Positions 1-64,000 of a stretch of 64,000 nucleotides of DNA are shown here, in pieces. Each line of letters starts with the position of its first letter. Position 1 is the stretch's first letter. The notes beneath the pieces were generated by a model, which saw only the letters and a program-made list of their open reading frames with translations, was not told the origin of the DNA and did no database searches. The DNA lies in the NCBI RefSeq assembly GCF_000953825.1, contig NZ_BBUL01000092.1, positions 62,001 to 126,000 of the forward strand. Reading direction: 5' to 3'. Source of the DNA: Cellvibrio sp. OA-2007 (GTDB taxonomy: Bacteria; Pseudomonadota; Gammaproteobacteria; Pseudomonadales; Cellvibrionaceae). Position numbers and translations under genes: made by a program.

Positions 1-294
1 GAATCGTAGATCATCGCGCAACTGAGCAAAATTGGTATTTTGGCTTTGCAGCCGACGCTGCAAGGTGCGCTTGGTAAGGTTCAAATCTGAAGCGATTTTC
101 TCTATCGATAGCTCAGTGTGACCAACACGTAAATGCAGTGCATTGATAACGCGTGCAGGCACTCCATCACAATGGGGGATTCTCGCTAGCGTAAGATACT
201 CTTCATAGGTAAGTGTATACGGCTGACTTAATTCGCCCTCAGTAGAGCTATTATTATTGTAAGTATTACTATAGTTGCGCTGCAGCTGAATCAT
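1..294 (-). CDS. AraC-family HTH regulator, cut by the left edge
   Basis: The 98 visible codons start at an ATG at 294 and run off the window, so this is the N-terminal part of the reading frame. Residues about 62-98 resemble an AraC/XylS DNA-binding domain of the OruR/ArgR type: an Ile-Glu-Lys-Ile-Ala-Ser helix, then a recognition segment with Thr-Lys-Arg-Thr-Leu-Gln-Arg-Arg-Leu. Only about 55 residues precede the HTH, too few for the usual roughly 200-residue sensor domain. It is either a short HTH-only protein, a gene with a broken N-terminus, or a gene whose true start lies elsewhere. No target gene can be inferred from this side. Confidence 0.6.
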   Translation of the reverse strand, partial: MIQLQRNYSNTYNNNSSTEGELSQPYTLTYEEYLTLARIPHCDGVPARVINALHLRVGHTELSIEKIASDLNLTKRTLQRRLQSQNTNFAQLRDDLRF

Positions 295-426
295 TTAAGC
301 TACTCCTTACGCCATTAGGCACGTGAGAAATTAAAGGGAATCCTTGCAGCGAGCGCCAAATCATTTCAAGCCACGCGCACTGCTCTTGTATCGATCATAA
401 CACACCCATTTTGAAGTAGTCTGCAC

Positions 427-1380
427 TCACAGTGTTCGCGACAACTGCCAAATGCGATACACACTCCAACCCACCATGAACAACAACCACATACCCACCC
501 AGAACAGCCCCGTTCCAATAACATGGTTAGCCAACTCAAGCATTTTTACCGGTTCAACCAGCGGATTATGGGTAGGTACTAAAATCTGATCCAAGCGACT
601 GAGCTTGAGCAAAATCACAGCCGAGGCCAGATTAATCAATGCTTCTATCACCAACTTGGGAACAGTCCAATAACGATAGACCATATTCCATACACCAAAA
701 AGCAAGGAGACAATCATCACCGCCGAAAGCAATGGAACCCATTCACTAACCGAATCAGAAAACACCGCCGCTAAGCCTGATACTTTCTCTGAAGGCATCC
801 AAAAACTGTAGTTGAGCAATAGTAAGAAAAATAAATCACTAGCAAAATCTACACCCTGCTCCCCACCACTTATACGCTGCCAAGATCTTTTAACAGGAGG
901 CAATTTTTCTGGTGCCCAAGACTGATATGGGCTAAATAAAGGTTTACCTCCGGGAGGATTACTAAACACATAAAAGAGCCCAGTAATCACCGCAAAAGTA
1001 ATCAGACCCTTCATCACAAAACCATGCAACAGACCGATAAAGTCCATATAACCAGAGCTGAGAAAACCCACCGCAAACTGAATCAACCCCAAAATGAACA
1101 CCAAAATCACACCGTAATGTAGTGACTGTTTGTAGAGAGGGAACAAATCGGCCGTGACCAACTGCTGCGCAGGTAAAAAGCGACTGGCAACCTGCTGCGG
1201 ATGCCCTAGTTCTTTCAACAGGGCAGATACATCCGCTTCGGTAGCCTCTCGCCCCTGCTGCTCTGCCAAACTTTCCAGCTTATCGAGAATATTGGCACGC
1301 AACTCGCGCACAATTTCATCGCGACGAACCTCGGGTAAATAAGAAGCCACAGCACTCATATATCGATCAATTAATTGCAC
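427..1380 (-). CDS. HAAS-domain multi-pass membrane protein
   Basis: This 317-residue protein has an N-terminal HAAS-type helical domain (about residues 1-70, with Arg-Arg-Asp-Glu-Ile-Val-Arg-Glu-Leu and Leu-Gly-His-Pro motifs). About six hydrophobic segments follow. HAAS domains are typically encoded next to PadR regulators and are thought to work with them in envelope sensing. That arrangement is present here: the gene overlaps the 3' end of the upstream PadR gene by 14 nt, implying co-transcription and translational coupling. The membrane part has no recognisable enzyme motif, so its role is unknown. Confidence 0.75.
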   Translation of the reverse strand: MQLIDRYMSAVASYLPEVRRDEIVRELRANILDKLESLAEQQGREATEADVSALLKELGHPQQVASRFLPAQQLVTADLFPLYKQSLHYGVILVFILGLIQFAVGFLSSGYMDFIGLLHGFVMKGLITFAVITGLFYVFSNPPGGKPLFSPYQSWAPEKLPPVKRSWQRISGGEQGVDFASDLFFLLLLNYSFWMPSEKVSGLAAVFSDSVSEWVPLLSAVMIVSLLFGVWNMVYRYWTVPKLVIEALINLASAVILLKLSRLDQILVPTHNPLVEPVKMLELANHVIGTGLFWVGMWLLFMVGWSVYRIWQLSRTL

Positions 1381-1714
1381 GATCCACCTCCACTATTTTG
1401 CCTACATGATTGTTCAACGCTTGCCACTCAGCAGTTAAACTCTCGAGCAGTACAGCTCCTTCAGGTGACAACTGATAATAGCGTCGCTCCCGCCCCTCCC
1501 CTTGTTGCCATTCGCTAGACAATAAACCTTGATCTGCCAAACGGCGTACCAGCGGATAAAGAGTTCCCTCATCTATATCCAGACCAGCGTTTTGCAATTG
1601 CTTGCGCAGCGAATAGCCGTAGTGAGGCTGGCGCAAAGAGCCCAACACCGCTAACACCAAAATCCCTCGCCGCAACTCCTGTCGCAACTTATCTAAATGC
1701 TCTTCTGACATCAT
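1367..1714 (-). CDS. PadR-family transcriptional regulator
   Basis: This 115-residue winged-helix protein matches the PadR pattern: a helix ending in Leu-Arg-Gln-Pro-His-Tyr-Gly-Tyr-Ser-Leu, then Asp-Glu-Gly-Thr-Leu-Tyr-Pro-Leu-Val-Arg-Arg-Leu, and a wing with Gly-Arg-Glu-Arg-Arg-Tyr-Tyr-Gln-Leu-Ser. PadR proteins usually repress their own operon. The downstream HAAS membrane gene overlaps it, and palindromes typical of an operator lie just upstream (1726-1760). The start is one of two adjacent ATGs. The inducing signal cannot be read from the sequence. Confidence 0.88.
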   Translation of the reverse strand: MMSEEHLDKLRQELRRGILVLAVLGSLRQPHYGYSLRKQLQNAGLDIDEGTLYPLVRRLADQGLLSSEWQQGEGRERRYYQLSPEGAVLLESLTAEWQALNNHVGKIVEVDRAIN

Positions 1715-1725
1715 AAACCCATATA

Positions 1726-1760
1726 CTGTGTATCACACAGCAATTACTATGTACCGTACA
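1726..1760 (-). promoter_or_regulatory. Probable PadR operator
   Basis: Two short palindromes sit 12-46 bp upstream of the PadR start. One is CTGTGT-N3-ACACAG (1726-1740). The other is TGTAC-N1-GTACA (1750-1760), flanked by partly matching bases. Palindromes containing TGTAC are typical of PadR binding sites, and this position would block transcription of the padR-HAAS operon. Confidence 0.6.
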
Positions 1761-1784
1761 GTATAAAAATGCAAGTGCGATCAT

Positions 1785-1823
1785 AAAAAAAGGGGGGAGC
1801 CCGTTGAGCCCCCCCCTTTTTTT
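1785..1823 (-). terminator. Rho-independent terminator
   Basis: A G/C-only stem is flanked by seven A and seven T, so it can act in both directions. It lies just downstream of the small RHH gene and so most likely ends the SPFH-RHH transcript before the PadR operon. Confidence 0.85.
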
Positions 1824-1857
1824 GGTTTAAGAATTATTTAGCAAAGCCCCGCCCTCA

Positions 1858-2070
1858 TTAGCTTGGCTCTTCGCCACCACCCTCTAGCGATTCAAGATCT
1901 GTTATGACTTTTTGGGTGAGCTTAACGCGCCCGCTTTTTACTAAAGCTTCACGAAGTACAAACTCAATTTGTGCGTTCAGGCTACGCAAATCATCATCTG
2001 CCCAGCGCTGCATAGCAGCGATAACCTGATCATTAATACGCAGCGGAAATGATTTTTTAGCCACAGTCAA
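1858..2070 (-). CDS. Small Arc/RHH DNA-binding-like protein
   Basis: This 70-residue protein contains a ribbon-helix-helix pattern: a basic N-terminal strand with Phe-Pro-Leu-Arg-Ile, a helix, Arg-Ser-Leu-Asn-Ala-Gln-Ile-Glu-Phe and a second helix. This is an Arc-type fold, and such domains are small dimeric DNA binders. It starts 9 nt after the SPFH gene, so the two are probably one operon; small Arc-like proteins are often encoded beside SPFH genes. It may autoregulate the pair. The C-terminal Glu/Gly-rich tail has no known function. Confidence 0.75.
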   Translation of the reverse strand: MTVAKKSFPLRINDQVIAAMQRWADDDLRSLNAQIEFVLREALVKSGRVKLTQKVITDLESLEGGGEEPS

Positions 2071-2079
2071 ACGCCTGAA

Positions 2080-2940
2080 TTAAGAGTAAATGGTGCCAGT
2101 ATTAATTACCGGCCTTGCCTGCTGATCACCGCAAAGCACAACCAATAAATTACTGACCATCGCTGCTTTACGCTCAGCATCCAAATCCACTACACCCTGC
2201 TCCTTTAATTGATCAAGTGCATCAGCCACCATCCCGACCGCACCTTGAACAATAATTTTACGTGCCGCCAACACCGCACTTGCCTGTTGACGTTGCAACA
2301 TAGCCTGAGCAATTTCGGGCGAATAGGCCAGATGACTCAAGCGCGCCTCAAGCACATCAACACCCGCTTTTTGTAAGCGATCCTGCACTTCACTTTTTAA
2401 CTTCAGCGCGATTGCATTTGCATCACTGCGCAGCGATAAACGCTCATCCTCTGCATCGTGCTCATAAGGATAAGTAGTCGCAAGATTACGCAGTGCTGCT
2501 TCACTTTGAATCGTTACGTAGTTTTCGTAATCATCCACCTCAAACACAGCTTCAGCGGTATCTACCACGCGCCAAACAATCACCGCGGCAATTTCAATCG
2601 GATTACCATTTGCATCATTCACTTTTAAGCGACCAGACTCAAAATTACGCACCCGCAAACTCACCGATTTTTTACTGTACAGCGGGTTAGCCCAGCGCAG
2701 GCCATTTGTACGATCGGTACCGCTATATTGCCCAAATAATTGGAGCACCTTACCTTGGTTTGGCTGCACCATGTAAAAGCCGAACCAGCAAATAAAAACC
2801 ATAACCACGGCCAAGACAGCAATAATCTTTAGTAGGCCAGGAAGCACAAAGACACCGCCAATACTGATCAATTGCAACACCAATAAAACCACCAACAAAA
2901 AATAACCCGATCCACTACGCGCTTCTAGTTCATGAACCAT
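2080..2940 (-). CDS. SPFH/Band 7 membrane protein
   Basis: This 286-residue protein has two hydrophobic segments near the N-terminus (about residues 14-58). An SPFH domain follows, with the hallmark [10 protein letters not shown] opening and a C-terminal Gln/Ala-rich helix ([12 protein letters not shown]). SPFH proteins form inner-membrane oligomeric scaffolds; this short type is often annotated as an SPFH domain protein of unknown detail. No NfeD partner is present. A good shine-dalgarno (AGGAGC) precedes the ATG, and a strong inverted repeat at 2963-2983 overlies the likely promoter. Confidence 0.85.
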
Positions 2941-2962
2941 GATGTGCTCCTTTAGCCTCTTA

Positions 2963-2983
2963 TTGATATCATTAAGATATCAA
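2963..2983 (-). promoter_or_regulatory. Operator-like inverted repeat
   Basis: TTGATATC and GATATCAA form a perfect 8+8 bp inverted repeat with a 5-bp spacer, 23 bp upstream of the SPFH start. Symmetry and position suggest a repressor site, possibly for the RHH protein encoded in the same operon. The rest of the 345-bp gap up to 3285 shows no gene or other clear signal. Confidence 0.55.
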
Positions 2984-3285
2984 ATTAATACACAAAAATG
3001 TCATTGTAAAGACTTTTTACCACTACACTAAAACTGAATTTTTCAACCAGCCAATTTATCCAGCTTAACTATGACGCCATAAATAGCTTTTCACACCGAT
3101 GTAACACTCTGACAATTGTCACTGCCAGCTAATGACTTTCACGGCTGGTATAAGCACTAGTGTTGCAGCAAACTTAACTGCTATTTTGCTTGTTCACCTA
3201 ATTACCGCCAGAGCTGATTTCAAGCGCAAGGCGATCATAATAGTGGCGAGCATTCACTCTGGAACCACCGCCCGGACATGACGCT

Positions 3286-4386
3286 ATGACACCACACGCT
3301 GTACAATGCGCAGGCTCCATCTACTCTGCCAAATCCTGGATTTGGCTGGTTTTCAGTCTTTATTATTTTGTTCCCGTCTACTACATGCCATTTAGCACAC
3401 TCGCTCAAGTACTGTTAGTGGGTGTCTATTGTGTATTTGTATCGCTGTATTTAGTGGCGATCACACTTAAACCCAACCAGGTTTGGAAACCATTACTGGC
3501 AATTGTATTGTTAGCATTAGTCATCACGCCCTACACTCCTGGCTCTAGCACGTTTTTTTCTTACATAGGTTTTTTAGTTGGATTTACCTATCGCACCAAA
3601 ACCTGGTTGCTCTTTACCAGCTTATTGGTCGCGCTGATTATTGCGATGCATTATCAATTTAATTACCCATTTCCCTTTTTTGCGTTTCCTGCACTCTCTG
3701 GTTTAGCGACTATTGGTATCGTTGGTTATATTGAAAAGTTGCGCATGGAAGCGCGCATCAGCCAACAAAAAAGTCATCAGGAAATTGAGCAGCTTGCGGT
3801 GATTGCCGAGCGTGAACGGATTGCGCGCGATCTGCACGATATTCTTGGCCACACATTATCCAGCATTGCACTCAAAGCCGAGCTAGCCGAAAAATTATTA
3901 GCGCAGGAAAAACATGAGCAGGTAAAACAACATCTCTCTGAGCTGCATCACATTGCGCGCAACAGTTTGAGCTTGGTACGCCAGACAGTCTCTGGTTATA
4001 AGCATCGCGGCCTCTCTGGAGAGGTGATGGAGCTATGCGAAAAGCTACGTCAAAACGGTTTTGTGGTGGATTTAAACGGTGATATTCCACAACTTACACC
4101 ACGTGCAGAAACAGCTATTATTTTGGCACTGACGGAACTAACCACCAACGTGCTGCGCCACAGCAACGGCAACCACTGCCAAATTGAGTTTCGCCAAAGT
4201 AGCGATAAAATTCTGGTCAGCATGCGCGATAACGGCGCAGTAAAACACCTGGTGCCGGGCAATGGTTTGCAGGGCATACAAGAGCGCTTGCATGCATTAA
4301 CGGGTGACTTACAGTCATCTATTCACAGAGGATGTGAATTTGTTATTTCGCTGCCGCGCAATGAACTTCAACAGCAGGCGTCATAA
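3286..4386 (+). CDS. Sensor histidine kinase, DesK/LiaS (HisKA_3) type
   Basis: This 366-residue kinase has about five membrane segments (residues 15-150). A short coiled linker leads to a HisKA_3 dimerisation domain with Arg-Asp-Leu-His-Asp-Ile-Leu-Gly-His, where His184 is the predicted phosphoacceptor. The C-terminal HATPase_c domain shows an N-box (Glu-Leu-Thr-Thr-Asn-Val-Leu-Arg-His) and an Asp-Asn-Gly G-box. The lack of a periplasmic domain suggests that it senses the membrane itself, as DesK and LiaS do. The response regulator starts 3 nt downstream. The precise signal is unknown. Confidence 0.9.
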   Translation: MTPHAVQCAGSIYSAKSWIWLVFSLYYFVPVYYMPFSTLAQVLLVGVYCVFVSLYLVAITLKPNQVWKPLLAIVLLALVITPYTPGSSTFFSYIGFLVGFTYRTKTWLLFTSLLVALIIAMHYQFNYPFPFFAFPALSGLATIGIVGYIEKLRMEARISQQKSHQEIEQLAVIAERERIARDLHDILGHTLSSIALKAELAEKLLAQEKHEQVKQHLSELHHIARNSLSLVRQTVSGYKHRGLSGEVMELCEKLRQNGFVVDLNGDIPQLTPRAETAIILALTELTTNVLRHSNGNHCQIEFRQSSDKILVSMRDNGAVKHLVPGNGLQGIQERLHALTGDLQSSIHRGCEFVISLPRNELQQQAS

Positions 4387-4389
4387 TCC

Positions 4390-4986
4390 ATGAAAATTTT
4401 ATTGGCTGAAGATCAATCCATGGTGCGCGGCGCCTTGGCAGCACTATTAAGCATGGAAGAAGGTTTTGAAATCACCCAAGCGGAAGATGGTGATCGTGCC
4501 TGGCTGTTAATGAAACAAAACAGTTACGATATTTTACTCACTGATATCGAAATGCCGGGGCGCTCCGGCCTTGAATTAGCGCAGTGGGTATTGCAACAAA
4601 AACTGCCGATTAAAACTATCATCATCACCACCTTTGGCCGCTCAGGTTATATTCGCCGCGCGATTGATATGGGAGTCTCCGGTTTTTTATTAAAAGATGC
4701 CCCTTCCGAGCAACTCATCCAAGCTATTTATAAAGTAATGGATGGCAAACGCGTGATTGACGGCGAGCTGGCGATGATGGCGCTGGGTGAAAGCGACCCA
4801 CTTAATGATAAAGAACGCCGCGCACTGCGTTTGGCTGCCGAAGGAAAAACGACTGCCGAAATCGCGGTGGTATTGTGTTTATCGGAAGGTACTGTACGCA
4901 ATTATCTCTCAGAGGCGATTGCCAAACTCAACGCCGCCAACCGCGTAGATGCCGCGCGTATCGCCCGTCAAAAAGGTTGGATTTAA
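4390..4986 (+). CDS. LuxR/NarL-family response regulator
   Basis: This 198-residue protein has a receiver domain with predicted phosphoacceptor Asp52 (Leu-Leu-Thr-Asp-Ile-Glu-Met-Pro-Gly) and the conserved Lys101. A C-terminal LuxR HTH (about 135-195) carries Thr-Ala-Glu-Ile-Ala and Glu-Gly-Thr-Val-Arg-Asn-Tyr-Leu. It resembles DesR and is the partner of the kinase 3 nt upstream. Likely targets include its own operon, or the acetate transporter genes that follow after 73 bp; the latter is only an inference from position. Confidence 0.92.
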   Translation: MKILLAEDQSMVRGALAALLSMEEGFEITQAEDGDRAWLLMKQNSYDILLTDIEMPGRSGLELAQWVLQQKLPIKTIIITTFGRSGYIRRAIDMGVSGFLLKDAPSEQLIQAIYKVMDGKRVIDGELAMMALGESDPLNDKERRALRLAAEGKTTAEIAVVLCLSEGTVRNYLSEAIAKLNAANRVDAARIARQKGWI

Positions 4987-5059
4987 TAATTCCTTGACCT
5001 TGCATACAAGTTCGGCATTTAATCCCCCTACTAATTAACAATAACAAGGGGAACCTGAA

Positions 5060-5365
5060 ATGCAGATTGAATCTATCCGGCAGCTGCCGGAATATGCGGC
5101 CCTGACCCGCGCGCGCAAAAAAATTATGTGGCCTTTGTCATTAGCTACTATCGGTGCTTATTTTGCGCTTATCCTAACCATCGCGTTCCACCCCACTACC
5201 CTTGGTATGCCAATTGGCGATGGAGTTACCTCCATCGGTATGGTGTTGGGTTTAGGTGTGATTCTGTTTTGTATGGTGATCACCGGGATTTATGTCTCCT
5301 ACGCCAACCGGGTACTAGAGCCGTTGACTAAGGCTATAGTGCAGAAAGCCGGAGGCCAGCAATGA
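5060..5365 (+). CDS. yjcH: DUF485 (YjcH-like) membrane protein
   Basis: This 101-residue protein has two transmembrane helices and a DUF485 pattern: an N-terminal Leu-Thr-Arg-Ala-Arg-Lys segment before helix 1 and Val-Ser-Tyr-Ala-Asn-Arg after helix 2. In proteobacteria this family is encoded directly before the acetate permease ActP. The ATG is preceded by AAGGGG. It overlaps the next gene by 4 nt (ATGA), indicating translational coupling. Confidence 0.92.
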
Positions 5366-7002
5366 AGTACAACGCTCCTATTGCATTAATTCTTTCTGCT
5401 ATGGCGACCTGCGCTTGGGCACAAGCGAGCAGTGAAAAAAGTATTAATGTTATCGCTATTGCGATGTTTTTAGCTTTTGTGACAGTAACACTGGGTATTA
5501 CCTATTGGGCCGCACGCCGCACAAAAACCGCGAGCGATTTTTATGCGGCCGGTGGTGGCATTACTGGTTTTCAAAATGGTTTAGCGATCGCAGGCGATTA
5601 TATGTCGGCCGCGTCTTTTTTAGGCATCGCGGGATTGGTTTACACCTCGGGTTTTGATGGTTTGATTTATGCGATTGGTTTTTTAGTCGGCTGGCCGATT
5701 GTATTGGTGCTTATCGCTGAACCATTGCGTAACCTTGGCAAATACACCTTTGCCGATGTAGCCTCGTTTCGCTTGCAACAAAAACCGATTCGTATTCTTG
5801 CCGCCAGCGGTTCGCTGGTGACGGTGATTTTTTATCTGATCGCACAAATGGTGGGTGCCGGCAAATTAATTGAGTTGCTGTTCGGCCTGCCTTACGAGTA
5901 TGCCGTCATCATTGTTGGAGTATTGATGACACTCTACGTGACCTTTGGCGGCATGCTCGCCACGACTTGGGTACAACTTATTAAAGCGATTTTGTTATTG
6001 TCTGGCGCATCGCTAATGGCATTTTTAGTGATGATGCAATTTGGCTTTAGTTTTGAAAATTTATTCGCCGAGGCGGTAAAAGTACATTCCAAAGCCAACG
6101 CGATTATGGCGCCCGGCACACTGGTTAGCGACCCTATTTCCGCCATTTCACTCGGTATCGCCCTCATGTTCGGCACCGCTGGTTTGCCGCATATTTTGAT
6201 GCGTTTCTTCACTGTGAAAGATGCCGTACAAGCGCGCCGGTCAGTATTTTATGCCACTGGTTTTATCGGTTATTTCTATATTCTCACCTTTATTATCGGC
6301 TTTGGCGCAATCATTTTGCTGCTGAAAAATCCTGCGTACTTCACCGATGGTGCCTTGATCGGCGGCGCGAATATGGCCGCGATTCACTTATCGCAAGCCT
6401 TAGGTGGCGATGTATTACTCGGTTTTATTTCTGCAGTTGCTTTCGCCACCATTCTCGCGGTGGTATCGGGTTTAACCCTGGCCGGATCGAGCGCTATTTC
6501 GCACGATCTCTACGCAACCTTGGTGTTAAAAGGCAATCACGACGAGAAAAAAGAAATCCGCGCATCGCGTATCGCCACTGTTTGTCTGGGTGTAATTGCA
6601 GTATTGCTCGGTATCGTGTTTGAAAAACAAAACGTTGCCTTTATGGTTGGCCTCGCCTTCTGTGTTGCCGCCAGCGCTAACTTCCCGATTTTGCTACTCA
6701 GTATGTACTGGCGCAAACTCACTACACGCGGCGCGGTGATGGGTGGTGGTTTGGGATTGTCTACTGCCGTTATCTTGGTGGTACTCGGGCCAACCGTGTG
6801 GGTGGATGCATTCGGTAATGCAACTGCGATTTTTCCTTACAAGTATCCGGCGATCTTCTCCGTAACCGCTGCGTTTATCGGCATCTGGTTTTTCTCTATC
6901 ACCGATAAATCCGCCAATGCCGCTGCAGAACAAGCCGCATTTGATGCGCAGTTTGTGCGTTCACAAACAGGGATTGGTGCAGAAGAAGCTGCACAGCATT
7001 AA
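5362..7002 (+). CDS. actP: Cation/acetate symporter ActP
   Basis: This 546-residue member of the sodium:solute symporter family imports acetate and related short carboxylates. It has an N-terminal signal-like segment ending near Cys-Ala-Trp-Ala-Gln, then about 13 transmembrane helices. SSS hallmarks include the [20 protein letters not shown] region (about 68-87). The length is normal for ActP. It is coupled to the DUF485 gene and followed by a terminator. The acs gene is not in the window. Confidence 0.94.
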
Positions 7003-7019
7003 TAGCTCATCATAAAAAA

Positions 7020-7046
7020 TGCCCGAGCACTCACCATGTTCGGGCA
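7020..7046 (+). terminator. Bidirectional terminator, actP / GH16
   Basis: A 7-bp stem (TGCCCGA with TCGGGCA) is flanked by A- and T-runs. It lies between the convergent ends of actP and the GH16 gene and can serve both. Confidence 0.85.
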
Positions 7047-7071
7047 TTTTTTTATTCCGCGTTGAAGATAA

Positions 7072-8082
7072 TTACAAACCGCAGGGCGACGGCAACGCCG
7101 GATTCTGCTCTTGCACATTATCAACATACGTCACTTTTTTACTGCGCATATCGGCGATTTGCGCTTCTACTTCAGCAGTAGTAATAGCTACACCTTCCTG
7201 AAAAAACACCCAGTCGACATCTTCTTGATACTCACGCATTTCAGGTGAATCTACTGGCCCCAAAGAGCCATCTGCACCTTTGGGCATAAACCACAAATTG
7301 AAATTGATCGACATAAAATCTTCCGGATAGACCGCGCTGCTATGCTCGGAAAATAATTTACCGTCTACATAGTAAGTGACTTTCTTATCGGCAACCGTCA
7401 ATACCAGTGTGCGCCAACCGGCGTAGCTGCCTTCAACACGGGTAAATTCATTTACTTTAGTCCAAGGCTCTAGCTGGAAAGTATCCCAACTGGTGGTCCA
7501 CATAGCGGGGTTGGCATCTTCACCCCAACCGCCGTTGGGCAGATATTCAAAATCGGTTTCGCTGTAATTTTTATCCATTGGCGCTTTGAGCGGACTAATC
7601 GCATAAAACGTTTGAATCACTTCGTCGCCATCTGGCCCATAAGTTGGCGCATCGCGGAAAAATACCCGCGCAGCGTAAGTGCCTTCACGATATTTACGCG
7701 CATGGCAAAACTGTGTGTGACGGGTTTTTTCACCGGTGCCATTGGTTACTGAACTCATACGCACGGCACCCGCTTCGGTGTCAGGAATATCAGCATGGAA
7801 AGACAATCCCTCTGCTGACCAAGTAGCGCCCTTGATACCCGGATGTCCGGTTTCAGTACGCACTTTCCAACCATTGCCGTAAAACGCATCGATGGATTGA
7901 TAATTAAAATCATCAAAAAATACCGCTGCTTGCGCAGATGCAGCGACTGAGGATGCCGCAGTAGATGAGGCTGGGGTTACCGATAAAACTGACTCAGCAG
8001 ATGAGTCAGTTTTGGAACCGCAGCCGACAAATGCAATTGAGGCGGAGAGAATACTGGCGAGAAAAAATCGTTGATGACCCAT
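7072..8082 (-). CDS. GH16-family glycosidase, probable lipoprotein
   Basis: This 336-residue protein begins at the ATG at 8082, which has AAGGA upstream; an upstream in-frame start lacks such a site. Residues 1-21 form a lipoprotein-like signal ending in Phe-Val-Gly-Cys21. A Ser/Ala-rich linker (about 25-52) leads to a concanavalin-like domain. The GH16 catalytic signature Glu-x-Asp-x-Glu is present at Glu175/Asp177/Glu179, within Ser-Glu-Thr-Asp-Phe-Glu-Tyr. GH16 enzymes cut beta-1,3/1,4-glucans, agar or related galactans; the substrate here is unknown. The C-terminal about 40 residues are polar and end in Cys-Gly-Leu. It is monocistronic. Confidence 0.8.
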   Translation of the reverse strand: MGHQRFFLASILSASIAFVGCGSKTDSSAESVLSVTPASSTAASSVAASAQAAVFFDDFNYQSIDAFYGNGWKVRTETGHPGIKGATWSAEGLSFHADIPDTEAGAVRMSSVTNGTGEKTRHTQFCHARKYREGTYAARVFFRDAPTYGPDGDEVIQTFYAISPLKAPMDKNYSETDFEYLPNGGWGEDANPAMWTTSWDTFQLEPWTKVNEFTRVEGSYAGWRTLVLTVADKKVTYYVDGKLFSEHSSAVYPEDFMSINFNLWFMPKGADGSLGPVDSPEMREYQEDVDWVFFQEGVAITTAEVEAQIADMRSKKVTYVDNVQEQNPALPSPCGL

Positions 8083-8250
8083 GTTGTTATCCTTTGTGGT
8101 TGATTGAGCTAGCAAATCTCTCGCACACCAGACAACGTTGTCAAACAATTTGATATTTAAGTACTGCAACTTAACGAGGATTTACATAAGTTAATGCAAA
8201 ATGAAAATGTCGTTTTTACTCTAAGAGAATAAAATTCGACCAAGCAAATC

Positions 8251-8532
8251 CTAATCGTTGTTTTCGAGGTGATGCCAAATACGCAAAACACATAAGGAAT
8301 CAGTTTGCACTGCATAGCGCACAATGTAATTGCCAAACACAAAGTCTTTAACAGAGCCCGCTACGGGAGCTTGGCTTACATTGATGCCAAGCTGAGGAAA
8401 AGCTTTTAGATGCTCGATACGTTGCAGCAGTTGCTGTGCGATACGCGCGGCAGCTTGGGGATTGTGTACCGCAATAAAATTGCGCAGCCGCACCAAATCG
8501 TCCAGGGCATCGGCGGAATAGATCAACTTCAT
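8251..8532 (-). CDS. ParE/RelE-family toxin
   Basis: This 93-residue protein matches the ParE pattern: an N-terminal strand Leu-Ile-Tyr-Ser-Ala-Asp-Ala-Leu-Asp-Asp-Leu, two helices with Ala-Ala-Arg-Ile-Ala, Phe-Pro-Gln-Leu-Gly, and C-terminal strands with Tyr-Ile-Val-Arg-Tyr and Val-Leu-Arg-Ile-Trp-His. ParE toxins poison gyrase, whereas RelE relatives cleave mRNA; the sequence alone does not decide. It follows an RHH antitoxin gene by 51 nt on the same strand. Confidence 0.85.
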   Translation of the reverse strand: MKLIYSADALDDLVRLRNFIAVHNPQAAARIAQQLLQRIEHLKAFPQLGINVSQAPVAGSVKDFVFGNYIVRYAVQTDSLCVLRIWHHLENND

Positions 8533-8583
8533 CTATTTGTCCTTAATTATCTTTTATCCTGCTTTTAATGATGGAAACATTCT

Positions 8584-8856
8584 TTACTGACCTACTTGGG
8601 GCGGGGATTTTTCATCATCTTTGCCCCAGCTTTCCAGCCAGAGCTGCACCGCCTCACCTGACACTACCTGACCTTTAGCCACTGAGTCCATGGCATGCAG
8701 AGTTTCTTGCCAGCGTGTTTTTTCTTGTGTTTGCCGCTCGATATACTCTTTAAGCGCTTGATTAATCAACCAGCTCTTGCTGCGCTCCTGACTGATGGCC
8801 ATAGCCTCCAGCCCCTGCTCCACTTCTGGCTGCAATCTTACCGATGTGATGCTCAT
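8584..8856 (-). CDS. CopG/RHH antitoxin
   Basis: This 90-residue protein begins with the ribbon-helix-helix pattern Thr-Ser-Val-Arg-Leu, then a helix and Arg-Ser-Lys-Ser-Trp-Leu-Ile-Asn-Gln-Ala-Leu-Lys-Glu-Tyr. An acidic C-terminal part follows that would wrap the toxin. It lies upstream of the ParE-like toxin, the usual antitoxin-first order, and probably represses its own promoter. AT-rich near-repeats just upstream (about 8880-8900) could be the operator. Confidence 0.85.
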   Translation of the reverse strand: MSITSVRLQPEVEQGLEAMAISQERSKSWLINQALKEYIERQTQEKTRWQETLHAMDSVAKGQVVSGEAVQLWLESWGKDDEKSPPQVGQ

Positions 8857-8948
8857 ATCTACCTCTGCAATACTATCGATTACGTTGTATTACATTGTAA
8901 CCACTCTCAAAACCAGCGGCTAGTTTTTATCCGTCTCAGATTTCAGCA

Positions 8949-9614
8949 TTAAAAATCAGGCTTCGCCGCAATAAAAACCTCAGCTCCCGTCACCGGATGC
9001 ACAAACCGTAAATCCGTCGCATGCAGCAGTAAACGATCTGCCGCTTTGGCGTAGTCACCACCATAGAACTCACAACCTAAAATGGGGTGCCCTATTGCCT
9101 GTAAATGCAGGCGCAGTTGGTGCGAGCGGCCAGTGATGGGATGTAACAACACCCGTGTGGTCTGCGCCTGTTTATCCCTACTAATCACCGTGTATTCAGT
9201 GATAGAAGGTTTACCGGTTGCCGAACAGATTTTGTATTTTGGCCCTTCATCTGCGGCGATAGCTAAATCAATGACACCTTCGTCGTGCGCCATCAAACCA
9301 GCGACCACTGCGGTGTAATGTTTACTCACCGTGCGCGCCTGAAACTGTTTGCTAATGTGGGACAACGCAGGCTTATTGAGGGGAATCACCATCACGCCCG
9401 AGGTATCAAAATCCAACCGGTGCACAATGGCGGCACTTGGGTAATCCGGTAGCAGGCGGCTAATCACTGAATCGCGGTTTTGTGGATGGCGGCCGGGCAC
9501 GCTGAGCAGGCGTGTGGGTTTGTTAATCAGGAGAAAATCAGTATCGCGTTGCAATATCTCAAGCTGGCCATCGCACGGCGGCAGGATAAATAATTGGTCA
9601 ATATCTGCTTGCAT
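8949..9614 (-). CDS. RluA-family RNA pseudouridine synthase
   Basis: This 221-residue protein carries the RluA-family catalytic block Ile-Val-His-Arg-Leu-Asp-Phe-Asp-Thr-Ser-Gly, with catalytic Asp68. The later blocks Gly-Arg-Ser-His-Gln-Leu-Arg-Leu-His and Ile-Leu-Gly-Cys-Glu-Phe-Tyr-Gly are also present. It isomerises uridine to pseudouridine in rRNA or tRNA; the short form without an S4 domain is closest to RluA itself, but the target is not provable here. It stands alone on the minus strand, divergent from the sulfite reductase gene across 274 bp that hold no other gene. Confidence 0.88.
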   Translation of the reverse strand: MQADIDQLFILPPCDGQLEILQRDTDFLLINKPTRLLSVPGRHPQNRDSVISRLLPDYPSAAIVHRLDFDTSGVMVIPLNKPALSHISKQFQARTVSKHYTAVVAGLMAHDEGVIDLAIAADEGPKYKICSATGKPSITEYTVISRDKQAQTTRVLLHPITGRSHQLRLHLQAIGHPILGCEFYGGDYAKAADRLLLHATDLRFVHPVTGAEVFIAAKPDF

Positions 9615-9888
9615 AAGTTAAATCGATAATAGATAGACAAAAAATCAATAAGGCCATGATACCAGCCCCAGCCCACTAAACTTGCGCCTCATAACCGATA
9701 GGCACAAACTTAGCGCTAAAGGTGTGTTCACATCTGCATAAGCTGCTGCTATCTTGCCGCCGCAAAACTCGCCGGAACTGGGCTTTTCCTGTATCCTGCG
9801 CGCCTCAATTTTCAGCCTACAGTGCCATTCCGTGATGGCCTCACCTAGCTGTAGGTACAGCCCTAGACATAAATAGGTATCTAGCTCC

Positions 9889-11553
9889 ATGTATATCTAC
9901 GACGAGTACGACCACAGCATTCTGCGCCAGCGTATCGCACAATTTCGCGGCCAGACCGAGCGCTTTCTGGCAGGCGAACTTCCGCCTGAACAGTTCTTAC
10001 CATTGCGCCTGCAAAACGGCCTTTATGTACAGCGCTTGGCGCCTATGCTGCGCATTAATGTGCCTTACGGGATGGTGAACAGCGCGCAATTGCGTAAATT
10101 GGCGCATATCGCTCGCCATTACGACAAAGGCTATTGCCACGTCAGTACCCGTCAGAATATCCAGTACAACTGGCCAGATCTGACCGAAGTGCCCGATATT
10201 CTTGCCGAATTGGCAGAAGTGGGCATGCACGGCACCCAGTCGAGTGGTAACTGTATCCGCAATACCACCTCCGACCAGTTTGCCGGTGTAGCACCAGACG
10301 AGCTGATCGATCCGCGCCCCTACTGCGAAATTATTCGCCAGTGGTCCAGTTTCCACCCTGAGTTCGCCTTTTTGCCGCGCAAATTCAAAATCGCCGTGAC
10401 CGGTTCGACGCAAGATCGCGCCGCAGTGCAAGTACACGATATCGGCCTGCAATTAGTACTTAACGATAAGGGCGAAGTCGGCTTTAAAGTCTATGTCGGC
10501 GGCGGCTTGGGTCGCACCCCGGTGATCGGCGTGGCAATTCGCGAATTCCTGCCAGAAGCGGATTTGCTGTCTTACCTTGAAGCGATTTTGCGTGTGTACA
10601 ACTTGTTTGGTCGTCGTGACAACAAGTACAAAGCTCGTATAAAAATTCTGGTACGCGCCTTAACCCCAGAAGTCTTTGCACAAAAAGTGGAAGACGAATG
10701 GCAACACTTAAAAGATGGCATGAACAAACTGACGCAAGCTGAAATTGAGCGCGCGAAAGGTTTCTTTACTGCGCCAGCTTACGAAACCATCGATAACGCA
10801 GCTGCCCAAGCCAGTGTCGATACCCAAGCCGCTGAAAGCGTCGCTTTTGGCAAATGGCTACAACGCAATGTGCGTGAACACAAAATTGCTGGTTACGCCT
10901 CAGTCACTCTCTCACTGAAGCCCACCGGTGTTGCCCCTGGCGATATTACCGATACTCAACTGGAAATTATCGCCAACCTCGCCGACAAATTTAGTTTTGG
11001 CGAAGCACGCACCACCCACGAACAAAATATCGTGCTGGCAGATGTGAAAAAGACCGAGCTGTTTGCTCTCTGGCAAGAGTGTAAAGCCGCCGGTTTTGCC
11101 ACACCCAACATCGGCACTATTACCGATATTATCTGCTGCCCCGGCGGTGACTTCTGTTCACTCGCCAACGCCAAATCCATTCCAATCGCCGAAGCGATTC
11201 AGCGCCAGTTTGAAGATTTGGATTATGTCTATGACCTGGGCGATATCGACCTGAATATTTCCGGTTGTATGAATGCCTGTGGCCATCACCATGTGGGTCA
11301 TATTGGCATTCTCGGTGTGGATAAATCCGGCAAAGAATTTTACCAGGTACAGTTGGGCGGTAACGCCAGCAACGACGCCTCACTCGGCGATGTCCTCGGC
11401 CCCTCTTTCGGTGCTGACGATATGCCAAGCGTGATTCAAAAAATTGTCGATGTGTATGTTGCCAATCGCACCGCAGAAGAATTATTTATCGATACCTATC
11501 GCCGTATAGGTGCCGCTCCCTTCAAGGAGAAAGTTTATGCAAAAGCTAATTAA
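9889..11553 (+). CDS. cysI: Sulfite reductase, hemoprotein (nitrite/sulfite reductase family)
   Basis: This 554-residue protein has the two ferredoxin-like half domains and siroheme/4Fe-4S domains of assimilatory sulfite reductase. The cluster cysteines are in Cys-Cys-Pro-Gly-Gly-Asp-Phe-Cys (CX5C) and Gly-Cys-Met-Asn-Ala-Cys-Gly (CX3C). It reduces sulfite to sulfide for cysteine synthesis. The DUF934 gene overlaps its 3' end by 17 nt, a pairing known from Pseudomonas cysI loci. No CysJ flavoprotein is adjacent, so the electron donor is probably ferredoxin or a separate reductase. Confidence 0.92.
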   Translation: MYIYDEYDHSILRQRIAQFRGQTERFLAGELPPEQFLPLRLQNGLYVQRLAPMLRINVPYGMVNSAQLRKLAHIARHYDKGYCHVSTRQNIQYNWPDLTEVPDILAELAEVGMHGTQSSGNCIRNTTSDQFAGVAPDELIDPRPYCEIIRQWSSFHPEFAFLPRKFKIAVTGSTQDRAAVQVHDIGLQLVLNDKGEVGFKVYVGGGLGRTPVIGVAIREFLPEADLLSYLEAILRVYNLFGRRDNKYKARIKILVRALTPEVFAQKVEDEWQHLKDGMNKLTQAEIERAKGFFTAPAYETIDNAAAQASVDTQAAESVAFGKWLQRNVREHKIAGYASVTLSLKPTGVAPGDITDTQLEIIANLADKFSFGEARTTHEQNIVLADVKKTELFALWQECKAAGFATPNIGTITDIICCPGGDFCSLANAKSIPIAEAIQRQFEDLDYVYDLGDIDLNISGCMNACGHHHVGHIGILGVDKSGKEFYQVQLGGNASNDASLGDVLGPSFGADDMPSVIQKIVDVYVANRTAEELFIDTYRRIGAAPFKEKVYAKAN

Positions 11554-12040
11554 AGACGGCGTTATCGCTGAAAACACTTGGGCATTTATCGCCAAAGCCG
11601 AAGGTGAAGCCGCTGCGGTTGCAGTGCCTGCCGGGCAAGTGTTGATCCCTGTCGCGGTATGGCTCGCACAAAAAGATCAGCTGCAAAACCGCACCGATAT
11701 AGGCGTGTGGATTGATAGCGATGAAGCTGCCGAACTGATTGGTGAAGAAGCCAATCGATTTGCCGTGATCGGTATTAACTTCCCCGGTTTTATGGATGGC
11801 CGCCCCTTCTCTACTGCACGCTTGTTGCGCGAGCGCTACGGTTTTAAAGGTGAGTTGCGCGCGACGGGCAACTTTATTCGCGACCAACTTTGTTACCTGC
11901 GCCGCTGTGGCGTAAATGCATTTGCATTTGCCAACCCCGAAGCCAATTTAGAAGAAGCGGTAAAATCTCTCAGCGATTTGCAGGAATATTATCAAGCCGC
12001 AGTTGACCAACCTCTGCCATTGTTCCGTCGCCGTGCTTGA
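11537..12040 (+). CDS. DUF934 protein, partner of sulfite reductase
   Basis: This 167-residue protein begins at the ATG at 11537, chosen because AAGGAGA lies 6 nt upstream; a start at 11510 lacks a ribosome site. It shows DUF934 features: Val-Trp-Ile-Asp-Ser-Asp-Glu, Ile-Gly-Ile-Asn-Phe-Pro-Gly-Phe-Met-Asp-Gly-Arg-Pro-Phe-Ser and Asp-Gln-Leu-Cys-Tyr-Leu-Arg-Arg-Cys-Gly. The family is consistently linked to cysI-type genes and is thought to aid sulfite reduction, without a defined biochemical role. It overlaps cysI by 17 nt. Confidence 0.9.
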   Translation: MQKLIKDGVIAENTWAFIAKAEGEAAAVAVPAGQVLIPVAVWLAQKDQLQNRTDIGVWIDSDEAAELIGEEANRFAVIGINFPGFMDGRPFSTARLLRERYGFKGELRATGNFIRDQLCYLRRCGVNAFAFANPEANLEEAVKSLSDLQEYYQAAVDQPLPLFRRRA

Positions 12041-12080
12041 TTTTATGAATCTATAAACGTTTGCTGTGTTTAAATAAAAA

Positions 12081-12106
12081 CGCCGCTGTTTGCATAAACA
12101 GCGGCG
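12081..12106 (+). terminator. Bidirectional terminator, DUF934 / patatin
   Basis: An 11-bp stem (12081-12091 with 12096-12106) has a GCAT loop and is flanked by A5 and T6. It separates the convergent sulfite reductase operon and patatin gene. Confidence 0.9.
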
Positions 12107-12128
12107 TTTTTTATTTCACCGTTCCAGA

Positions 12129-13265
12129 TTATTCAGCAAAAAAACGGCGAATATTGTCTGCTTCTGCCAAGGTATCTGTTCGCCCTAATTCAATCAGCTC
12201 GGTAATAAACTCATTGGAAAACAATAAGTAACTCGCAGCAGTTGCACCGCCACCTTTTGCGGTAGAACCAGTTGCACGCATAAAAAAGCGCAAGCTTTTC
12301 GGCAGGTAACGCACATTGCGCCCGGCAATACCATCGATGGGGTAAGAAGGAGAAATCGCCATATTGGCTACTGGCCGCAATATGATTCCATTTTCTTCCC
12401 GCACAGATTCCGGAATCAGTTTTAGCAACTGATTCATTCGCTCCAAATGCTCCAAATCACTTTCCATTGCATCAACAAACGCGCTGTTAAACAAGTGACC
12501 AACAATTTGCCCCATGGATGGCGAATGGCGATGTGGTACACGTCGATTGGCTTTTTGTGCGGTGCGGTTACCACTCACCCCCACTACAAACAAAGAATCA
12601 GCACCTAAATGCAATGCCGGGCTCATAGGTGCCAGTTGACGCAATGCACCATCACCAAAATATTCACGGTTAATGCGCACTGCGGGAAAAATAGTAGGAA
12701 TGGCAGACGACGCCAACAAATGCTCCAGACGCAACTGTGTTGGCACACCGGCGCGACGATAACGCGACCAGCCTTGCAAGCTAGGGTGCCCCTGAAAAAA
12801 ACTTACCGAGTGGCCGGATGTATAACCCATCGCCGAGATACTAACCGCCAATAATCGGCCCGAGTCGATTGCATCCGTAAGGTTTTCAAAATGGATTTTA
12901 GAACCCAACAAATTCCACAGTGGGCCATTATCCAAAAGTGATAAGGGCTTGCGGCGCCCCATACCTTCATTCATTAGGGACAAGCCTAAATAGGACAGGC
13001 CTTTAAAAATATCCATCCAACCGTGGCGATACACCTGGCCAATTTCCAGGTTCAACCACATGCGGGTAAGTGCAGTAACAGCAGATTTGAAATTGCCCTT
13101 GTGAGCCGCGATCGCCAAAGCGTTAATCGCACCGGCAGAAGTGCCGCAGATAATAGGGAAAGGGTTTTCACAGTCGTCGGGCAGTATTTCAGTCAAAGCC
13201 TGTAATACGCCCACTTGATAAGCGGCGCGTGCACCACCGCCAGATAAGATCAAAGCTCTTTTCAT
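12129..13265 (-). CDS. Patatin-like phospholipase
   Basis: This 378-residue lipid acyl hydrolase has the patatin oxyanion loop Gly-Gly-Gly-Ala-Arg-Ala-Ala-Tyr (9-16), the nucleophile elbow Gly-Thr-Ser-Ala-Gly (Ser43) and the catalytic Asp in Asp-Gly-Ala (Asp205). It probably removes acyl chains from phospholipids. No signal peptide or TPS translocator domain is visible, so it is likely cytoplasmic or membrane-associated. It has its own promoter region and shares only the convergent terminator with its neighbour. Confidence 0.9.
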   Translation of the reverse strand: MKRALILSGGGARAAYQVGVLQALTEILPDDCENPFPIICGTSAGAINALAIAAHKGNFKSAVTALTRMWLNLEIGQVYRHGWMDIFKGLSYLGLSLMNEGMGRRKPLSLLDNGPLWNLLGSKIHFENLTDAIDSGRLLAVSISAMGYTSGHSVSFFQGHPSLQGWSRYRRAGVPTQLRLEHLLASSAIPTIFPAVRINREYFGDGALRQLAPMSPALHLGADSLFVVGVSGNRTAQKANRRVPHRHSPSMGQIVGHLFNSAFVDAMESDLEHLERMNQLLKLIPESVREENGIILRPVANMAISPSYPIDGIAGRNVRYLPKSLRFFMRATGSTAKGGGATAASYLLFSNEFITELIELGRTDTLAEADNIRRFFAE

Positions 13266-13416
13266 AACGCTACTTAACCAGTTGCCTACATTTTTTATTT
13301 AACATTGTTGCAACATCTATTTTTATTAATAACTTGATCGACTCACATTAGCTTAGCAGCTGGCGTCTATATTTACCTAACGATCAGTCTTTTCTGTCGC
13401 GGCGCCAAATAAAAAA

Positions 13417-13434
13417 GCACCTGACTTAAGGTGC
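13417..13434 (-). terminator. Terminator after the acyl-CoA ligase gene
   Basis: A 6-bp stem, GCACCT with AGGTGC, is followed on the minus strand by T6. It lies 81 nt past the ligase stop codon. Confidence 0.7.
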
Positions 13435-13514
13435 TTTCTCTCCATACAGATGCGATTCACGCTTGGTTGAGTACGGCAATTCATCCACGTACTTCACACC
13501 AGACAGCATCATGT

Positions 13515-15140
13515 TTATTTTGCTTTTGCCAATTCCTCATCACGCAGCTCACGCCGTAAAATTTTCCCCACGTTAGTCTTTGGAAGCTCTTTGCGGAACT
13601 CAATTAAGTGGGGAACCTTATACGCAGTTAGCGTTTCTTTAGCGAATTTACGCACCTGCTCAATGGTTAATTGCTCATTGGTGGTCACAATAAATGCTTT
13701 GACTGTTTCGCTGCCGTCGCCATCCGGCACACCGACAATCGCAACCTCAACTATATCAGGGTGACTACTCAGTGCATCCTCCACCTCGTTGGGGAATACC
13801 TTAAAGCCGCTCACATTAATCATGTCTTTTTTGCGGTCGACAATTTTAATGTAACCATCTGCTTGAATTACCGCGATATCACCTGTTTGGAACCAGCCAT
13901 CGGCATCAATCACTTCTGCCGTAGCATCTGGGCGCAGCCAGTAACCTTTCATCACTTGTGGGCCTTTCACACATAGCTCACCAGCCTCACCGGTTGGCAG
14001 GCTATTACCCGCATCATCTATCACTTTGCATTGGGTATCGATTAAAGGCAGACCTACAGTGCCATATTGCACATTAGCCAACGGGTTATTAGAGACAACC
14101 GGTGAGGTTTCCGTCAGGCCATAACCTTCACTGATAGGTGCTTTAGTAACCTCGATCCAATGTTTGGTAGTTTCCGCGGTGAGTGCCATACCGCCAGAAC
14201 AAGTGAGGCGTAAATGACTAAAGTCCAATTTGTCAAACTCAGGGTGGCGCAACAGTGCGTTAAATAAAGTGTTGAGCCCAACAAAAAAGGTAATGGGTTT
14301 TCCCTGCAATGTTTTTATAAAACCAGGAATATCACGCGGATTGGGAATTAAAAGGCTGTGATTGCCCAACGCCATAGCCGAAGTGCAATGAATGGTAAAA
14401 GAGTAGATGTGATAAAGCGGTAAAGGTGCGACATAAAGCTCTTGAGCTGCACGAAAAACATCTTTCATACGATCGTTGAGCTGCGCCATATTGGCCACTA
14501 AATTTCGATGGGTAAGCATTGCGCCTTTTGCCACACCAGTTGTGCCACCGGTGTATTGCAAGACCGCCACATCATCCGGTGTTTGCGCAACGGATTGCCA
14601 AGGATGTGCAGCTAACGCAAGTGCTTTATTAAAACTGATCTGCTGCGGAAACTCATAGGGCGGAACCATTTTTTTAATATGCTTTACCGCAAAATTTAAC
14701 AGCATGCGCTTGAGCGGCGAATGCAAATCAGCCAGCTCGGTTACTATAACCTGCTCAACTCCCGTCTCTTTGATAATCGCGGCTGCATTTTTTGCAATAT
14801 TCGCCAGCACCACCAAGGCTTTTGCACCCGAATCGTTGAGCTGATGTTTTATTTCGTGTGCGGTATAAAGTGGATTGGTATTCACCACCACCATACCTGC
14901 ACGCAATGCGCCAAAAATAACAACGGGATATTGCAAAATATTCGGCAACTGTACTGCGATTCTATCGCCCGGTTTTAATCCGGTATGCTGTTGCAAATAA
15001 GCGGCAAAACGACCCGACAGACGATCAAGGTCAGCATAGGTCAGAGTTCGCTCCATACAGGTGAACGCACTTTTGTCAGCAAATGATTTACAGGACTCAG
15101 CAAATACCTCAGCAAGGGTTCTGTTGTAATTCAGCGACAT
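13515..15140 (-). CDS. fadD: Long-chain fatty acid-CoA ligase
   Basis: This 541-residue ANL-superfamily enzyme activates fatty acids to acyl-CoA via an acyl-adenylate. Visible motifs are Tyr-Thr-Gly-Gly-Thr-Thr-Gly-Val-Ala-Lys-Gly (P-loop), Gly-Tyr-Gly-Leu-Thr-Glu-Thr-Ser-Pro, Trp-Phe-Gln-Thr-Gly-Asp-Ile and Asp-Arg-Lys-Lys-Asp-Met-Ile-Asn-Val-Ser-Gly. The ATG at 15140 is preferred because GGAG sits just upstream; a GTG three codons earlier is possible. It lies 33 nt downstream of the acyl-CoA dehydrogenase gene, forming a beta-oxidation operon. Confidence 0.92.
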   Translation of the reverse strand: MSLNYNRTLAEVFAESCKSFADKSAFTCMERTLTYADLDRLSGRFAAYLQQHTGLKPGDRIAVQLPNILQYPVVIFGALRAGMVVVNTNPLYTAHEIKHQLNDSGAKALVVLANIAKNAAAIIKETGVEQVIVTELADLHSPLKRMLLNFAVKHIKKMVPPYEFPQQISFNKALALAAHPWQSVAQTPDDVAVLQYTGGTTGVAKGAMLTHRNLVANMAQLNDRMKDVFRAAQELYVAPLPLYHIYSFTIHCTSAMALGNHSLLIPNPRDIPGFIKTLQGKPITFFVGLNTLFNALLRHPEFDKLDFSHLRLTCSGGMALTAETTKHWIEVTKAPISEGYGLTETSPVVSNNPLANVQYGTVGLPLIDTQCKVIDDAGNSLPTGEAGELCVKGPQVMKGYWLRPDATAEVIDADGWFQTGDIAVIQADGYIKIVDRKKDMINVSGFKVFPNEVEDALSSHPDIVEVAIVGVPDGDGSETVKAFIVTTNEQLTIEQVRKFAKETLTAYKVPHLIEFRKELPKTNVGKILRRELRDEELAKAK

Positions 15141-15173
15141 TCGACACACTCCACTTTTGTTATTTTTTAAAGA

Positions 15174-16964
15174 TTAAAAATCGGCGCTCGCCAAGCTCAT
15201 TAAATTGTCTGCACCAGATTCCATCGCCTTAATTAACCCCATAGTGCGCGGCAATATACGCGCAAAATAAAATTCAGCAGCCGCCAATTTTGCTCGATAA
15301 AAACCTGGGTCAGCGACCGGCTGTGCAAGCTGGCGCAATGCTACCTGTTGCGCCTTTAGCCACAAAAAAGCCACCACAAGATAGCCCGAACACATTAGAT
15401 AATCTACCGCAGCCGCGCCAATTTCGTCTGGATTCTGCTGTGCCTGACGCGCTATGTGCATGCTCAATTGCTGCCACTCTTCACTGAGTGTAGCTAATTG
15501 TGCAGCATGCGCCGCCAGTTGTTCGGTGTCATCGCAACTACGGCAGAGCTGTGTTATTTCATCAATCAACGGCGCCAGTGTTTTGCCCCCAGCTCCCAAC
15601 ACCTTGCGCCCTAGTAAATCCAGCGCCTGAATGCCCGTAGTACCTTCGTATAAAGTGGCGATGCGGCAATCCCGTAGATTCTGCTCCAAGCCCCAATCGC
15701 GGATATAGCCGTGGCCGCCAAGGCACTGAAGTGCAAGGTTTGCCGATTCAAAACCCGCCTCTGTGCTAAAAGCTTTCACTATAGGAGTCAACAATCCGAG
15801 CAAATCCACCGCCTGTTGGCGCTCATCCGCATCCGTTGAATGTTGGCTCACATCCATTTTTATGCTGGCGTAGTAACTCAGCATGCGAATCCCTTCAACT
15901 AACGATTTTTGCGTAAGCAGCATGCGGCGAATATCAGGGTGCACAATGATGGGGTCGGCGGGACCTGCGGTATTTTTCACTCCGCTCAAGGAGCGCATTT
16001 GCAAGCGTTCACGGGCATACAAGCGCGCTTGTTGGTAACCAAACTCTGCGTGGGCAAGCCCCTGCAAACCGGAACCGATACGCGCCAGGTTCATAAAGGT
16101 AAACATATGGTTTAAACCTTTATTGACCTCACCCAGCAAACAACCTTTTGCCCCCTCAAATTGCAGCACACAAGTTGCGTTGCCGTGAATTCCCATCTTA
16201 TCTTCAAGCGACGAGCAGCTAACACCATTGACCGAGGCGAGCGAGCCATCGTCTTTTAACTGTATCTTGGGTACTACAAACAGGGAGATACCTTTAGTGC
16301 CTGCCGGTGCATCGGGCAGACGCGCAAGCACTATATGGACAATATTTTCGGCGAGATCATGATCGCCAGAGGAGATAAAGATCTTGGTGCCAGTGATCAA
16401 ATAGCTACCGTCAGGTTGAGGCTCAGCGCGAGTGCGCAGCAAGCCCAGGTCACTACCTGCATGCGCCTCCGTCAAACACATAGTGCCGGTCCAGCGGCCC
16501 GAAATCAGCGCCGGCAAATACTGTTGTTTTTGCTGCTCGGTGCCGTGGATTTCGATGGTATGCATGGCGCCTTGGGATAATCCGGCGTACATGCCCCAAG
16601 CCCAGTTAGGCGTGCCGATAATTTCACTCAGAATCACACCGAGGGATTGTGGCAAACCCTGCCCACCATAGGCCGTTGAGCGCGACAATGTAGGCCACCC
16701 GGCGTCGCAATACTGTTGATAGGCCTGTTTAAACCCAGACGGTGTGACGACATTGCCGTCGATTAATTTACACCCCTGTTGATCGCCAACCGGGCCAAGT
16801 GGTGCCAGCACTTCCTCGGCAAAGCGCGCAGCCTCACCCAAAAAAGCGCCAGTCAACTCGCGATCTACAGACGCATGACCTATCGCACCACAATGCTGCT
16901 CGTACTTAAACAGTTCAAACAGAGTGAAATCAATATCGCGCAAGGGCGTTCGGTAATTGTTCAT
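15174..16964 (-). CDS. Acyl-CoA dehydrogenase
   Basis: This 596-residue FAD enzyme oxidises acyl-CoA to enoyl-CoA. It shows Met-Cys-Leu-Thr-Glu-Ala-His-Ala-Gly-Ser-Asp-Leu-Gly (FAD/substrate signature) and Leu-Gly-Gly-His-Gly-Tyr-Ile-Arg-Asp. The Leu-Tyr-Glu-Gly-Thr-Thr-Gly-Ile-Gln motif holds the likely catalytic glutamate. The length and the C-terminal helical extension (about 460-596) match the longer FadE-like class rather than the 380-residue short-chain type. It precedes fadD in the same direction. A TTGACA at 17077-17082 is a possible -35 element, but its -10 match is poor. Confidence 0.92.
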   Translation of the reverse strand: MNNYRTPLRDIDFTLFELFKYEQHCGAIGHASVDRELTGAFLGEAARFAEEVLAPLGPVGDQQGCKLIDGNVVTPSGFKQAYQQYCDAGWPTLSRSTAYGGQGLPQSLGVILSEIIGTPNWAWGMYAGLSQGAMHTIEIHGTEQQKQQYLPALISGRWTGTMCLTEAHAGSDLGLLRTRAEPQPDGSYLITGTKIFISSGDHDLAENIVHIVLARLPDAPAGTKGISLFVVPKIQLKDDGSLASVNGVSCSSLEDKMGIHGNATCVLQFEGAKGCLLGEVNKGLNHMFTFMNLARIGSGLQGLAHAEFGYQQARLYARERLQMRSLSGVKNTAGPADPIIVHPDIRRMLLTQKSLVEGIRMLSYYASIKMDVSQHSTDADERQQAVDLLGLLTPIVKAFSTEAGFESANLALQCLGGHGYIRDWGLEQNLRDCRIATLYEGTTGIQALDLLGRKVLGAGGKTLAPLIDEITQLCRSCDDTEQLAAHAAQLATLSEEWQQLSMHIARQAQQNPDEIGAAAVDYLMCSGYLVVAFLWLKAQQVALRQLAQPVADPGFYRAKLAAAEFYFARILPRTMGLIKAMESGADNLMSLASADF

Positions 16965-17133
16965 CCTTAAGTACCCAGCAAAAGCTCGTTAAGAAATGGA
17001 AATAGTGATCACTAAAAGAGTGTCACGGCGGTTGATTGTTTCATTATGGTTTACATCTTGGCAGATACAGCCGTTATGTCAAATAGATGTATTTTTTGTC
17101 ATTTCAAGAACTAAAAGTTTGGATAAAACCAAG

Positions 17134-17697
17134 TCAGGGTTCGATTCTGCGTAATAAACGCAATAATTGCTCAGTAACTGCCGCAGTAAAACCCCATATT
17201 TCATAACCCTCATAATGATAGACAGGTACGCTAAAAACGCGACCATTACGTTCAAACCTGTCCTCTCTCACCTGAATCCCGTCATTGAAAACGCGCAAGG
17301 GAACACAAAAAATACTGTCGAGCTCAGCAGGGGATGGCAGCAAAGGCACGCCGGTATTAAAACTGGCGACAAACGGAGTGACTGGGGTTCCTGCACGAGT
17401 GTGAAATTGAGGTAAGCGCCCCAGAAGATGAATATCTGCCGCGGGCAAACCAATTTCTTCATAGGTCTCACGCTGGGCGGTGGCAAACAAATCGGCATCG
17501 CCAGGCTCCCACATGCCACCCGGAAAGCAGACTTCACCCGGATGCTGACGCAAATGCTCTGCACGCTTGGTATATAAGACGGCAGGATTATCGCCACGGC
17601 TAAGCAACACCAACACAGCGGCCTGCGGTTCAGTAACCAGCCCTAGTGGCTCATGAAGTAACAATTGCGATAGCGCATCAAATAGCGGGGAGCTCAA
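17134..17697 (-). CDS. CoA-type Nudix hydrolase
   Basis: This protein of about 187 residues has the NudL/CoA diphosphatase signature Leu-Arg-Gln-His-Pro-Gly-Glu-Val-Cys-Phe-Pro-Gly-Gly, followed by a Nudix box ending in Arg-Glu-Thr-Tyr-Glu-Glu-Ile-Gly-Leu. It probably cleaves CoA or its derivatives to phosphopantetheine and 3',5'-ADP. The reading frame stays open far upstream, but there it overlaps the NIF3-like gene. I chose the TTG at 17697 because GGAGG stands 9 nt before it, inside the end of that gene. An ATG about 40 nt further upstream lacks a ribosome site. Confidence 0.8.
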   Translation of the reverse strand: MSSPLFDALSQLLLHEPLGLVTEPQAAVLVLLSRGDNPAVLYTKRAEHLRQHPGEVCFPGGMWEPGDADLFATAQRETYEEIGLPAADIHLLGRLPQFHTRAGTPVTPFVASFNTGVPLLPSPAELDSIFCVPLRVFNDGIQVREDRFERNGRVFSVPVYHYEGYEIWGFTAAVTEQLLRLLRRIEP

Positions 17698-17698
17698 A

Positions 17699-18019
17699 CT
17701 AATCCGCCTCCAGATCAGCCAAACGCCAAACATCAAACGCAGGCTCCTCATAAGGGTGGGCTGTGCGCAATGCGGCAATTGCCGCACGGATGTGCTCATC
17801 GGCACAGACCATCTCAACCCGATACTCCGGCACTGTTGCAAGTTGGTCATGTTGCCCGAGATAGGGAGCAGCACCCGGCAAAGGCCTGAACTGCCCTTGC
17901 CCCAGCACCTGCCAACAACATTGGTCATAGTTGCCAATGCGGCCAGCGCTGGCAGCAAAGACAGCTGTTTTAACTGAATCGAGATGGGAATCGGGAACAA
18001 AGAAGACTAATTTGTACAT
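17699..18019 (-). CDS. Small NIF3/YqfO-like protein
   Basis: This 106-residue protein matches the short YqfO/CutA-like insert domain of NIF3 proteins: Tyr-Lys-Leu-Val-Phe-Phe-Val-Pro at the N-terminus, Gly-Arg-Ile-Gly-Asn-Tyr-Asp-Gln-Cys and Ala-His-Pro-Tyr-Glu-Glu-Pro-Ala-Phe-Asp near the C-terminus. Its function is unknown; related proteins bind metals or form trimers. It lies between serA and the Nudix gene and overlaps the latter's start region, which suggests coupled translation. Confidence 0.88.
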   Translation of the reverse strand: MYKLVFFVPDSHLDSVKTAVFAASAGRIGNYDQCCWQVLGQGQFRPLPGAAPYLGQHDQLATVPEYRVEMVCADEHIRAAIAALRTAHPYEEPAFDVWRLADLEAD

Positions 18020-18059
18020 CTACCCTGCCCCCAATTATCAGACTGGAACAACAACGGGA

Positions 18060-19235
18060 TTAAATCACCCGTACTGCAATAACATGTTCAACACTTGCCA
18101 ATGCTGCAACCACTTCCGCAGACGGCGCCAGCTCAACATCGATAATATTGTAGGCAATCTCACCGCGGCTTTTATTGACCATATCCACCACGTTAACTTT
18201 GTGATCAGCTAATACCGACAGCACATGACCTAATACACCCGATACATTTTCGTTTGAGAAAGTGATGCGCGAACCTATGGCGGGTGAGCGATCCATATGC
18301 ACAGTTGGGAAATTAACGGAATTTTTGATGTTGCCATTCTCCAGATAATCCACCAGCTGGTCGGCCGCCATAATGGCGCAGTTCTCTTCCGCCTCTTCCG
18401 TGCTGGCACCGATATGCGGCATGGCGTAAACATCTTTACGGTTAAGCAGGATTGGCTCGGGGAAATCGCAAATATATTTACCCAAATGACCCGCATCCAA
18501 ACTTTCTACTACGGCGTGTGCATCCACAATCGCTTCACGGGCAAAATTCAGCAGTGTCGCGCCTTTTTTGCACACCTTCAGCGTATCGGCATTAATCAAA
18601 TGCTTGGTTTGCGGAATCGCCGGTACATGCAGGGTGATGTAATCCGAACGCGCCAACAGCGATTGCAAATTCTCCATGCGGCCAACCTGACTTGGTAAGC
18701 GCCATGCCGCTTCAACCGATAAGGCCGGGTCAAACCCAACTACATTCATGCCCAAGGCTAGAGCAGCGTCGGCGATCAAAGAGCCAATTGCACCCAAGCC
18801 CACAATACCCAGGGTTTTACCTTGCAGTTCAAAACCGGCAAAGTTGGATTTTTCTTTCTCCAACAATTTGGACATTTCGTCCGCATCGGTCATGTGGGTC
18901 AAACCATTGACATAGGCCATGCCCGACAGAATGCCGCGTGAACCCAACAACATTCCGGTCAATACTAATTCTTTTACCGCATTGGCATTGGCGCCGGGAG
19001 AGTTAAATACCACTACACCTTTTTTGGTGTATTCCTCAACCGGCACATTGTTGGTGCCCGCACCGGCGCGGGCAACGGCTTTGACTGAGGCAGGTAAAGT
19101 TTCGCCATGCAATTTATGACTGCGCAGAATATAGGCATCGGGCTGGCCGATATCGCTGGCCACTTCGTAGTTTTCACGCGGAAAACGGTTGAGGCCTTTA
19201 ACGGAAATTGCGTTGTAGGTTTTTATTTTAAACAT
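18060..19235 (-). CDS. serA: D-3-phosphoglycerate dehydrogenase
   Basis: This 391-residue enzyme catalyses the first step of serine biosynthesis. It has the NAD-binding Gly-Ile-Val-Gly-Leu-Gly-Ala-Ile-Gly fold, Leu-Leu-Asn-Phe-Ala-Arg-Glu (active-site Arg), Asp-Phe-Pro-Glu-Pro and Met-Pro-His-Ile-Gly-Ala-Ser-Thr (active-site His). A C-terminal ACT domain (about 320-391) probably mediates serine feedback. Two ATGs are adjacent; the second (19235) has better spacing to AGGAG. It follows serC in the same direction, but a terminator hairpin lies between them. Confidence 0.93.
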   Translation of the reverse strand: MFKIKTYNAISVKGLNRFPRENYEVASDIGQPDAYILRSHKLHGETLPASVKAVARAGAGTNNVPVEEYTKKGVVVFNSPGANANAVKELVLTGMLLGSRGILSGMAYVNGLTHMTDADEMSKLLEKEKSNFAGFELQGKTLGIVGLGAIGSLIADAALALGMNVVGFDPALSVEAAWRLPSQVGRMENLQSLLARSDYITLHVPAIPQTKHLINADTLKVCKKGATLLNFAREAIVDAHAVVESLDAGHLGKYICDFPEPILLNRKDVYAMPHIGASTEEAEENCAIMAADQLVDYLENGNIKNSVNFPTVHMDRSPAIGSRITFSNENVSGVLGHVLSVLADHKVNVVDMVNKSRGEIAYNIIDVELAPSAEVVAALASVEHVIAVRVI

Positions 19236-19266
19236 CATCTTGCTCCTCAAAATCTACTAACAAAAA

Positions 19267-19286
19267 GGCCGTGTAAAAACACGGCC
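19267..19286 (-). terminator. Terminator between serC and serA
   Basis: An 8-bp stem (GGCCGTGT with ACACGGCC) and AAAA loop, followed on the minus strand by T5. It may attenuate read-through from serC into serA. Confidence 0.8.
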
Positions 19287-19306
19287 TATCGTTGAATCTA
19301 TCTATA

Positions 19307-20422
19307 TCAAGCAGCCGTAGCTTCGTTGTAAGCCCAGGTCAACCAAGGCAATACCGCTTCCAAATCAGCCGCCTCAACTGTTGCGCCACACCAGATGCGC
19401 AAGCCAGCCGGTGCGTCGCGGTAGGCGCCAATATCGTACGCCACACCTTCTTTATCCAATAATTTGATCATGGCCTTCACTTGATCGGCAGTGGCTTTCA
19501 ACGTGAAGCACACAGACGTGTTGGACAGGGTTTCCGGTGTTTGCGCCAGAAAATCGATCCAATCATTGGCAGCGACAAACTTTTTCAACACTTCCAGATT
19601 TGCGTTAGAGCGAGCGATGGTTTCTTTTACACCGCCGATGGCACGCACCCAATCCAGCGCATCCAAATAATCTGCTACCGCTAACATAGAAGGCGTATTG
19701 ATGGTATCGCCCTTAAAGATACCTTCAACAACTTTGCCGCCGCTGGTCATGCGGAACAGCTTAGGCATAGGCCAGCTTGGTTTGTAAGATTCCAAACGCT
19801 CAACCGCACGTGGACTGAGAATCAACATACCGTGAGCACCTTCACCGCCGAGCACTTTCTGCCAGCTGTAGGTGATTACATCCAACTTCTCCCAGGGCAT
19901 TTCCATCGCAAAAACGGCCGAGGTGGCATCACAAATAGTCAGACCTTTGCGATCATTGGGAATCCAATCGCCATTAGGCACTTTTACGCCTGAGGTGGTG
20001 CCGTTCCAAGTGAAGATAACATCGTTATCAAAGTTCACTTTGGACAAATCAGGCAACAAACCGTAATCCGCCTCATGGGCATTCACGTTCAGCTTCAGCT
20101 CTTTGGTGGCATCACTCAACCAGCCTTTACCAAATGACTCCCACTGCAGGATATCCACACCGCGCTCACCCAGCAGCGACCACATGGCCATTTCTACTGC
20201 ACCGGTATCAGAACCTGGCACTACACCAACACGGTAACCTTCTGGCAGACCGAGCAATTCGGCGGTATCGACACAGGCGCGCTGCAACGCAGCTTTACCT
20301 ATAGTGGAGCGATGTGAACGCCCAAGCGTAGACACATCCAGCTGATCCAAGCTGTAGCCCGGGCGCTTGCTGCAAGGGCCAGACGAGAAATTGGGATTGC
20401 GGGGTTTTACTGCTGGCTTCAT
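19307..20422 (-). CDS. serC: Phosphoserine aminotransferase
   Basis: This 371-residue PLP enzyme converts phosphohydroxypyruvate to phosphoserine. It matches the second, alphaproteobacterial-like type of SerC: the N-terminal [14 protein letters not shown], Gly-Ser-Asp-Thr-Gly-Ala, Cys-Asp-Ala-Thr-Ser-Ala and [10 protein letters not shown] (Lys binds PLP). GAGG precedes the ATG. It stands with serA as a serine biosynthesis unit. A CATAAT about 120 nt upstream is a plausible -10 for its own promoter. Confidence 0.93.
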
Positions 20423-20612
20423 GGTAATCCTCTAGCTGACAGAAACAGCACATCCGATGAACAAGGCCAATCAGGCGTGCCAAACGAGGCTTACTCTCCG
20501 CTTAACAAAGAGTAAACCCGGAAAATTCGGGGGCGTCGATTATGCCAGCAACACACTAAATAACCTAGCCAGCCAAAGTGGATTTGCCCGTAAAAACACC
20601 GAATTAACAGGC

Positions 20613-20746
20613 AAAAAAAAGCCCTCTGAAACTCAGAGGGCAGAGGGAGACGTCGATGCATCAACCAGACATCGACGGTGAGAGACCATTAATCACTCAA
20701 AACCAAGCTTGTTAACCTACTCAAGCTCAGTCCGTTTCAATCAACT
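20613..20746 (-). ncRNA. Candidate small RNA with own promoter and terminator
   Basis: A strong sigma-70 promoter reads leftward: TTGACA (20776-20781), 17-bp spacer, TACATT (20753-20758), so RNA should start near 20746. About 135 nt later comes a perfect 9-bp terminator stem (20621-20641) followed by eight U. Between them lie stems AGCTTG/CAAGCT (20706-20727) and CGTCGATG/CATCGACG (20651-20677, 11-nt loop). No open frame of useful length exists. The -35 lies inside an operator palindrome shared with the TonB receptor promoter. The same terminator is the first one after sapC, so a 3'-UTR-derived RNA is also possible. serC starts 190 nt past the terminator. Confidence 0.6.
20621..20641 (-). terminator. 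Terminator of the candidate sRNA and of sapC
   Basis: GCCCTCTGA pairs with TCAGAGGGC across a 3-nt loop, followed on the minus strand by T8. The long U-tail is typical of Hfq-bound RNA 3' ends. Confidence 0.85.
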
Positions 20747-20766
20747 GAGACTAATGTAAAACTTAA

Positions 20767-20780
20767 TGACAGCGCTGTCA
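20767..20780 (-). promoter_or_regulatory. LacI-like operator over the sRNA promoter
   Basis: TGACAGCGCTGTCA is a perfect 14-bp palindrome with a central CG, the style of LacI-family sites. It contains five of the six bases of the -35 element of the candidate sRNA promoter. The identical 14-mer occurs at 26672-26685 in the TonB receptor promoter. Confidence 0.7.
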
Positions 20781-20849
20781 AATTAAATTTGGCATATAAG
20801 TTGTAATAGTCGCAACTTCCACTCTTAGCTTACAACCGAGGAGGAATAA

Positions 20850-21569
20850 TTAAGCGCGCTTATTACACATATCAATTAGCTTGCGGATATTTCCAAGCGA
20901 CGCTAAAACCATATAGGCAAAATGCAAATAACCTGTTTTATGCAATTGCCCTACTGCCGAGTCATCCAGCGCAAAAAACTTTTCTTGATTAATAGTGTAG
21001 TAGGCAGATGCTTGATACTTAGCACCATTATTAAATTCAATGTCGAGCACAAATGGCTCAATTAAATCTAACGCTAAAAAAGCAGAAAACATTGCCTTAC
21101 TTTCCGCCAAACCATCGTGAATTGACATCAAGATCCGGCTAATGTTTTCTATGTAGGGACTATTGCCACCGTGCTCCAAAAAAACAGCCTCTCCGTCGTC
21201 ACCATGGCTAATTCTAGGACTATCCATATCAACATGAATTACCGGCGAAGCCCCATCTCCATCTTGCTCGCGCTGAAAACCAATTAAAAAGGGTTCGCGG
21301 GCGATCACTGCAGGAATATAGTTCGCGTGCCAACCTTGTTCATCTAAAAATAAATTTTCATTTTTTTTAAAACCAAAAATAGCTACCGCCTGAAACTCCC
21401 CCGTCTGCGCTTCCTTTTGAAAAAAAATTGGGTAGTCGCGCTGAGCATCTACAAACTCACTGGGGAAAATCAACGCCCCACTAACATCATCGCCATAAGC
21501 TGCAGATTTCTTTGTTATTACCTTTAAATTGCCATGCGCAATGTTATTTAACATTTCATGCTTTGCCAT
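20850..21569 (-). CDS. SapC-family protein
   Basis: This 239-residue protein matches the SapC family: an N-terminal Ser-Ala-Ala-Tyr-Gly-Asp and Phe-Pro-Ser-Glu-Phe, Tyr-Pro-Ile-Phe-Phe-Gln-Lys, Gly-Trp-His-Ala-Asn-Tyr-Ile-Pro-Ala and Pro-Phe-Leu-Ile-Gly-Phe. Despite the name, this family is not a transporter. In xanthomonads, caulobacters and Cellvibrio relatives it is encoded beside carbohydrate TonB receptors and halogenase-like genes, and its function is unknown. It follows the halogenase-like gene by 42 nt and is probably co-transcribed with it. Confidence 0.88.
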   Translation of the reverse strand: MAKHEMLNNIAHGNLKVITKKSAAYGDDVSGALIFPSEFVDAQRDYPIFFQKEAQTGEFQAVAIFGFKKNENLFLDEQGWHANYIPAVIAREPFLIGFQREQDGDGASPVIHVDMDSPRISHGDDGEAVFLEHGGNSPYIENISRILMSIHDGLAESKAMFSAFLALDLIEPFVLDIEFNNGAKYQASAYYTINQEKFFALDDSAVGQLHKTGYLHFAYMVLASLGNIRKLIDMCNKRA

Positions 21570-21611
21570 TAAATCACCTTTTATATTGCCTTATAGCAGC
21601 TTTAGTTGAGC

Positions 21612-23171
21612 TTATATTTTTTGCATGCCGTATTTAAAAATATGATCGATAAGCTCCCGATTTGACGGTAACAAGCTCACATATTTACGCGACTTCTCAA
21701 AATTATCTTTAATTTTTTCCAATCCCAGATTCACATTATCCGATGTCTTTACAACACCGCTAACATTGGATTTAAATCCCATTCCATAGAGCACATATTG
21801 GTAACTTGCCGATGGGAAAATCTCTTCTACTTGAATCAAATCATTAAAATAAGGCGGGCGCTGTGCCCACAACAATAATTGTTGCTGCAATTGTTCGGGC
21901 ATTGCATCAGGGCTACTCATATAGCGCCAATATTCAGTATCGCGGCGTTCAGTCAATACATAATGCAACTTTAAAAATTCAACAATACGCTCCCAGCGAT
22001 ATTGAAAAACACTATTAAAGCGCTTAGCAACTAACGGCATAGTCGCGACAGTCAACGGAAACTCATCGCGAATCATATTGGCCGACAGTTCAACCAGCGC
22101 CAAAGCAGGTGCCTCCAAAGGCTCGATAAAACCGGCAGCCATGCCAATCGCAACACAGTTTTTATACCAAAACTGTTCACGATGCCCAACACGAATAGAG
22201 AATTTACGTGCACTCAGTTTCTCAGCTACATCAACTCCAGCGCTTTTTGCAATATGAGCACGCAACTCTAGTTCAGCCTGCTCATCAGAAATGTACGCGC
22301 TGGAATAGACATAACCGACGCCACGCCGGGAAGAGAGCCCTATATCCCAAGTCCAACCCGCAGATTGAGCAGTTGCCACAGTGGCCGATGCGATAGGACT
22401 CGAACTTTCAGCGTAGGGGACTTGTGTCGCGATCGCTGAATCATTAATTGAATACTTATTCTTATCTATAAAGGGAATACCAAAATGCTGCCCCAGTAGC
22501 AAACAACTAAATCCCGTGCAATCAATAAAAAGATCACCCGCGACAGCACCCATCTCTTTAGTATTAACAGCAGCAATCTCTCCATTTGGTGCAGAAATCA
22601 CATGGGTGACATGATCGACTATATGCTTAACACCTAGACGTGCAGTGCAATGCTTTTGCAATAGCTCTCCAAATTTTCCTGCATCAATATGGTAGCCGTA
22701 ATTTACTGCACCGGCATATTCCGGGGTCGTAAACTGCTTGGGTGAACGGCCACTTTCCGAAACATAGTTTTGCACAGAGACAACATCTGCAAAAGGCAAG
22801 TGCGAGAACTGAGCCTGCCAAGCAGCCACAAGATTACACTCCAGATAACCATTCGGGATAGTGAATGGATGATGGTAGGCATCGCCCTCCAAACCCGTTT
22901 TCCAACCCACAAATTTCGATCCCTGCTTAAAAGATGCAGCGCATTGCGTAACCAGATCTGCCTCTGAGATACCAATTTTTCTCAGCGTTGCACGCATTGA
23001 CGGCCAAGTCCCCTCACCCACACCAATAGTGCTGACTTCAGGTGACTCAACCAACGTAATCTGCATACCCAATGCTAAATTATTTTTATATTCAGCAGCT
23101 AGAATACCCGCCGTAAGCCAGCCAGCAGTTCCGCCTCCAACAATAACTATCTCTTTAATCAGGGCACTCAT
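21612..23171 (-). CDS. Tryptophan-halogenase-like flavoprotein
   Basis: This 519-residue protein has the FAD motif Val-Gly-Gly-Gly-Thr-Ala-Gly-Trp and the Ser-Phe-Lys-Gln-Gly-Ser-Lys-Phe region that holds the catalytic lysine in true halogenases. The diagnostic Trp-x-Trp-x-Ile-Pro appears as Trp-Thr-Trp-Asp-Ile-Gly. Members linked to TonB receptors and SapC are thought to act in carbohydrate or glycoconjugate use; none of a halogenated-metabolite gene cluster is nearby. The ATG at 23171 gives a normal N-terminus, though its ribosome site is weak and a TTG six codons upstream is possible. A terminator separates it from the receptor gene. Confidence 0.85.
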   Translation of the reverse strand: MSALIKEIVIVGGGTAGWLTAGILAAEYKNNLALGMQITLVESPEVSTIGVGEGTWPSMRATLRKIGISEADLVTQCAASFKQGSKFVGWKTGLEGDAYHHPFTIPNGYLECNLVAAWQAQFSHLPFADVVSVQNYVSESGRSPKQFTTPEYAGAVNYGYHIDAGKFGELLQKHCTARLGVKHIVDHVTHVISAPNGEIAAVNTKEMGAVAGDLFIDCTGFSCLLLGQHFGIPFIDKNKYSINDSAIATQVPYAESSSPIASATVATAQSAGWTWDIGLSSRRGVGYVYSSAYISDEQAELELRAHIAKSAGVDVAEKLSARKFSIRVGHREQFWYKNCVAIGMAAGFIEPLEAPALALVELSANMIRDEFPLTVATMPLVAKRFNSVFQYRWERIVEFLKLHYVLTERRDTEYWRYMSSPDAMPEQLQQQLLLWAQRPPYFNDLIQVEEIFPSASYQYVLYGMGFKSNVSGVVKTSDNVNLGLEKIKDNFEKSRKYVSLLPSNRELIDHIFKYGMQKI

Positions 23172-23310
23172 AACCAAACTCAATAACAAGAAGAAAAATC
23201 GGTAGAACTAGCTCAACAGACCTTATGGGCTCCACACAAACAATCAATAACAGTCACAGAAATTGACCAAGAGGTTACCATAAAACACGCTTAGGGCTAA
23301 AAAGTAAAAA

Positions 23311-23328
23311 GCCGCTGAAATCAGCGGC
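23311..23328 (-). terminator. Terminator after the first TonB receptor gene
   Basis: GCCGCTGA pairs with TCAGCGGC across AA, with T5 following on the minus strand. It lies 38 nt past the receptor stop, so the halogenase-sapC pair is either read through or separately expressed. Confidence 0.85.
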
Positions 23329-23365
23329 TTTTTACTCAAGCGAGAAACAAACTATCTAAAAAATA

Positions 23366-26300
23366 TTAGAAAGTATAGCGAACACCTGCGGTATAACGAG
23401 GACTCAACTCTTCCAAGCTATTCATTTGGTTAGTTCCACGACCGTGAGAACGAGAGTTTTCACCTGTTACGTTCAAGCCCTCAAGGGTGAAAGTTACATT
23501 ATCATTGAGGTCATAACTTAGCGACACATCAATCTGTGCATACTCCTCAGTGAAGGATGGCTCATTACCACCTCCCTGGGTACGATTATTCAAGAACTCA
23601 TCGCGCCAATTGTAAGCAACACGAAGTTGAATCCCGTCCTTATCGTAGAAAGCGATTAAGTTGGCCGAGTCACTGAGGCCATTCATCGCAAACTGAGATG
23701 TGTAAGTTAATATATCAAACTCAACATCAGCATCTACCAATGTATAGTTTGCCTGCAAACCTAAGCCAGACTCACCAAACCAATGCTGGACTGCAAACTC
23801 CAAACCATCAATTGTTGCATCTTTATCATTGCCTGGGGTAGTGGTAGCCCATTGCAATAAAGGATCGGTAGAATTTGCATATACTTTAGAGGCTGGAGAA
23901 TTTACATCTTTACCATCGATTCTCAACATTTCTTTGAACTGTTGATCTTCACTCGTTACGTCACCACCCGCTGCACGAATGTTTGCGATTGCCTGAGCAA
24001 AACGCGGACCATTTCTTGCGTCACGCAATCCATACCAATCTGAGGTTACAATTACATCCCCGATAAATCCTGATATATCTTTTACAAAATACCCAGCCGA
24101 AACATAACTATCATCGCTGTAATACCATTCAGCTGAAATATCTATGTTTTTTGATTCCATTGGAAGCAAACCAGGGTTACCGGCTGTTGCTGTTTTCAAA
24201 TAGATACTGCTAATACCAACATCAGATCTCAACTGATTATATGAAGCACGCCCGATAGTTTCGCTATAAGACAAACGAATTTTGAGATCATCTAAAGGAC
24301 TAACATCCAAATCCAAATTAGGAAGAAGGTTGTCATAGCTCCCAGTGCGGCTAAACGGAGCGGCAGCTGTCTTTTCATCTATACGCGACCAATCGTTATC
24401 CGAATCCCATTGCAACTGTGCAGGCTTCTTAACTACCGATGTAGAGGTCACATCAGTTTCTTCATAACGAACACCCGCCAAAATATTTGCAGGCATTCCA
24501 GCAAGATCAAAGCCAGCCTTGAATTGAACGTAAACAGAATTTACATCCTCTTCAATCAAACGATTCACATTGTAATTACCATTGTTTTGATATTTACCAT
24601 TTGGGAACGAGTTGAAATTAGCGGAGGTAATACCTAACGCAGCCTCTTCAGCGGTTGGATTACGCGACCTAGCGTACATCCATTCCATATTTTCAAAAAC
24701 TTTACGAGGATCTACATCAAGACCGTTGGTCAAGAAGCGAGGGCTATTAGTAGATGAACCATAATCAGGGAAAGCATCACCGAAATTACGCGGACTAAAA
24801 TATCCAGGCCAATCAGGACCAAATGCATCCGGATCAATACCACCCCAGTTACCCATAGTAATTCGCGGTGAGGTGCCATCAGATGCACGGCTCAGGTTAG
24901 AGTCTTTGCGAGTATCTATACCAAACTCAATGCCAGAGTCAGTAAAGAATGCAAAGTCACCCAATGAATAAGAGCCAGTTAAGCGCAACTGCTCAATTTC
25001 AGTTCTTTGATTTGCTAAAGCCACTGAACCCATCGCACCACTGACGTCGCCACCATCAATAACACCATTATTGTTACCTTTGTTAGGTAAAGAGTCGTCA
25101 ATATCAATTCCCAACAATGGAAGCTCTTTACTCCAATCTACAAATTCGGTCACAGTAATGTTAGCGTTTAAGCCTGCTTCTGCTTGATATGTCTTACTTG
25201 TGGCGCTGGAGTTGTGATAGTCCAACTCAAATTTCAAATCCTCGGTTGCTTCCCAAGCAAGATTGAAACCGAATGAATTGTTTTCACTGCCAGTAGTGAA
25301 AACCTGATTAGCAAAAGAAACATCTTTACCCGCGGCTGCAGTGTAGGTTTCTTTATAAATTGTTGGTGATTTTACCGGGCCATTATCGAAACCAATGTCA
25401 GTAATATTCGAGATATTAAACCATGCAGATTGCTGTGAACGATCTGCTGCGATATCTATTTCAGAATAGGTATAGTCCAAAGTACCTGTAAGGGTATCAA
25501 CAGGACGGAATTGCAAAGTCAACTGCCCATTTGTACGTTCACGATGAATATCATCTACTGCATAACGAATATCAGTTGGTAGATTATAGAGATCACCAAT
25601 TGCTAAATTATCGCGCACAACTTTGGGGGGAACTGGACGCCCCTCGAACGGACTACCTTTAACGCCTTCTTCGCCACGCTTTGCCAACTGCCAGTTATTT
25701 ACAAAGGCATTCCCGCGGGAACTGTCGCGCTCTTGATAAGATCCAGTAAGTGCAACACCAAAATTACTCTCTTCATTTACCCAGCTGTAAAGACCAGAAA
25801 CTTCTGGCGTGTACTCACTTCCAGCAGTACTACTATTATCGACAGAGGTATCTTTTACTGCTTTTGCGCCAAAGCTGGCACGCGTTTCACCAGCATCCAA
25901 GGGGCGGAGTGTTTTAATATTGACAGTTGCGCCCAAACCACCCGAGGCAATATTAGCCTTACCAGTTTTAAACACATCAACACCATTTATAGCCTCTGAC
26001 GCCAGATTCCCGAAATCAAAAGCACGTGAAGCATTATCACCAGCATTGTTATTACTAACAGCAGGCATAACACGTCCATTCAATGTGATCATATTCAACG
26101 AAGGGTCAATACCACGCACAGTAATCTGCGAGCCTTCGCCGTTCGAACGGTTGATCGATACACCTGTGATACGTTGCAACGATTCAGCAAGGTTTGAATC
26201 AGGCATTTTACCTATATCTTCCGAGCTAATTGAGTCAACCACACCCGCAGAATCTCGCTTAACATCCATCGCACGTGTCAAAGAACCGCGAATACCAGTA

Positions 26301-26422
26301 ACCATTACCTCTTCAACGGTGCCATCTTGGGCGTAGGTCATACCACTGAAACCAGCTGTTACAACTACCGAGGCAATCGCAGTGGTCAGTACTTTTCTCT
26401 TAAAGCTTGTAGTTTTGTACAT
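23366..26422 (-). CDS. TonB-dependent receptor, carbohydrate type
   Basis: This 1018-residue outer-membrane receptor has a signal peptide (cleavage near Thr-Tyr-Ala-Gln, residue 32) and a TonB box-like Glu-Glu-Val-Met-Val-Thr-Gly. The plug domain carries Asp-Ser-Asn-Leu-Ala-Glu-Ser-Leu-Gln-Arg-Ile-Thr-Gly-Val. A long 22-strand-type barrel ends in Tyr-Thr-Ala-Gly-Val-Arg-Tyr-Thr-Phe. The Xanthomonas/Caulobacter-like plug and the halogenase/SapC neighbours indicate oligosaccharide uptake rather than siderophores; the sugar is unknown. AAGGAGAG precedes the ATG. A LacI-like operator covers the promoter. Confidence 0.93.
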   Translation of the reverse strand: MYKTTSFKRKVLTTAIASVVVTAGFSGMTYAQDGTVEEVMVTGIRGSLTRAMDVKRDSAGVVDSISSEDIGKMPDSNLAESLQRITGVSINRSNGEGSQITVRGIDPSLNMITLNGRVMPAVSNNNAGDNASRAFDFGNLASEAINGVDVFKTGKANIASGGLGATVNIKTLRPLDAGETRASFGAKAVKDTSVDNSSTAGSEYTPEVSGLYSWVNEESNFGVALTGSYQERDSSRGNAFVNNWQLAKRGEEGVKGSPFEGRPVPPKVVRDNLAIGDLYNLPTDIRYAVDDIHRERTNGQLTLQFRPVDTLTGTLDYTYSEIDIAADRSQQSAWFNISNITDIGFDNGPVKSPTIYKETYTAAAGKDVSFANQVFTTGSENNSFGFNLAWEATEDLKFELDYHNSSATSKTYQAEAGLNANITVTEFVDWSKELPLLGIDIDDSLPNKGNNNGVIDGGDVSGAMGSVALANQRTEIEQLRLTGSYSLGDFAFFTDSGIEFGIDTRKDSNLSRASDGTSPRITMGNWGGIDPDAFGPDWPGYFSPRNFGDAFPDYGSSTNSPRFLTNGLDVDPRKVFENMEWMYARSRNPTAEEAALGITSANFNSFPNGKYQNNGNYNVNRLIEEDVNSVYVQFKAGFDLAGMPANILAGVRYEETDVTSTSVVKKPAQLQWDSDNDWSRIDEKTAAAPFSRTGSYDNLLPNLDLDVSPLDDLKIRLSYSETIGRASYNQLRSDVGISSIYLKTATAGNPGLLPMESKNIDISAEWYYSDDSYVSAGYFVKDISGFIGDVIVTSDWYGLRDARNGPRFAQAIANIRAAGGDVTSEDQQFKEMLRIDGKDVNSPASKVYANSTDPLLQWATTTPGNDKDATIDGLEFAVQHWFGESGLGLQANYTLVDADVEFDILTYTSQFAMNGLSDSANLIAFYDKDGIQLRVAYNWRDEFLNNRTQGGGNEPSFTEEYAQIDVSLSYDLNDNVTFTLEGLNVTGENSRSHGRGTNQMNSLEELSPRYTAGVRYTF

Positions 26423-26657
26423 GGAGCTCTCCTTTATTATCGACAGGAATTATGTTTTTCCGGTACACGCATGCTTGAACCGCAACCTGAGCAGATCTGA
26501 GTTCAAGCATTTTCACCTTCTGGATGAAGATGAATCTTTTTATTGCTCTACTTATTTTTCTGGTTTTATTGCTAGAGCTTTTTGAATTAAATGATTTATT
26601 CAGTACAACTAAACGAACCACCTCAAGAATCATGAGGCGCCATTCTTGGTGGGCACA

Positions 26658-26686
26658 AAACTACTACTATATGACAGCGCTGTCAA
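26658..26686 (-). promoter_or_regulatory. TonB receptor promoter with LacI-like operator
   Basis: TTGACA (26681-26686), 17-bp spacer and TAGTTT (26658-26663) read toward the receptor gene. The perfect palindrome TGACAGCGCTGTCA (26672-26685) overlaps the -35, so a bound repressor would block transcription. The leader to the ATG is about 230 nt and holds a hairpin near 26612-26650 but no gene. Confidence 0.75.
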
Positions 26687-26785
26687 ACGGAAGGAAGAGG
26701 ATTTGAGTGTAAATTTAAGCTATACGAGCCAGCGACAACTTATAGTCAATATGACTCGAAAATAACCACATATTCGGGGAAAGCG

Positions 26786-27472
26786 CTAGATCTGCCAATT
26801 TATGGGTAATTTGTTACAACGTTGCAGATATTGATTGGCCATGGAAAAATGACCGCAACCAATAAACCCGCGATGAGCCGATAGCGGTGATGGATGAGGA
26901 GCCTTAAGTACCAAATGTTTGTGGGCATCGATAAAGGCAGCCTTCTTCTGGGCATGACTACCCCACAAAAGAAAAACAACACCTTCACACTGATTGTTCA
27001 CTAACTGGATCGCTTTGTCGGTAAAAGTCTCCCACCCCCGCCCCTGATGAGAGCCCGCCTGCGCTTGTTCAACCGTTAAAGTTGCGTTGAGCAGCAAGAC
27101 CCCCTGACCTGCCCAGGATTGCAAACAACCATGAACAGGAATCGTCAAACCGAGATCGCGGTGCAATTCTTTAAACATGTTCTGCAGCGAAGGCGGCGGT
27201 CGAACACCGGGCTGGACAGAAAAGCATAAACCATGAGCTTGATTCGGGCCGTGATAAGGATCTTGCCCAAGGATGACCACCTTGACCTGATCTAGCGGTG
27301 TTGAATTAAAGGCGTTAAAAATATGATTTGAAGCGGGATAAATCACTTTGTTCTGCTGCTTTTCAGCCAGCAAAAAAGCCTTTAACTGTTGCATATACGG
27401 CTGATCAAACTCAGCGGCGAGATGCTCAAGCCAGCTCAGGTGAAGATCGATTTTTTTATCGCGTGCGGCCAT
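26786..27472 (-). CDS. ung: Uracil-DNA glycosylase
   Basis: This 228-residue family 1 enzyme removes uracil from DNA. It carries the water-activating motif Gly-Gln-Asp-Pro-Tyr-His (Asp71), Phe-Ser-Val-Gln-Pro-Gly, Leu-Leu-Asn-Ala-Thr-Leu-Thr-Val and the leucine-loop motif His-Pro-Ser-Pro-Leu-Ser-Ala-His (His193). Length and motifs are complete. It sits alone between the receptor promoter region and the peroxiredoxin terminator. Confidence 0.96.
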
Positions 27473-27492
27473 TACTATTCGCCCATTAAAAA

Positions 27493-27512
27493 GCCCAGCT
27501 AAAGAGCTGGGC
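27493..27512 (-). terminator. Terminator after the peroxiredoxin gene
   Basis: GCCCAGCT pairs with AGCTGGGC across AAAG, with A/T runs on both sides. It ends the peroxiredoxin transcript before ung. Confidence 0.88.
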
Positions 27513-27543
27513 TTTTTACAAGAATTACTGCGGAAAGTAAAAC

Positions 27544-28146
27544 TTAGAGTTTGGCAGCATGCTCTGCCAAGTATTTAGCAACACCTGCTGGTGATGCGTC
27601 CATACCTGCATCGCCTTCTTTCCAACCAGCTGGGCAAACTTCGCCGTGTTGCTCGTGAAAAATCAGTGCATCAACGGTACGGATGGTATCGTCAATGTTA
27701 CGGCCGATTGGCAAATCATTAACGATTTGTGAACGCACTACGCCAGCTTCGTCGATGATGAAAGTGCCGCGGAACGCAACACCATCAGCAGACTCTACGT
27801 CGTAAGCCTTGCAGATTGCGTGAGTGATATCTGCAACCAAGGTGTACTTAACTTGGCCAATACCGCCGTCATTTACTGGAGTGTTGCGCCATGCGTTGTG
27901 AGTGAATTGTGAATCGATAGAAACACCAATCACTTCTACATTGCGCTTTTTGAACTCTTCTACGCGGTGATCAAATGCCAACAGCTCAGATGGACATACA
28001 AAGGTGAAGTCCAGTGGGTAGAAGAATACAACAGCTTTTTTGCCTTTGGTGGCTTCAGCAAAGTTGTAATTGTCTACGATCTCGCCGTTTGCCAATACCG
28101 CTGCTGCAGTGAAATCCGGTGCTTTTTTACCAACTAATACGCCCAT
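27544..28146 (-). CDS. 2-Cys peroxiredoxin (AhpC/Prx1 type)
   Basis: This 200-residue thiol peroxidase reduces hydrogen peroxide and organic peroxides. The peroxidatic Cys51 lies in Phe-Thr-Phe-Val-Cys-Pro-Ser-Glu and the resolving Cys171 in Gly-Glu-Val-Cys-Pro-Ala-Gly-Trp, as in typical 2-Cys Prx1/AhpC proteins. No AhpF reductase gene is adjacent, so thioredoxin reduction is likely. AGGAG precedes the ATG. A possible OxyR half-site lies about 135 bp upstream. Confidence 0.94.
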
Positions 28147-28278
28147 AGCGAGTCTCCTAATGGTTAGTAGTTAAGGGTTATTCAGAAACCAACGCGAAAA
28201 ACAGGAATCGGAAACCAACATATTATTCACTGAATGTGAACATTTCATGGCCATTTATTGATTACCTGCCATTTATTA

Positions 28279-28293
28279 ATAGTGCGCGACTAT
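28279..28293 (-). promoter_or_regulatory. Possible OxyR half-site upstream of the peroxiredoxin gene
   Basis: ATAG-N7-CTAT is a perfect OxyR half-site; the expected second half toward the gene matches poorly. The 386-bp gap 28147-28532 contains this site and the divergent bfd promoter but no gene. Confidence 0.35.
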
Positions 28294-28450
28294 CATACAC
28301 AGGCGCGCAAGGGAGTCATATTAATTTTCTATATAGCCTGGTTAAAACTGTAACTATGACGATTCAGCTGGCAAATCATGGTTATTCCAATGCTTCAGTT
28401 ATAACCGCGAATATAAATTCCTGCTAAACGCGATTATTTCGCATGCACTA

Positions 28451-28479
28451 TTGACACAGATTCTCATTAACATTAAAGT
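28451..28479 (+). promoter_or_regulatory. bfd promoter with Fur-like spacer
   Basis: TTGACA (28451-28456), a 17-bp spacer and TAAAGT (28474-28479) form a good sigma-70 promoter. The spacer carries GATTCTCATTAACATT, a partial match to a Fur box, so iron repression is likely. Confidence 0.6.
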
Positions 28480-28532
28480 TTGATTGTGTGCAATTCAACC
28501 GCACTCAGAACAACCACTTGGGAAGTGTCGCT

Positions 28533-28742
28533 ATGTACGTCTGCCTCTGCAAAGGTATTACTGATCGTCAAATCAAAGCCGCTATTGATGATGGTGCCAA
28601 CTCGCTTGGGCGCCTGCGCAAGGCCTTGGGGGTCGCTAGCCAATGCGGTAAATGCTCTATGATGACCCGTGAAATTCTCGACGAAGCACTTAATGACACC
28701 CCTATGATTAATGGCTTGCCGCAATTTTTTGCAGTTGCATGA
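28533..28742 (+). CDS. bfd: Bacterioferritin-associated ferredoxin
   Basis: This 69-residue [2Fe-2S] protein starts at the ATG at 28533 (GGAAG upstream), giving the normal N-terminus Met-Tyr-Val-Cys-Leu-Cys. The four cluster cysteines are Cys-x-Cys at the start and Cys-Gly-Lys-Cys in the BFD-like fold. It donates electrons to bacterioferritin to release stored iron. bfr lies 157 bp downstream in the same direction. A Fur-like promoter fits expression under iron starvation. Confidence 0.93.
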   Translation: MYVCLCKGITDRQIKAAIDDGANSLGRLRKALGVASQCGKCSMMTREILDEALNDTPMINGLPQFFAVA

Positions 28743-28761
28743 ACCCAAGGCAGCCGCTAAA

Positions 28762-28780
28762 AAGAATCGAAATCATTCTT
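28762..28780 (+). promoter_or_regulatory. Fur-box-like repeat upstream of bfr
   Basis: AAGAAT-N7-ATTCTT is a perfect inverted repeat of Fur-box length and composition. A TTGACA follows at 28831-28836, with a weak -10 (CAGACT), as the likely bfr promoter. Confidence 0.5.
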
Positions 28781-28899
28781 ACTCTTAGTATATTTCCCTT
28801 TATCGTCAATCACTTAGAACCGTCCTTTGCTTGACATCCCTCGCCCCTAAGACCAGACTCTCCCCTTTATTTTATTATTTATTCGCATAGGAGAATTCC

Positions 28900-29376
28900 A
28901 TGAAGGGCGATCCACAGGTTATAGCTGCATTAAACAAAGTTCTGGCCAACGAGTTGGTTGCAATTAACCAATACTTCTTACACTCCCGCATGTATAAAGA
29001 TTGGGGTCTCAAAGAACTAGCCGATCATGAGTACCATGAATCCATTGACGAAATGAAACACGCCGACGCCTTGGTCGAGCGCATTTTATTTTTGGAAGGT
29101 CTGCCTAACTTACAAGATCTGGGCAAGCTGCATATTGGTGAAGATACACCGGAAATGCTCAAGTCCGATTTAAAACTTGAACTAAAAGCCATTCCCGATT
29201 TGCGCGACGGTATTATCGTTTGTGAAGGCGTGCGCGACTTTGTTAGCCGCGACTTATTAAAAAGTATTCTCGAATCTGAAGAAGAACATGTCGATTGGCT
29301 GGAAACACAATTATCACTGATCGATAAAGTCGGCATCCAAAATTACTTACAAAGCAAAATGGCATCGCACGACTAA
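28900..29376 (+). CDS. bfr: Bacterioferritin
   Basis: This 158-residue ferritin subunit stores iron as ferric mineral in a 24-mer shell. All ferroxidase ligands are present at the canonical positions (Glu18, Glu51, His54, Glu94, Glu127, His130), as is the haem-binding Met52. It is therefore the catalytic, haem-binding type. It forms an iron-storage/release pair with the upstream bfd gene. A terminator follows. Confidence 0.96.
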
Positions 29377-29401
29377 GTCTTTTTGTTTGCTCGATACCAA
29401 C

Positions 29402-29428
29402 AAAAAAGGAGCTACCTGCTCCTTTTTT
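29402..29428 (+). terminator. Bidirectional terminator, bfr / exeB
   Basis: GGAGC pairs with GCTCC, extended by A6/T6 on both sides. It separates convergent bfr and exeB. Confidence 0.85.
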
Positions 29429-29464
29429 GTCATGTTGAATTGAATGCTGCAATAAGATCACATC

Positions 29465-30265
29465 TTACATGTTGATCCAGCCATTGAGCGCGCGCAGTTT
29501 AAATACCGCGTTGCCATGTTTTAAAACCACGCCATCGACAAAAATTTCCTGCACCACAAACTGCCCCACCCCAATAATATTACCCACCCCCGACGTTTGA
29601 TTATTAATAACGACAGTGCTCACACCGCCCACCAAAAAATTATGTCGCGCGTAGGAGATGGTAGGAATTTTCTGCCGCATATTCCACGGCAGCGCATTAA
29701 AGTCGGGAATATTTTTGATGCTATCAAACGTGCGCGCGGGCGCCTGCTCTTGTAATGGCACACCTGCATTTCCCGATGTAAACGGATCGACAATGGTCTC
29801 AGAGGCAGCCGCAGTTGCCGCTTCGGCGGCATAGAGTTCACTTACGCCAGAATCAACTGCCGCTGCAGGCGCAGTATCCTCAGCAGAATAGAGTTTATTG
29901 ATATCCGCATCTGGCGCAGAAGCTTTTGGTGTTACCTCTACCACCGGAACAGTCGCTGGAGTCGCAGCTGTGACTACAGTCGAACTCGGCTCAACGGCAA
30001 TCGGATTATTTGCCGGCGCTACCGATGATGGCTGCACCGGCATGTTATTGATTGCCGATACCGGCTCTCGCCGCAGCACCCAAACAAGCGCAACAATAAT
30101 CGCAATTAATATTAAAACTATACCGATCATCCACTTCATTGTTGGACGCAAACCCGGCGCTGCATTTACTGCAAGCGGACGATGCGAGGTATTGAGATCC
30201 GGCACAGTATTTTGATTTTTGCGCTCGTTCTCGGCGCGATTCAGGGCATCCAATATTAATGACAT
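29465..30265 (-). CDS. gspB: General secretion protein GspB/ExeB
   Basis: This 266-residue protein starts at the ATG at 30265, giving the family-typical Met-Ser-Leu-Ile-Leu-Asp-Ala-Leu-Asn-Arg-Ala-Glu. A single membrane helix follows (about residues 46-68), then a Pro/Ala/Thr-rich periplasmic linker and a C-terminal T2SSB domain (about 190-266, with Val-Ile-Asn-Asn-Gln-Thr-Ser-Gly-Val-Gly). With ExeA it helps place the type II secretin in the outer membrane through peptidoglycan. It starts 4 nt after exeA, forming a tight operon. The core T2SS genes are not in the window. Confidence 0.9.
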   Translation of the reverse strand: MSLILDALNRAENERKNQNTVPDLNTSHRPLAVNAAPGLRPTMKWMIGIVLILIAIIVALVWVLRREPVSAINNMPVQPSSVAPANNPIAVEPSSTVVTAATPATVPVVEVTPKASAPDADINKLYSAEDTAPAAAVDSGVSELYAAEAATAAASETIVDPFTSGNAGVPLQEQAPARTFDSIKNIPDFNALPWNMRQKIPTISYARHNFLVGGVSTVVINNQTSGVGNIIGVGQFVVQEIFVDGVVLKHGNAVFKLRALNGWINM

Positions 30266-30269
30266 AAGA

Positions 30270-31982
30270 CTAGAGCCCCTGCGTATCCAATGGAGCAAGT
30301 AATTTTTGCTCATCTAATTTCACTAGTAGCTTATCCACTCCCAGCACTTCATTTAATCGGCGCAAGGTTTGCGCATTGATAACACCATTCGGAAGAATAT
30401 TTTGCGTCGACTGAAAAAGCTCTACCCGTTTTTGTAAACGCTCAGTAAAAAACTGACGCGTTAGTGGCGCAGATTGCTGATCCAGTGTGGCAAATTGCTC
30501 CGCAACCCATGTCACTAAATCGCTTTTATCCCCCATATTTAAATCGCCTTCAAACGCCTGCGGACGCGACCATACATATAAAAAATCGCCATTCCACAGG
30601 CTGGCAAGCTCGCGCCACGGCACCACCTTTTGCTCGCCATTATCTAGCAGAAGAGCATGATTTTCACTTAAACCAATAAGTAAAGCGTACACCCACTTTT
30701 TATCGGCGGTCGCCAAGGTGATCAAACCTGGGCGGTTAATGTCTTTTAATTCATCCCATGAGTTGATGTGCGATTTTTCACACACATAATTCGAGGCTTT
30801 TACAACCAAGCAGGGATTTTTTCCATCGGCAGCGGTAATGCCCACGTAACCAAACAGCGATAACTGTGCAGCTACCCAATCCCGTGTTGACAAAGCGATA
30901 ACCTCGGGCACCACTATTTTGGGTGGCTGATTGCGCAATTCAGTGAGCGAGCCCGATAGCACTTGCTGCTCGCTCAGCGTTTTTATGTCAGCGACAGATG
31001 ATTGCATTGAAGATGTATTGTTCGCCACTTGTGTCACTGCCGGCGCAACGGCTAATGGCGCCTCATCGGGAACCAACAGCCAAACAGCCGCCATAATACC
31101 AATCAACGTCACCACAAATAGCGCATGCCAGGATGTCCGCGTATTGGCGAGTTTTTCTTCTTCCTGCGTTGTGGTGCCAGCCACTTCTTTTACCGCCGCC
31201 GCAAAAATTTGTTTATCAATATGATGATGATTCTGTGCGTAAGCGCCCAACAACAAACGCTCACTGATCACATTGATCAAACGCGGAACACCACCACTGA
31301 ACTGATGAATTTTTTTAATCATCGCATCACTAAATGGCCGTTGATGATCCGGCAAACCCGCAATTTTCAAGCGATGCGCAATATAAGCTTTAGTTTCCGG
31401 CAAGCTCAGCGCTTCCAAATGAAAACGCGCCGTGATCCGCTGGGATAATTGCCGCAGCGCGGGTCGCGCCAATAATTTTTTTAATTCCGGCTGACCGACC
31501 AGCATGATTTGCAATAGTTTTTCAGTGGTGGTTTCAAGGTTGGTAAGTAAGCGAATTTGTTCCAACACCGGCACTTTTAATAATTGTGCTTCATCGATTA
31601 ATAAAACTGTCTTACGGCCTTTACGGTGATTGTCGAGCAGAAATTGATTAAGCGCATCGGTCAAGTTTTTTACCGTCAACTCGTCGGCGATATAACCTAC
31701 TCCCAACTCATCGCAAATCGTTGAGAGCAACTCCGGTGCGCTGCCCATAGGGTTGAGGATAATCGCCATATCGGTATTGGGTGGCAGCTGCTCCAGCAAG
31801 CAGCGGATAATTGTGGTCTTGCCCGTACCGACCTCGCCGGTGAGCATCACAAAACCACCGTTCTGGATACCATACAAAAGATGCGCCAAAGCCTCCCGGT
31901 GCTGGTCGCTCATAAAGAGGTAGCGCGGGTTGACGGCGATAGAAAAGGCGGGTTCTTTTAGCCCGAAAAAGTCGTGGTACAT
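30270..31982 (-). CDS. gspA: GspA/ExeA ATPase
   Basis: This 570-residue protein opens with Met-Tyr-His-Asp-Phe-Phe-Gly-Leu and has an AAA ATPase domain. Walker A is Gly-Glu-Val-Gly-Thr-Gly-Lys-Thr-Thr (49-57) and Walker B is Val-Leu-Leu-Ile-Asp-Glu-Ala-Gln. A single membrane helix lies near residue 290-307. The periplasmic part ends in a peptidoglycan-binding-like repeat with Asn-Gly-Val-Ile-Asn-Ala-Gln-Thr-Leu-Arg-Arg-Leu-Asn (about 535-550). It couples ATP use to secretin assembly with ExeB. GAAAGG precedes the ATG. The divergent 329-bp gap to gcvP holds no gene. Confidence 0.92.
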   Translation of the reverse strand: MYHDFFGLKEPAFSIAVNPRYLFMSDQHREALAHLLYGIQNGGFVMLTGEVGTGKTTIIRCLLEQLPPNTDMAIILNPMGSAPELLSTICDELGVGYIADELTVKNLTDALNQFLLDNHRKGRKTVLLIDEAQLLKVPVLEQIRLLTNLETTTEKLLQIMLVGQPELKKLLARPALRQLSQRITARFHLEALSLPETKAYIAHRLKIAGLPDHQRPFSDAMIKKIHQFSGGVPRLINVISERLLLGAYAQNHHHIDKQIFAAAVKEVAGTTTQEEEKLANTRTSWHALFVVTLIGIMAAVWLLVPDEAPLAVAPAVTQVANNTSSMQSSVADIKTLSEQQVLSGSLTELRNQPPKIVVPEVIALSTRDWVAAQLSLFGYVGITAADGKNPCLVVKASNYVCEKSHINSWDELKDINRPGLITLATADKKWVYALLIGLSENHALLLDNGEQKVVPWRELASLWNGDFLYVWSRPQAFEGDLNMGDKSDLVTWVAEQFATLDQQSAPLTRQFFTERLQKRVELFQSTQNILPNGVINAQTLRRLNEVLGVDKLLVKLDEQKLLAPLDTQGL

Positions 31983-32311
31983 AGGCCTTTCAATACAGAG
32001 TTATTATGGGTCGCGCACTGGCGCGGAGCTGAATCATAGCAGGCCTAAGATTCAGCTGTTACCTTCTTGTTCCTGCCCCATCACTGAAAAGGCAAAATTT
32101 ACACTGGCAGGCAACCCCTAGTTCATAGCGAATCACTGAACCCAATCACGCCAAACAACGTATTAGGTCACAGTTCGATTGCCCGAAAAGCACCAAATTG
32201 ATACCATTGCCGCCTTTTTAAACAGGCCCCATTTTTAGCAGGTAGTTACCGCTTCTCCGGCCGCACCCCTCTCCCGTCTTTATTATTGATTTCCTTACAC
32301 AGAGAGTTTCT

Positions 32312-35221
32312 ATGTCAGTTGATTTTCGTTCAGCTCCGCTATCCTTATTGGCTAATCACGACGAGTTTGTGCAGCGTCATATCGGCCCGGATGCCCAACA
32401 AACTGCCTCGATGTTGGCAACACTGGGCGTTAGCTCAGTCAAGGAGCTGATCGACAAAACTGTGCCGGACAATATCCGCCTGAAACAAGAACTCAATCTG
32501 GGCGATGCGGTGAGCGAAGCCAATGCTTTGGCGCAATTGAAAGCCATCGCCAGCAAAAACAAAATCTTCAAAAACTACATCGGCATGGGCTACCACGATA
32601 CCCACGTGCCTTTGGTAGTCCTGCGCAACGTATTGGAAAACCCGGGTTGGTACACCGCTTACACGCCTTACCAGCCGGAAATCGCCCAAGGCCGTTTGGA
32701 AGCGCTGCTGAATTACCAGCAAATGATCATCGACCTCACCGGCATGGAAATGGCGAACGCTTCGGTATTGGATGAAGGCACTGCCGCTGCAGAAGCTATG
32801 GCGATGTGTAAGCGCCAGAACAAAAAGAGTAAATCCGATGTGTTTTTTGTGGATGCCGATACACACCCGCAAACCATCGCGGTAGTTAAAACCCGCGCCG
32901 AACATTTCGGCTTTGACGTGGTAGTTGCCAAGGCCGATGAACTAGCCAATGGCGATTACTTTGGCGCCCTGCTCTCTTACCCCGGTTCCAGCGGCCAAGT
33001 GCGCGATTTAACCGCGCTGATTGAAACTGCCCACAGCAACAATGCGCTGGTTACCGTTGCATCTGACTTGATGGCATTGATGCTGCTCAAATCCCCCGGC
33101 GCTATGGGTGCCGATGTAGTGGTCGGCACCAGCCAGCGCTTCGGTGTACCCATGGGCTTTGGCGGCCCGCACGCCGGTTTCTTCGCCTTCCGCGACGCTT
33201 ACAAGCGCTCTGCTCCTGGCCGCATTATTGGAGTATCGATTGATACTCGCGGCAAACAAGCGCTGCGTATGGCGATGCAAACCCGCGAGCAACATATCCG
33301 CCGCGAAAAAGCCAACTCCAACATTTGTACCTCACAAGTATTGCTCGCGGTGATGAGTGTGTTTTACGCGATTTACCACGGCCCCGATGGTTTAAAGCGT
33401 ATCGCCAACCGTATTCATCGCCTGACTGCAATTGCAGCAGCAGCATTAAAAGCCAAAGGTTTTGGCATCACTAATACCCAGTTTTTTGACACCATTACGG
33501 TCAACGTGGGCGATAACCAAAAAGTGATTTACCAAGCGGCATTAAATGCAGAAATTAATTTGCGTTTAATCGGTAGCGATTCACTCGGCATCAGCTTGAA
33601 TGAAACTACTTCAGCTGCTGACCTCGAAGCCCTGCTCGCGGTATTTGGTGTAACCGGCATTGAATTAACCTCATTCGACGAACAAGTACTGGCCGGAAAA
33701 AACATCACCGCCAGCAATGCAATCCCGGCGGATTTGTTGCGCAGCGATGCAATTTTGTCGCACCCGGTGTTCAATACTTATCACAGCGAAACTGAAATGC
33801 TGCGCTATTTAAAGCGCTTGGAATCGCGCGATATCGCCTTGAATAACGCGATGATTCCGCTCGGCTCCTGCACCATGAAATTAAATGCAACTGCCGAAAT
33901 GATTCCCGTCACCTGGCCAGAATTTGGCAAGCTGCACCCGTTTGCGCCGATTGATCAAGCCGAAGGTTACAAAGCATTATTTGAAGAATTGCAAGAGATG
34001 CTCAAAGCCTGTACCGGTTACGATGCCATCAGCTTGCAACCTAACGCCGGCTCACAAGGCGAATACGCCGGCCTTGTTGCAATCAAAAAATATTTTGAAA
34101 GCAAAGGCGAAACCGAGCGCGATATTTGTTTAATTCCCGCCTCTGCCCACGGCACCAATCCGGCGTCGGCACAAATGGTGAGCTACAAAGTTGTGGTAGT
34201 TGCTTGCGATAACAAAGGCAACGTGGACTTAGAAGATCTGGCTGCAAAAATCGCCACCTACGGCACTCAAATCGCCTGCATCATGGTGACTTATCCTTCC
34301 ACCCACGGCGTGTTTGAAGAAGGTATTACACAATTGTGCGATATGGTTCACGCAGTGGGCGCGCAAGTGTATATCGACGGCGCCAACATGAACGCACTCG
34401 TAGGCGTTGCTGCGCCGGGTAAATTCGGCGGCGATGTATCGCATTTAAATTTGCATAAAACCTTTTGTATTCCCCACGGCGGTGGCGGACCAGGCATGGG
34501 CCCTATTGGCGTAGGCAAACATTTGGAACCCTTCCTTGCGGCGCACCCAGTGCAAGCCGTTCCGGGTACCGATGTGAACAACGGTACTATTTCGGCTGCA
34601 CCCTGGGGTTCAGCAAGCATTCTGCCAATCAGTTGGATGTATATCAAAATGATGGGCGCGGTCGGTATGCGCCAAGCCACCGAGTTTGCCATGCTCAACG
34701 CAAACTACGTTGCGAAAAAATTGGAAAGCGCTTATCCGATTTTGTACAAAGGCACCAACGGTTTTGTTGCGCACGAATGCTTGCTTGATTTGCGCCCGCT
34801 GAAAGAAGCGAGTGGCATTAGCGAAGAAGATATCGCTAAACGCCTAATGGATTTTGGTTTCCACGCACCGACTATGTCGTTCCCAGTGGCGGGAACCTTG
34901 ATGATCGAACCAACTGAATCTGAATCCAAAATTGAATTGGATAAATTCATCGAAGCGATGCTGATCATTCGCAAAGAAATTGATCAAGTTATCAATGGCG
35001 AAATCGCAGCGGAAGCCAGCGCACTGCACAATGCTCCCCACACGCAAGATGATGTACTGGAAGAAAATTGGACTCGCGCTTACTCACGCGAAACTGCCGG
35101 CCGCCCTGCTAGCTGGTTGAAAAATCACAAAGTATGGCCGACGGTAAATCGTATTGATAATGTCTACGGCGACCGCAACTTGGTTTGCTCATGCCCGAGC
35201 ATTGAAAATTACATCGAATAA
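32312..35221 (+). CDS. gcvP: Glycine dehydrogenase (decarboxylating), P protein
   Basis: This 969-residue PLP enzyme is the P protein of the glycine cleavage system and has a normal full length. The N-terminus carries the typical Arg-His-Ile-Gly-Pro, and the PLP lysine is Lys716 in His-Leu-Asn-Leu-His-Lys-Thr-Phe, next to a glycine-rich Gly-Gly-Gly-Gly-Pro-Gly loop. It decarboxylates glycine and passes the aminomethyl group to GcvH. gcvT and gcvH are not adjacent, so they must lie elsewhere. I see no glycine riboswitch in the leader. Confidence 0.96.
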
Positions 35222-35253
35222 TTTTTTACCTGCTAACATCCGTTAAACTTAAA

Positions 35254-35284
35254 AACCACCCTAAGTATTCAAGGGTGGTTTTTT
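35254..35284 (+). terminator. Terminator after gcvP
   Basis: AACCACCCT pairs with AGGGTGGTT and is followed by a T-run; A-rich sequence on the other side allows use by the convergent sigma-factor gene. Confidence 0.88.
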
Positions 35285-35320
35285 ATACCTTAGATTTAGG
35301 AAAACCAACAACGCCCGCCT

Positions 35321-36964
35321 TTATTTCTGTTTCATTCTTTGGCGAACCTGATTCGAATGCCAGGCCGCCGGGACAATTACCAGTATGGCAATCGCCGCTA
35401 GAATCCAAAAATAACTTTGGCTCATCATGGTCAGGTTAAGCATTTCAGCGGCTTGTTCATTATTGGTATGTTGTGCAAAGGCTATAGGCCCGATTGCTGC
35501 TTCTTTTGCGATGGAAAATCCAACACCGCTGAAAGCACTCTCCCAACCCAACGCTGAAAACGAGGCATAGGCTTTGTAACCCAGCGCCGAAGCGCCAAAA
35601 CCAATAATGCCAATCCCAATAGTGCCTATTCCAAACAGTCCAATACCTATGGCTCCGACGCTAAATACACCAATAGAAACAATCCCGACACTAACCGGCG
35701 CAACAGCAAAACCACCCCAAGCAAATAACAATCCATAAGCTCGATCGCCGCCTGCGACCCAGCCGAATACTGGTTTATCGCTTTGCTCCGCGGTGCCGAA
35801 TCGGAAATGAAACAAGGGCACTCCCGCCAGACAAATGCGGCTTTTGTATTCGCGCTGTTTTGCGCCGATTTGATCTGCCTCGCTCTGAAATGCATCCGGA
35901 TTTAACAAGCGCTCTTGTGCCCTGAGCTTGCGGCCGCCCTGCAACACCTGAATTAACAAAATAATGTAGCTGGTAACAAATCCCACCACTAGCATCTGCG
36001 AGGCGATGGCATAAACTCCCGCTGCTGCAGCGTAACGCTGGGCAAGATGGATTAAACCAAACATCCCCAACACATAAATAATGGCGAAGATAAAAAATAG
36101 CGCGACAATTCGTATCGCATAGCGACGCTCGTTTTGCGTGCGCGCCTGATCAAGTGCTGCTCGTAAACCGAAAAATGAACTCACCAGACCGGATAAAGAA
36201 GCGAGGGTGACTAAAAAGGTGCCCCACTTAAAAAGCGAGCCCGCTTTTAACGAACCTGCGCCCAGTGCGACGGCTTTTGCCGGTGGCGAAATACTATTAA
36301 TTGCCACCATCACCGCCAAGGCAAAGCCTGTGCCCTGTTTACTTTTACTCAAGGTATCTTCCACGAAGCTCACCATGGCTTTTTGCAATAGTTTGCGCCC
36401 ACGGGAGAGCCGCTGTTTCACTGTGTCTTGCGACAGATCTAATTGGCTCGCGACAGACTCCACCGAGTGGTGCTCGCGATAAAACAAGATTAAGGGTTCG
36501 CGATAAGTGTCCGGCATTTTTTCCAGCGCTTGCCACAACAGCGCCTGCTCTTGCGCGCTAATTGCGTCATCTTCCATGTTGCTCGGTGCCAAATGCTCCG
36601 CGCCCGGCTCATGTAATTCCTCCAGCTCATCGGCGCCAGTAACCGGCTGAGTCGCCTCTTTGCGGCGAAAATGGCTCGCTTTAAAACGCACAATTCCACA
36701 CAGCCAGGATTTTAATTTTTCCGGGTCATTGAGCGTGTCGAGTTTTTTCCAAGCCTCGATAAACGCTTCTTGCGCGACATCCTCGCTGTGTTTCAGATCG
36801 CCCACTGCGGAATAGGCCAGCGAGCAGAGCAAATTCTGGTAGCGCGCGACTATGTGGCAAAAGGCACTGCGATCGCCGCCCAAACTCGCCAGCACCAGTG
36901 TGCTATCGCTGGAATCCATAGTGCTCGCTGTTTTGCGGCGGGTGAAGTTGTTAAAAATATTCAT
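35321..36964 (-). CDS. ECF-type sigma factor fused to a membrane domain
   Basis: This 547-residue protein starts with an ECF sigma factor. Region 2 (about 30-100) has Asp-Val-Ala-Gln-Glu-Ala-Phe-Ile-Glu-Ala-Trp; region 4 (about 140-195) has Met-Pro-Asp-Thr-Tyr-Arg-Glu-Pro-Leu and Leu-Ser-Gln-Asp-Thr-Val-Lys-Gln-Arg-Leu-Ser-Arg-Gly-Arg. The remaining 340 residues form a membrane region: segments near 247-266, 284-305, 318-340 and 518-535, plus a glycine pentad repeat (Gly every fifth residue from 427 to 462). The fusion suggests an in-cis anti-sigma or sensor. Its promoter shares two boxes with the divergent CIA30 gene. Confidence 0.88.
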   Translation of the reverse strand: MNIFNNFTRRKTASTMDSSDSTLVLASLGGDRSAFCHIVARYQNLLCSLAYSAVGDLKHSEDVAQEAFIEAWKKLDTLNDPEKLKSWLCGIVRFKASHFRRKEATQPVTGADELEELHEPGAEHLAPSNMEDDAISAQEQALLWQALEKMPDTYREPLILFYREHHSVESVASQLDLSQDTVKQRLSRGRKLLQKAMVSFVEDTLSKSKQGTGFALAVMVAINSISPPAKAVALGAGSLKAGSLFKWGTFLVTLASLSGLVSSFFGLRAALDQARTQNERRYAIRIVALFFIFAIIYVLGMFGLIHLAQRYAAAAGVYAIASQMLVVGFVTSYIILLIQVLQGGRKLRAQERLLNPDAFQSEADQIGAKQREYKSRICLAGVPLFHFRFGTAEQSDKPVFGWVAGGDRAYGLLFAWGGFAVAPVSVGIVSIGVFSVGAIGIGLFGIGTIGIGIIGFGASALGYKAYASFSALGWESAFSGVGFSIAKEAAIGPIAFAQHTNNEQAAEMLNLTMMSQSYFWILAAIAILVIVPAAWHSNQVRQRMKQK

Positions 36965-36990
36965 TGTTCTCTATCTCTCGTCTGGAACTA

Positions 36991-37022
36991 TTAAGTGCCC
37001 GACATCCGTTTAAAGGTGACAA
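36991..37022 (-). promoter_or_regulatory. Putative ECF promoter of the sigma-factor gene
   Basis: Read leftward, TTGTCACCTT (37013-37022) and GGGCACTTAA (36991-37000) are separated by 12 bp. The same two 10-bp boxes with the same spacing stand before the divergent gene. This pattern of conserved -35 and -10 boxes with an unconserved spacer fits an autoregulated ECF promoter. Confidence 0.7.
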
Positions 37023-37084
37023 GAATTTTTAAATAAATAGTCAACTACTGAATTTTTTAGCCATGCGCAAAAAAAACAATTTTT

Positions 37085-37116
37085 TTGTCACCTTCGGATC
37101 CGCCTTGGGCACTTAA
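37085..37116 (+). promoter_or_regulatory. Putative ECF promoter of the CIA30-domain gene
   Basis: TTGTCACCTT (37085-37094), 12 bp, then GGGCACTTAA (37107-37116), 45 bp before the ATG. Both boxes are identical to those before the sigma-factor gene; the spacers differ. Confidence 0.7.
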
Positions 37117-37161
37117 GTGTTGTGACGATCAAATCCACTACAACCCAGAGAGACGCATCTT

Positions 37162-37785
37162 ATGAAAACTCGTACATTTACCACTGATACGCCTATCACC
37201 CATACCGCTATCGCCCTAATCAAGGGTTTTGCATTCAGCGCATTGTTCAGTTTTTCTTGCGCCAGTTTTGGTGAGAATTTAAATCCAATGATTGATGACT
37301 TTAGCAATGCCAACAATAACAACTTGGGCATTGCGCGCCAATTCATCAACGACTCTATTGCCGGAGGAGGCACCACTACTACCCAGGAAGTAACACAGGG
37401 GGTGATTAATGCAAAGGGTGACATTATTCCACCGCGTGGACAACCGGGTTGGGCCAGCTTGGTTCTGCCGCTCGATGCCCAGAGCCTGCCGCGCGATGCC
37501 AGTGCGTTTGAAGGTGTGCGCCTACTGATAAAGATTAATACCGGCAGCTTATCAGTTTCAGCCAACAGCACCGAGATTAGCAATTTCGATTACCACGCCG
37601 CACCCGTTGCGGTTGTTGCCGACGGCAAATTTCACGAGGTGAAAATTCCTTTCGCCAGTATGAAACGCGCCTGGTCAGAGCAGACACCACTCAATACCAA
37701 AACGATTACCAGCTTGAGCATTGTCGCTTTTGGTGTGCAAAAAAGTGCGTTTGATTTTGTGCTGGATGAAGTAAGTTTTTACTAA
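37162..37785 (+). CDS. Secreted CIA30-domain protein
   Basis: This 207-residue protein has a signal-like hydrophobic segment after a polar N-terminus (residues about 24-43, ending near Cys-Ala-Ser-Phe-Gly). The CIA30/galactose-binding-like beta-sandwich domain shows Met-Ile-Asp-Asp-Phe at its start, Leu-Pro-Leu-Asp-Ala and Phe-Asp-Phe-Val-Leu-Asp-Glu-Val-Ser-Phe-Tyr at its end. Bacterial members are often fused to or encoded near carbohydrate-active enzymes; the ligand here is unknown. It appears to be a target of the divergent sigma factor. The acyltransferase gene follows after 86 bp. Confidence 0.75.
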   Translation: MKTRTFTTDTPITHTAIALIKGFAFSALFSFSCASFGENLNPMIDDFSNANNNNLGIARQFINDSIAGGGTTTTQEVTQGVINAKGDIIPPRGQPGWASLVLPLDAQSLPRDASAFEGVRLLIKINTGSLSVSANSTEISNFDYHAAPVAVVADGKFHEVKIPFASMKRAWSEQTPLNTKTITSLSIVAFGVQKSAFDFVLDEVSFY

Positions 37786-37871
37786 GCAATTGCTTGGCGC
37801 CCGGCCATTACACTGACTGGGCGCACATCGACGCAAATAAATTCTCTTTATAAATTAACTGAAAAAATATT

Positions 37872-39098
37872 ATGAAAATGTCATCACCAGTACATGGGCG
37901 ACTCGACTATTTAGATGCAGCCCGCGCGTTTGCACTCCTGCTGGGTATTGTCTTTCACGCCAGCATATCGTTTATGCCTATTTTTATCGGCTGGGCAGTG
38001 ATGGATATATCGACCAGTGACCTGGTGCCGATGTTTATGCTGATCAGCCACTCGTTTCGCCTGGCATTGTTTTTTCTCATCGCCGGATTTTTTAGCCACA
38101 TGACTTTTCATCGCACAGGAACTGCCAAATTTTTACAATCGCGTTTAGTGCGTATTGCAATCCCATTGGTGATTGGATGGCTTTTATTGCGCCCACTGCT
38201 GGTATCCGGCTGGATTATGGGCGCCGAAAGTCTGCGCGGTGAGGTGAATATATTAGCGGCCTTGCAGGCAGGTTTTGCAACACTGGGCGATCTACCAAAA
38301 GATTTACTGGTTGGCTCACACCTCTGGTTTTTGTATTACCTGTTATTCATCAGTCTGAGTGTCGTATTAATACGCTCACTAGTGAACAAGCATAAGCCGA
38401 CAAAAGATAAATTAATTGATATCGCTGACCGCATCACCCATTGGTTATGCCACTCGCGCCTGGCACTGATTGCCATCGCAATGCCCACTGCCGCCTGCCT
38501 TTGGTTTATGGATCACTGGGGCATGGACACGCCCGATAAATCCCTTGTGCCGCATATTCCGGCAACACTCATCTACGGTGGCTTTTTTCTGCTGGGCTGG
38601 CTGTTGCATCGGCAAGCGGATTTAGTCGCACAGTTTGCACGCATCACTGCGGGAAAACTTATGCTCTGTGTGGTGGCGATTATTGCCGCAAACTTACTCT
38701 CGGCTTTTGAAATGCAACTCGCCCATCCACACTATTATTTACTAAAAACCGGTTTTGCTTTCAGCTATGCGCTGATGATGTGGTCACTGGTCGCACTGAC
38801 ACTTGGGCTGTTTAAACGCTGCTTTGATCGGCCAAGCAAAACCATTCGCTACCTCGCCGACTCATCCTATTGGCTCTACCTTATCCACCTGCCCATTGTT
38901 ATTTGGTTGCAAATCGCCCTCGCCGAATTGCCGCTGCACTGGTCGCTAAAGTTAGCGGCCATTTGCGCCATTACTATTTCACTGTCTTTGGTACTCTACG
39001 CCGTATTTGTTCGCTCGACGTTTATCGGTTTCATACTAAATGGAAAACGAAAAACCCCATATTTATCCCAACAAACCCGCAGAAAACCCAGATTTTGA
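37872..39098 (+). CDS. Acyltransferase family 3 membrane protein (MdoC/OpgC-like)
   Basis: This 408-residue protein has about ten membrane segments. The acyltransferase-3 opening is Arg-Leu-Asp-Tyr-Leu-Asp-Ala-Ala-Arg-Ala-Phe-Ala-Leu-Leu-Leu-Gly-Ile-Val-Phe-His, with the catalytic-type His in Phe-His-Ala. Such proteins acylate glucans or other surface carbohydrates from the inner membrane; this one resembles the glucan succinyltransferase MdoC. It may be co-transcribed with the CIA30 gene and so fall under the sigma factor. Ribosome-site strength is low. No terminator is visible before the EF-G gene. Confidence 0.85.
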   Translation: MKMSSPVHGRLDYLDAARAFALLLGIVFHASISFMPIFIGWAVMDISTSDLVPMFMLISHSFRLALFFLIAGFFSHMTFHRTGTAKFLQSRLVRIAIPLVIGWLLLRPLLVSGWIMGAESLRGEVNILAALQAGFATLGDLPKDLLVGSHLWFLYYLLFISLSVVLIRSLVNKHKPTKDKLIDIADRITHWLCHSRLALIAIAMPTAACLWFMDHWGMDTPDKSLVPHIPATLIYGGFFLLGWLLHRQADLVAQFARITAGKLMLCVVAIIAANLLSAFEMQLAHPHYYLLKTGFAFSYALMMWSLVALTLGLFKRCFDRPSKTIRYLADSSYWLYLIHLPIVIWLQIALAELPLHWSLKLAAICAITISLSLVLYAVFVRSTFIGFILNGKRKTPYLSQQTRRKPRF

Positions 39099-39225
39099 CC
39101 CAAAAATGTAAAAGAAGCGCTTTAGACTCCTTTTTCCTTGAGCAAAACCGGATAACTTCCTGTATATTACGCCGCTATTTTCCAACCCTGCTTTTTCTAA
39201 CCTTGCATAACATTAAGAGAGTCCT

Positions 39226-41319
39226 ATGGCTGACTTATCCCTTTACAGAAACATCGGTATCTTCGCTCACGTGGACGCCGGTAAAACCACTACCACCGAG
39301 CGTATCCTCAAGCTCACTGGCCGTATTCACAAAATCGGTGAAGTTCACGAAGGTGAATCAACTACCGACTTCATGGAACAAGAAGCTGAGCGCGGCATTA
39401 CCATTCAGTCAGCAGCGGTAAGCTGTTTCTGGAAAGGCACTCGCTTCAACGTTATCGATACCCCCGGACACGTTGACTTCACCGTTGAAGTTTACCGTTC
39501 GCTGAAAGTTCTCGATGGCGGCATCGGCGTATTCTGTGGTTCTGGCGGCGTTGAGCCTCAGTCAGAAACCAACTGGCGCTACGCGAACGACTCAAAAGTA
39601 TCGCGTTTGATTTTCGTTAACAAACTCGACCGTATCGGCGCTGACTTCCTGAAAGTAACCGCACAAGTTAAGAAAGTATTGGGCGCAAACCCATTGATCA
39701 TGACCCTGCCAATCGGCCGTGAAGACGAGTTCGTCGGTGTTGTTGACCTGTTAACTCGCCAAGCCTATGTGTGGGACGAAACTGGTCAACCAGAAAACTA
39801 CAGCGTTACCGAGATCCCAGCCAACATGGTTGACGATGTTGAGCTGTACCGCGGCCAACTGATCGAAACCGCTGTAGAAATGGACGATGACCTGATGATG
39901 TCTTACATGGAAGGCGAAGAACCTTCTATCGACGATATCAAGCGTTGCATCCGTAAAGGTACTCGCGAATTAGCCTTCTTCCCAACCTACTGCGGTTCCG
40001 CCTTTAAAAACAAAGGCATGCAATTGCTGTTGGACGCAGTTGTTGATTATTTGCCTGCTCCGCACGAAGTTAATCCACAGCCTTTGACTGACGAAGAAGG
40101 TAATCCTAACGGTAAATTCGCTATCGTTAGTGCCGATGAGCCGTTCCGCGCTCTGGCATTCAAAATTATGGATGACCGTTTCGGTGCCCTGACGTTCTGC
40201 CGCATTTACTCTGGCCGCCTGAACAAAGGCGACACCATTCTTAACTCCTTTACCGGCAAAACCGAGCGCGTAGGCCGCATGGTTGAAATGCAGGCAAACG
40301 AGCGTAACGAATTGAACAGTGCTGAAGCAGGCGACATTATCGCTATCGTAGGCATGAAGAACGTGCAAACCGGCCACACCCTGTGTGATCCAAAGCATGA
40401 ATGTACACTGGAAGCGATGGTATTCCCTGAGCCAGTAATCTCTATTTCGGTAACCCCGAAAGACAAGGGCTCAGTAGAGAAGATGGGTATCGCCATTGGT
40501 AAAATGGTTGCAGAAGACCCAACTTTCCGCGTTGAAACCGATGTAGATTCAGGTGAAACCATCCTTAAAGGTATGGGTGAATTGCACTTGGATATTAAAG
40601 TAGACGTACTGAAGCGTACTTACGGTGTTGAGTTGATCGTAGGTCAACCACAGGTTGCTTACCGCGAAACCATTACTCGTGAAATCGCCGACAGCTACAC
40701 CCACAAGAAGCAATCGGGTGGTTCTGGTCAGTACGGTAAGATCGACTACACCATTAAACCAGGCGAGCCAAACACTGGCTTCACCTTTACCACCTCGTGC
40801 GTGGGCGGTAGCGTTCCGAAAGAATTCTACCCAGCAATCGAGAAAGGCTTCCGCTCAATGATGTCTACCGGTCCATTGGCAGGCTTCCCGGTATTGGACG
40901 TAGTTATCGATGTAAATGACGGTGGATTCCACGCCGTTGACTCCTCGGCAATTGCGTTTGAAATCGCTGCTAAAGGCGCTTTCCGTCAATCTATGCCTAA
41001 AGCTGGCCCACAACTGCTTGAACCAATCATGAAAGTAGATGTGTTCTCACCAGAAGATCACGTAGGTGATGTAATTGGTGACTTGAACCGTCGTCGCGGC
41101 ATGATCTCTGGTCAAGAAGCTGGCGTTACCGGTGTACGCATCAAAGCTGACGTTCCTCTTTCAGAAATGTTTGGTTACATCAGCACCCTGCGCACCATGA
41201 CCTCTGGTCGCGGTCAGTTCTCTATGGAATTCTCTCACTACTCCGCATGCCCTGCGAACGTATCTGAAGCAGTAATTGCAAAAGAGAAAGAAAAGAAAGC
41301 CGCTGCCGCTAAAAACTAA
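39226..41319 (+). CDS. fusA: Elongation factor G, second (EF-G2-like) copy
   Basis: This 697-residue translational GTPase catalyses ribosome translocation or related steps. G-motifs include Ala-His-Val-Asp-Ala-Gly-Lys-Thr-Thr (P-loop, about 15-23), Asp-Thr-Pro-Gly-His (G3) and Asn-Lys-Leu-Asp (G4); domains II-V follow in normal order. It is not within an rpsL-rpsG-tuf cluster, so it is probably the second EF-G typical of pseudomonads and vibrios, not the str-operon copy. A TATATT at about 39161 may be its -10. Confidence 0.93.
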
Positions 41320-41340
41320 GTTTTTAGCAAGCAGCAAAAA

Positions 41341-41366
41341 GCCCCGGCAGTGTGAATTGTCGGGGC
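41341..41366 (+). terminator. Terminator after the EF-G gene
   Basis: A 9-bp stem (one G-U pair; 41341-41349 with 41358-41366) is followed by T7. Confidence 0.88.
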
Positions 41367-41408
41367 TTTTTTTATGGTCGATAACAATCCGCAAGAGAAT
41401 AACCAACA

Positions 41409-42125
41409 GTGAGCAGCGATACAAAAATCAAGTTGGGCAAACGCTTACAACATATTGAAGCCATGGTGAGCGAACATTACGATCACATCTGGGATTGTTG
41501 CTGCGACCATGGATTATTAGGTGCTGCGTTACTCTCGCGGCAAGCCGCATCACACATTCATTTCGTGGATGCAGCACCCTCACTGATGCACGCACTGGAA
41601 ATTAAACTCTCTCGATTTTATCCGACAAACACTGAATCAAATTCACACTGGCACACACACTGCCTGGATGCAGCAACCCTGCCCTTGCAAGACTTCAATG
41701 GCAGACACTTGGTGATTATTGCCGGTGTAGGTGGCGACTTGATGACCGAACTGGTCACAGCAATTCATCAAAAGAATCCAATCTGTAATATCGATTTCCT
41801 ACTCTGCCCTGTACACCACCAATTTACCCTGAGGCAGCAATTAATCCAGTTGGGTTTCAGTTTGAAAAACGAAATACTCATCACCGAAAACCAACGTTTT
41901 TATGAAGCCTTATTGGTGTCCACGGCCAATAATCCACACACCAAAATACATTCAGTTGGCAACTTGATTTGGCAAAGCAACACACCACAACAAAGCAAAA
42001 TTGCAGGCGATTACTTACAAAAGACCTTAGCTCACTACAACAGAATCCAACTAAACCCCGAGGCCGCAGTACAGCATATTATTGATGCATATAGCGCAAT
42101 TACGATTCCACCCCACAGCTATTGA
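41409..42125 (+). CDS. trmK: tRNA (adenine-N1) methyltransferase, TrmK-like
   Basis: This 238-residue SAM-dependent methyltransferase starts with GTG. The N-terminal Leu-Gly-Lys-Arg-Leu-Gln-His-Ile and SAM motif Asp-Cys-Cys-Cys-Asp-His-Gly-Leu-Leu-Gly match the TrmK/YtmA family (COG2384), as does Ile-Ile-Ala-Gly-Val-Gly-Gly-Asp. Bacterial TrmK methylates A22 of tRNA; gammaproteobacterial members are less studied, so the exact target is inferred. It sits alone between the EF-G terminator and the GH43 gene. Confidence 0.8.
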   Translation: MSSDTKIKLGKRLQHIEAMVSEHYDHIWDCCCDHGLLGAALLSRQAASHIHFVDAAPSLMHALEIKLSRFYPTNTESNSHWHTHCLDAATLPLQDFNGRHLVIIAGVGGDLMTELVTAIHQKNPICNIDFLLCPVHHQFTLRQQLIQLGFSLKNEILITENQRFYEALLVSTANNPHTKIHSVGNLIWQSNTPQQSKIAGDYLQKTLAHYNRIQLNPEAAVQHIIDAYSAITIPPHSY

Positions 42126-42368
42126 GCCAACGCACGGCGTAAGCCTCAGCACTTTTTGGGTTTCATACCAAAGTAATGATATGTAATAAATTTAAGCCCA
42201 AGCTGACAACAGTAAATTTTTACGCAATCATTCACCTCCGGTTTCAAAACACCAGCAACATTAAAATAATATTATTTTCGGCATCTGATTTCGGTCTCTA
42301 CCACTTACAAAGTGACTTAAGCGTTACCGCACCCTTAATCACTTTAATAAAATAATTGGGAGACAAAT

Positions 42369-44003
42369 GTGAAAAAAACCTATCCACTACTGTTAAGCGC
42401 GCTCTTGCTAATAATAAGTAGCGCCAGCCACGCTGACACCAAAAAACAATGCACTCCGCATTTAGGCAACGCCTTTCTTAAGCATTGCCAGCAATGGGCG
42501 CAAGGCATTGAAGGTCAACGCAAAGCCGACCTCGGCAACGGAAAATATTTAAATCCCATAATGGCCGGTGATCACCCAGACCCCAGCGTGCTCAAAGACG
42601 GCGACGACTACTACATGACGTTTTCATCGTTTGAGGCCTACCCTGCCCTCACTATTTGGCATTCAAAAGATTTGGTGAACTGGCAGCCCATCGCCCCGGC
42701 GCTGACAAAATATGTTGGCAGTATTTGGGCACCGGAACTGACTAAACACAATGGACGATTTTATTTGTACATCCCCGCAAAGTTGCCCGGCAACAATAAT
42801 ATTTACGTTATCTGGGCGGACAATATTCGCGGCCCTTGGTCGGAGCCTATTGCACTCAATAATGACCGAATTGATCCGGGTCATATTGTCGGTGAGGACG
42901 GTAAGCGCTATTTGTTTTTATCACACGGCGACCGCGTTCAGTTAAGCGATGACGGGTTAAAAATTGTTGGCGAGATGGAGCATGTCTACGACGGCTGGCA
43001 ATATCCCGAAGAGTGGGATGTAGAAAGCTACGCGCAGGAAGGCCCCAAAATGATGAAACACGAGGGCTACTATTACATGACCCTCGCACTCGGCGGCACG
43101 GCTGGCCCACCGACTGGCCACATGGTGGTGTCAGCGCGATCCAAATCCATTCACGGCCCTTGGGAAAACTCCCCCTACAATCCGATTATCCGCACCGAAT
43201 CCGCTGCAGAAAAATGGTGGTCAAAAGGTCATGCAACTTTGGTGGAAGGCCCCGCAAGCACAGACAAAAAGCCGGACTGGTACATGATGTATCACGCCTA
43301 CGAAAACGGTTTTCACACACTTGGCCGCCAAGCGATGATGGAGCCGATTGAGTGGACCAAAGACGGCTGGTTCAAAGCCAAAGGAGTCGACGCCGGCAAG
43401 CCGATTGCAAAACCAAAAGGCGGGCAGGCAGTTCCACACGGCATGGCATTATCCGACGATTTTTCTACTAATAAATTTGGCATCCAATGGAGTTTTTTCC
43501 GCGGCGATACCAGCGAAAATCAACGCGTGCAATATAAAGATGGCGCACTCGAATTAACGGCAAAAGGCACGTCCCCCAGCAATACTTCACCGCTGACATT
43601 TTTAGCTGGCGATCAGGCATATCAATTCGAAGTGGATATGGAAATTGATCCCGATGCACAAGGCGGCGCTTTGTTGTTTTACAACGATAAACTTTATGCC
43701 GGTGTAGGAATCAATAAAAACGGCATGGTGTTGCATCGCTATGGCATGGATCAACGCACCACACCCAAACCTGAAGGCATGAACAATAGATTACGGATTC
43801 GTGTAACCAATAATCGCCACATATTAACCATTCACACCAGCACCGATGCGGGAAAAAACTGGGTGAAATACGGCGTACAAATGGATGTATCCGGTTATCA
43901 CCATAATGTCGCCTATGGGTTTATGAGTTTGCGCCCGGCAATTTATGCCGCAGGTAAAGGCAAGGTTCGCTTTAGTAATTTGGTTTATCGCGCACTGCCT
44001 TAG
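42369..44003 (+). CDS. GH43-family glycosidase
   Basis: This 544-residue secreted protein starts with GTG (an overlapping ATG is followed at once by a stop) after GGGAG. Its signal peptide ends near Ala-Ser-His-Ala-Asp. The five-bladed GH43 domain (about 58-340) shows the base Asp in Ala-Gly-Asp-His-Pro-Asp-Pro-Ser, an Asp in Arg-Ile-Asp-Pro-Gly-His and the acid Glu in Gln-Glu-Gly-Pro-Lys. A C-terminal beta-sandwich (about 360-540) probably binds carbohydrate. GH43 enzymes release xylose or arabinose from hemicellulose or pectin. It converges on a TonB receptor gene, fitting a shared polysaccharide utilisation function. Confidence 0.9.
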   Translation: MKKTYPLLLSALLLIISSASHADTKKQCTPHLGNAFLKHCQQWAQGIEGQRKADLGNGKYLNPIMAGDHPDPSVLKDGDDYYMTFSSFEAYPALTIWHSKDLVNWQPIAPALTKYVGSIWAPELTKHNGRFYLYIPAKLPGNNNIYVIWADNIRGPWSEPIALNNDRIDPGHIVGEDGKRYLFLSHGDRVQLSDDGLKIVGEMEHVYDGWQYPEEWDVESYAQEGPKMMKHEGYYYMTLALGGTAGPPTGHMVVSARSKSIHGPWENSPYNPIIRTESAAEKWWSKGHATLVEGPASTDKKPDWYMMYHAYENGFHTLGRQAMMEPIEWTKDGWFKAKGVDAGKPIAKPKGGQAVPHGMALSDDFSTNKFGIQWSFFRGDTSENQRVQYKDGALELTAKGTSPSNTSPLTFLAGDQAYQFEVDMEIDPDAQGGALLFYNDKLYAGVGINKNGMVLHRYGMDQRTTPKPEGMNNRLRIRVTNNRHILTIHTSTDAGKNWVKYGVQMDVSGYHHNVAYGFMSLRPAIYAAGKGKVRFSNLVYRALP

Positions 44004-44039
44004 CGAAAAATATTTTTCAAATTATTGGCCATAAAAAAA

Positions 44040-44063
44040 GGGATACCGGAAAACCGGCATCCC
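44040..44063 (+). terminator. Bidirectional terminator, GH43 / TonB receptor
   Basis: GGGATACCGG pairs with CCGGCATCCC (one mismatch) across AAAA, flanked by A7 and T7. Confidence 0.9.
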
Positions 44064-44086
44064 TTTTTTTCACTTAGACCCTCGTA

Positions 44087-46801
44087 TTAGAACGAGTACT
44101 GAGCACCCAGGTAGAATTGGCGACCTGATTTAAGTGTGGTATCTACCAAACCATAGTCACTGATCAATGTAGTTTCAGCTTCGTCAGTCAGATTCAATGC
44201 ATCAAAAGTAAACTTCAAATTGTCATTGAATTGATAGCTAAACGCCGCATCGACTACAGCAACATCATCGGTGTTGTCACTGCCAATCGCCGCGCCCGCC
44301 GGGGTTTTGTAGACAGTCACACCTTGAGTTTGATAATCGCTACGGAAAGTGTAAGAAATACGCCCAGAGAATCCAGAATCATTTTCATACCAAAGCGTTG
44401 CGTTGTAGCTTTCATCTGACTGGCCATTCAAGCGGGTCAACACAGGTAAAGCTGCAGTGCCGGTGTTAACCTCTGACTCAATCGAGGTGACGTTGGCTTT
44501 AATACCGAAGTTTTGCAGCCACTCTGGGCCAAAGGTAAACGGCTGCTGGTATTGCAACTCCCAGCCGGTTAATTCACCACCTTCACCATTGCCGGTAGTA
44601 CGATAGTTGAAAATATCTTGCTTGGTAGCTGGGCCATTACCTAACAAGCTATCCGGTAAGCCCAATGAAACCCAAGGCACATCAATGCGGATGGTTGCAG
44701 GGAAGGATTCAATATCTTTTTTGAACCAGGCCAATGACACCAATGCTTCTTCTGCAAAGTACCACTCAACACCAATATCCGTGGCCTTGGCGCGGAATGG
44801 ATCTAGATTAGGGTTGCCTGCAGTGTAGGCGCGGTTGAACACGTCTACGCTGCCCCCTGGAGTCAGGTTGCCCAAGCTTGGGCGGGTCATTACTTCTGCC
44901 CAAGAGGCTCTCACAATAACATCAGCTATTGGCTCCAAGGCGAGGTTAATAGCTGGCAGAGTGTCGGTGTAATCGCGCGAAACACTGACTTCGGTACCGC
45001 TCACAATACCGCGTGAGGATTGCATAGTTTCCACATAACGCACACCAACATCACCTCGGAACGGCAAGCTGAACAGCTCGGTATTGAAATCTACTTGTGC
45101 ATAGTGACCGCGGTCGTACTCCTCTACTGAACGATCCTCACCAGCTTGAACAACCGCAGGGAAACAAACGCTATCGGTAAACAAGCCCGTTTTGTTAGCA
45201 ACCTTGTTAATGTTTGGCAGGAAGAATTCGTTGGCGCCATTGCCTGGCGTATAGAGTGAGCCTAGATCAGATGTAACATTCATATCAGCCAGTGTAAGAG
45301 AGCAGCCCGCAGGAACACTGACGCTGCCACCTTGAGGAGCCGCTTGGCTCAACACCGCGCGATCGCGTCTAGCTTGATTGTTATCAAAGCCAAACTTCTT
45401 CCACGAGGCACCCGCTTTCAAGGTGAATACTTCTGTCAGATCCCAAATAAAATCAAGCTGGCCAACATCATAATCATTGGTTGTGTCAGCAGGGCGATCA
45501 CGCAATTCTGAAATCTTCCAGTTGGCAGGATCTTTTAAATCAAAACCGTAAGTTAAGGTTGGATTTAATGCATTGCCACGATAGTCGTAAGCGAAGTCAG
45601 CGTTAAAGCGCTCCAAAATTACGGTTGACTCTTGTAGGACTTCGGTTTTTGACTCAGAAGTACCTGCAAGCGCTTTTATACGAAAGCTATCGGTAAACTC
45701 GTGAGTTACGTTGAGTGAGTACTGACCAAAACTGGTGTCAGCATCCACTAAAGAGTTTTCAGCACGAACGTCAACACCGCTTAATTTGGCGTACTGCAAT
45801 GAATTAGTTGCGGCATCATACGCATAGTCTACAACTGTAGTTTCACGGCGACCCGTAGCACCAGTACGCGCCATGGAAATTGGCGTTAAAGTCAAATCAT
45901 TTTGCTGATAGCCGAGTTCAGCATAGAGCGCATCCAATGTCACCTTGGTTGCATCTGTTGGAGCCCATTGAATTGTTGCGGTGGCCCCAAAACGCTCCAG
46001 ATCAATACTTCTGTCGAGCTGGCGAGGAAAGCGAGGAATGTTTGCAGTATTTACTTCCGCTGGGAGAGTGGCCGCATTTTTCCAGCGGTTATTGCCAGTG
46101 GTAGGGGAACCAAGTTGTTCCCAACGGCCAGAATTGTGGCCTTCTTGAGCGATGCTGCGCTCTGAATACGCTAAAGAGACAGACGCTCCCAAAGTGCCTT
46201 CATCATTAACGATATTTGCCAAGGCGGTCATACGGGGATCGCTATTCCCCGACAGATCGTTATAGCCTTGGGTATAGCTCACAGTGTATGAGTCTTCTGA
46301 AGAATCCAGTGGGCGAGCGGTGAACAAATCAACAGTTGCACCTAATGAACCCTCTTCTACTTCAGCAGTTTGAGATTTTCTTACATCAATACGGCTAAAT
46401 AACTCCGATGCAAAAATATTAAAATCAAACGAGCGAGCCTTGTTGTTGTATCCGGTAGCAATCGTCTCCATGCCATTAATGCGAACACGGCTAAAATCCG
46501 GACTTAAACCACGCACACTGATTTGCTTACCTTCACCGCCTACACGATCGATATTCACGCCAGGGATACGCTGCATAGCTTCAGCAAGGTTGTTATCGGG
46601 GAAGTCGCCGATATCTTCAGCAACAATACTATCGGTTGCGCCGGTATTGTTGCGCTTTAAGTTAAGTGCATTTTTCAAACTGTCACGAAAGCTGCCAGTT
46701 ACAACAACCTCTTCAACTGTGTTGTCTTGTGCACTGACAGTAGGTGCGAAAGATACAACTGCCATAGCAAGCACAAGCGGATTAATAGTAAATTTTTTCA
46801 T
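44087..46801 (-). CDS. TonB-dependent receptor, carbohydrate type
   Basis: This 904-residue outer-membrane receptor has a signal peptide ending near Thr-Val-Ser-Ala-Gln and a TonB box-like Glu-Glu-Val-Val-Val-Thr-Gly. The plug carries Asn-Asn-Leu-Ala-Glu-Ala-Met-Gln-Arg-Ile-Pro-Gly-Val, and the barrel ends in Leu-Gly-Ala-Gln-Tyr-Ser-Phe. The plug type and the convergent GH43 gene suggest uptake of xylan-, arabinan- or pectin-derived oligosaccharides; the sugar is not proven. The long upstream region holds two LacI-like operators and a terminator, so control may involve both repression and leader termination. Confidence 0.92.
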   Translation of the reverse strand: MKKFTINPLVLAMAVVSFAPTVSAQDNTVEEVVVTGSFRDSLKNALNLKRNNTGATDSIVAEDIGDFPDNNLAEAMQRIPGVNIDRVGGEGKQISVRGLSPDFSRVRINGMETIATGYNNKARSFDFNIFASELFSRIDVRKSQTAEVEEGSLGATVDLFTARPLDSSEDSYTVSYTQGYNDLSGNSDPRMTALANIVNDEGTLGASVSLAYSERSIAQEGHNSGRWEQLGSPTTGNNRWKNAATLPAEVNTANIPRFPRQLDRSIDLERFGATATIQWAPTDATKVTLDALYAELGYQQNDLTLTPISMARTGATGRRETTVVDYAYDAATNSLQYAKLSGVDVRAENSLVDADTSFGQYSLNVTHEFTDSFRIKALAGTSESKTEVLQESTVILERFNADFAYDYRGNALNPTLTYGFDLKDPANWKISELRDRPADTTNDYDVGQLDFIWDLTEVFTLKAGASWKKFGFDNNQARRDRAVLSQAAPQGGSVSVPAGCSLTLADMNVTSDLGSLYTPGNGANEFFLPNINKVANKTGLFTDSVCFPAVVQAGEDRSVEEYDRGHYAQVDFNTELFSLPFRGDVGVRYVETMQSSRGIVSGTEVSVSRDYTDTLPAINLALEPIADVIVRASWAEVMTRPSLGNLTPGGSVDVFNRAYTAGNPNLDPFRAKATDIGVEWYFAEEALVSLAWFKKDIESFPATIRIDVPWVSLGLPDSLLGNGPATKQDIFNYRTTGNGEGGELTGWELQYQQPFTFGPEWLQNFGIKANVTSIESEVNTGTAALPVLTRLNGQSDESYNATLWYENDSGFSGRISYTFRSDYQTQGVTVYKTPAGAAIGSDNTDDVAVVDAAFSYQFNDNLKFTFDALNLTDEAETTLISDYGLVDTTLKSGRQFYLGAQYSF

Positions 46802-46943
46802 AGCTATTCCCGTGTTTTATTGTGATGAACCCAATTGATTTTTATTGGTATTAACGACGCGAATATGCCGATAAGGCTTAGCTTCAAGAGCTAAATTTTT
46901 ATAAGTTTTTTTATGACAGAACCACCCAAGAAACCTATTCGTT

Positions 46944-46969
46944 AAAAAAAGCCACTACAAAGCAGTGGC
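46944..46969 (-). terminator. Terminator in the TonB receptor leader
   Basis: GCCACT pairs with AGTGGC (extendable through wobble pairs to 8 bp), followed on the minus strand by T7. It lies between the LacI-like operators and the receptor start, so transcripts from the operator region would stop about 140 nt short of the gene. Confidence 0.75.
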
Positions 46970-47099
46970 AAGCTTGGGGAATAAGCATCCTTATAGATGA
47001 CCTAAAATTATTATTCTCATCTTTCATATTTGCAACCAAAGTCTATAAATATTACTTAATGAATCATTTAGGTGTGTAGATATCACACACACCACATAA

Positions 47100-47146
47100 T
47101 GTATACGTTTACGAACACACAAAATCACGAGATGTAAACGATTACT
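47100..47146 (-). promoter_or_regulatory. Twin LacI-like operators upstream of the TonB receptor
   Basis: TGTATACGTTTACG (47100-47113) and TGTAAACGATTACT (47133-47146) are imperfect palindromes centred on CG, 33 bp apart (about three helical turns). They resemble LacI-family sites and may support looping. Elsewhere in 46802-47406 I see an AT-rich 11-bp hairpin (47201-47232) but no gene. Confidence 0.55.
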
Positions 47147-47406
47147 TACAATTTAATAATACAATTCATCGCCTGTAATTAACAAAAAAACAAAATTAAT
47201 AAATCCTAATATTTATTAATTTATTAGGATTTTTATCCCAATATAAACAAGAATAAAAAAGCCCTGACACTGACCCAATCAAAAGATACAACTGACGAGA
47301 AGGGCCCAACAGCAGCAGCCAGGTACCACCGTTTTTATGCAGTGAATAAAAACCTAAAGTGTTTTATTCTGCCAGGTAACGACAAAAAAATAGCTTGGGA
47401 GAAACC

Positions 47407-47880
47407 ATGAATAACCCGCAACGCGACATCACCCTACGCTTTCTGGCAGAGCCGCAAGATGTGAATTTTGGTGGAAAGGTTCACGGCGGCGCCGTGATGA
47501 AATGGATCGACCTTGCAGCCTATGCTTGCGCGGCAGGCTGGAGTAGTCGCTACTGCGTCACGGCCTATGCTGGCGGCATTCGTTTTGTATCGCCTATTCA
47601 TGTCGGCAATTTGGTGGAAGTGAGCGCAAAAATTATCTACACCGGCAAATCCTCAATGCACATTGCCATCGAAGTAAATGCCTGCGACCCAAAATCCCTC
47701 AACCGACGCCTCACCACTCACTGCATCGTGATCATGGTCGCGGTTGACGAGTCTGGCCACCCAGTCATTGTGCCCGAATGGGTTCCACAAACGGAGGAGG
47801 ACAAACAGCAACATGCCACTGCGATTAAACTGATGGACATGCGCAAAAAAATTGGCGAAGAAATGCAGATTTTTGTGTGA
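47407..47880 (+). CDS. Acyl-CoA thioesterase, YciA-like hotdog
   Basis: This 157-residue protein starts at the ATG at 47407 (GGGAG upstream). The hotdog fold shows Asn-Phe-Gly-Gly-Lys-Val-His-Gly-Gly-Ala-Val-Met-Lys-Trp-Ile-Asp, the helix and catalytic region of acyl-CoA hydrolases of the YciA/BACH group. It hydrolyses acyl-CoA to free acid and CoA. It is the last chromosomal gene before the accessory region; its stop codon lies 31 bp from the first TCGACAC repeat. Confidence 0.9.
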   Translation: MNNPQRDITLRFLAEPQDVNFGGKVHGGAVMKWIDLAAYACAAGWSSRYCVTAYAGGIRFVSPIHVGNLVEVSAKIIYTGKSSMHIAIEVNACDPKSLNRRLTTHCIVIMVAVDESGHPVIVPEWVPQTEEDKQQHATAIKLMDMRKKIGEEMQIFV

Positions 47881-47911
47881 TGCCTACTGCGAAAAAAAAT
47901 CCACGATAGCT

Positions 47912-47930
47912 TCGACACTTTTTCGACACT
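47912..47930 (+). repeat. Paired TCGACAC sites, left copy
   Basis: Two TCGACAC heptamers lie 11 bp apart. The same pair with the same spacing occurs at 48800-48818 on the other side of the FitAB-like module. This looks like recombinase arm sites or element ends. Confidence 0.55.
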
Positions 47931-47931
47931 T

Positions 47932-48354
47932 CTAGCCCTGCCACTCCCAAGGATTAATCACATCGACCTTCGCCGCTTCAAATGGAGCGGTATCGCGAGA
48001 GGCAATCTTAAAGCCTTGAGACACAGCGATGGCCGCAATATAACCATCAGGAACCGGGAAGCCGCGCCCTGCAGCCCGAGCCGTAACAGCCAGGTCGGCA
48101 TATTTCCGCGAAGCTACAACATCAAATGACAGGATGCGGCCCTCAAACAATTCGATAAGACGATTAAGCGCTTCGTTTAGCATGTCCTTGCGCTTACCAC
48201 TGGGCAAAGTACCGATGCCAAACAGCATTTCCGCCAGCGTGACGCTAGACAGATACAGGGTTTCATAAGGCTGGGCATTAAGCCAAGCTCGTACATTGGG
48301 GTGCGGCTCCGGCTTCATCGCCTCCGAAACAACATTGGTGTCCAATAAAATCAT
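47932..48354 (-). CDS. PIN-domain toxin, VapC/FitB-like
   Basis: This 140-residue PIN nuclease has the four acidic metal ligands at Asp5 (Leu-Leu-Asp-Thr-Asn), Glu42, Asp103 (Pro-Asp-Gly-Tyr-Ile-Ala-Ala-Ile-Ala) and Asp121. The family cleaves specific tRNAs or other RNA. The Asp-Thr-Asn-Val-Val-Ser-Glu and Glu-Met-Leu-Phe-Gly-Ile motifs point to the FitB subgroup. It overlaps the antitoxin gene by 4 nt. Confidence 0.9.
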   Translation of the reverse strand: MILLDTNVVSEAMKPEPHPNVRAWLNAQPYETLYLSSVTLAEMLFGIGTLPSGKRKDMLNEALNRLIELFEGRILSFDVVASRKYADLAVTARAAGRGFPVPDGYIAAIAVSQGFKIASRDTAPFEAAKVDVINPWEWQG

Positions 48355-48599
48355 TCAAACCTCACCGGCTCTGCGGGTGCCTTGTCGCGCACCTGATCAA
48401 ACACGGCAAAGTCATCGTTGGTTAACCCGATTTCGCGTCCCAATGATGCCAACGCATCTCCCATACGAATACGAGATTCAGGCCTAATAGCTTCCTCCAA
48501 GATCGCGCGAACCTCTGCCTCGGTACTGCGATTATGAAGTTTCGCCCTAACCTTTAAGGCATTGTGTATCTCATCCGGTATATTTCTTACGGTCATCAT
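48351..48599 (-). CDS. FitA-like RHH antitoxin
   Basis: This protein of about 82 residues has an N-terminal ribbon-helix-helix (Val-Arg-Asn-Ile-Pro-Asp-Glu-Ile-His-Asn-Ala-Leu-Lys and Arg-Ser-Thr-Glu-Ala-Glu-Val-Arg-Ala-Ile-Leu), as in FitA. Two adjacent ATGs (48599, 48596) are the likely starts; an upstream extension is possible but unlike the family. It precedes and overlaps the PIN toxin. A TTGATATCAA palindrome at 48653-48662 could be its operator. Confidence 0.88.
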   Translation of the reverse strand: MMTVRNIPDEIHNALKVRAKLHNRSTEAEVRAILEEAIRPESRIRMGDALASLGREIGLTNDDFAVFDQVRDKAPAEPVRFE

Positions 48600-48799
48600 A
48601 GCCACAACATTTACCCCCCCCATGAAGTCAACAAACAATCATCGAATGCCAATTGATATCAAATTAACAAAAATGAATGCATAAGACAACATCCGATTCC
48701 TTTGCACCTGAAGGTATGCACATCCCCACCATTAGTCCCTTCGGCAAAGCTCGCCGACGCGATTCATATTTGCACCTGCCACCGATGAATAATAGTTTT

Positions 48800-48818
48800 T
48801 CGACACCCTATCGACACT
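48800..48818 (+). repeat. Paired TCGACAC sites, right copy
   Basis: TCGACAC heptamers at 48800 and 48811 repeat the 11-bp spacing and orientation of the left copy at 47912-47930. Confidence 0.55.
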
Positions 48819-48838
48819 CCAAACCCAGAAAAGCAAAA

Positions 48839-48867
48839 ACCCCGACAATCTCTAGGATTATCGGGGT
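48839..48867 (-). terminator. Terminator beside the displaced tRNA fragment
   Basis: ACCCCGA pairs with TCGGGGT with an inner AATC/GATT stem and T5 on the minus strand. It lies just past the displaced tRNA-Arg 3' fragment, as the original tRNA terminator would. Confidence 0.75.
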
Positions 48868-48881
48868 TTAGCGACTTCTAT

Positions 48882-48906
48882 ATGGTGCCTCAGGATGAAT
48901 CGAACA
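48882..48906 (-). repeat. Degenerate tRNA-Arg 3' end (far att site of the island)
   Basis: On the minus strand this reads as a tRNA T-loop (GTTCGATTC), an acceptor strand and CCA. It matches the 3' end of tRNA-Arg(ACG) at 57749-57772 except for two substitutions and one missing base. It is the expected displaced copy left by integration into the tRNA 3' end, now mutated. The stretch from here to 49059 holds no gene. Confidence 0.75.
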
Positions 48907-48956
48907 TTTACCACAAGCCCAGTAAACACAAGGCATTAATAGACGGCAGAAAACCA

Positions 48957-48980
48957 CGTACCCGTAAACGTACCCACAAA
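48957..48980 (+). repeat. Integrase arm-type repeat, left
   Basis: A 24-bp sequence beginning CGTACCCGTAAAC is repeated with one difference at 57614-57637 at the other island end, in the same orientation. The core TACCCACAAA unit recurs several times near the integrase. Confidence 0.7.
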
Positions 48981-49059
48981 CTCATCATGTGGCTAACCTT
49001 TAAGCACGTCCCTCCTCCTTTTGATTAGCCACCTCACAAAATAGATGAAGTATTGATAT

Positions 49060-49078
49060 TATACGTCTAAAGCGTATA
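49060..49078 (+). promoter_or_regulatory. higBA operator
   Basis: TATACG-N7-CGTATA is a perfect inverted repeat 8 bp before the toxin start, where the HigA-type antitoxin would repress its operon. Confidence 0.65.
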
Positions 49079-49086
49079 CTGAAAAT

Positions 49087-49401
49087 ATGTATACCGTTAT
49101 TGAAACGCCGACCTTCCAACGCTACGCAAATGATATTTGGCAGGATGATGAGCGCCAAGCCTTTATTACTTGGATAGCCGAAAACCCGCTTGCAGGTGAT
49201 GTGATTGCAGGAACCCAAGGACTTCGGAAGGTGAGATGGTCGCGCGCGGGCATGGGTAAACGTGGCGGGGCAAGAATTATCTACTACAACACATTGGCCG
49301 ATGGCTCGATTTGGTTGTTAATCGCTTACACCAAGGCAAAGTTTGACAACCTACCGGCTGAATTTTTGAATCAACTAAAAGAGGCTATTCATTATGGATA
49401 A
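49087..49401 (+). CDS. HigB2/RelE-like toxin
   Basis: This 104-residue protein has the RelE/HigB2 pattern: Thr-Pro-Thr-Phe-Gln-Arg-Tyr-Ala at the N-terminus, Ile-Ala-Glu-Asn-Pro-Leu-Ala-Gly-Asp-Val-Ile, Gly-Leu-Arg-Lys-Val-Arg-Trp and Gly-Ala-Arg-Ile-Ile-Tyr-Tyr. Such toxins cleave mRNA on the ribosome. The toxin-first order and an 8-nt overlap with the HTH antitoxin are typical of higBA modules, which help maintain islands. Confidence 0.88.
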   Translation: MYTVIETPTFQRYANDIWQDDERQAFITWIAENPLAGDVIAGTQGLRKVRWSRAGMGKRGGARIIYYNTLADGSIWLLIAYTKAKFDNLPAEFLNQLKEAIHYG

Positions 49402-49678
49402 AGAGCTAGAGCAATTCCAAGCTGATTTGCTGCAATCTGTTAAAGAAATGAAGGCAGGTAAAGCCGCACGCATTACCCATGTAGAGGTGCCCACCGCTGT
49501 AGAAGCGCGCAATAAGGTAGGCGTATCACAGGCCGCTTTCGCTACTCTTCTTGGAGTAAGCAAACGCACATTGCAAGAATGGGAACAAGGCCGCAAGCAA
49601 CCTTCTGGCGCTGCCAAAACCTTGCTGCAAGTTGCCGTGCTTCACCCTGAAGTTTTGCGCGAGCTACACGCGGTTTAA
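49394..49678 (+). CDS. HigA2/NadS-like HTH antitoxin
   Basis: This 94-residue protein has a C-terminal Xre-type HTH (about 40-85): Val-Gly-Val-Ser-Gln-Ala-Ala-Phe-Ala, Leu-Gly-Val-Ser-Lys-Arg-Thr-Leu-Gln-Glu-Trp-Glu-Gln-Gly. This matches NadS/HigA2 antitoxins, which neutralise the toxin with the N-terminus and bind DNA. It overlaps the toxin gene by 8 nt. Its stop overlaps by 4 nt the end of the convergent recombinase gene. Confidence 0.9.
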   Translation: MDKELEQFQADLLQSVKEMKAGKAARITHVEVPTAVEARNKVGVSQAAFATLLGVSKRTLQEWEQGRKQPSGAAKTLLQVAVLHPEVLRELHAV

Positions 49679-50784
49679 ACAACTTGCTGTCGATGCATCT
49701 CTATGGCGATCTGTTTAGCCAGTTCCACAACATCAGGCGATTGGCCGCCATTACCCACGCGCGGCTCTTTGAACTCTTTAAAAATCTCCCCTTGCCTGCT
49801 CTCTTGCACATCGCCATAGCTGTAAAAGGTGGTCAGTACGCCTTCATGCCCTAGGTTTTGGCTCCACGCTTTAAACTCTTCGGCGTTTTTGCACAGCGTT
49901 TGGCCGTGGCGCACTAACATGTGCCTAAAGCTATGAGGGTTAAAGTAGACTAAACCCGCCCGCTCAAACGCCTCTTTAAATATTTTGCGGATGGGTGAGG
50001 CGTTACTCCAGCATTCACGCTTTAAGCCGCCTACCTCAAACTGGTTTGTCACCCCCACTTTCATCAAAGTTGAAGGGAATAATGGATCGTCATTACCCCA
50101 CAGCATTTCTTCGCGCAAATACTTAACCCAATCCGATACGATGTTCAAAGCTTCATCACCTACAGGGAAAAAGTAAGTGGTAAAGGTTTTGCTGAATTTG
50201 GTATTTACCTCGCGCGCATCTTGAATCGCGCAATTAGCCGCTAAATCCACATGCTTTAATTTCATGGAGGCGATAGCACTATCACGCGCACCGGTTAATA
50301 GAGTGAAGGCAAGCAAGGAGCGGTTGCGGCGCTCTATATCCGTGGCAAACGGCATTTGCGATAACACATGCTTAACCTGTTCAAGTGTCGGTACTTTTTG
50401 GCCGCGTTTGGCGGTGGCGATACGCACATCTTTTTCAGATAAATTAAAATAGTCGGCATCGGTATAGTGAAAACGCGACTTGTAACCGGCTTGCCCAGAT
50501 AGCCATTGAAAAAAACGTTTTAAATTAGCAAGAGTAGCGTGCAAGGTAGACTTGCTTAATTTCTCCCCCGAACGCGCGCCATGTTGTTCGGCTAAAAAGT
50601 TTTTAAAGGCTACCGCTTGCTGATAATGGAACGCTTTAAAGTCACGCCGTTTGGTGTGCTCTTCAAAGCGTGTGAGTGATTTTGCCACCGCATCAATAGT
50701 GGCTTCACTTTGTCGCTTTGCCTCTTTCAAATAAGCAAAGTAGCGGCGTTTAATTCGTTCGTTTTCGGCGTTGTGTGTTTTCAT
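49675..50784 (-). CDS. Tyrosine recombinase (second island recombinase)
   Basis: This 369-residue protein has a SAM-like N-terminal core-binding domain and a catalytic domain. The Arg is in Thr-Gly-Ala-Arg-Asp-Ser, the His-x-x-Arg in His-Ser-Phe-Arg-His, the second His in Leu-Gly-His-Glu-Gly and the nucleophile Tyr in Thr-Thr-Phe-Tyr-Ser-Tyr. It is distinct from the P4-type integrase. It follows a zinc-ribbon HTH protein by 3 nt, a pairing seen in other proteobacterial islands. Whether it moves this island, an older one, or resolves dimers is unknown. Confidence 0.9.
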   Translation of the reverse strand: MKTHNAENERIKRRYFAYLKEAKRQSEATIDAVAKSLTRFEEHTKRRDFKAFHYQQAVAFKNFLAEQHGARSGEKLSKSTLHATLANLKRFFQWLSGQAGYKSRFHYTDADYFNLSEKDVRIATAKRGQKVPTLEQVKHVLSQMPFATDIERRNRSLLAFTLLTGARDSAIASMKLKHVDLAANCAIQDAREVNTKFSKTFTTYFFPVGDEALNIVSDWVKYLREEMLWGNDDPLFPSTLMKVGVTNQFEVGGLKRECWSNASPIRKIFKEAFERAGLVYFNPHSFRHMLVRHGQTLCKNAEEFKAWSQNLGHEGVLTTFYSYGDVQESRQGEIFKEFKEPRVGNGGQSPDVVELAKQIAIEMHRQQVV

Positions 50785-50787
50785 GTT

Positions 50788-51288
50788 TTAACTCACTCCT
50801 CTCAAGTCACTGTTTAGGCTAGGTTGATTGCTATCACCTATATGCTTTTCAGCTTGCGGAAAAGTGATTTCCATTTCCCCCTTGATCAGTGGAATTTTTG
50901 CCAAACTCACCCGCCTATTCATCACAGCTTCGCAACATGAACACAGCCCAATAAGGTTGCCCATTTTGTCGTTACTGGGTTGGTAGTCCACCATATTGGC
51001 GGCGGGTTTTTGTGGGGAGCGACAACGCAAGCAATACATCTCCCCCGCTTGGCAAGGCTGCTTACTGTTACCGCGCTTGGCTTGTAAAAATGCCGCCAGT
51101 TCGCGCCCTAAAATTAATACAGGGCGCTTGTCGTCACACAAAGGCAGACCGGTTTTAATCCAAGCGCGCACGGTGTTTTTGTGGATACCGAATAACTTGG
51201 CGATTTCTTCTACCGTATAATTACGGTGGATTTTTACCAAGCGCGGATTGGGACGGCGGGCTTTCACGATAATTTCTTGCGTTCGCAT
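50788..51288 (-). CDS. HTH and zinc-ribbon DNA-binding protein
   Basis: This 166-residue protein has an N-terminal HTH (Tyr-Thr-Val-Glu-Glu-Ile-Ala-Lys-Leu-Phe-Gly-Ile-His-Lys-Asn-Thr-Val, about 24-45). A probable zinc ribbon follows, with pairs Cys-Leu-Arg-Cys and Cys-Ser-Cys-Cys. It lies between an AlpA-like gene (25-nt overlap) and the recombinase (3-nt gap), so all three are one operon. A recombination accessory or regulator role is inferred only from this context. Confidence 0.7.
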   Translation of the reverse strand: MRTQEIIVKARRPNPRLVKIHRNYTVEEIAKLFGIHKNTVRAWIKTGLPLCDDKRPVLILGRELAAFLQAKRGNSKQPCQAGEMYCLRCRSPQKPAANMVDYQPSNDKMGNLIGLCSCCEAVMNRRVSLAKIPLIKGEMEITFPQAEKHIGDSNQPSLNSDLRGVS

Positions 51289-51506
51289 TCCAGCGTGGCA
51301 ACTAACTCGCGCATTTCATCATCCGTTTTACCGGCAATTCGTGCAGCATTCAAAGTGGTAACTTCACTTGCTGGCCAACCCACAGAACGGCCACCTAATG
51401 AGATAGGTTTTGTCCATAAGCCTTGGCTAATGCGCAAGTAGATTGTGGAACGGGAAAGCCCGCTTTCTGTTTTTACAGTGGGTAAACGTAGGATTGTTTT
51501 AAGCAT
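51264..51506 (-). CDS. AlpA-like excisionase/regulator
   Basis: This 80-residue protein starts at the ATG at 51506, giving Met-Leu-Lys-Thr-Ile-Leu-Arg-Leu-Pro-Thr-Val-Lys. The AlpA HTH pattern is clear: Ser-Gly-Leu-Ser-Arg-Ser-Thr-Ile-Tyr-Leu-Arg-Ile, Pro-Ile-Ser-Leu-Gly-Gly-Arg-Ser-Val-Gly-Trp. AlpA proteins regulate integrases and serve as excisionases in P4-type islands. It heads the zinc-ribbon/recombinase operon. Confidence 0.9.
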   Translation of the reverse strand: MLKTILRLPTVKTESGLSRSTIYLRISQGLWTKPISLGGRSVGWPASEVTTLNAARIAGKTDDEMRELVATLECERKKLS

Positions 51507-51610
51507 GTTGGCACCCCCATGGGCGTTGTTGAACATGCTTTTTATTAAATAGATTTAGGGTAATGCAGGCACCGCAACTGCGATAATAGCAACCGCAGCT
51601 GCGGTAATTA

Positions 51611-52378
51611 TTAGGACTTTATCGAGCGTTTTGATGCGGCAAACTTCTCTTCCAACGTTCTTGCTGCTATGCCAGATTTACCGCTATGGTAAGCCAATAA
51701 AGCAGAAATAATGGCCGCTTGAGAGTCATATACAGATTGCGGATTACCAGCGGGGGTTTTACCTAGCATTAACTCCAACAATCCGCCAATAATGTTTAAA
51801 TAGGTAGTTTCGGCGCGTTCATTAGGTGCGGCCATTTTATCGACTATTGCTCGCAAGGAGTCGCGCTCACCTGTAATAAAATCGCGCTCTTGTTTTAGCT
51901 CACGAAACACTTCGGTCGCCTTCTCAAGTCGAGCTTTTAACGCATCACGGTCTGCCTGCAATGCCCGAAAAGTATCGGCGTTAATTGCAGAGTGAGTTGT
52001 GCGCTCAATATCATCAAATAAGAATGCAGGCTTTTGATCTGGGTAACGTTTTTGCATCCATTCTTTTAAATCGGCATGCCTAATAGTCAATCGATGCTGC
52101 GCAACTTGCTCACCCATGGGAACTGTACGACCATCACGACCATCACGACCATAAGGTATTTCCTGACTCAACAAAGCATCAAGCACTCGTTCAGCGTTAG
52201 CACGCAAACACGGCCACTGAGGAAACATACTAGGAGTAGGAATAATAGATTCTTGCACTTGGCGCAAAATCATTTCTTCATGAGCAATTAAATTACACCA
52301 GCGTAAGGCGGCCTCAATTGGTTTATAAAAAGGCTTTTCTAGCGCATTACAGCTTTTAGAGTCATAACCTGAATTCAC
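51611..52378 (-). CDS. Unknown coiled-coil protein encoded after the MmeI-like enzyme
   Basis: I do not recognise a family. The 255-residue protein has an N-terminal mixed region, a Gly-Arg-Asp-Gly-Arg-Asp-Gly-Arg stretch near residue 77-84 encoded by a 9-bp tandem repeat (about 52127-52150), a helical coiled coil (about 137-175) and a C-terminal basic part. It starts 2 nt after the stop of the restriction-modification gene, so it is probably translated with it. It could be an accessory of that system or an unrelated island protein. Confidence 0.65.
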   Translation of the reverse strand: MNSGYDSKSCNALEKPFYKPIEAALRWCNLIAHEEMILRQVQESIIPTPSMFPQWPCLRANAERVLDALLSQEIPYGRDGRDGRTVPMGEQVAQHRLTIRHADLKEWMQKRYPDQKPAFLFDDIERTTHSAINADTFRALQADRDALKARLEKATEVFRELKQERDFITGERDSLRAIVDKMAAPNERAETTYLNIIGGLLELMLGKTPAGNPQSVYDSQAAIISALLAYHSGKSGIAARTLEEKFAASKRSIKS

Positions 52379-52380
52379 GA

Positions 52381-55128
52381 TTAAGCCTCCTTTTTCTTAC
52401 GCGGCTTTTTAGGCTTTTCAGCAGGTAAAAGGCTGGTGTACTTTTGGTACAGCTCAAACAGAAACGCAACTCGCTCAGCTTCAGTTTTGAAGTTGGTTTT
52501 GCCATAGGCTGCATCTACGGCCTTATCCAGTGTTTGGTGGGCTTTAAGCAGTACAGGGGGCATAGTTAGCGGATCGTATAGATCAGCCAAGGATGATTCT
52601 GGAAATTGAGTGCGCGCATCTAACACCGCTTGCGCAGCGGTTTCAATAGTTTGGGTTTGCTTTTCAGTGGGGTTTTCTGGCCATGGGAAGTTGTTGTAAA
52701 CAATACCCGCTGAATAACGATAATCGCTTTTTAGCCGACCACAAACAGTACGCATCCATGAATTGTGCATAAGTGATGATAAAACGCCAAAATCATAGCG
52801 TGTTGCATTGGGCACCATTTTTACTAAATTACTACTTAGCGTTTCTGGTGACTCAAAACCAATTGGAAGATAATATCTGCGCTCAGAAGACACTTCTGGA
52901 ATGATCAAATAATCATTCTCTGGCATATTTTCTACATGGAAGCGGGTAGGTGTTGCCGCCAATTTTTGCGTTGGAGCACTTTTGCTGGCCAATCGAGTTT
53001 TGCGAACAGCATCAACTCGCTTCATTGCCTCGGGCATAGCCCTTAGCTGTGAGGGCGAACAACCTCCCAACCACAAGCAATAGCGGTGATACCCATTTAA
53101 AAACTCATCAGCACCCAACCAACGTCTAAAGTATAAGGCGGCTTGCGGTTCAACCTGTAAAAAAACATTTTTTTCTTCTTCAGTAAAAAGGTAGTGACCA
53201 CCGTCAATTGGCTTATTGCCGATACCTATATCTAGCACAGCACATATTGGCTTACTGCGATTAGGTAGCACTGTATCAGGTGCATCTATTAGGTACGGGT
53301 TTATATTATTTGCCGGTAAGACATGAGCTTCGCCTTTAATATTTTCATACTCAAACAGCCACTTAGATGACACATCTCGACAGGAAAACCCAACAATCAC
53401 ACAATGTACAGCCGCCTTTCCACGCGCCTCGTTATTCCAAGAAAACGTACGGTGCGCAAAAAATATCTTCATCCCTTGGGCCAGCATCCAACTCCACAAA
53501 ACGCCAACCTGTTCACCTTGGCAAATTGAATTAGTAGAAACAAACGCACAACGAATATTAGATTCTTGAATCATATCCGCCGCTTTCACGTACCAAGCGG
53601 CCACAAAATCCAACAACCCCGCGTTTTTAATACCACCAAATACAAAGCCTACATCTTGCTTTTGTTGCTCACCCATAAACTTAGCGCCAATAAACGGCGG
53701 ATTCCCCATAATAAAACTCAGCTTTTCTGCTGGCACCACATCATTCCAATCCACCCGCAAAGCATTGGCGCAAACAATCGTACTAGTTGCCCTTAGGGGT
53801 ATGCGCGCAAAGTACATACCAAACTCTTCTGATACCTGCAGGTTCATTTGGTGATCCATTAACCACAACGCAACCTGTGCAATTTGAGCAGGGAATTCTT
53901 CAATTTCTATGCCGTAGAATTGATCTACATCTACCAAGATAAGTCCATTAACGTCCAAGGTGAGCTGATCGGTTACGCGGGCGGCGCGCAGCACTTCTAA
54001 TTCCAACAAGCGCAATTCGCGGTAGGCAATAACTAGGAAGTTGCCGCAACCGCAGGCAGGATCTAAAAACGTAAGTTTGCGCAGCTTTTGATGGAACTCA
54101 GCCAATTTATTTTTATTGGTTTTTGCCTTGTCGAATTCCGCCCAAAGATCATCCAAAAATAATGGTTTGATTAGCTTTAAAATATTCTTTTCGCTGGTGT
54201 AGTGAGCGCCCAAATTGCGCCGTGCTTTTTTGTCCATAATGGATTGAAAGAGCGAGCCAAAAATAGCCGGTGAAATGCGGCTCCAATCCAAGGCACAGCA
54301 ATCCAACAAAGCTTGGCGCATAGCCTTGTCAAAACTGGCGGTAGGTAGCATTTCTTCAAATAGCTTACCGTTTATGTAAGGAAAGGCGGCTAGCTGCTCA
54401 TCAAGGTTTTTAAAGCGTTTATCGTGCGGGGTATTGAGCACTTGAAACAAAGTGGTTATGTGGTGGGCTAAATCGCTGCCATCCTCACTGGTTCGGTCTT
54501 GAATGTACTCTTGAAATTGTTGGCGCTCGAATATGCCGGTATCTTCTGCAAAGAGAGAAAACAGCAGTCGCACCAAATAAAGCTCTAAAGCGTGCCCCTC
54601 ATAGCCCACCTCTTTCATTTGGTCATGTAGCTTACCCATGCTTTCGGCGGCTTTTATATTGACAGGGTCTTGATCTTTTATTTTGTGGGTTTGATAACCA
54701 GCAATAAAACCAAATAATTTGATGTTTTTGTGCAGGTCTTTTAATGGAAACTCGTGAATTTCCTTATCTTCAAGATTATAAAGGCGGAAACCAGCAAAAT
54801 CAGACACCAGCACATACTTAGGCAATTCATGCTCTTTAATGCCCGAGAAGTAGTCGAGAGCTTGGGTGTAGGCTTTATCTAAGTTTTTACCGCGCGATTT
54901 ATGCTCAACTATTAAAACGCCTTTCCAAAACAAATCAATGAAGCCTTGTTTATTGCCCAGCTTTTTTACTGGCTCTTCAAAGCTGGCAACCCGTTTGCGG
55001 GAAATACCAAATACGCCAAAAAAACCATCCCAAAAGCTTTTGGCTTCAGCATCTTCAGAGCACTCATGCTCCCATTGTTTACTAAACGCTAATGAACGGC
55101 TTTTGATTTCATTCCATGATAAAGGCAT
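52381..55128 (-). CDS. MmeI-like type IIL restriction-modification enzyme
   Basis: This 915-residue single-chain enzyme combines cutting and methylation. An N-terminal PD-ExK-like nuclease shows Asp65, Glu75 and Lys77 in Ile-Val-Glu-His-Lys-Ser-Arg. A helical spacer leads to a gamma-class adenine methyltransferase with SAM motif Asp-Pro-Ala-Cys-Gly-Cys-Gly-Asn-Phe (356-364) and catalytic Asn-Pro-Pro-Phe (476-479). A target-recognition domain and a basic C-terminal tail follow. MmeI relatives hemimethylate their site and cut about 20 bp away. It appears intact and is the main defence gene of the island. Confidence 0.9.
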   Translation of the reverse strand: MPLSWNEIKSRSLAFSKQWEHECSEDAEAKSFWDGFFGVFGISRKRVASFEEPVKKLGNKQGFIDLFWKGVLIVEHKSRGKNLDKAYTQALDYFSGIKEHELPKYVLVSDFAGFRLYNLEDKEIHEFPLKDLHKNIKLFGFIAGYQTHKIKDQDPVNIKAAESMGKLHDQMKEVGYEGHALELYLVRLLFSLFAEDTGIFERQQFQEYIQDRTSEDGSDLAHHITTLFQVLNTPHDKRFKNLDEQLAAFPYINGKLFEEMLPTASFDKAMRQALLDCCALDWSRISPAIFGSLFQSIMDKKARRNLGAHYTSEKNILKLIKPLFLDDLWAEFDKAKTNKNKLAEFHQKLRKLTFLDPACGCGNFLVIAYRELRLLELEVLRAARVTDQLTLDVNGLILVDVDQFYGIEIEEFPAQIAQVALWLMDHQMNLQVSEEFGMYFARIPLRATSTIVCANALRVDWNDVVPAEKLSFIMGNPPFIGAKFMGEQQKQDVGFVFGGIKNAGLLDFVAAWYVKAADMIQESNIRCAFVSTNSICQGEQVGVLWSWMLAQGMKIFFAHRTFSWNNEARGKAAVHCVIVGFSCRDVSSKWLFEYENIKGEAHVLPANNINPYLIDAPDTVLPNRSKPICAVLDIGIGNKPIDGGHYLFTEEEKNVFLQVEPQAALYFRRWLGADEFLNGYHRYCLWLGGCSPSQLRAMPEAMKRVDAVRKTRLASKSAPTQKLAATPTRFHVENMPENDYLIIPEVSSERRYYLPIGFESPETLSSNLVKMVPNATRYDFGVLSSLMHNSWMRTVCGRLKSDYRYSAGIVYNNFPWPENPTEKQTQTIETAAQAVLDARTQFPESSLADLYDPLTMPPVLLKAHQTLDKAVDAAYGKTNFKTEAERVAFLFELYQKYTSLLPAEKPKKPRKKKEA

Positions 55129-55145
55129 AGGGTGTTAACTCGATT

Positions 55146-56072
55146 TTAATTGGATTTATTTAATGCTTGTTGCCACAAAGGCAAAGCCTGCCAACCTTCA
55201 GGAAACCCCATTCGGTTAGCATCTATTGAATACTTTTCTATAAGTTGGGCTAGGTTTATTGCCCATAAAGAATCGGGGGAAATCACAGTTATTAAATGCT
55301 GCACAACCACCAAGGTATTATAAATTTTATGTTCGGTTTTGTTGCTGGCATCTATATAAATATTGTCTTTAAGGCCAACGGGTTTACCCTTGGGTAATGG
55401 CATTTTTTTAGTTAAATGACGATTCCACAAACGGCTATGGTGCGCGCACACATTACGCACATAAGTAATATGTTCTAAAAACCCTTCTAAAAACCCCTCA
55501 TCTACCTGATAGGCTGCTGCAATATTGCGCCGTACTTGGTTGGCTCTTAGGTTGCTATAGAAGCGGGACAATAGCCCGAGCGACATAACCTCACAACTTA
55601 CCCATGCGGGCGGCAGAGGCTCATCATAAGCTTCACGAAAGTGCTTTATAAAAACTTCATCACTACGTTGTACGTGCTCTTGTAACTCCTTAGTGTCATT
55701 CAATAACCGCCGCTCATCTTTACGCATTCCCTTGCTGTTTTCTAAATAGCCGTGCGCACCAAATTCATGGCTTATATGGTATGCCCATTGGGTGCGGAAT
55801 GAGACTTCAATGCGCTCAATTGCATCCAATAGATGCAACCGAAATTCACGATCAAATAGATAATTATTTAAGACCGTGTTGAATGATGTGGCGGGCGCAA
55901 AAACATGAGGGGCACGTGAAATCTCGAATGGTAGCCAATAGGCTTCCAATCGATAATAATTTATGTGGGATAGGTAGTGTATGGCGCTGGTACGATCTTC
56001 AACGGTCATGCCGCGTGAAATCAGTAGATCCACCTGTTGCTCAAAGGATATTGCAGGCTTTTTAAATTCCAT
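55146..56072 (-). CDS. Abi_2 (AbiD/AbiF-like) HEPN abortive infection protein
   Basis: This 308-residue protein matches the Abi_2 family: an N-terminal Phe-Glu-Gln-Gln-Val-Asp-Leu-Leu, His-Tyr-Leu-Ser-His-Ile-Asn-Tyr-Tyr-Arg-Leu (33-42), Phe-Asp-Arg-Glu-Phe-Arg and Ile-Glu-Val-Ser-Phe-Arg-Thr. The HEPN RNase motif Arg-x4-His is present as Arg206-Asn-Val-Cys-Ala-His211. Family members cause phage-triggered arrest, probably through RNA cleavage. AAGGGG precedes the ATG. A strongly folded leader with a terminator-like hairpin lies directly upstream; AbiF genes are known to follow a conserved structured RNA (AbiF RNA motif). It sits 17 nt before the restriction-modification gene. Confidence 0.9.
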   Translation of the reverse strand: MEFKKPAISFEQQVDLLISRGMTVEDRTSAIHYLSHINYYRLEAYWLPFEISRAPHVFAPATSFNTVLNNYLFDREFRLHLLDAIERIEVSFRTQWAYHISHEFGAHGYLENSKGMRKDERRLLNDTKELQEHVQRSDEVFIKHFREAYDEPLPPAWVSCEVMSLGLLSRFYSNLRANQVRRNIAAAYQVDEGFLEGFLEHITYVRNVCAHHSRLWNRHLTKKMPLPKGKPVGLKDNIYIDASNKTEHKIYNTLVVVQHLITVISPDSLWAINLAQLIEKYSIDANRMGFPEGWQALPLWQQALNKSN

Positions 56073-56107
56073 TAAAACCCCTTATTGTTGTATTTGTGGG
56101 GGACACA

Positions 56108-56220
56108 AAAAAATAACCCGCCAGTTTGAGGATATTCCGAAGAACATAGCCTTGGCGGGTATTGTTGCAGAAAGTATAAGTTATTTACTTTCGCCATGAC
56201 AACCCGTTTATTAGCCAAGT
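56108..56220 (-). ncRNA. Structured leader RNA of the Abi_2 gene, AbiF-RNA-like candidate
   Basis: On the minus strand there is first a long-range stem pairing 56214-56219, 56203-56205 and 56199-56202 with 56151-56156, 56157-56159 and 56162-56165 (13 pairs, interrupted). Inside it a 7-bp hairpin pairs 56170-56176 with 56186-56192. Then a hairpin pairs 56116-56123 with 56153-56160 and encloses a sub-stem closed by a C(UUCG)G tetraloop, followed by a U-rich tail. The outer stem and the terminator-like hairpin share 56153-56160, so they exclude each other. An internal promoter (TTGTCA, 18 bp, TATACT) may start a shorter 60-nt RNA. Confidence 0.65.
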
Positions 56221-56315
56221 TATGTTAATGCTTCAGACTCCCGCTTTTAGTTGATCCAGACACTTCGCCCGAGCGCGCGGCCTTTTAATTGCAGAGCCTT
56301 ACACATTTCTATCTA

Positions 56316-57563
56316 CTACGCCTTTTTATTGAAAGTGCCTGCAATCACATTGCCGCCCTTAGCTTGCACTTTGAGCACATCCAAATAATCTGCCCATTTT
56401 TGCATCATATCTTTGCGTTGCTCTAGGTGTTTGGTGCGATTGTAGGCGCGGCCTAAACTATCTTTTACGGCGTGAGCGAGTTGTTGTTCTATCCACTCAA
56501 CACGGAAACCTAAGACTTCATCCAACATAGTGCGGGCTGAAGAGCGGAAGCCGTGGGCGCAATGGGTTTCGCTGGTGTTGTAGCCCATGAGTTTTAGCGC
56601 CTTATTAATAGTCATATCACTGACATGCCCACCTTGACGCAATTCACTGGGGAACACATAGCGGCCATTACCGGTAAGTGGGCGCAAGTCACTGAGTATT
56701 TCTATTACCTGCTTACTTAAAGGAACCAAGTGCGGGATACCTTCGGGGCAGGTTTTTTTCTTGATTGATTTTGGGGGTGTATAGCGCCATTCGGCAGCTT
56801 CAAAATCTAACGCTGCCCATTCCATCGTTATCATTTCCCCAGGCCTTTGAAACAACAAAGGGCATACCGCCAAAAGTGCGCGCACTACATTGCCGCCAGT
56901 GTAGTTATCAATATCGACCAATAGACGGCCAAATTCTTTAGGTTCGGTGATAGCCGCCCTATTTTTTACGATCTTGGGAGCCAAGGCGCCGCGCAAGTCA
57001 TCGGCGGGGTTATTCGTAGTGCGTTGGGTTACGCGGGCATAACGGAATATTTGCGAAAGCATTTGGCGGGCGTTGCGTGCGGTTTCGGTTGCGCCGCGCT
57101 TTTCAATGCGCTGTAGGTTATTGAGCAAGTCTAATGATGTAAGCGTATCTATGGGTTTGGAGCCTAGCCATGGGATGAGGTCATTCTCTAACAACGCCAA
57201 ACGCTTTTTGGCGGTAGCGTCTGCCCATGAGGGCAATTGCTTGGCGTACCACTCATGAGCGATAGCGCCAAAACTATCAGCACCACTTTGGGAAACCTTA
57301 ACGGCTTTTTTGGTTTGATTTGGGTCTATACCAGTGGCAATAAGGGCGCGGGCTTTATCGCGCTCTTCGCGGGCGGCTTTGAGGGTGATTTCAGGATAAG
57401 CGCCGATGCTGTAGATATTCTCTTTACCAGCAAACCTGTATCTAAGCTGCCATATCTTGGCACCTGTGGGTTTCACCAGTAGAAATAGGCTTTTTTCATC
57501 GGCCAGCCGATATTGTTTATCAGTTGGCTTTGCTTGCTTAGCTTTTACGTCTGTTAACGCCAT
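56316..57563 (-). CDS. P4-type tyrosine integrase
   Basis: This 415-residue integrase starts at the ATG at 57563, giving the family-typical Met-Ala-Leu-Thr-Asp-Val-Lys-Ala-Lys. An N-terminal arm-binding DUF4102 domain (about 1-85) precedes core-binding and catalytic domains. The catalytic residues are Arg in Gln-Arg-Pro-Gly-Glu-Met, His-Gly-Phe-Arg, His in Leu-Ala-His-Ala-Val and Tyr in Arg-Ala-Tyr-Asn-Arg. Such integrases insert islands into tRNA 3' ends. It lies 185 bp from tRNA-Arg, with arm-type repeats between, and is probably the enzyme that inserted the 8.9-kb island. Confidence 0.94.
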   Translation of the reverse strand: MALTDVKAKQAKPTDKQYRLADEKSLFLLVKPTGAKIWQLRYRFAGKENIYSIGAYPEITLKAAREERDKARALIATGIDPNQTKKAVKVSQSGADSFGAIAHEWYAKQLPSWADATAKKRLALLENDLIPWLGSKPIDTLTSLDLLNNLQRIEKRGATETARNARQMLSQIFRYARVTQRTTNNPADDLRGALAPKIVKNRAAITEPKEFGRLLVDIDNYTGGNVVRALLAVCPLLFQRPGEMITMEWAALDFEAAEWRYTPPKSIKKKTCPEGIPHLVPLSKQVIEILSDLRPLTGNGRYVFPSELRQGGHVSDMTINKALKLMGYNTSETHCAHGFRSSARTMLDEVLGFRVEWIEQQLAHAVKDSLGRAYNRTKHLEQRKDMMQKWADYLDVLKVQAKGGNVIAGTFNKKA

Positions 57564-57613
57564 CTCATCCACCCCAAAGGCCATTTGTGGGTACGCGCGC
57601 TGTGGGTACAGAG

Positions 57614-57637
57614 CGTACCCGTAAACATACCCACAAA
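57614..57637 (+). repeat. Integrase arm-type repeat, right
   Basis: Matches 48957-48980 at 23 of 24 bases. Further TGTGGGTAC or TACCCACAAA units, in both orientations, lie at about 57589-57660, a typical cluster of integrase arm-binding sites. Confidence 0.7.
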
Positions 57638-57695
57638 AGTGGTTGGATTTGTGGGTATGTTATAGGATTGCTTTGGATGGAGTATAAACAAAAAA

Positions 57696-57713
57696 CCCCG
57701 CAATTACGCGGGG
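57696..57713 (-). terminator. Terminator after tRNA-Arg
   Basis: CCCCGC pairs with GCGGGG across a 6-nt loop, with T-run on the minus strand, 36 nt past the tRNA 3' end. Confidence 0.85.
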
Positions 57714-57748
57714 TTTGGGACGATTTTGTACTGTATCGTTCAGGTATA

Positions 57749-57825
57749 TGGTGCACTCAGGAGGATTCGAACCTCCGACCGCTCGGTTCGTAGCCGAGTA
57801 CTCTATCCAGCTGAGCTATGAGTGC
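57749..57825 (-). tRNA. tRNA-Arg (ACG)
   Basis: A complete 77-nt cloverleaf with encoded CCA. The acceptor stem is GCACTCA with TGAGTGC; the anticodon loop CTACGAA gives anticodon ACG; the T-loop is TTCGAAT. Its 3' end is the integration site of the neighbouring island, and a mutated copy lies at 48882-48906. ACG is normally edited to ICG to read three arginine codons. Confidence 0.96.
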
Positions 57826-58007
57826 GTTGTTGAGGCGCGCATTCTATTGATCGGAGTTCAGTGAGTCAAGCGTTTATTTGATTTTCTTTTGGGAAACTTT
57901 CAAATTAATGCTTTATAAATCAATGAAATAGAAATTTCGATCAACCTGTACAAATAGCAAACTAACCATGCCTTTACGCGAAACTGTACAGTTAAACTTT
58001 TTAAAAA

Positions 58008-58095
58008 TGGCGGTGAGAGAGGGAGTCGAACCCTCGATACCTTGCGGTATACACACTTTCCAGGCGTGCTCCTTCGGCCACTCGGACATCTCACC
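58008..58095 (-). tRNA. tRNA-Ser (GGA)
   Basis: A complete 88-nt type II tRNA with encoded CCA. The acceptor stem is GGTGAGA with TCTCACC, the anticodon loop CTGGAAA gives GGA, and the long variable arm and G discriminator are typical of serine tRNA. Confidence 0.96.
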
Positions 58096-58197
58096 GTTTT
58101 TTACCGCACTGGACATGCGGGCTTCGCCGAAAACACCATCCAAAGTACCCCCTGCGAAGGCGCGCTAATGTACACAAGCAAGCTCGCAAACGCAATC

Positions 58198-58761
58198 TTA
58201 TTCCTGCGGCCATGCACTAAAAAAATCAGCAGGGTTTTGTTCGCGCGGCGCATGCGGTGGAACAGTGGGAGTGCCAAGATAAATAAAGCCAATAATCTCT
58301 TCGCCTTCGGTTAAGCCCAGCGCTTCTTTTACTATTGGATCGTAGGCCATATCGCCCGTACGCCACACCGCGCCAACACTTGTGGCAAATGCGGCATTGA
58401 GCAAATTCTGAGTGGCAGCACCTGCAGCGATGATTTGCTCGATTTGCGGCACCTTAGGATTTGGCTGGCACTGGGCGATGGAGACAATAATCATCGGGGC
58501 ACGCTGCGGCATAGCATGACAACGATCCAATTCAGTTTGAGTAAGCGTGGGATTCTTTGCTGTCGCGGCCTTGGCAAATAATTCGCCAAGTCGCGCAAGC
58601 CCCTCTCCCTCCACTACGAGAAAGCGCCAGGGGCGCATATTGCCATGATCGGCAGCCCGCATCGCCGCCCGAAACAAGATGTCCAGCTGCTCCGGCGTAG
58701 GTGCCGGTGCAGTAAGTCGGGGAGTTGAAACACGCTGATGCAAGGCAGTAATAGCATCCAT
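58198..58761 (-). CDS. Nitroreductase-family protein, YdjA-like
   Basis: This 187-residue flavoprotein matches the short YdjA-type nitroreductases: Arg-Ala-Ala-Asp-His-Gly-Asn-Met-Arg-Pro-Trp-Arg-Phe near the N-terminus (FMN binding) and Leu-Gly-Leu-Thr-Glu-Gly-Glu-Glu-Ile-Ile-Gly-Phe-Ile-Tyr-Leu-Gly at the C-terminus. It probably uses NAD(P)H to reduce nitroaromatic or quinone-like compounds; the natural substrate is unknown. GAGG precedes the ATG. Confidence 0.9.
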   Translation of the reverse strand: MDAITALHQRVSTPRLTAPAPTPEQLDILFRAAMRAADHGNMRPWRFLVVEGEGLARLGELFAKAATAKNPTLTQTELDRCHAMPQRAPMIIVSIAQCQPNPKVPQIEQIIAAGAATQNLLNAAFATSVGAVWRTGDMAYDPIVKEALGLTEGEEIIGFIYLGTPTVPPHAPREQNPADFFSAWPQE

Positions 58762-58955
58762 AAAACTGAAACCTCATTAATAAAATCGTTCAAAAGACAG
58801 AGAAAGCGGCGCAATGAGCTATAGCTAAGTCGAATATTGACCAAATCTGTACCATACTTTCAGCTAAATACGCTATTCGGCGATTATAAAGTCGATTGCG
58901 CACTTAAGGTTGCGATACCTCATTCACAACCAGAATCTTTTCGGCCGATAATAAT

Positions 58956-60212
58956 ATGCAAGTACCAACCCTTGTTCTCGCGGTAGCCATAGAGATCTAT
59001 CTGGCGTTGCTTATTGCGACCGTGGTGTTAATTATTTACGCCTCCAAACAAAAAAAACTGATTCGCCGCCAACAAGAAAAACTGCGCGAACTGATTGAAA
59101 CAATTAAAACCACCAACTCTCCCTCCGCCACAGAAGGAAAGTCCTATAAGCAACTCATCTACGAACAGCTTGAGCTAACTCAGGATCGCTTTGCACTTAT
59201 CGCTCCGCGCAGCGATATCAGCGAAGCCCAGCCATCCAACCTCCCCATCAACCAACGCATTGTTGCACTGCGCTATGCATTCTTACGCGCAGAAGAGCTG
59301 GGCACAACTGAAGTACCGGGCAGCGAAGGCTATTGGAATGTCTTTCGCCAAACGCTGGAGCCGCTTCTGCAAACTGACAACAACACTGAATTAGATGTGT
59401 CACTAGATGCCAGCTCTGAAGAGTTGGATATGTATAAAAAGCGGGTTGAAAACCTGGAGAAGTTTAAAAAGCTATTTTTTGATCTGGAAAAACGCTGGAA
59501 CGAAGCCCAAACCAATGCACAAGGTTATTACAACGAACTTTACGCCATGGCCGATGGCATTGAGGACCGCGAGCGATACGAAATGCTACTTGAGCAATAC
59601 GGCAACAGCTACAACGAGATAACGCATTACATGCACTCCACCAACGCGGCCATTACCGGGCAACCCGTTGAGAGCAAAACCATTAATATCATTCGGCAGG
59701 ATCCGCGCGCGGCAGAAGAGATTATGAAGTTACGCAACGTGGCGGCCGACCAATACCGGGTAATTAGCAATCTACAGCGCAAACTGGAAGACGCCCAAAC
59801 GACAGAAGAGAAAGACCTTGTCATCAAGGAATTAGAGCAGCAATTGCAGCGACAAGTGCGCTTTGTACAGGAATCAGATACCTGCGTACAACTGCTTGAA
59901 GATGAACTCAACAAGGCACATGAACAAATAGCCAAACAAGGGGAGCAAATAGAACACGATCACTTACTTGAGGAGGAAAATCAACGCATCAAAGAGACAT
60001 TACAGAGCTTCACCCATGAAAGCAAAGAACTACTGGGAAACCTGGAGGATCTGGAACGGGAAAATGACCAACTTAAAAATAACTTGGAAGATACTGATGC
60101 GACACCAACTGAACCCAATGCCAATCTGCAACAAATCCAGACTGAGTTTGCTGAACTACGCAAGCAATATACCGAATTAGAAGAAAAATATCTGGAATTG
60201 AAGTTTAAATAA
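58956..60212 (+). CDS. Membrane-anchored coiled-coil protein of unknown function
   Basis: I do not recognise a family. The 418-residue protein has one N-terminal membrane helix (about residues 5-28) followed by a basic stretch (Lys-Gln-Lys-Lys-Leu-Ile-Arg-Arg), so most of it faces the cytoplasm. Glu/Gln/Lys-rich coiled coil dominates about residues 150-185 and 255-418. The membrane adenylate cyclase gene follows by 144 bp in the same direction; a scaffold role beside it is only a guess from position. Confidence 0.75.
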   Translation: MQVPTLVLAVAIEIYLALLIATVVLIIYASKQKKLIRRQQEKLRELIETIKTTNSPSATEGKSYKQLIYEQLELTQDRFALIAPRSDISEAQPSNLPINQRIVALRYAFLRAEELGTTEVPGSEGYWNVFRQTLEPLLQTDNNTELDVSLDASSEELDMYKKRVENLEKFKKLFFDLEKRWNEAQTNAQGYYNELYAMADGIEDRERYEMLLEQYGNSYNEITHYMHSTNAAITGQPVESKTINIIRQDPRAAEEIMKLRNVAADQYRVISNLQRKLEDAQTTEEKDLVIKELEQQLQRQVRFVQESDTCVQLLEDELNKAHEQIAKQGEQIEHDHLLEEENQRIKETLQSFTHESKELLGNLEDLERENDQLKNNLEDTDATPTEPNANLQQIQTEFAELRKQYTELEEKYLELKFK

Positions 60213-60356
60213 TAAGCAATTTGAAAATTCAGTGACTCTTCCCACAACAGGTAGACATTTCTTACAAAAACCCGTTTAATTCACTGGCTTGGGCAAGCAG
60301 AGCACCATTTTATAGGGATTCCTTACTGACCAAATAACTACAAGGTTTTCAGTCCA

Positions 60357-61739
60357 ATGAACAGTAAGACCGACAGTCAACAGCTGCAAACTGAATCTCC
60401 CATACAGCAGTATTATTTTCGCGCCCTCATCTGTTTTACCGCCTCAGGCACCCTTGCCTCCTTTATTAATTGGGATCATCCCAGTATCGCCCACATGGGT
60501 GTCATTGTATTTTTATTAATCTACGCCTACGCCACTTATTATTTCACGCGCAAACAAATTCCCGAGCAGATGAATCGCATTAATCGCTGGTTATCCCATG
60601 TGGATGCAGTATTAATCGGGATTGTATTAAGTCTTACTGACTTTAGCATCCTGCCCTGCGTTATGTTTTTAACCATGATTCAATTTAACGCCCTCATTAG
60701 CGGCGGAGTACGTAAGCTTTTGGAAGACAATAGCGCGTTTGCGGTAGGTGTTATCCTAAGTTTAATCATCCATAAACCACAGCTAGTACTCTCTAGCAGT
60801 ATCGAAATCAGTGCCGCGAGCTTAATTGGCGTCGCCACCTATTTTTTGGTCTATGCCATTTATATGCATCAACGCTTTCACAAATTAATGATTAGCCAAA
60901 AACAGCTCGAAAACGAGCAAAAATGGCATAAGATTCGCGCCTATAAGTTGTCACGTTATTTACCACCCACCGTATGGCAGGCAATTAATCGCGGCGATGA
61001 TAAAAATCTCCAGGCAGAGCGCAAACGCATCAGTGTATTTTTTTCTGACATTAAAGATTTCAGCCAACTCTCAGAAGAAATAGAAGCGGAAGCCTTAACC
61101 GAACTACTCAATCACTACCTCACCGAAATGTCAAAAATCGTTGCGCACTACGGTGGCACAATCGATAAATTTATGGGCGACGGCATTATGGTGCTGTTTG
61201 GCGATAGCAACAGCAAAGGGGTAAAAGACGATGCAACCCGCTGTGCTGCCATGGCGATTGCAATGAAAAAACGCATTAAAGCTATGCAGGTCGAATGGTT
61301 TAACCAAGGCATTAAAAAGCCACTGCAAGTACGCATGGGTATTAACACCGGCTATTGCACGGTAGGCACCTTTGGTACCTCCAATCACCTTGATTACACA
61401 GTTTTGGGTACTCAGGTTAACTTGGCTAGCCGCCTTGAATCTGCCGCAGAACCGGATGAGATTTTGATTTCGCATGAAACCTGGTCGCTGGTAAAAGATA
61501 CCGTCATGTGCCGCGACAAAGGTGAAATTCAAGTGAAAGGTTTTTCGCTGCCGGTGAAGGTTTATCAGGTGGCGGATTTACGCAAAGAGATGGGCAAAAA
61601 CCAAAGCTACTTCGAGGATCGCGCCGAAGGCTTTTCTATGTATTTAGATATGGAAAAAGTGCGCAACTACGACAAACAAAAAGTTATTGAGTCACTTGAA
61701 AAAGCCGCGAACCGCTTAAAAGATAAAGTTATAGTCTAA
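60357..61739 (+). CDS. Membrane class III adenylate cyclase
   Basis: This 460-residue protein has five to six N-terminal membrane segments (about 20-170), a short helical linker and a class III cyclase domain (about 220-400). Metal-binding Asp residues are in Phe-Phe-Ser-Asp-Ile-Lys-Asp-Phe and Gly-Asp-Gly-Ile-Met. Lys in Ile-Asp-Lys-Phe-Met and Asp in His-Leu-Asp-Tyr-Thr-Val-Leu-Gly are the residues that select ATP. Asn and Arg of Val-Asn-Leu-Ala-Ser-Arg-Leu-Glu stabilise the transition state. It should make cAMP; the signal sensed by the membrane part is unknown. Confidence 0.9.
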   Translation: MNSKTDSQQLQTESPIQQYYFRALICFTASGTLASFINWDHPSIAHMGVIVFLLIYAYATYYFTRKQIPEQMNRINRWLSHVDAVLIGIVLSLTDFSILPCVMFLTMIQFNALISGGVRKLLEDNSAFAVGVILSLIIHKPQLVLSSSIEISAASLIGVATYFLVYAIYMHQRFHKLMISQKQLENEQKWHKIRAYKLSRYLPPTVWQAINRGDDKNLQAERKRISVFFSDIKDFSQLSEEIEAEALTELLNHYLTEMSKIVAHYGGTIDKFMGDGIMVLFGDSNSKGVKDDATRCAAMAIAMKKRIKAMQVEWFNQGIKKPLQVRMGINTGYCTVGTFGTSNHLDYTVLGTQVNLASRLESAAEPDEILISHETWSLVKDTVMCRDKGEIQVKGFSLPVKVYQVADLRKEMGKNQSYFEDRAEGFSMYLDMEKVRNYDKQKVIESLEKAANRLKDKVIV

Positions 61740-61764
61740 GCACTAACCAGTAGCGCGACATGCA

Positions 61765-62592
61765 CTACTGGCGAACTAAACGCAGCAACTCAGGCTTAAT
61801 ATTCGGGTTGCTAGCGCGAAACGGATTAATGTCCAACCCGCCCCGTCGCGTATAACGCGCGTATACCACCAACTCCTCCGGCACACATACGCGTGCAATA
61901 TCGCTAAAAATCCGCTCCACACAATGTTCGTGAAAATCTTGATGCTCGCGAAACGAAATAATGTAGCGCAGCAAGCTCTCACGTTGAATTTTATTGCCCT
62001 TGTAGCGAATCACAAGGCTCGCCCAGTCTGGCTGCCCCGTTACCGGACAGTTCGTTTTTAACAGATGACTCACCAAACATTCATCAACTAACTCGGTGCT
62101 AGTGACGAGCAACTCTGGAGCAGGATGGTAGGTATCCACTACCACATCCAACTCATCTAATAACTCCCCCTGCACTTCTGCGATTTCCGCCAAATGTTGC
62201 GCAGCACGCGCCGGTGTATTTAACGGTGTTATCATAACACGAACATCTGCACAGGTGACGCGCGCAAGATCTTGCGCAATCAGTTGCTCAACCTCAACCG
62301 TACTATCAAAATGCGTTTGATTCAGCGAGTTCAAATACAACTTGAACGATTTTGATTCCACAATGAATTCACTGGAACAAGGAATAAAAAATTCAGCCAC
62401 AGCTACAACCGGCTTACCCTTTTTATCCAACCAAGACAACTCATAACCAGTCCAAATATCAACACCGTAAAACGGCAACTCATTACCTATACCCAATAAG
62501 CTGCGCGATTCAGCGCGGGCGATTGGGAACAACAATTGCGGTGCATACACCGAAATATAATCAGTTTGCTGTCCAAGGGGATTGTGACTCAT
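61765..62592 (-). CDS. queF: 7-cyano-7-deazaguanine reductase
   Basis: This 275-residue long-form QueF reduces preQ0 to preQ1 with NADPH in queuosine synthesis. The catalytic Cys182 lies in Thr-Asn-Cys-Pro-Val-Thr-Gly-Gln-Pro-Asp, with Asp189, and the substrate motif Glu-Ser-Lys-Ser-Phe-Lys-Leu-Tyr-Leu is at 79-87. AGGAG precedes the ATG. It starts 16 nt after the ABC permease gene, so it may share that operon. Confidence 0.95.
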   Translation of the reverse strand: MSHNPLGQQTDYISVYAPQLLFPIARAESRSLLGIGNELPFYGVDIWTGYELSWLDKKGKPVVAVAEFFIPCSSEFIVESKSFKLYLNSLNQTHFDSTVEVEQLIAQDLARVTCADVRVMITPLNTPARAAQHLAEIAEVQGELLDELDVVVDTYHPAPELLVTSTELVDECLVSHLLKTNCPVTGQPDWASLVIRYKGNKIQRESLLRYIISFREHQDFHEHCVERIFSDIARVCVPEELVVYARYTRRGGLDINPFRASNPNIKPELLRLVRQ

Positions 62593-62608
62593 AGCAACTC
62601 CTGCCAGA

Positions 62609-63382
62609 TCAAGCGCGCAAACGCTTGCCGGTTTTTAATAAATTCATAGCAACAGCAAACAAAATTACCACACAAGCCGTTAACCCTATCAATGCGGCAC
62701 CTATGTGTACATCGCTAACCCCCAGCATGCCATAGCGAAACCCGTTGACCATATGCAGAATGGGGTTAAACACCGATACCTGCTGCCAAAACTCCGGTAA
62801 CAAACTAATGGAATAGAACACACCACCAAAGTAGGTTAGCGGAGTTAATACAAAGGTGGGAATGATTGATACATCATCAAAAGTATTGGCGTAAATTGCA
62901 TTGATAAAGCCAGCCAGGGAAAACAGCACCGACGTCATAAACACAATAAATAGCGTCGCCCCCCAATGATGAATAGATAATTTCGTAAAAAATAACGACA
63001 TAATCGTTACAATAAAACCTACCGCAACTCCGCGGGCAACACCACCCATGACATAACCCAGCAAAATAATATAATTAGGCGTAGGCGAGACCAGCAACTC
63101 TTCAATGCTGCGCTGAAATTTTGCACTAAAAAAAGATGACGATACATTGGCGTAGGCATTGGTAATAACCGCCATCATAATTAAGCCCGGCGCAACAAAT
63201 TCGATATAGCTAAAACCTGCCATATCACCGATGCGGCTGCCAATCAACTTGCCAAAAATCACAAAGTACAAAATCATGGTGATTGCTGGCGGCAATAAAG
63301 TTTGAATCCAAATACGAGTAAAACGTTTAATTTCTTTGCGCAAAATGGTGAGAAAGGCAATCCACTGCTCTTGTGCATTCAT
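62609..63382 (-). CDS. ABC-2 type permease, YadH-like
   Basis: This 257-residue inner-membrane protein has six membrane helices and the ABC-2 pattern of YadH: Leu-Pro-Pro-Ala-Ile-Thr-Met-Ile-Leu-Tyr-Phe-Val-Ile-Phe-Gly, Phe-Val-Ala-Pro-Gly-Leu-Ile-Met-Met and Pro-Leu-Thr-Tyr-Phe-Gly-Gly-Val-Phe-Tyr-Ser. It overlaps the ATPase gene by 4 nt and forms an exporter with it; the substrate is unknown. Confidence 0.92.
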   Translation of the reverse strand: MNAQEQWIAFLTILRKEIKRFTRIWIQTLLPPAITMILYFVIFGKLIGSRIGDMAGFSYIEFVAPGLIMMAVITNAYANVSSSFFSAKFQRSIEELLVSPTPNYIILLGYVMGGVARGVAVGFIVTIMSLFFTKLSIHHWGATLFIVFMTSVLFSLAGFINAIYANTFDDVSIIPTFVLTPLTYFGGVFYSISLLPEFWQQVSVFNPILHMVNGFRYGMLGVSDVHIGAALIGLTACVVILFAVAMNLLKTGKRLRA

Positions 63383-64000
63383 GATTGCACCTCTTTTTGT
63401 GTAGCGACCGACAAGTCTTTATTCCCATTAACCATCGCAACAAACAACTCTTCCAAGCGGTTAGATTTATTGCGCATGCTAACAATCTCAAAACCTTGCG
63501 CAGTCAATTGTGCGAATACCGCGTTAAGCGACTGCCCTTTATCCACTTCAACCTCAAAGGAGTGCTCATCAGTTTTTTCGACGCGATACCCAATTAAGCT
63601 CGGCAGCGCATGCAGCTCACCCACCACATCAAAAATAAATACTTCTTTATTAAGCTGTTGCAGTAAGTGTTTTACGCTGGTGTTTTTAACAATAACGCCT
63701 TGATCAATAATCGCCACATTGCGACACAAACTCTCCGCCTCTTCTAAATAATGCGTGGTGAGAATAATAGTAGTACCTGCCGCATTGATCTCGCGCAGAA
63801 ATTCCCACATGGAACGACGCAGTTCTATATCAACACCCGCTGTAGGCTCATCAAGAATCAACAGCTGTGGCTCATGCACCAGTGCCCGCGCAATCATCAA
63901 ACGCCGCTTCATCCCTCCCGACAACATGCGCGCAGGTGTGTGGCGCTTATCCCATAAACTTAATTGTTTTAAATATTTTTCAGTTTGCTGCAACGCCTGG
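63379..64000 (-). CDS. ABC exporter ATPase, YadG-like, cut by the right edge
   Basis: The visible 206 C-terminal residues include the ABC signature Leu-Ser-Gly-Gly-Met-Lys-Arg-Arg, Walker B Leu-Leu-Ile-Leu-Asp-Glu-Pro-Thr-Ala-Gly-Val-Asp and the switch His in Leu-Thr-Thr-His. The Walker A part lies beyond the window; the frame stays open through 64000. It powers the downstream YadH-like permease, whose gene it overlaps by 4 nt. Confidence 0.93.
   Translation of the reverse strand, partial: QALQQTEKYLKQLSLWDKRHTPARMLSGGMKRRLMIARALVHEPQLLILDEPTAGVDIELRRSMWEFLREINAAGTTIILTTHYLEEAESLCRNVAIIDQGVIVKNTSVKHLLQQLNKEVFIFDVVGELHALPSLIGYRVEKTDEHSFEVEVDKGQSLNAVFAQLTAQGFEIVSMRNKSNRLEELFVAMVNGNKDLSVATQKEVQS

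Follow-up and report, generated by a model that had tools for sequence, protein, structure and literature searches.

An AbiF-type toxin gene of Cellvibrio sp. OA-2007 preceded by a hairpin RNA that probably doubles as terminator and antitoxin, with candidate decoy copies of the RNA in phages

The window analysed here, a stretch of 64,000 nt from Cellvibrio sp. OA-2007 (NZ_BBUL01000092.1, positions 62,001–126,000, forward strand), contains an additional member of the published AbiF system, and the anatomy of this locus is corrected in the present work. The locus probably constitutes an AbiF-type (type III-like) toxin–antitoxin and phage-defence module, in which the hairpin ahead of the toxin gene would act both as terminator and as antitoxin. 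One promoter, the RNA, a terminator and the toxin gene follow each other in a predicted order on which the sequence and its conservation agree. The features of the locus are as follows.

56173..56202, minus strand: predicted sigma-70 promoter, with −35 TTGTCA at 56202–56197, a spacer of 18 and −10 TATACT at 56178–56173 (10/12 matches)
56107..56166, minus strand: predicted abiF-type RNA of ~60 nt, made of a short 5′ leader, one abiF hairpin and a U tract (both ends inferred)
56116..56160, minus strand: abiF hairpin (RF03085 match, fold, covariation)
56160–56154 / 56122–56116, minus strand: P1, the outer and likely terminator stem
56153, minus strand: unpaired A between P1 and P2
56152–56150 / 56131–56129, minus strand: P2
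56149–56148, minus strand: CU bulge
56147–56142 / 56137–56132, minus strand: P3, capped by the UUCG loop at 56141–56138
56128–56123, minus strand: 3′ bulge CAAACU
56105..56115, minus strand: U-rich tail right after P1, with which it forms a likely intrinsic terminator (from the sequence)
56078..56083, minus strand: likely ribosome-binding site AAGGGG, 5 nt 5′ of the ATG (predicted from sequence)
55146..56072, minus strand: abiF / Abi_2 toxin gene of the HEPN ribonuclease family, 308 aa (PF07751, PADLOC and PDB matches)
55440..55457, minus strand: HEPN catalytic motif R206-N-V-C-A-H211 (conserved in the protein alignment)
52381..55128, minus strand: MmeI-like single-chain restriction-modification (R-M) enzyme, 915 aa, starting 17 nt past the abiF stop (Pfam and PADLOC)
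56316..57584, minus strand: tyrosine integrase, upstream of the promoter and adjoining tRNA-Arg
57749–57825: tRNA-Arg, beside the tyrosine integrase

The Abi_2 gene call of the first-pass annotation was borne out by the match to PF07751, which reached 187.6 bits (3.5e-55, cut-off 25.6) and covered the entire domain (profile 1–184 of 184). PADLOC names the protein AbiD (2.1e-76), and the solved AbiF structure 8vz6_A in the PDB, entered as an Abi family protein, was found homologous to its residues 2–301 with an E of 2.2e-50. The HEPN motif, described earlier as Arg206-x4-His211, is intact, and R206, N207, A210 and H211 were invariant in 17/17 aligned Abi_2 proteins. In AbiFCd, toxicity was abolished by changing R202 and H207 (PMC12373285). 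By analogy with the published relatives, we infer that the AbiF of the window is a toxic ribonuclease. The search for further Abi_2 proteins in its own genome returned one copy only.

The hairpin noticed before the gene, with its C(UUCG)G tetraloop and U tail, proved to be real. The 64-nt hairpin folded at −21.0 kcal/mol (z −3.87) and was equalled by 0/200 shuffles. The first nine bases past the stem contain 8 T, the remaining RNA-bearing leaders have 5 to 8, and the stem ends 44 nt from the ATG of the Abi_2 gene. The terminator scan called none at the hairpin, to which it was blind because of its loop limit of 8 nt. When the leader was checked with the Rfam abiF covariance model, as had been recommended, RF03085 matched positions 56159–56116 with 27.1 bits and an E of 0.012 in a permissive search of 601 bases. 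The alignment was strong on both arms and on the CUCAAA stretch, and the extra length fell into the inner hairpin. The RNA of the window thus has P1, the unpaired A, P2, the 3′ bulge and the position before Abi_2 in common with RF03085, and differs from it by a longer inner hairpin with a UUCG loop. As 27.1 bits is below the gathering score of 37, it is called here an abiF-type RNA, a homologue of RF03085 members that falls outside the family by the rule of Rfam; the detection of abiF RNAs has thereby been pushed below the Rfam threshold. The Rfam scan of the entire window returned a tRNA as the single match above threshold, and the matches of rli38, ODC_IRES and TB10Cs5H2 over the leader were at chance level (E 1 to 7.7) and were rejected.

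Our own RNA model, R1, which was built with the window sequence among its rows, matched 56168–56105 with 68.7 bits. The other R1 matches in the window lay elsewhere and scored 15.1 and 14.7 bits, leaving one strong match and no second abiF motif upstream of the kind present in RCd22. Tandem repeats of the antitoxin RNA, a key feature of type III antitoxin RNAs (PMC12373285), are likewise absent from the window. At E ≤ 0.001, the own-genome search gave one match only with R1 and nothing with RF03085, which found none in the control genomes either.

Homologous loci were taken from named genomes (3 loci) and from the class, where 32 of the 369 genomes gave matches, and after L001, L005 and L006 had been dropped as duplicates there were 31 readable leaders besides that of the window. 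An abiF-type hairpin was present before the start codon in 28 of the 31, five of the hairpins having been re-anchored by hand. The remaining three (L032–L034) have no such RNA before the gene, and R1 also finds none there. Homologues lacking the leader, which the first-pass annotation would have taken as evidence against its proposal, were therefore confined to these more distant proteins (32–38% identity), and their existence indicates that an Abi_2 protein can be controlled otherwise. When RF03085 was run on 19 homologous loci, 13 matched before the gene at E ≤ 1 (29.2–55.0 bits) and 6 of the 19 passed the threshold of 37; the 6 loci without a match at E ≤ 1 all show the hairpin by leader inspection. 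For the three closest relatives of the window (L002–L004), which also carry the hairpin, a 68.5-kb scan at E ≤ 0.5 yielded nothing with RF03085. L007, with 41.7 bits, is above threshold and falls within the window's own protein group, and such intermediates tie the window RNA to the accepted abiF RNAs. In addition, the RNA was found immediately before the gene in 5/5 plasmid relatives that were fetched and scanned.

Covariation was measured on a MAFFT alignment of 29 leaders. Paired cells amounted to 95.5% versus 81.9% in the shuffled set, and both-side changes to 30 cells versus 6.8 shuffled, with ≤ 8 in the slid versions. The pairing of P1 is not independent evidence, because P1 served to select the hairpins and five of these were re-anchored by hand. 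P2 was not used in the choice of hairpins; pairing holds in 97.7% of its cells, and double changes occur in all three pairs (C-G to A-U or U-A; G-C to U-A; C-G to G-C). The P1/P2 structure with its 3′ bulge is thus supported by covariation in the RNA family of the window. The RNAs were assigned by us to type A, with CUCAAA as in the window, or to type B, which comprises the rest and mostly has ACG...GCGCACC or similar. When mapped on the protein tree, RNA type changes 3 times versus 9.4 times for shuffled labels (0/500 as low), and nine type-A proteins, including that of the window, form one supported group (100/97). RNA type and AbiF protein are co-inherited. The proposed kinship with the abiF motif as a divergent member therefore holds on the sub-threshold Rfam match, the conserved hairpin, the compensatory changes in P2 and the agreement with the tree.

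The −10 box of the predicted promoter ends 13 nt upstream of the hairpin. In the leaders, where the −10 end was allowed 10–22 nt ahead of the hairpin, the best promoter ended 11–16 nt before it in 28/29, and the mean score of 9.38 compares with a shuffled mean of 7.14 (maximum over 300 shuffle rounds 7.52). Taken singly, L012, L015, L019, L020 and L021 have promoters no better than at least a quarter of their own shuffles. Promoter-like sites in 1.3 kb were close to the expected number (4 found versus 3.4 expected), so that the promoter call rests on the conserved position. Promoter, hairpin and U tract thus stand at conserved distances from one another, and the promoter at 56202–56173 would place the start of the transcript near 56166.

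The nearest system in which such an arrangement has been studied is AbiFCd–RCd22 of the C. difficile prophage phi027 (PMC12373285). Both systems have an Abi_2 HEPN protein with R-N-x-C-A-H, and the order of promoter, abiF-motif RNA, terminator and gene in RCd22–AbiFCd is also the one predicted for the window. For AbiFCd the toxicity has been demonstrated, RCd22 binds and inhibits the protein, and a stem-destabilising mutation in RCd22 abolishes the effect while a pairing-preserving mutation does not; the anti-phage activity of AbiFCd was, per the authors, challenging to demonstrate in C. difficile (PMC12373285). The phiC2 copy of the RCd22 motifs scored 37.6 and 19.5 bits with RF03085, and the phiC2 AbiF shares 34% identity with the protein of the window. 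RCd22 carries two abiF motifs plus a distinct terminator, whereas the window has one motif whose own stem is the likely terminator, and mechanistic details may therefore differ. In the window's group the antitoxin hairpin probably doubles as terminator, which would make it a pared-down version of a system that has been solved recently. For PbAbiF–AbiFr (PDB 8VZ6), whose protein is the homologue named above, one ncRNA is reported per monomer (PMC12373285, PMC12737573, PMC12948488), and the bulge nucleotides C32 and U38 of its RNA are said to inhibit the nuclease (PMC12737573). The type III system ToxIN likewise places an RNA antitoxin, followed by a terminator, ahead of an endoribonuclease gene, but its toxin and antitoxin structures are unlike those of AbiF (PMC12373285).

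In the mechanism that we propose, the promoter would direct a transcript starting close to 56166, and the U tract past the abiF hairpin would end most transcription, giving an abundant RNA of ~60 nt. The outer stem P1 would act in cis as terminator and keep the toxin mRNA rare, and the folded RNA with P1, P2 and the 3′ CAAACU bulge would act in trans by binding the AbiF dimer and blocking its HEPN ribonuclease. As antitoxin and terminator at once, a single 60-nt element would set both the supply of the toxin and its inhibition. Readthrough would yield the AbiF mRNA and probably also that of the MmeI-like enzyme. A shortage of the RNA, e.g. when a phage halts host transcription or attacks the complex, would free AbiF, which would cleave RNA and stop growth ahead of phage release. 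RNA–protein binding, toxicity and defence are assumed here by analogy with the published relatives, and the trigger and the co-expression with the restriction enzyme are pure conjecture on our part. Of the RNA-antitoxin role suggested in the first-pass annotation, the abiF kinship is thus upheld by the Rfam match and covariation, and the inhibitory part would follow from the behaviour of the relatives.

The hairpin might instead be an attenuator only, that is, a terminator limiting toxin expression whose released RNA has no antitoxin role, and P1 with the U tract is indeed terminator-shaped. However, a plain terminator would not need the conserved P2, CU bulge and leader, P2 covaries, the RNA type tracks the protein tree, and copies of the RNA occur in phage genomes without an Abi_2 gene, as described below. 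RCd22, moreover, is trans-acting and binds the protein (PMC12373285), and we consider the attenuator-only explanation unlikely.

The first-pass annotation had the leader switching between two folds, a 13-pair long-range stem and the terminator hairpin, which share 56153–56160, and had counted a 7-bp hairpin as a further RNA element. In such a switch the long stem would be an antiterminator and the leader a riboswitch-like sensor. The long-range pairing is possible on paper, at −13.0 kcal/mol where shuffles average −8.9 and 7% of them do as well, and a riboswitch-like readthrough has also been speculated for RCd22 (PMC12373285). However, its 5′ arm (reconstructed, ~56219–56199) reaches from upstream into the −35 box of the position-conserved promoter and the 7-bp hairpin (56192–56170) spans the −10 box, so that with a start near 56166 both are upstream of the predicted RNA. 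The same test gave a value under 5% in just 1/28 homologous leaders, and the MFE and centroid structures of the 126-nt fold contained both the abiF and the 7-bp hairpin and lacked the long stem. The covariation sought in the leaders is present in P2 of the abiF hairpin, while the pairing of the long-range stem is not conserved. A switch is thus very improbable, and this misleading interpretation of the leader is corrected here. The role of guide-like cofactor, in which the RNA would steer AbiF to target RNAs as a crRNA does for Cas13, is hardly credible even though reviews report AbiF as the Cas13 ancestor, since the stretch that varies among relatives is the inner hairpin, which is self-paired in the window, no spacer-like segment appears in the alignment or fold, and the same review literature treats AbiF as a toxin–antitoxin system without guided targeting.

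Returning to the terminator-and-antitoxin module, its gene neighbourhood was inspected. The R-M enzyme mentioned in the first-pass annotation is of the MmeI type and lies downstream of abiF, with the domains PF20473 (1.3e-95), PF20466, PF20464, PF20467 and PF20465 in Pfam and a type IIG assignment in PADLOC (E 0). It is a probable operon partner of AbiF. An R-M type gene co-directional with abi and starting ≤ 60 nt from its stop was found in 7/29 RNA-bearing loci, namely the MmeI-like gene of the window, N6_N4_Mtase genes in L002, L003 and L007, HsdM in L012 and HsdR domains in L016 and L022. Among the plasmid relatives with the RNA, a type I R-M operon encloses L083, and DNA-methyltransferase and helicase genes surround L085 and L087. 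The MmeI-like partner is one among several R-M types beside AbiF in the loci examined. Abi2/AbiF/AbiD have been listed as embedded in R-M operons (PMC3710099); the position of AbiF right before the MmeI-like enzyme resembles these operons, and the abiF RNA found here is a difference from the account given of them there. On the upstream side, the integrase and tRNA-Arg suggest a mobile island. A tRNA att repeat for this island was sought and rejected, as the sole direct-repeat family of ≥ 18 nt in 47000–58100 is not in the tRNA.

The abiF RNAs were also found in phages, without the toxin. When 50,697 phage records were searched by BLAST, the type-B consensus matched 57 of them and the type-A consensus 28, and 16 records were chosen by us from the listed matches, which is a selection and no full survey. 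RF03085 was above threshold in 10 of these 16, with the following scores in bits: S-SZBM1 55.7, Thibault 54.9, S-CREM1 52.2, T7-Ah 50.7, PZL-Ah8 50.1, CGphi29 50.1, PT2 44.4, Bromden 40.5, ctMEh928 40.0 and RHEph21 38.0. The source of ctMEh928 is a spring, without a host. SNW-1, Pasto, MT836731 and Pan2 were below threshold, and Faith1 and Caulobacter phage RW had no RF03085 match. Two mycobacteriophage matches of the type-A consensus were not confirmed as abiF at the spot in question, that of Faith1 (R1 15.5 bits, no RF03085) and that of Bromden, whose abiF match is elsewhere. PF07751 was absent from all 16 complete phage records, while both Abi_2 and the abiF RNA were present in the control phiC2. 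The phage copies include both types A and B of the bacterial AbiF RNAs. In three T7-like Aeromonas phages the RNA is flanked by the connector gene and by the capsid-assembly or scaffold gene, and one pair of P1 is exchanged, C-G to A-U, between PZL-Ah8 and PT2. In S-CREM1, S-SZBM1, Bromden and RHEph21 it is in or beside tRNA genes, as might be expected of an RNA counter-defence set.

An abiF sRNA of 51.6 bits, probably functional during infection, was reported in the S-CREM1 paper, along with three phages in the abiF set of Rfam (PMC9964418), and the S-CREM1 RNA is repeated in a review as unconfirmed (PMC12197685). As a precedent, a phage pseudo-ToxI that mimics the antitoxin RNA ToxI is on record (PMC3475682). 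No proposal of phage abiF RNAs inhibiting AbiF was found in the open-access papers covered by the search. The phage abiF RNAs without Abi_2 are candidate decoy antitoxins against AbiF, and we put at slightly better than even the chance that many phage lineages carry them in this role, in which, during infection, they would displace the host RNA on AbiF proteins such as that of the window and keep the ribonuclease shut. If this is true, the decoys would amount to a natural counter-defence made of RNA, and their existence would speak for an action of AbiF against phages in nature.

Viral contigs were searched with two exact abiF patterns, in which most of P1 and portions of P2 and of the bulge were fixed, and 110 + 68 stretches matched; the mirror-image control, run for the first (type-B) pattern only, gave 0 matches. 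The Abi_2 profile was found downstream of 6 of the 178 matches. Those without Abi_2 comprised 154 with ≥ 700 nt of room and 18 with less, which is too little to judge, and Abi_2 was thus absent from 154 of the 160 matches having room for the gene; no Abi_2 match was seen at the remaining viral loci even at E 10. The same procedure found Abi_2 in 34/34 bacterial, plasmid and phage controls, 19 of them outside the profile. Among strong bacterial R1 matches, 29/38 had Abi_2 versus the 6/178 of the viral set, in a comparison of a model search with a pattern search. By flanking sequence, the 178 matches fell into 99 groups, and 94 representatives had no Abi_2 in the locus. PF07751 was found in 0/41 of the representatives whose entire contigs were searched, contigs that may be fragments, and in 2/2 positive controls.

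The structure of the viral copies was judged solely from positions outside the fixed pattern. The next pair outward was complementary in 94/94 copies (C-G 90, G-C 3, U-A 1) and the second in 90/94, with five pair types. The free third P2 pair of the 46 type-A copies was G-C in 25 and C-G in 21, with 0 mismatches. A U tract was present in 67/94 versus 6.8% of background windows. The simple ORF caller placed 29/94 RNAs inside an ORF of ≥ 60 aa, which counts against a clean intergenic place for those copies. Among the longest ORFs of 91 viral loci, the commonest PHROGs (2 to 6 members each) include the phage families terminase, helicase, portal, ribonucleotide reductase and tail sheath. On the tRNA-bearing viral contigs, the RNA was ≤ 250 nt from a tRNA in 7/14, versus 1.69 expected by random placement.

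Viral genomes were found to contain abiF RNAs, the predicted antitoxins of Abi_2 toxins, with no toxin gene. In the IMG/VR pattern loci (L088-L265), an abiF RNA without Abi_2 was present in 154 of the 160 having room for the gene. Similarly, 10 of the 16 phage records examined contained RF03085 above the Rfam threshold and lacked PF07751; the phage-record loci in the toxin-free set were L266-L273, L275, L277 and L280. The viral abiF RNAs without an Abi_2 gene are candidate decoy antitoxins. In tRNA-bearing viral contigs, the RNA was located at ≤250 nt from a tRNA in 7 of 14, as against 1.69 expected from random placement. The abiF RNAs within or adjoining tRNA genes were as follows.

Phage records: L269, L271, L272, L273
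Viral contigs: L182, L088, L240, L247, L100

Apparent short Abi_2 remnants were noticed downstream of the abiF RNA at loci L065, L071 and L076. Those of L065 and L076 were weak tblastn matches, and that of L071 was a short start-like ORF judged by eye. The RNA seems to outlive its toxin at these three loci. In addition, at locus L072 (G225:C61:9239-9509) a tandem pair of abiF RNAs precedes an ORF of 996 aa, apparently an HsdR-type restriction subunit. Abi_2 was not found in this 4.2-kb locus, which reads as an R-M gene headed by the antitoxin RNA alone.

Two abiF RNAs, type A (with CUCAAA) and then type B (without it), were also observed ~100 nt apart upstream of a single Abi_2 gene at L078 (G266:C21). 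The leader of phage phiC2 (L082) has two abiF motifs (37.6 and 19.5 bits) and, as read from its sequence, a terminator separate from them, whereas the leaders aligned here have one hairpin-terminator.

The window contains two other small gene pairs, which look like further toxin-antitoxin modules besides AbiF.

47932-48638, PIN-like protein and small partner (by eye)
49087-49678, HTH protein of the MqsA/NadS antitoxin type and small upstream ORF

The R-M/AbiF region is bracketed by a 24-nt direct repeat (96% identical; 48957-48980 and 57614-57637), the copies of which are ~8.7 kb apart and are possible recombinase sites or island ends. The copy at 57614-57637 sits between the integrase gene and tRNA-Arg.
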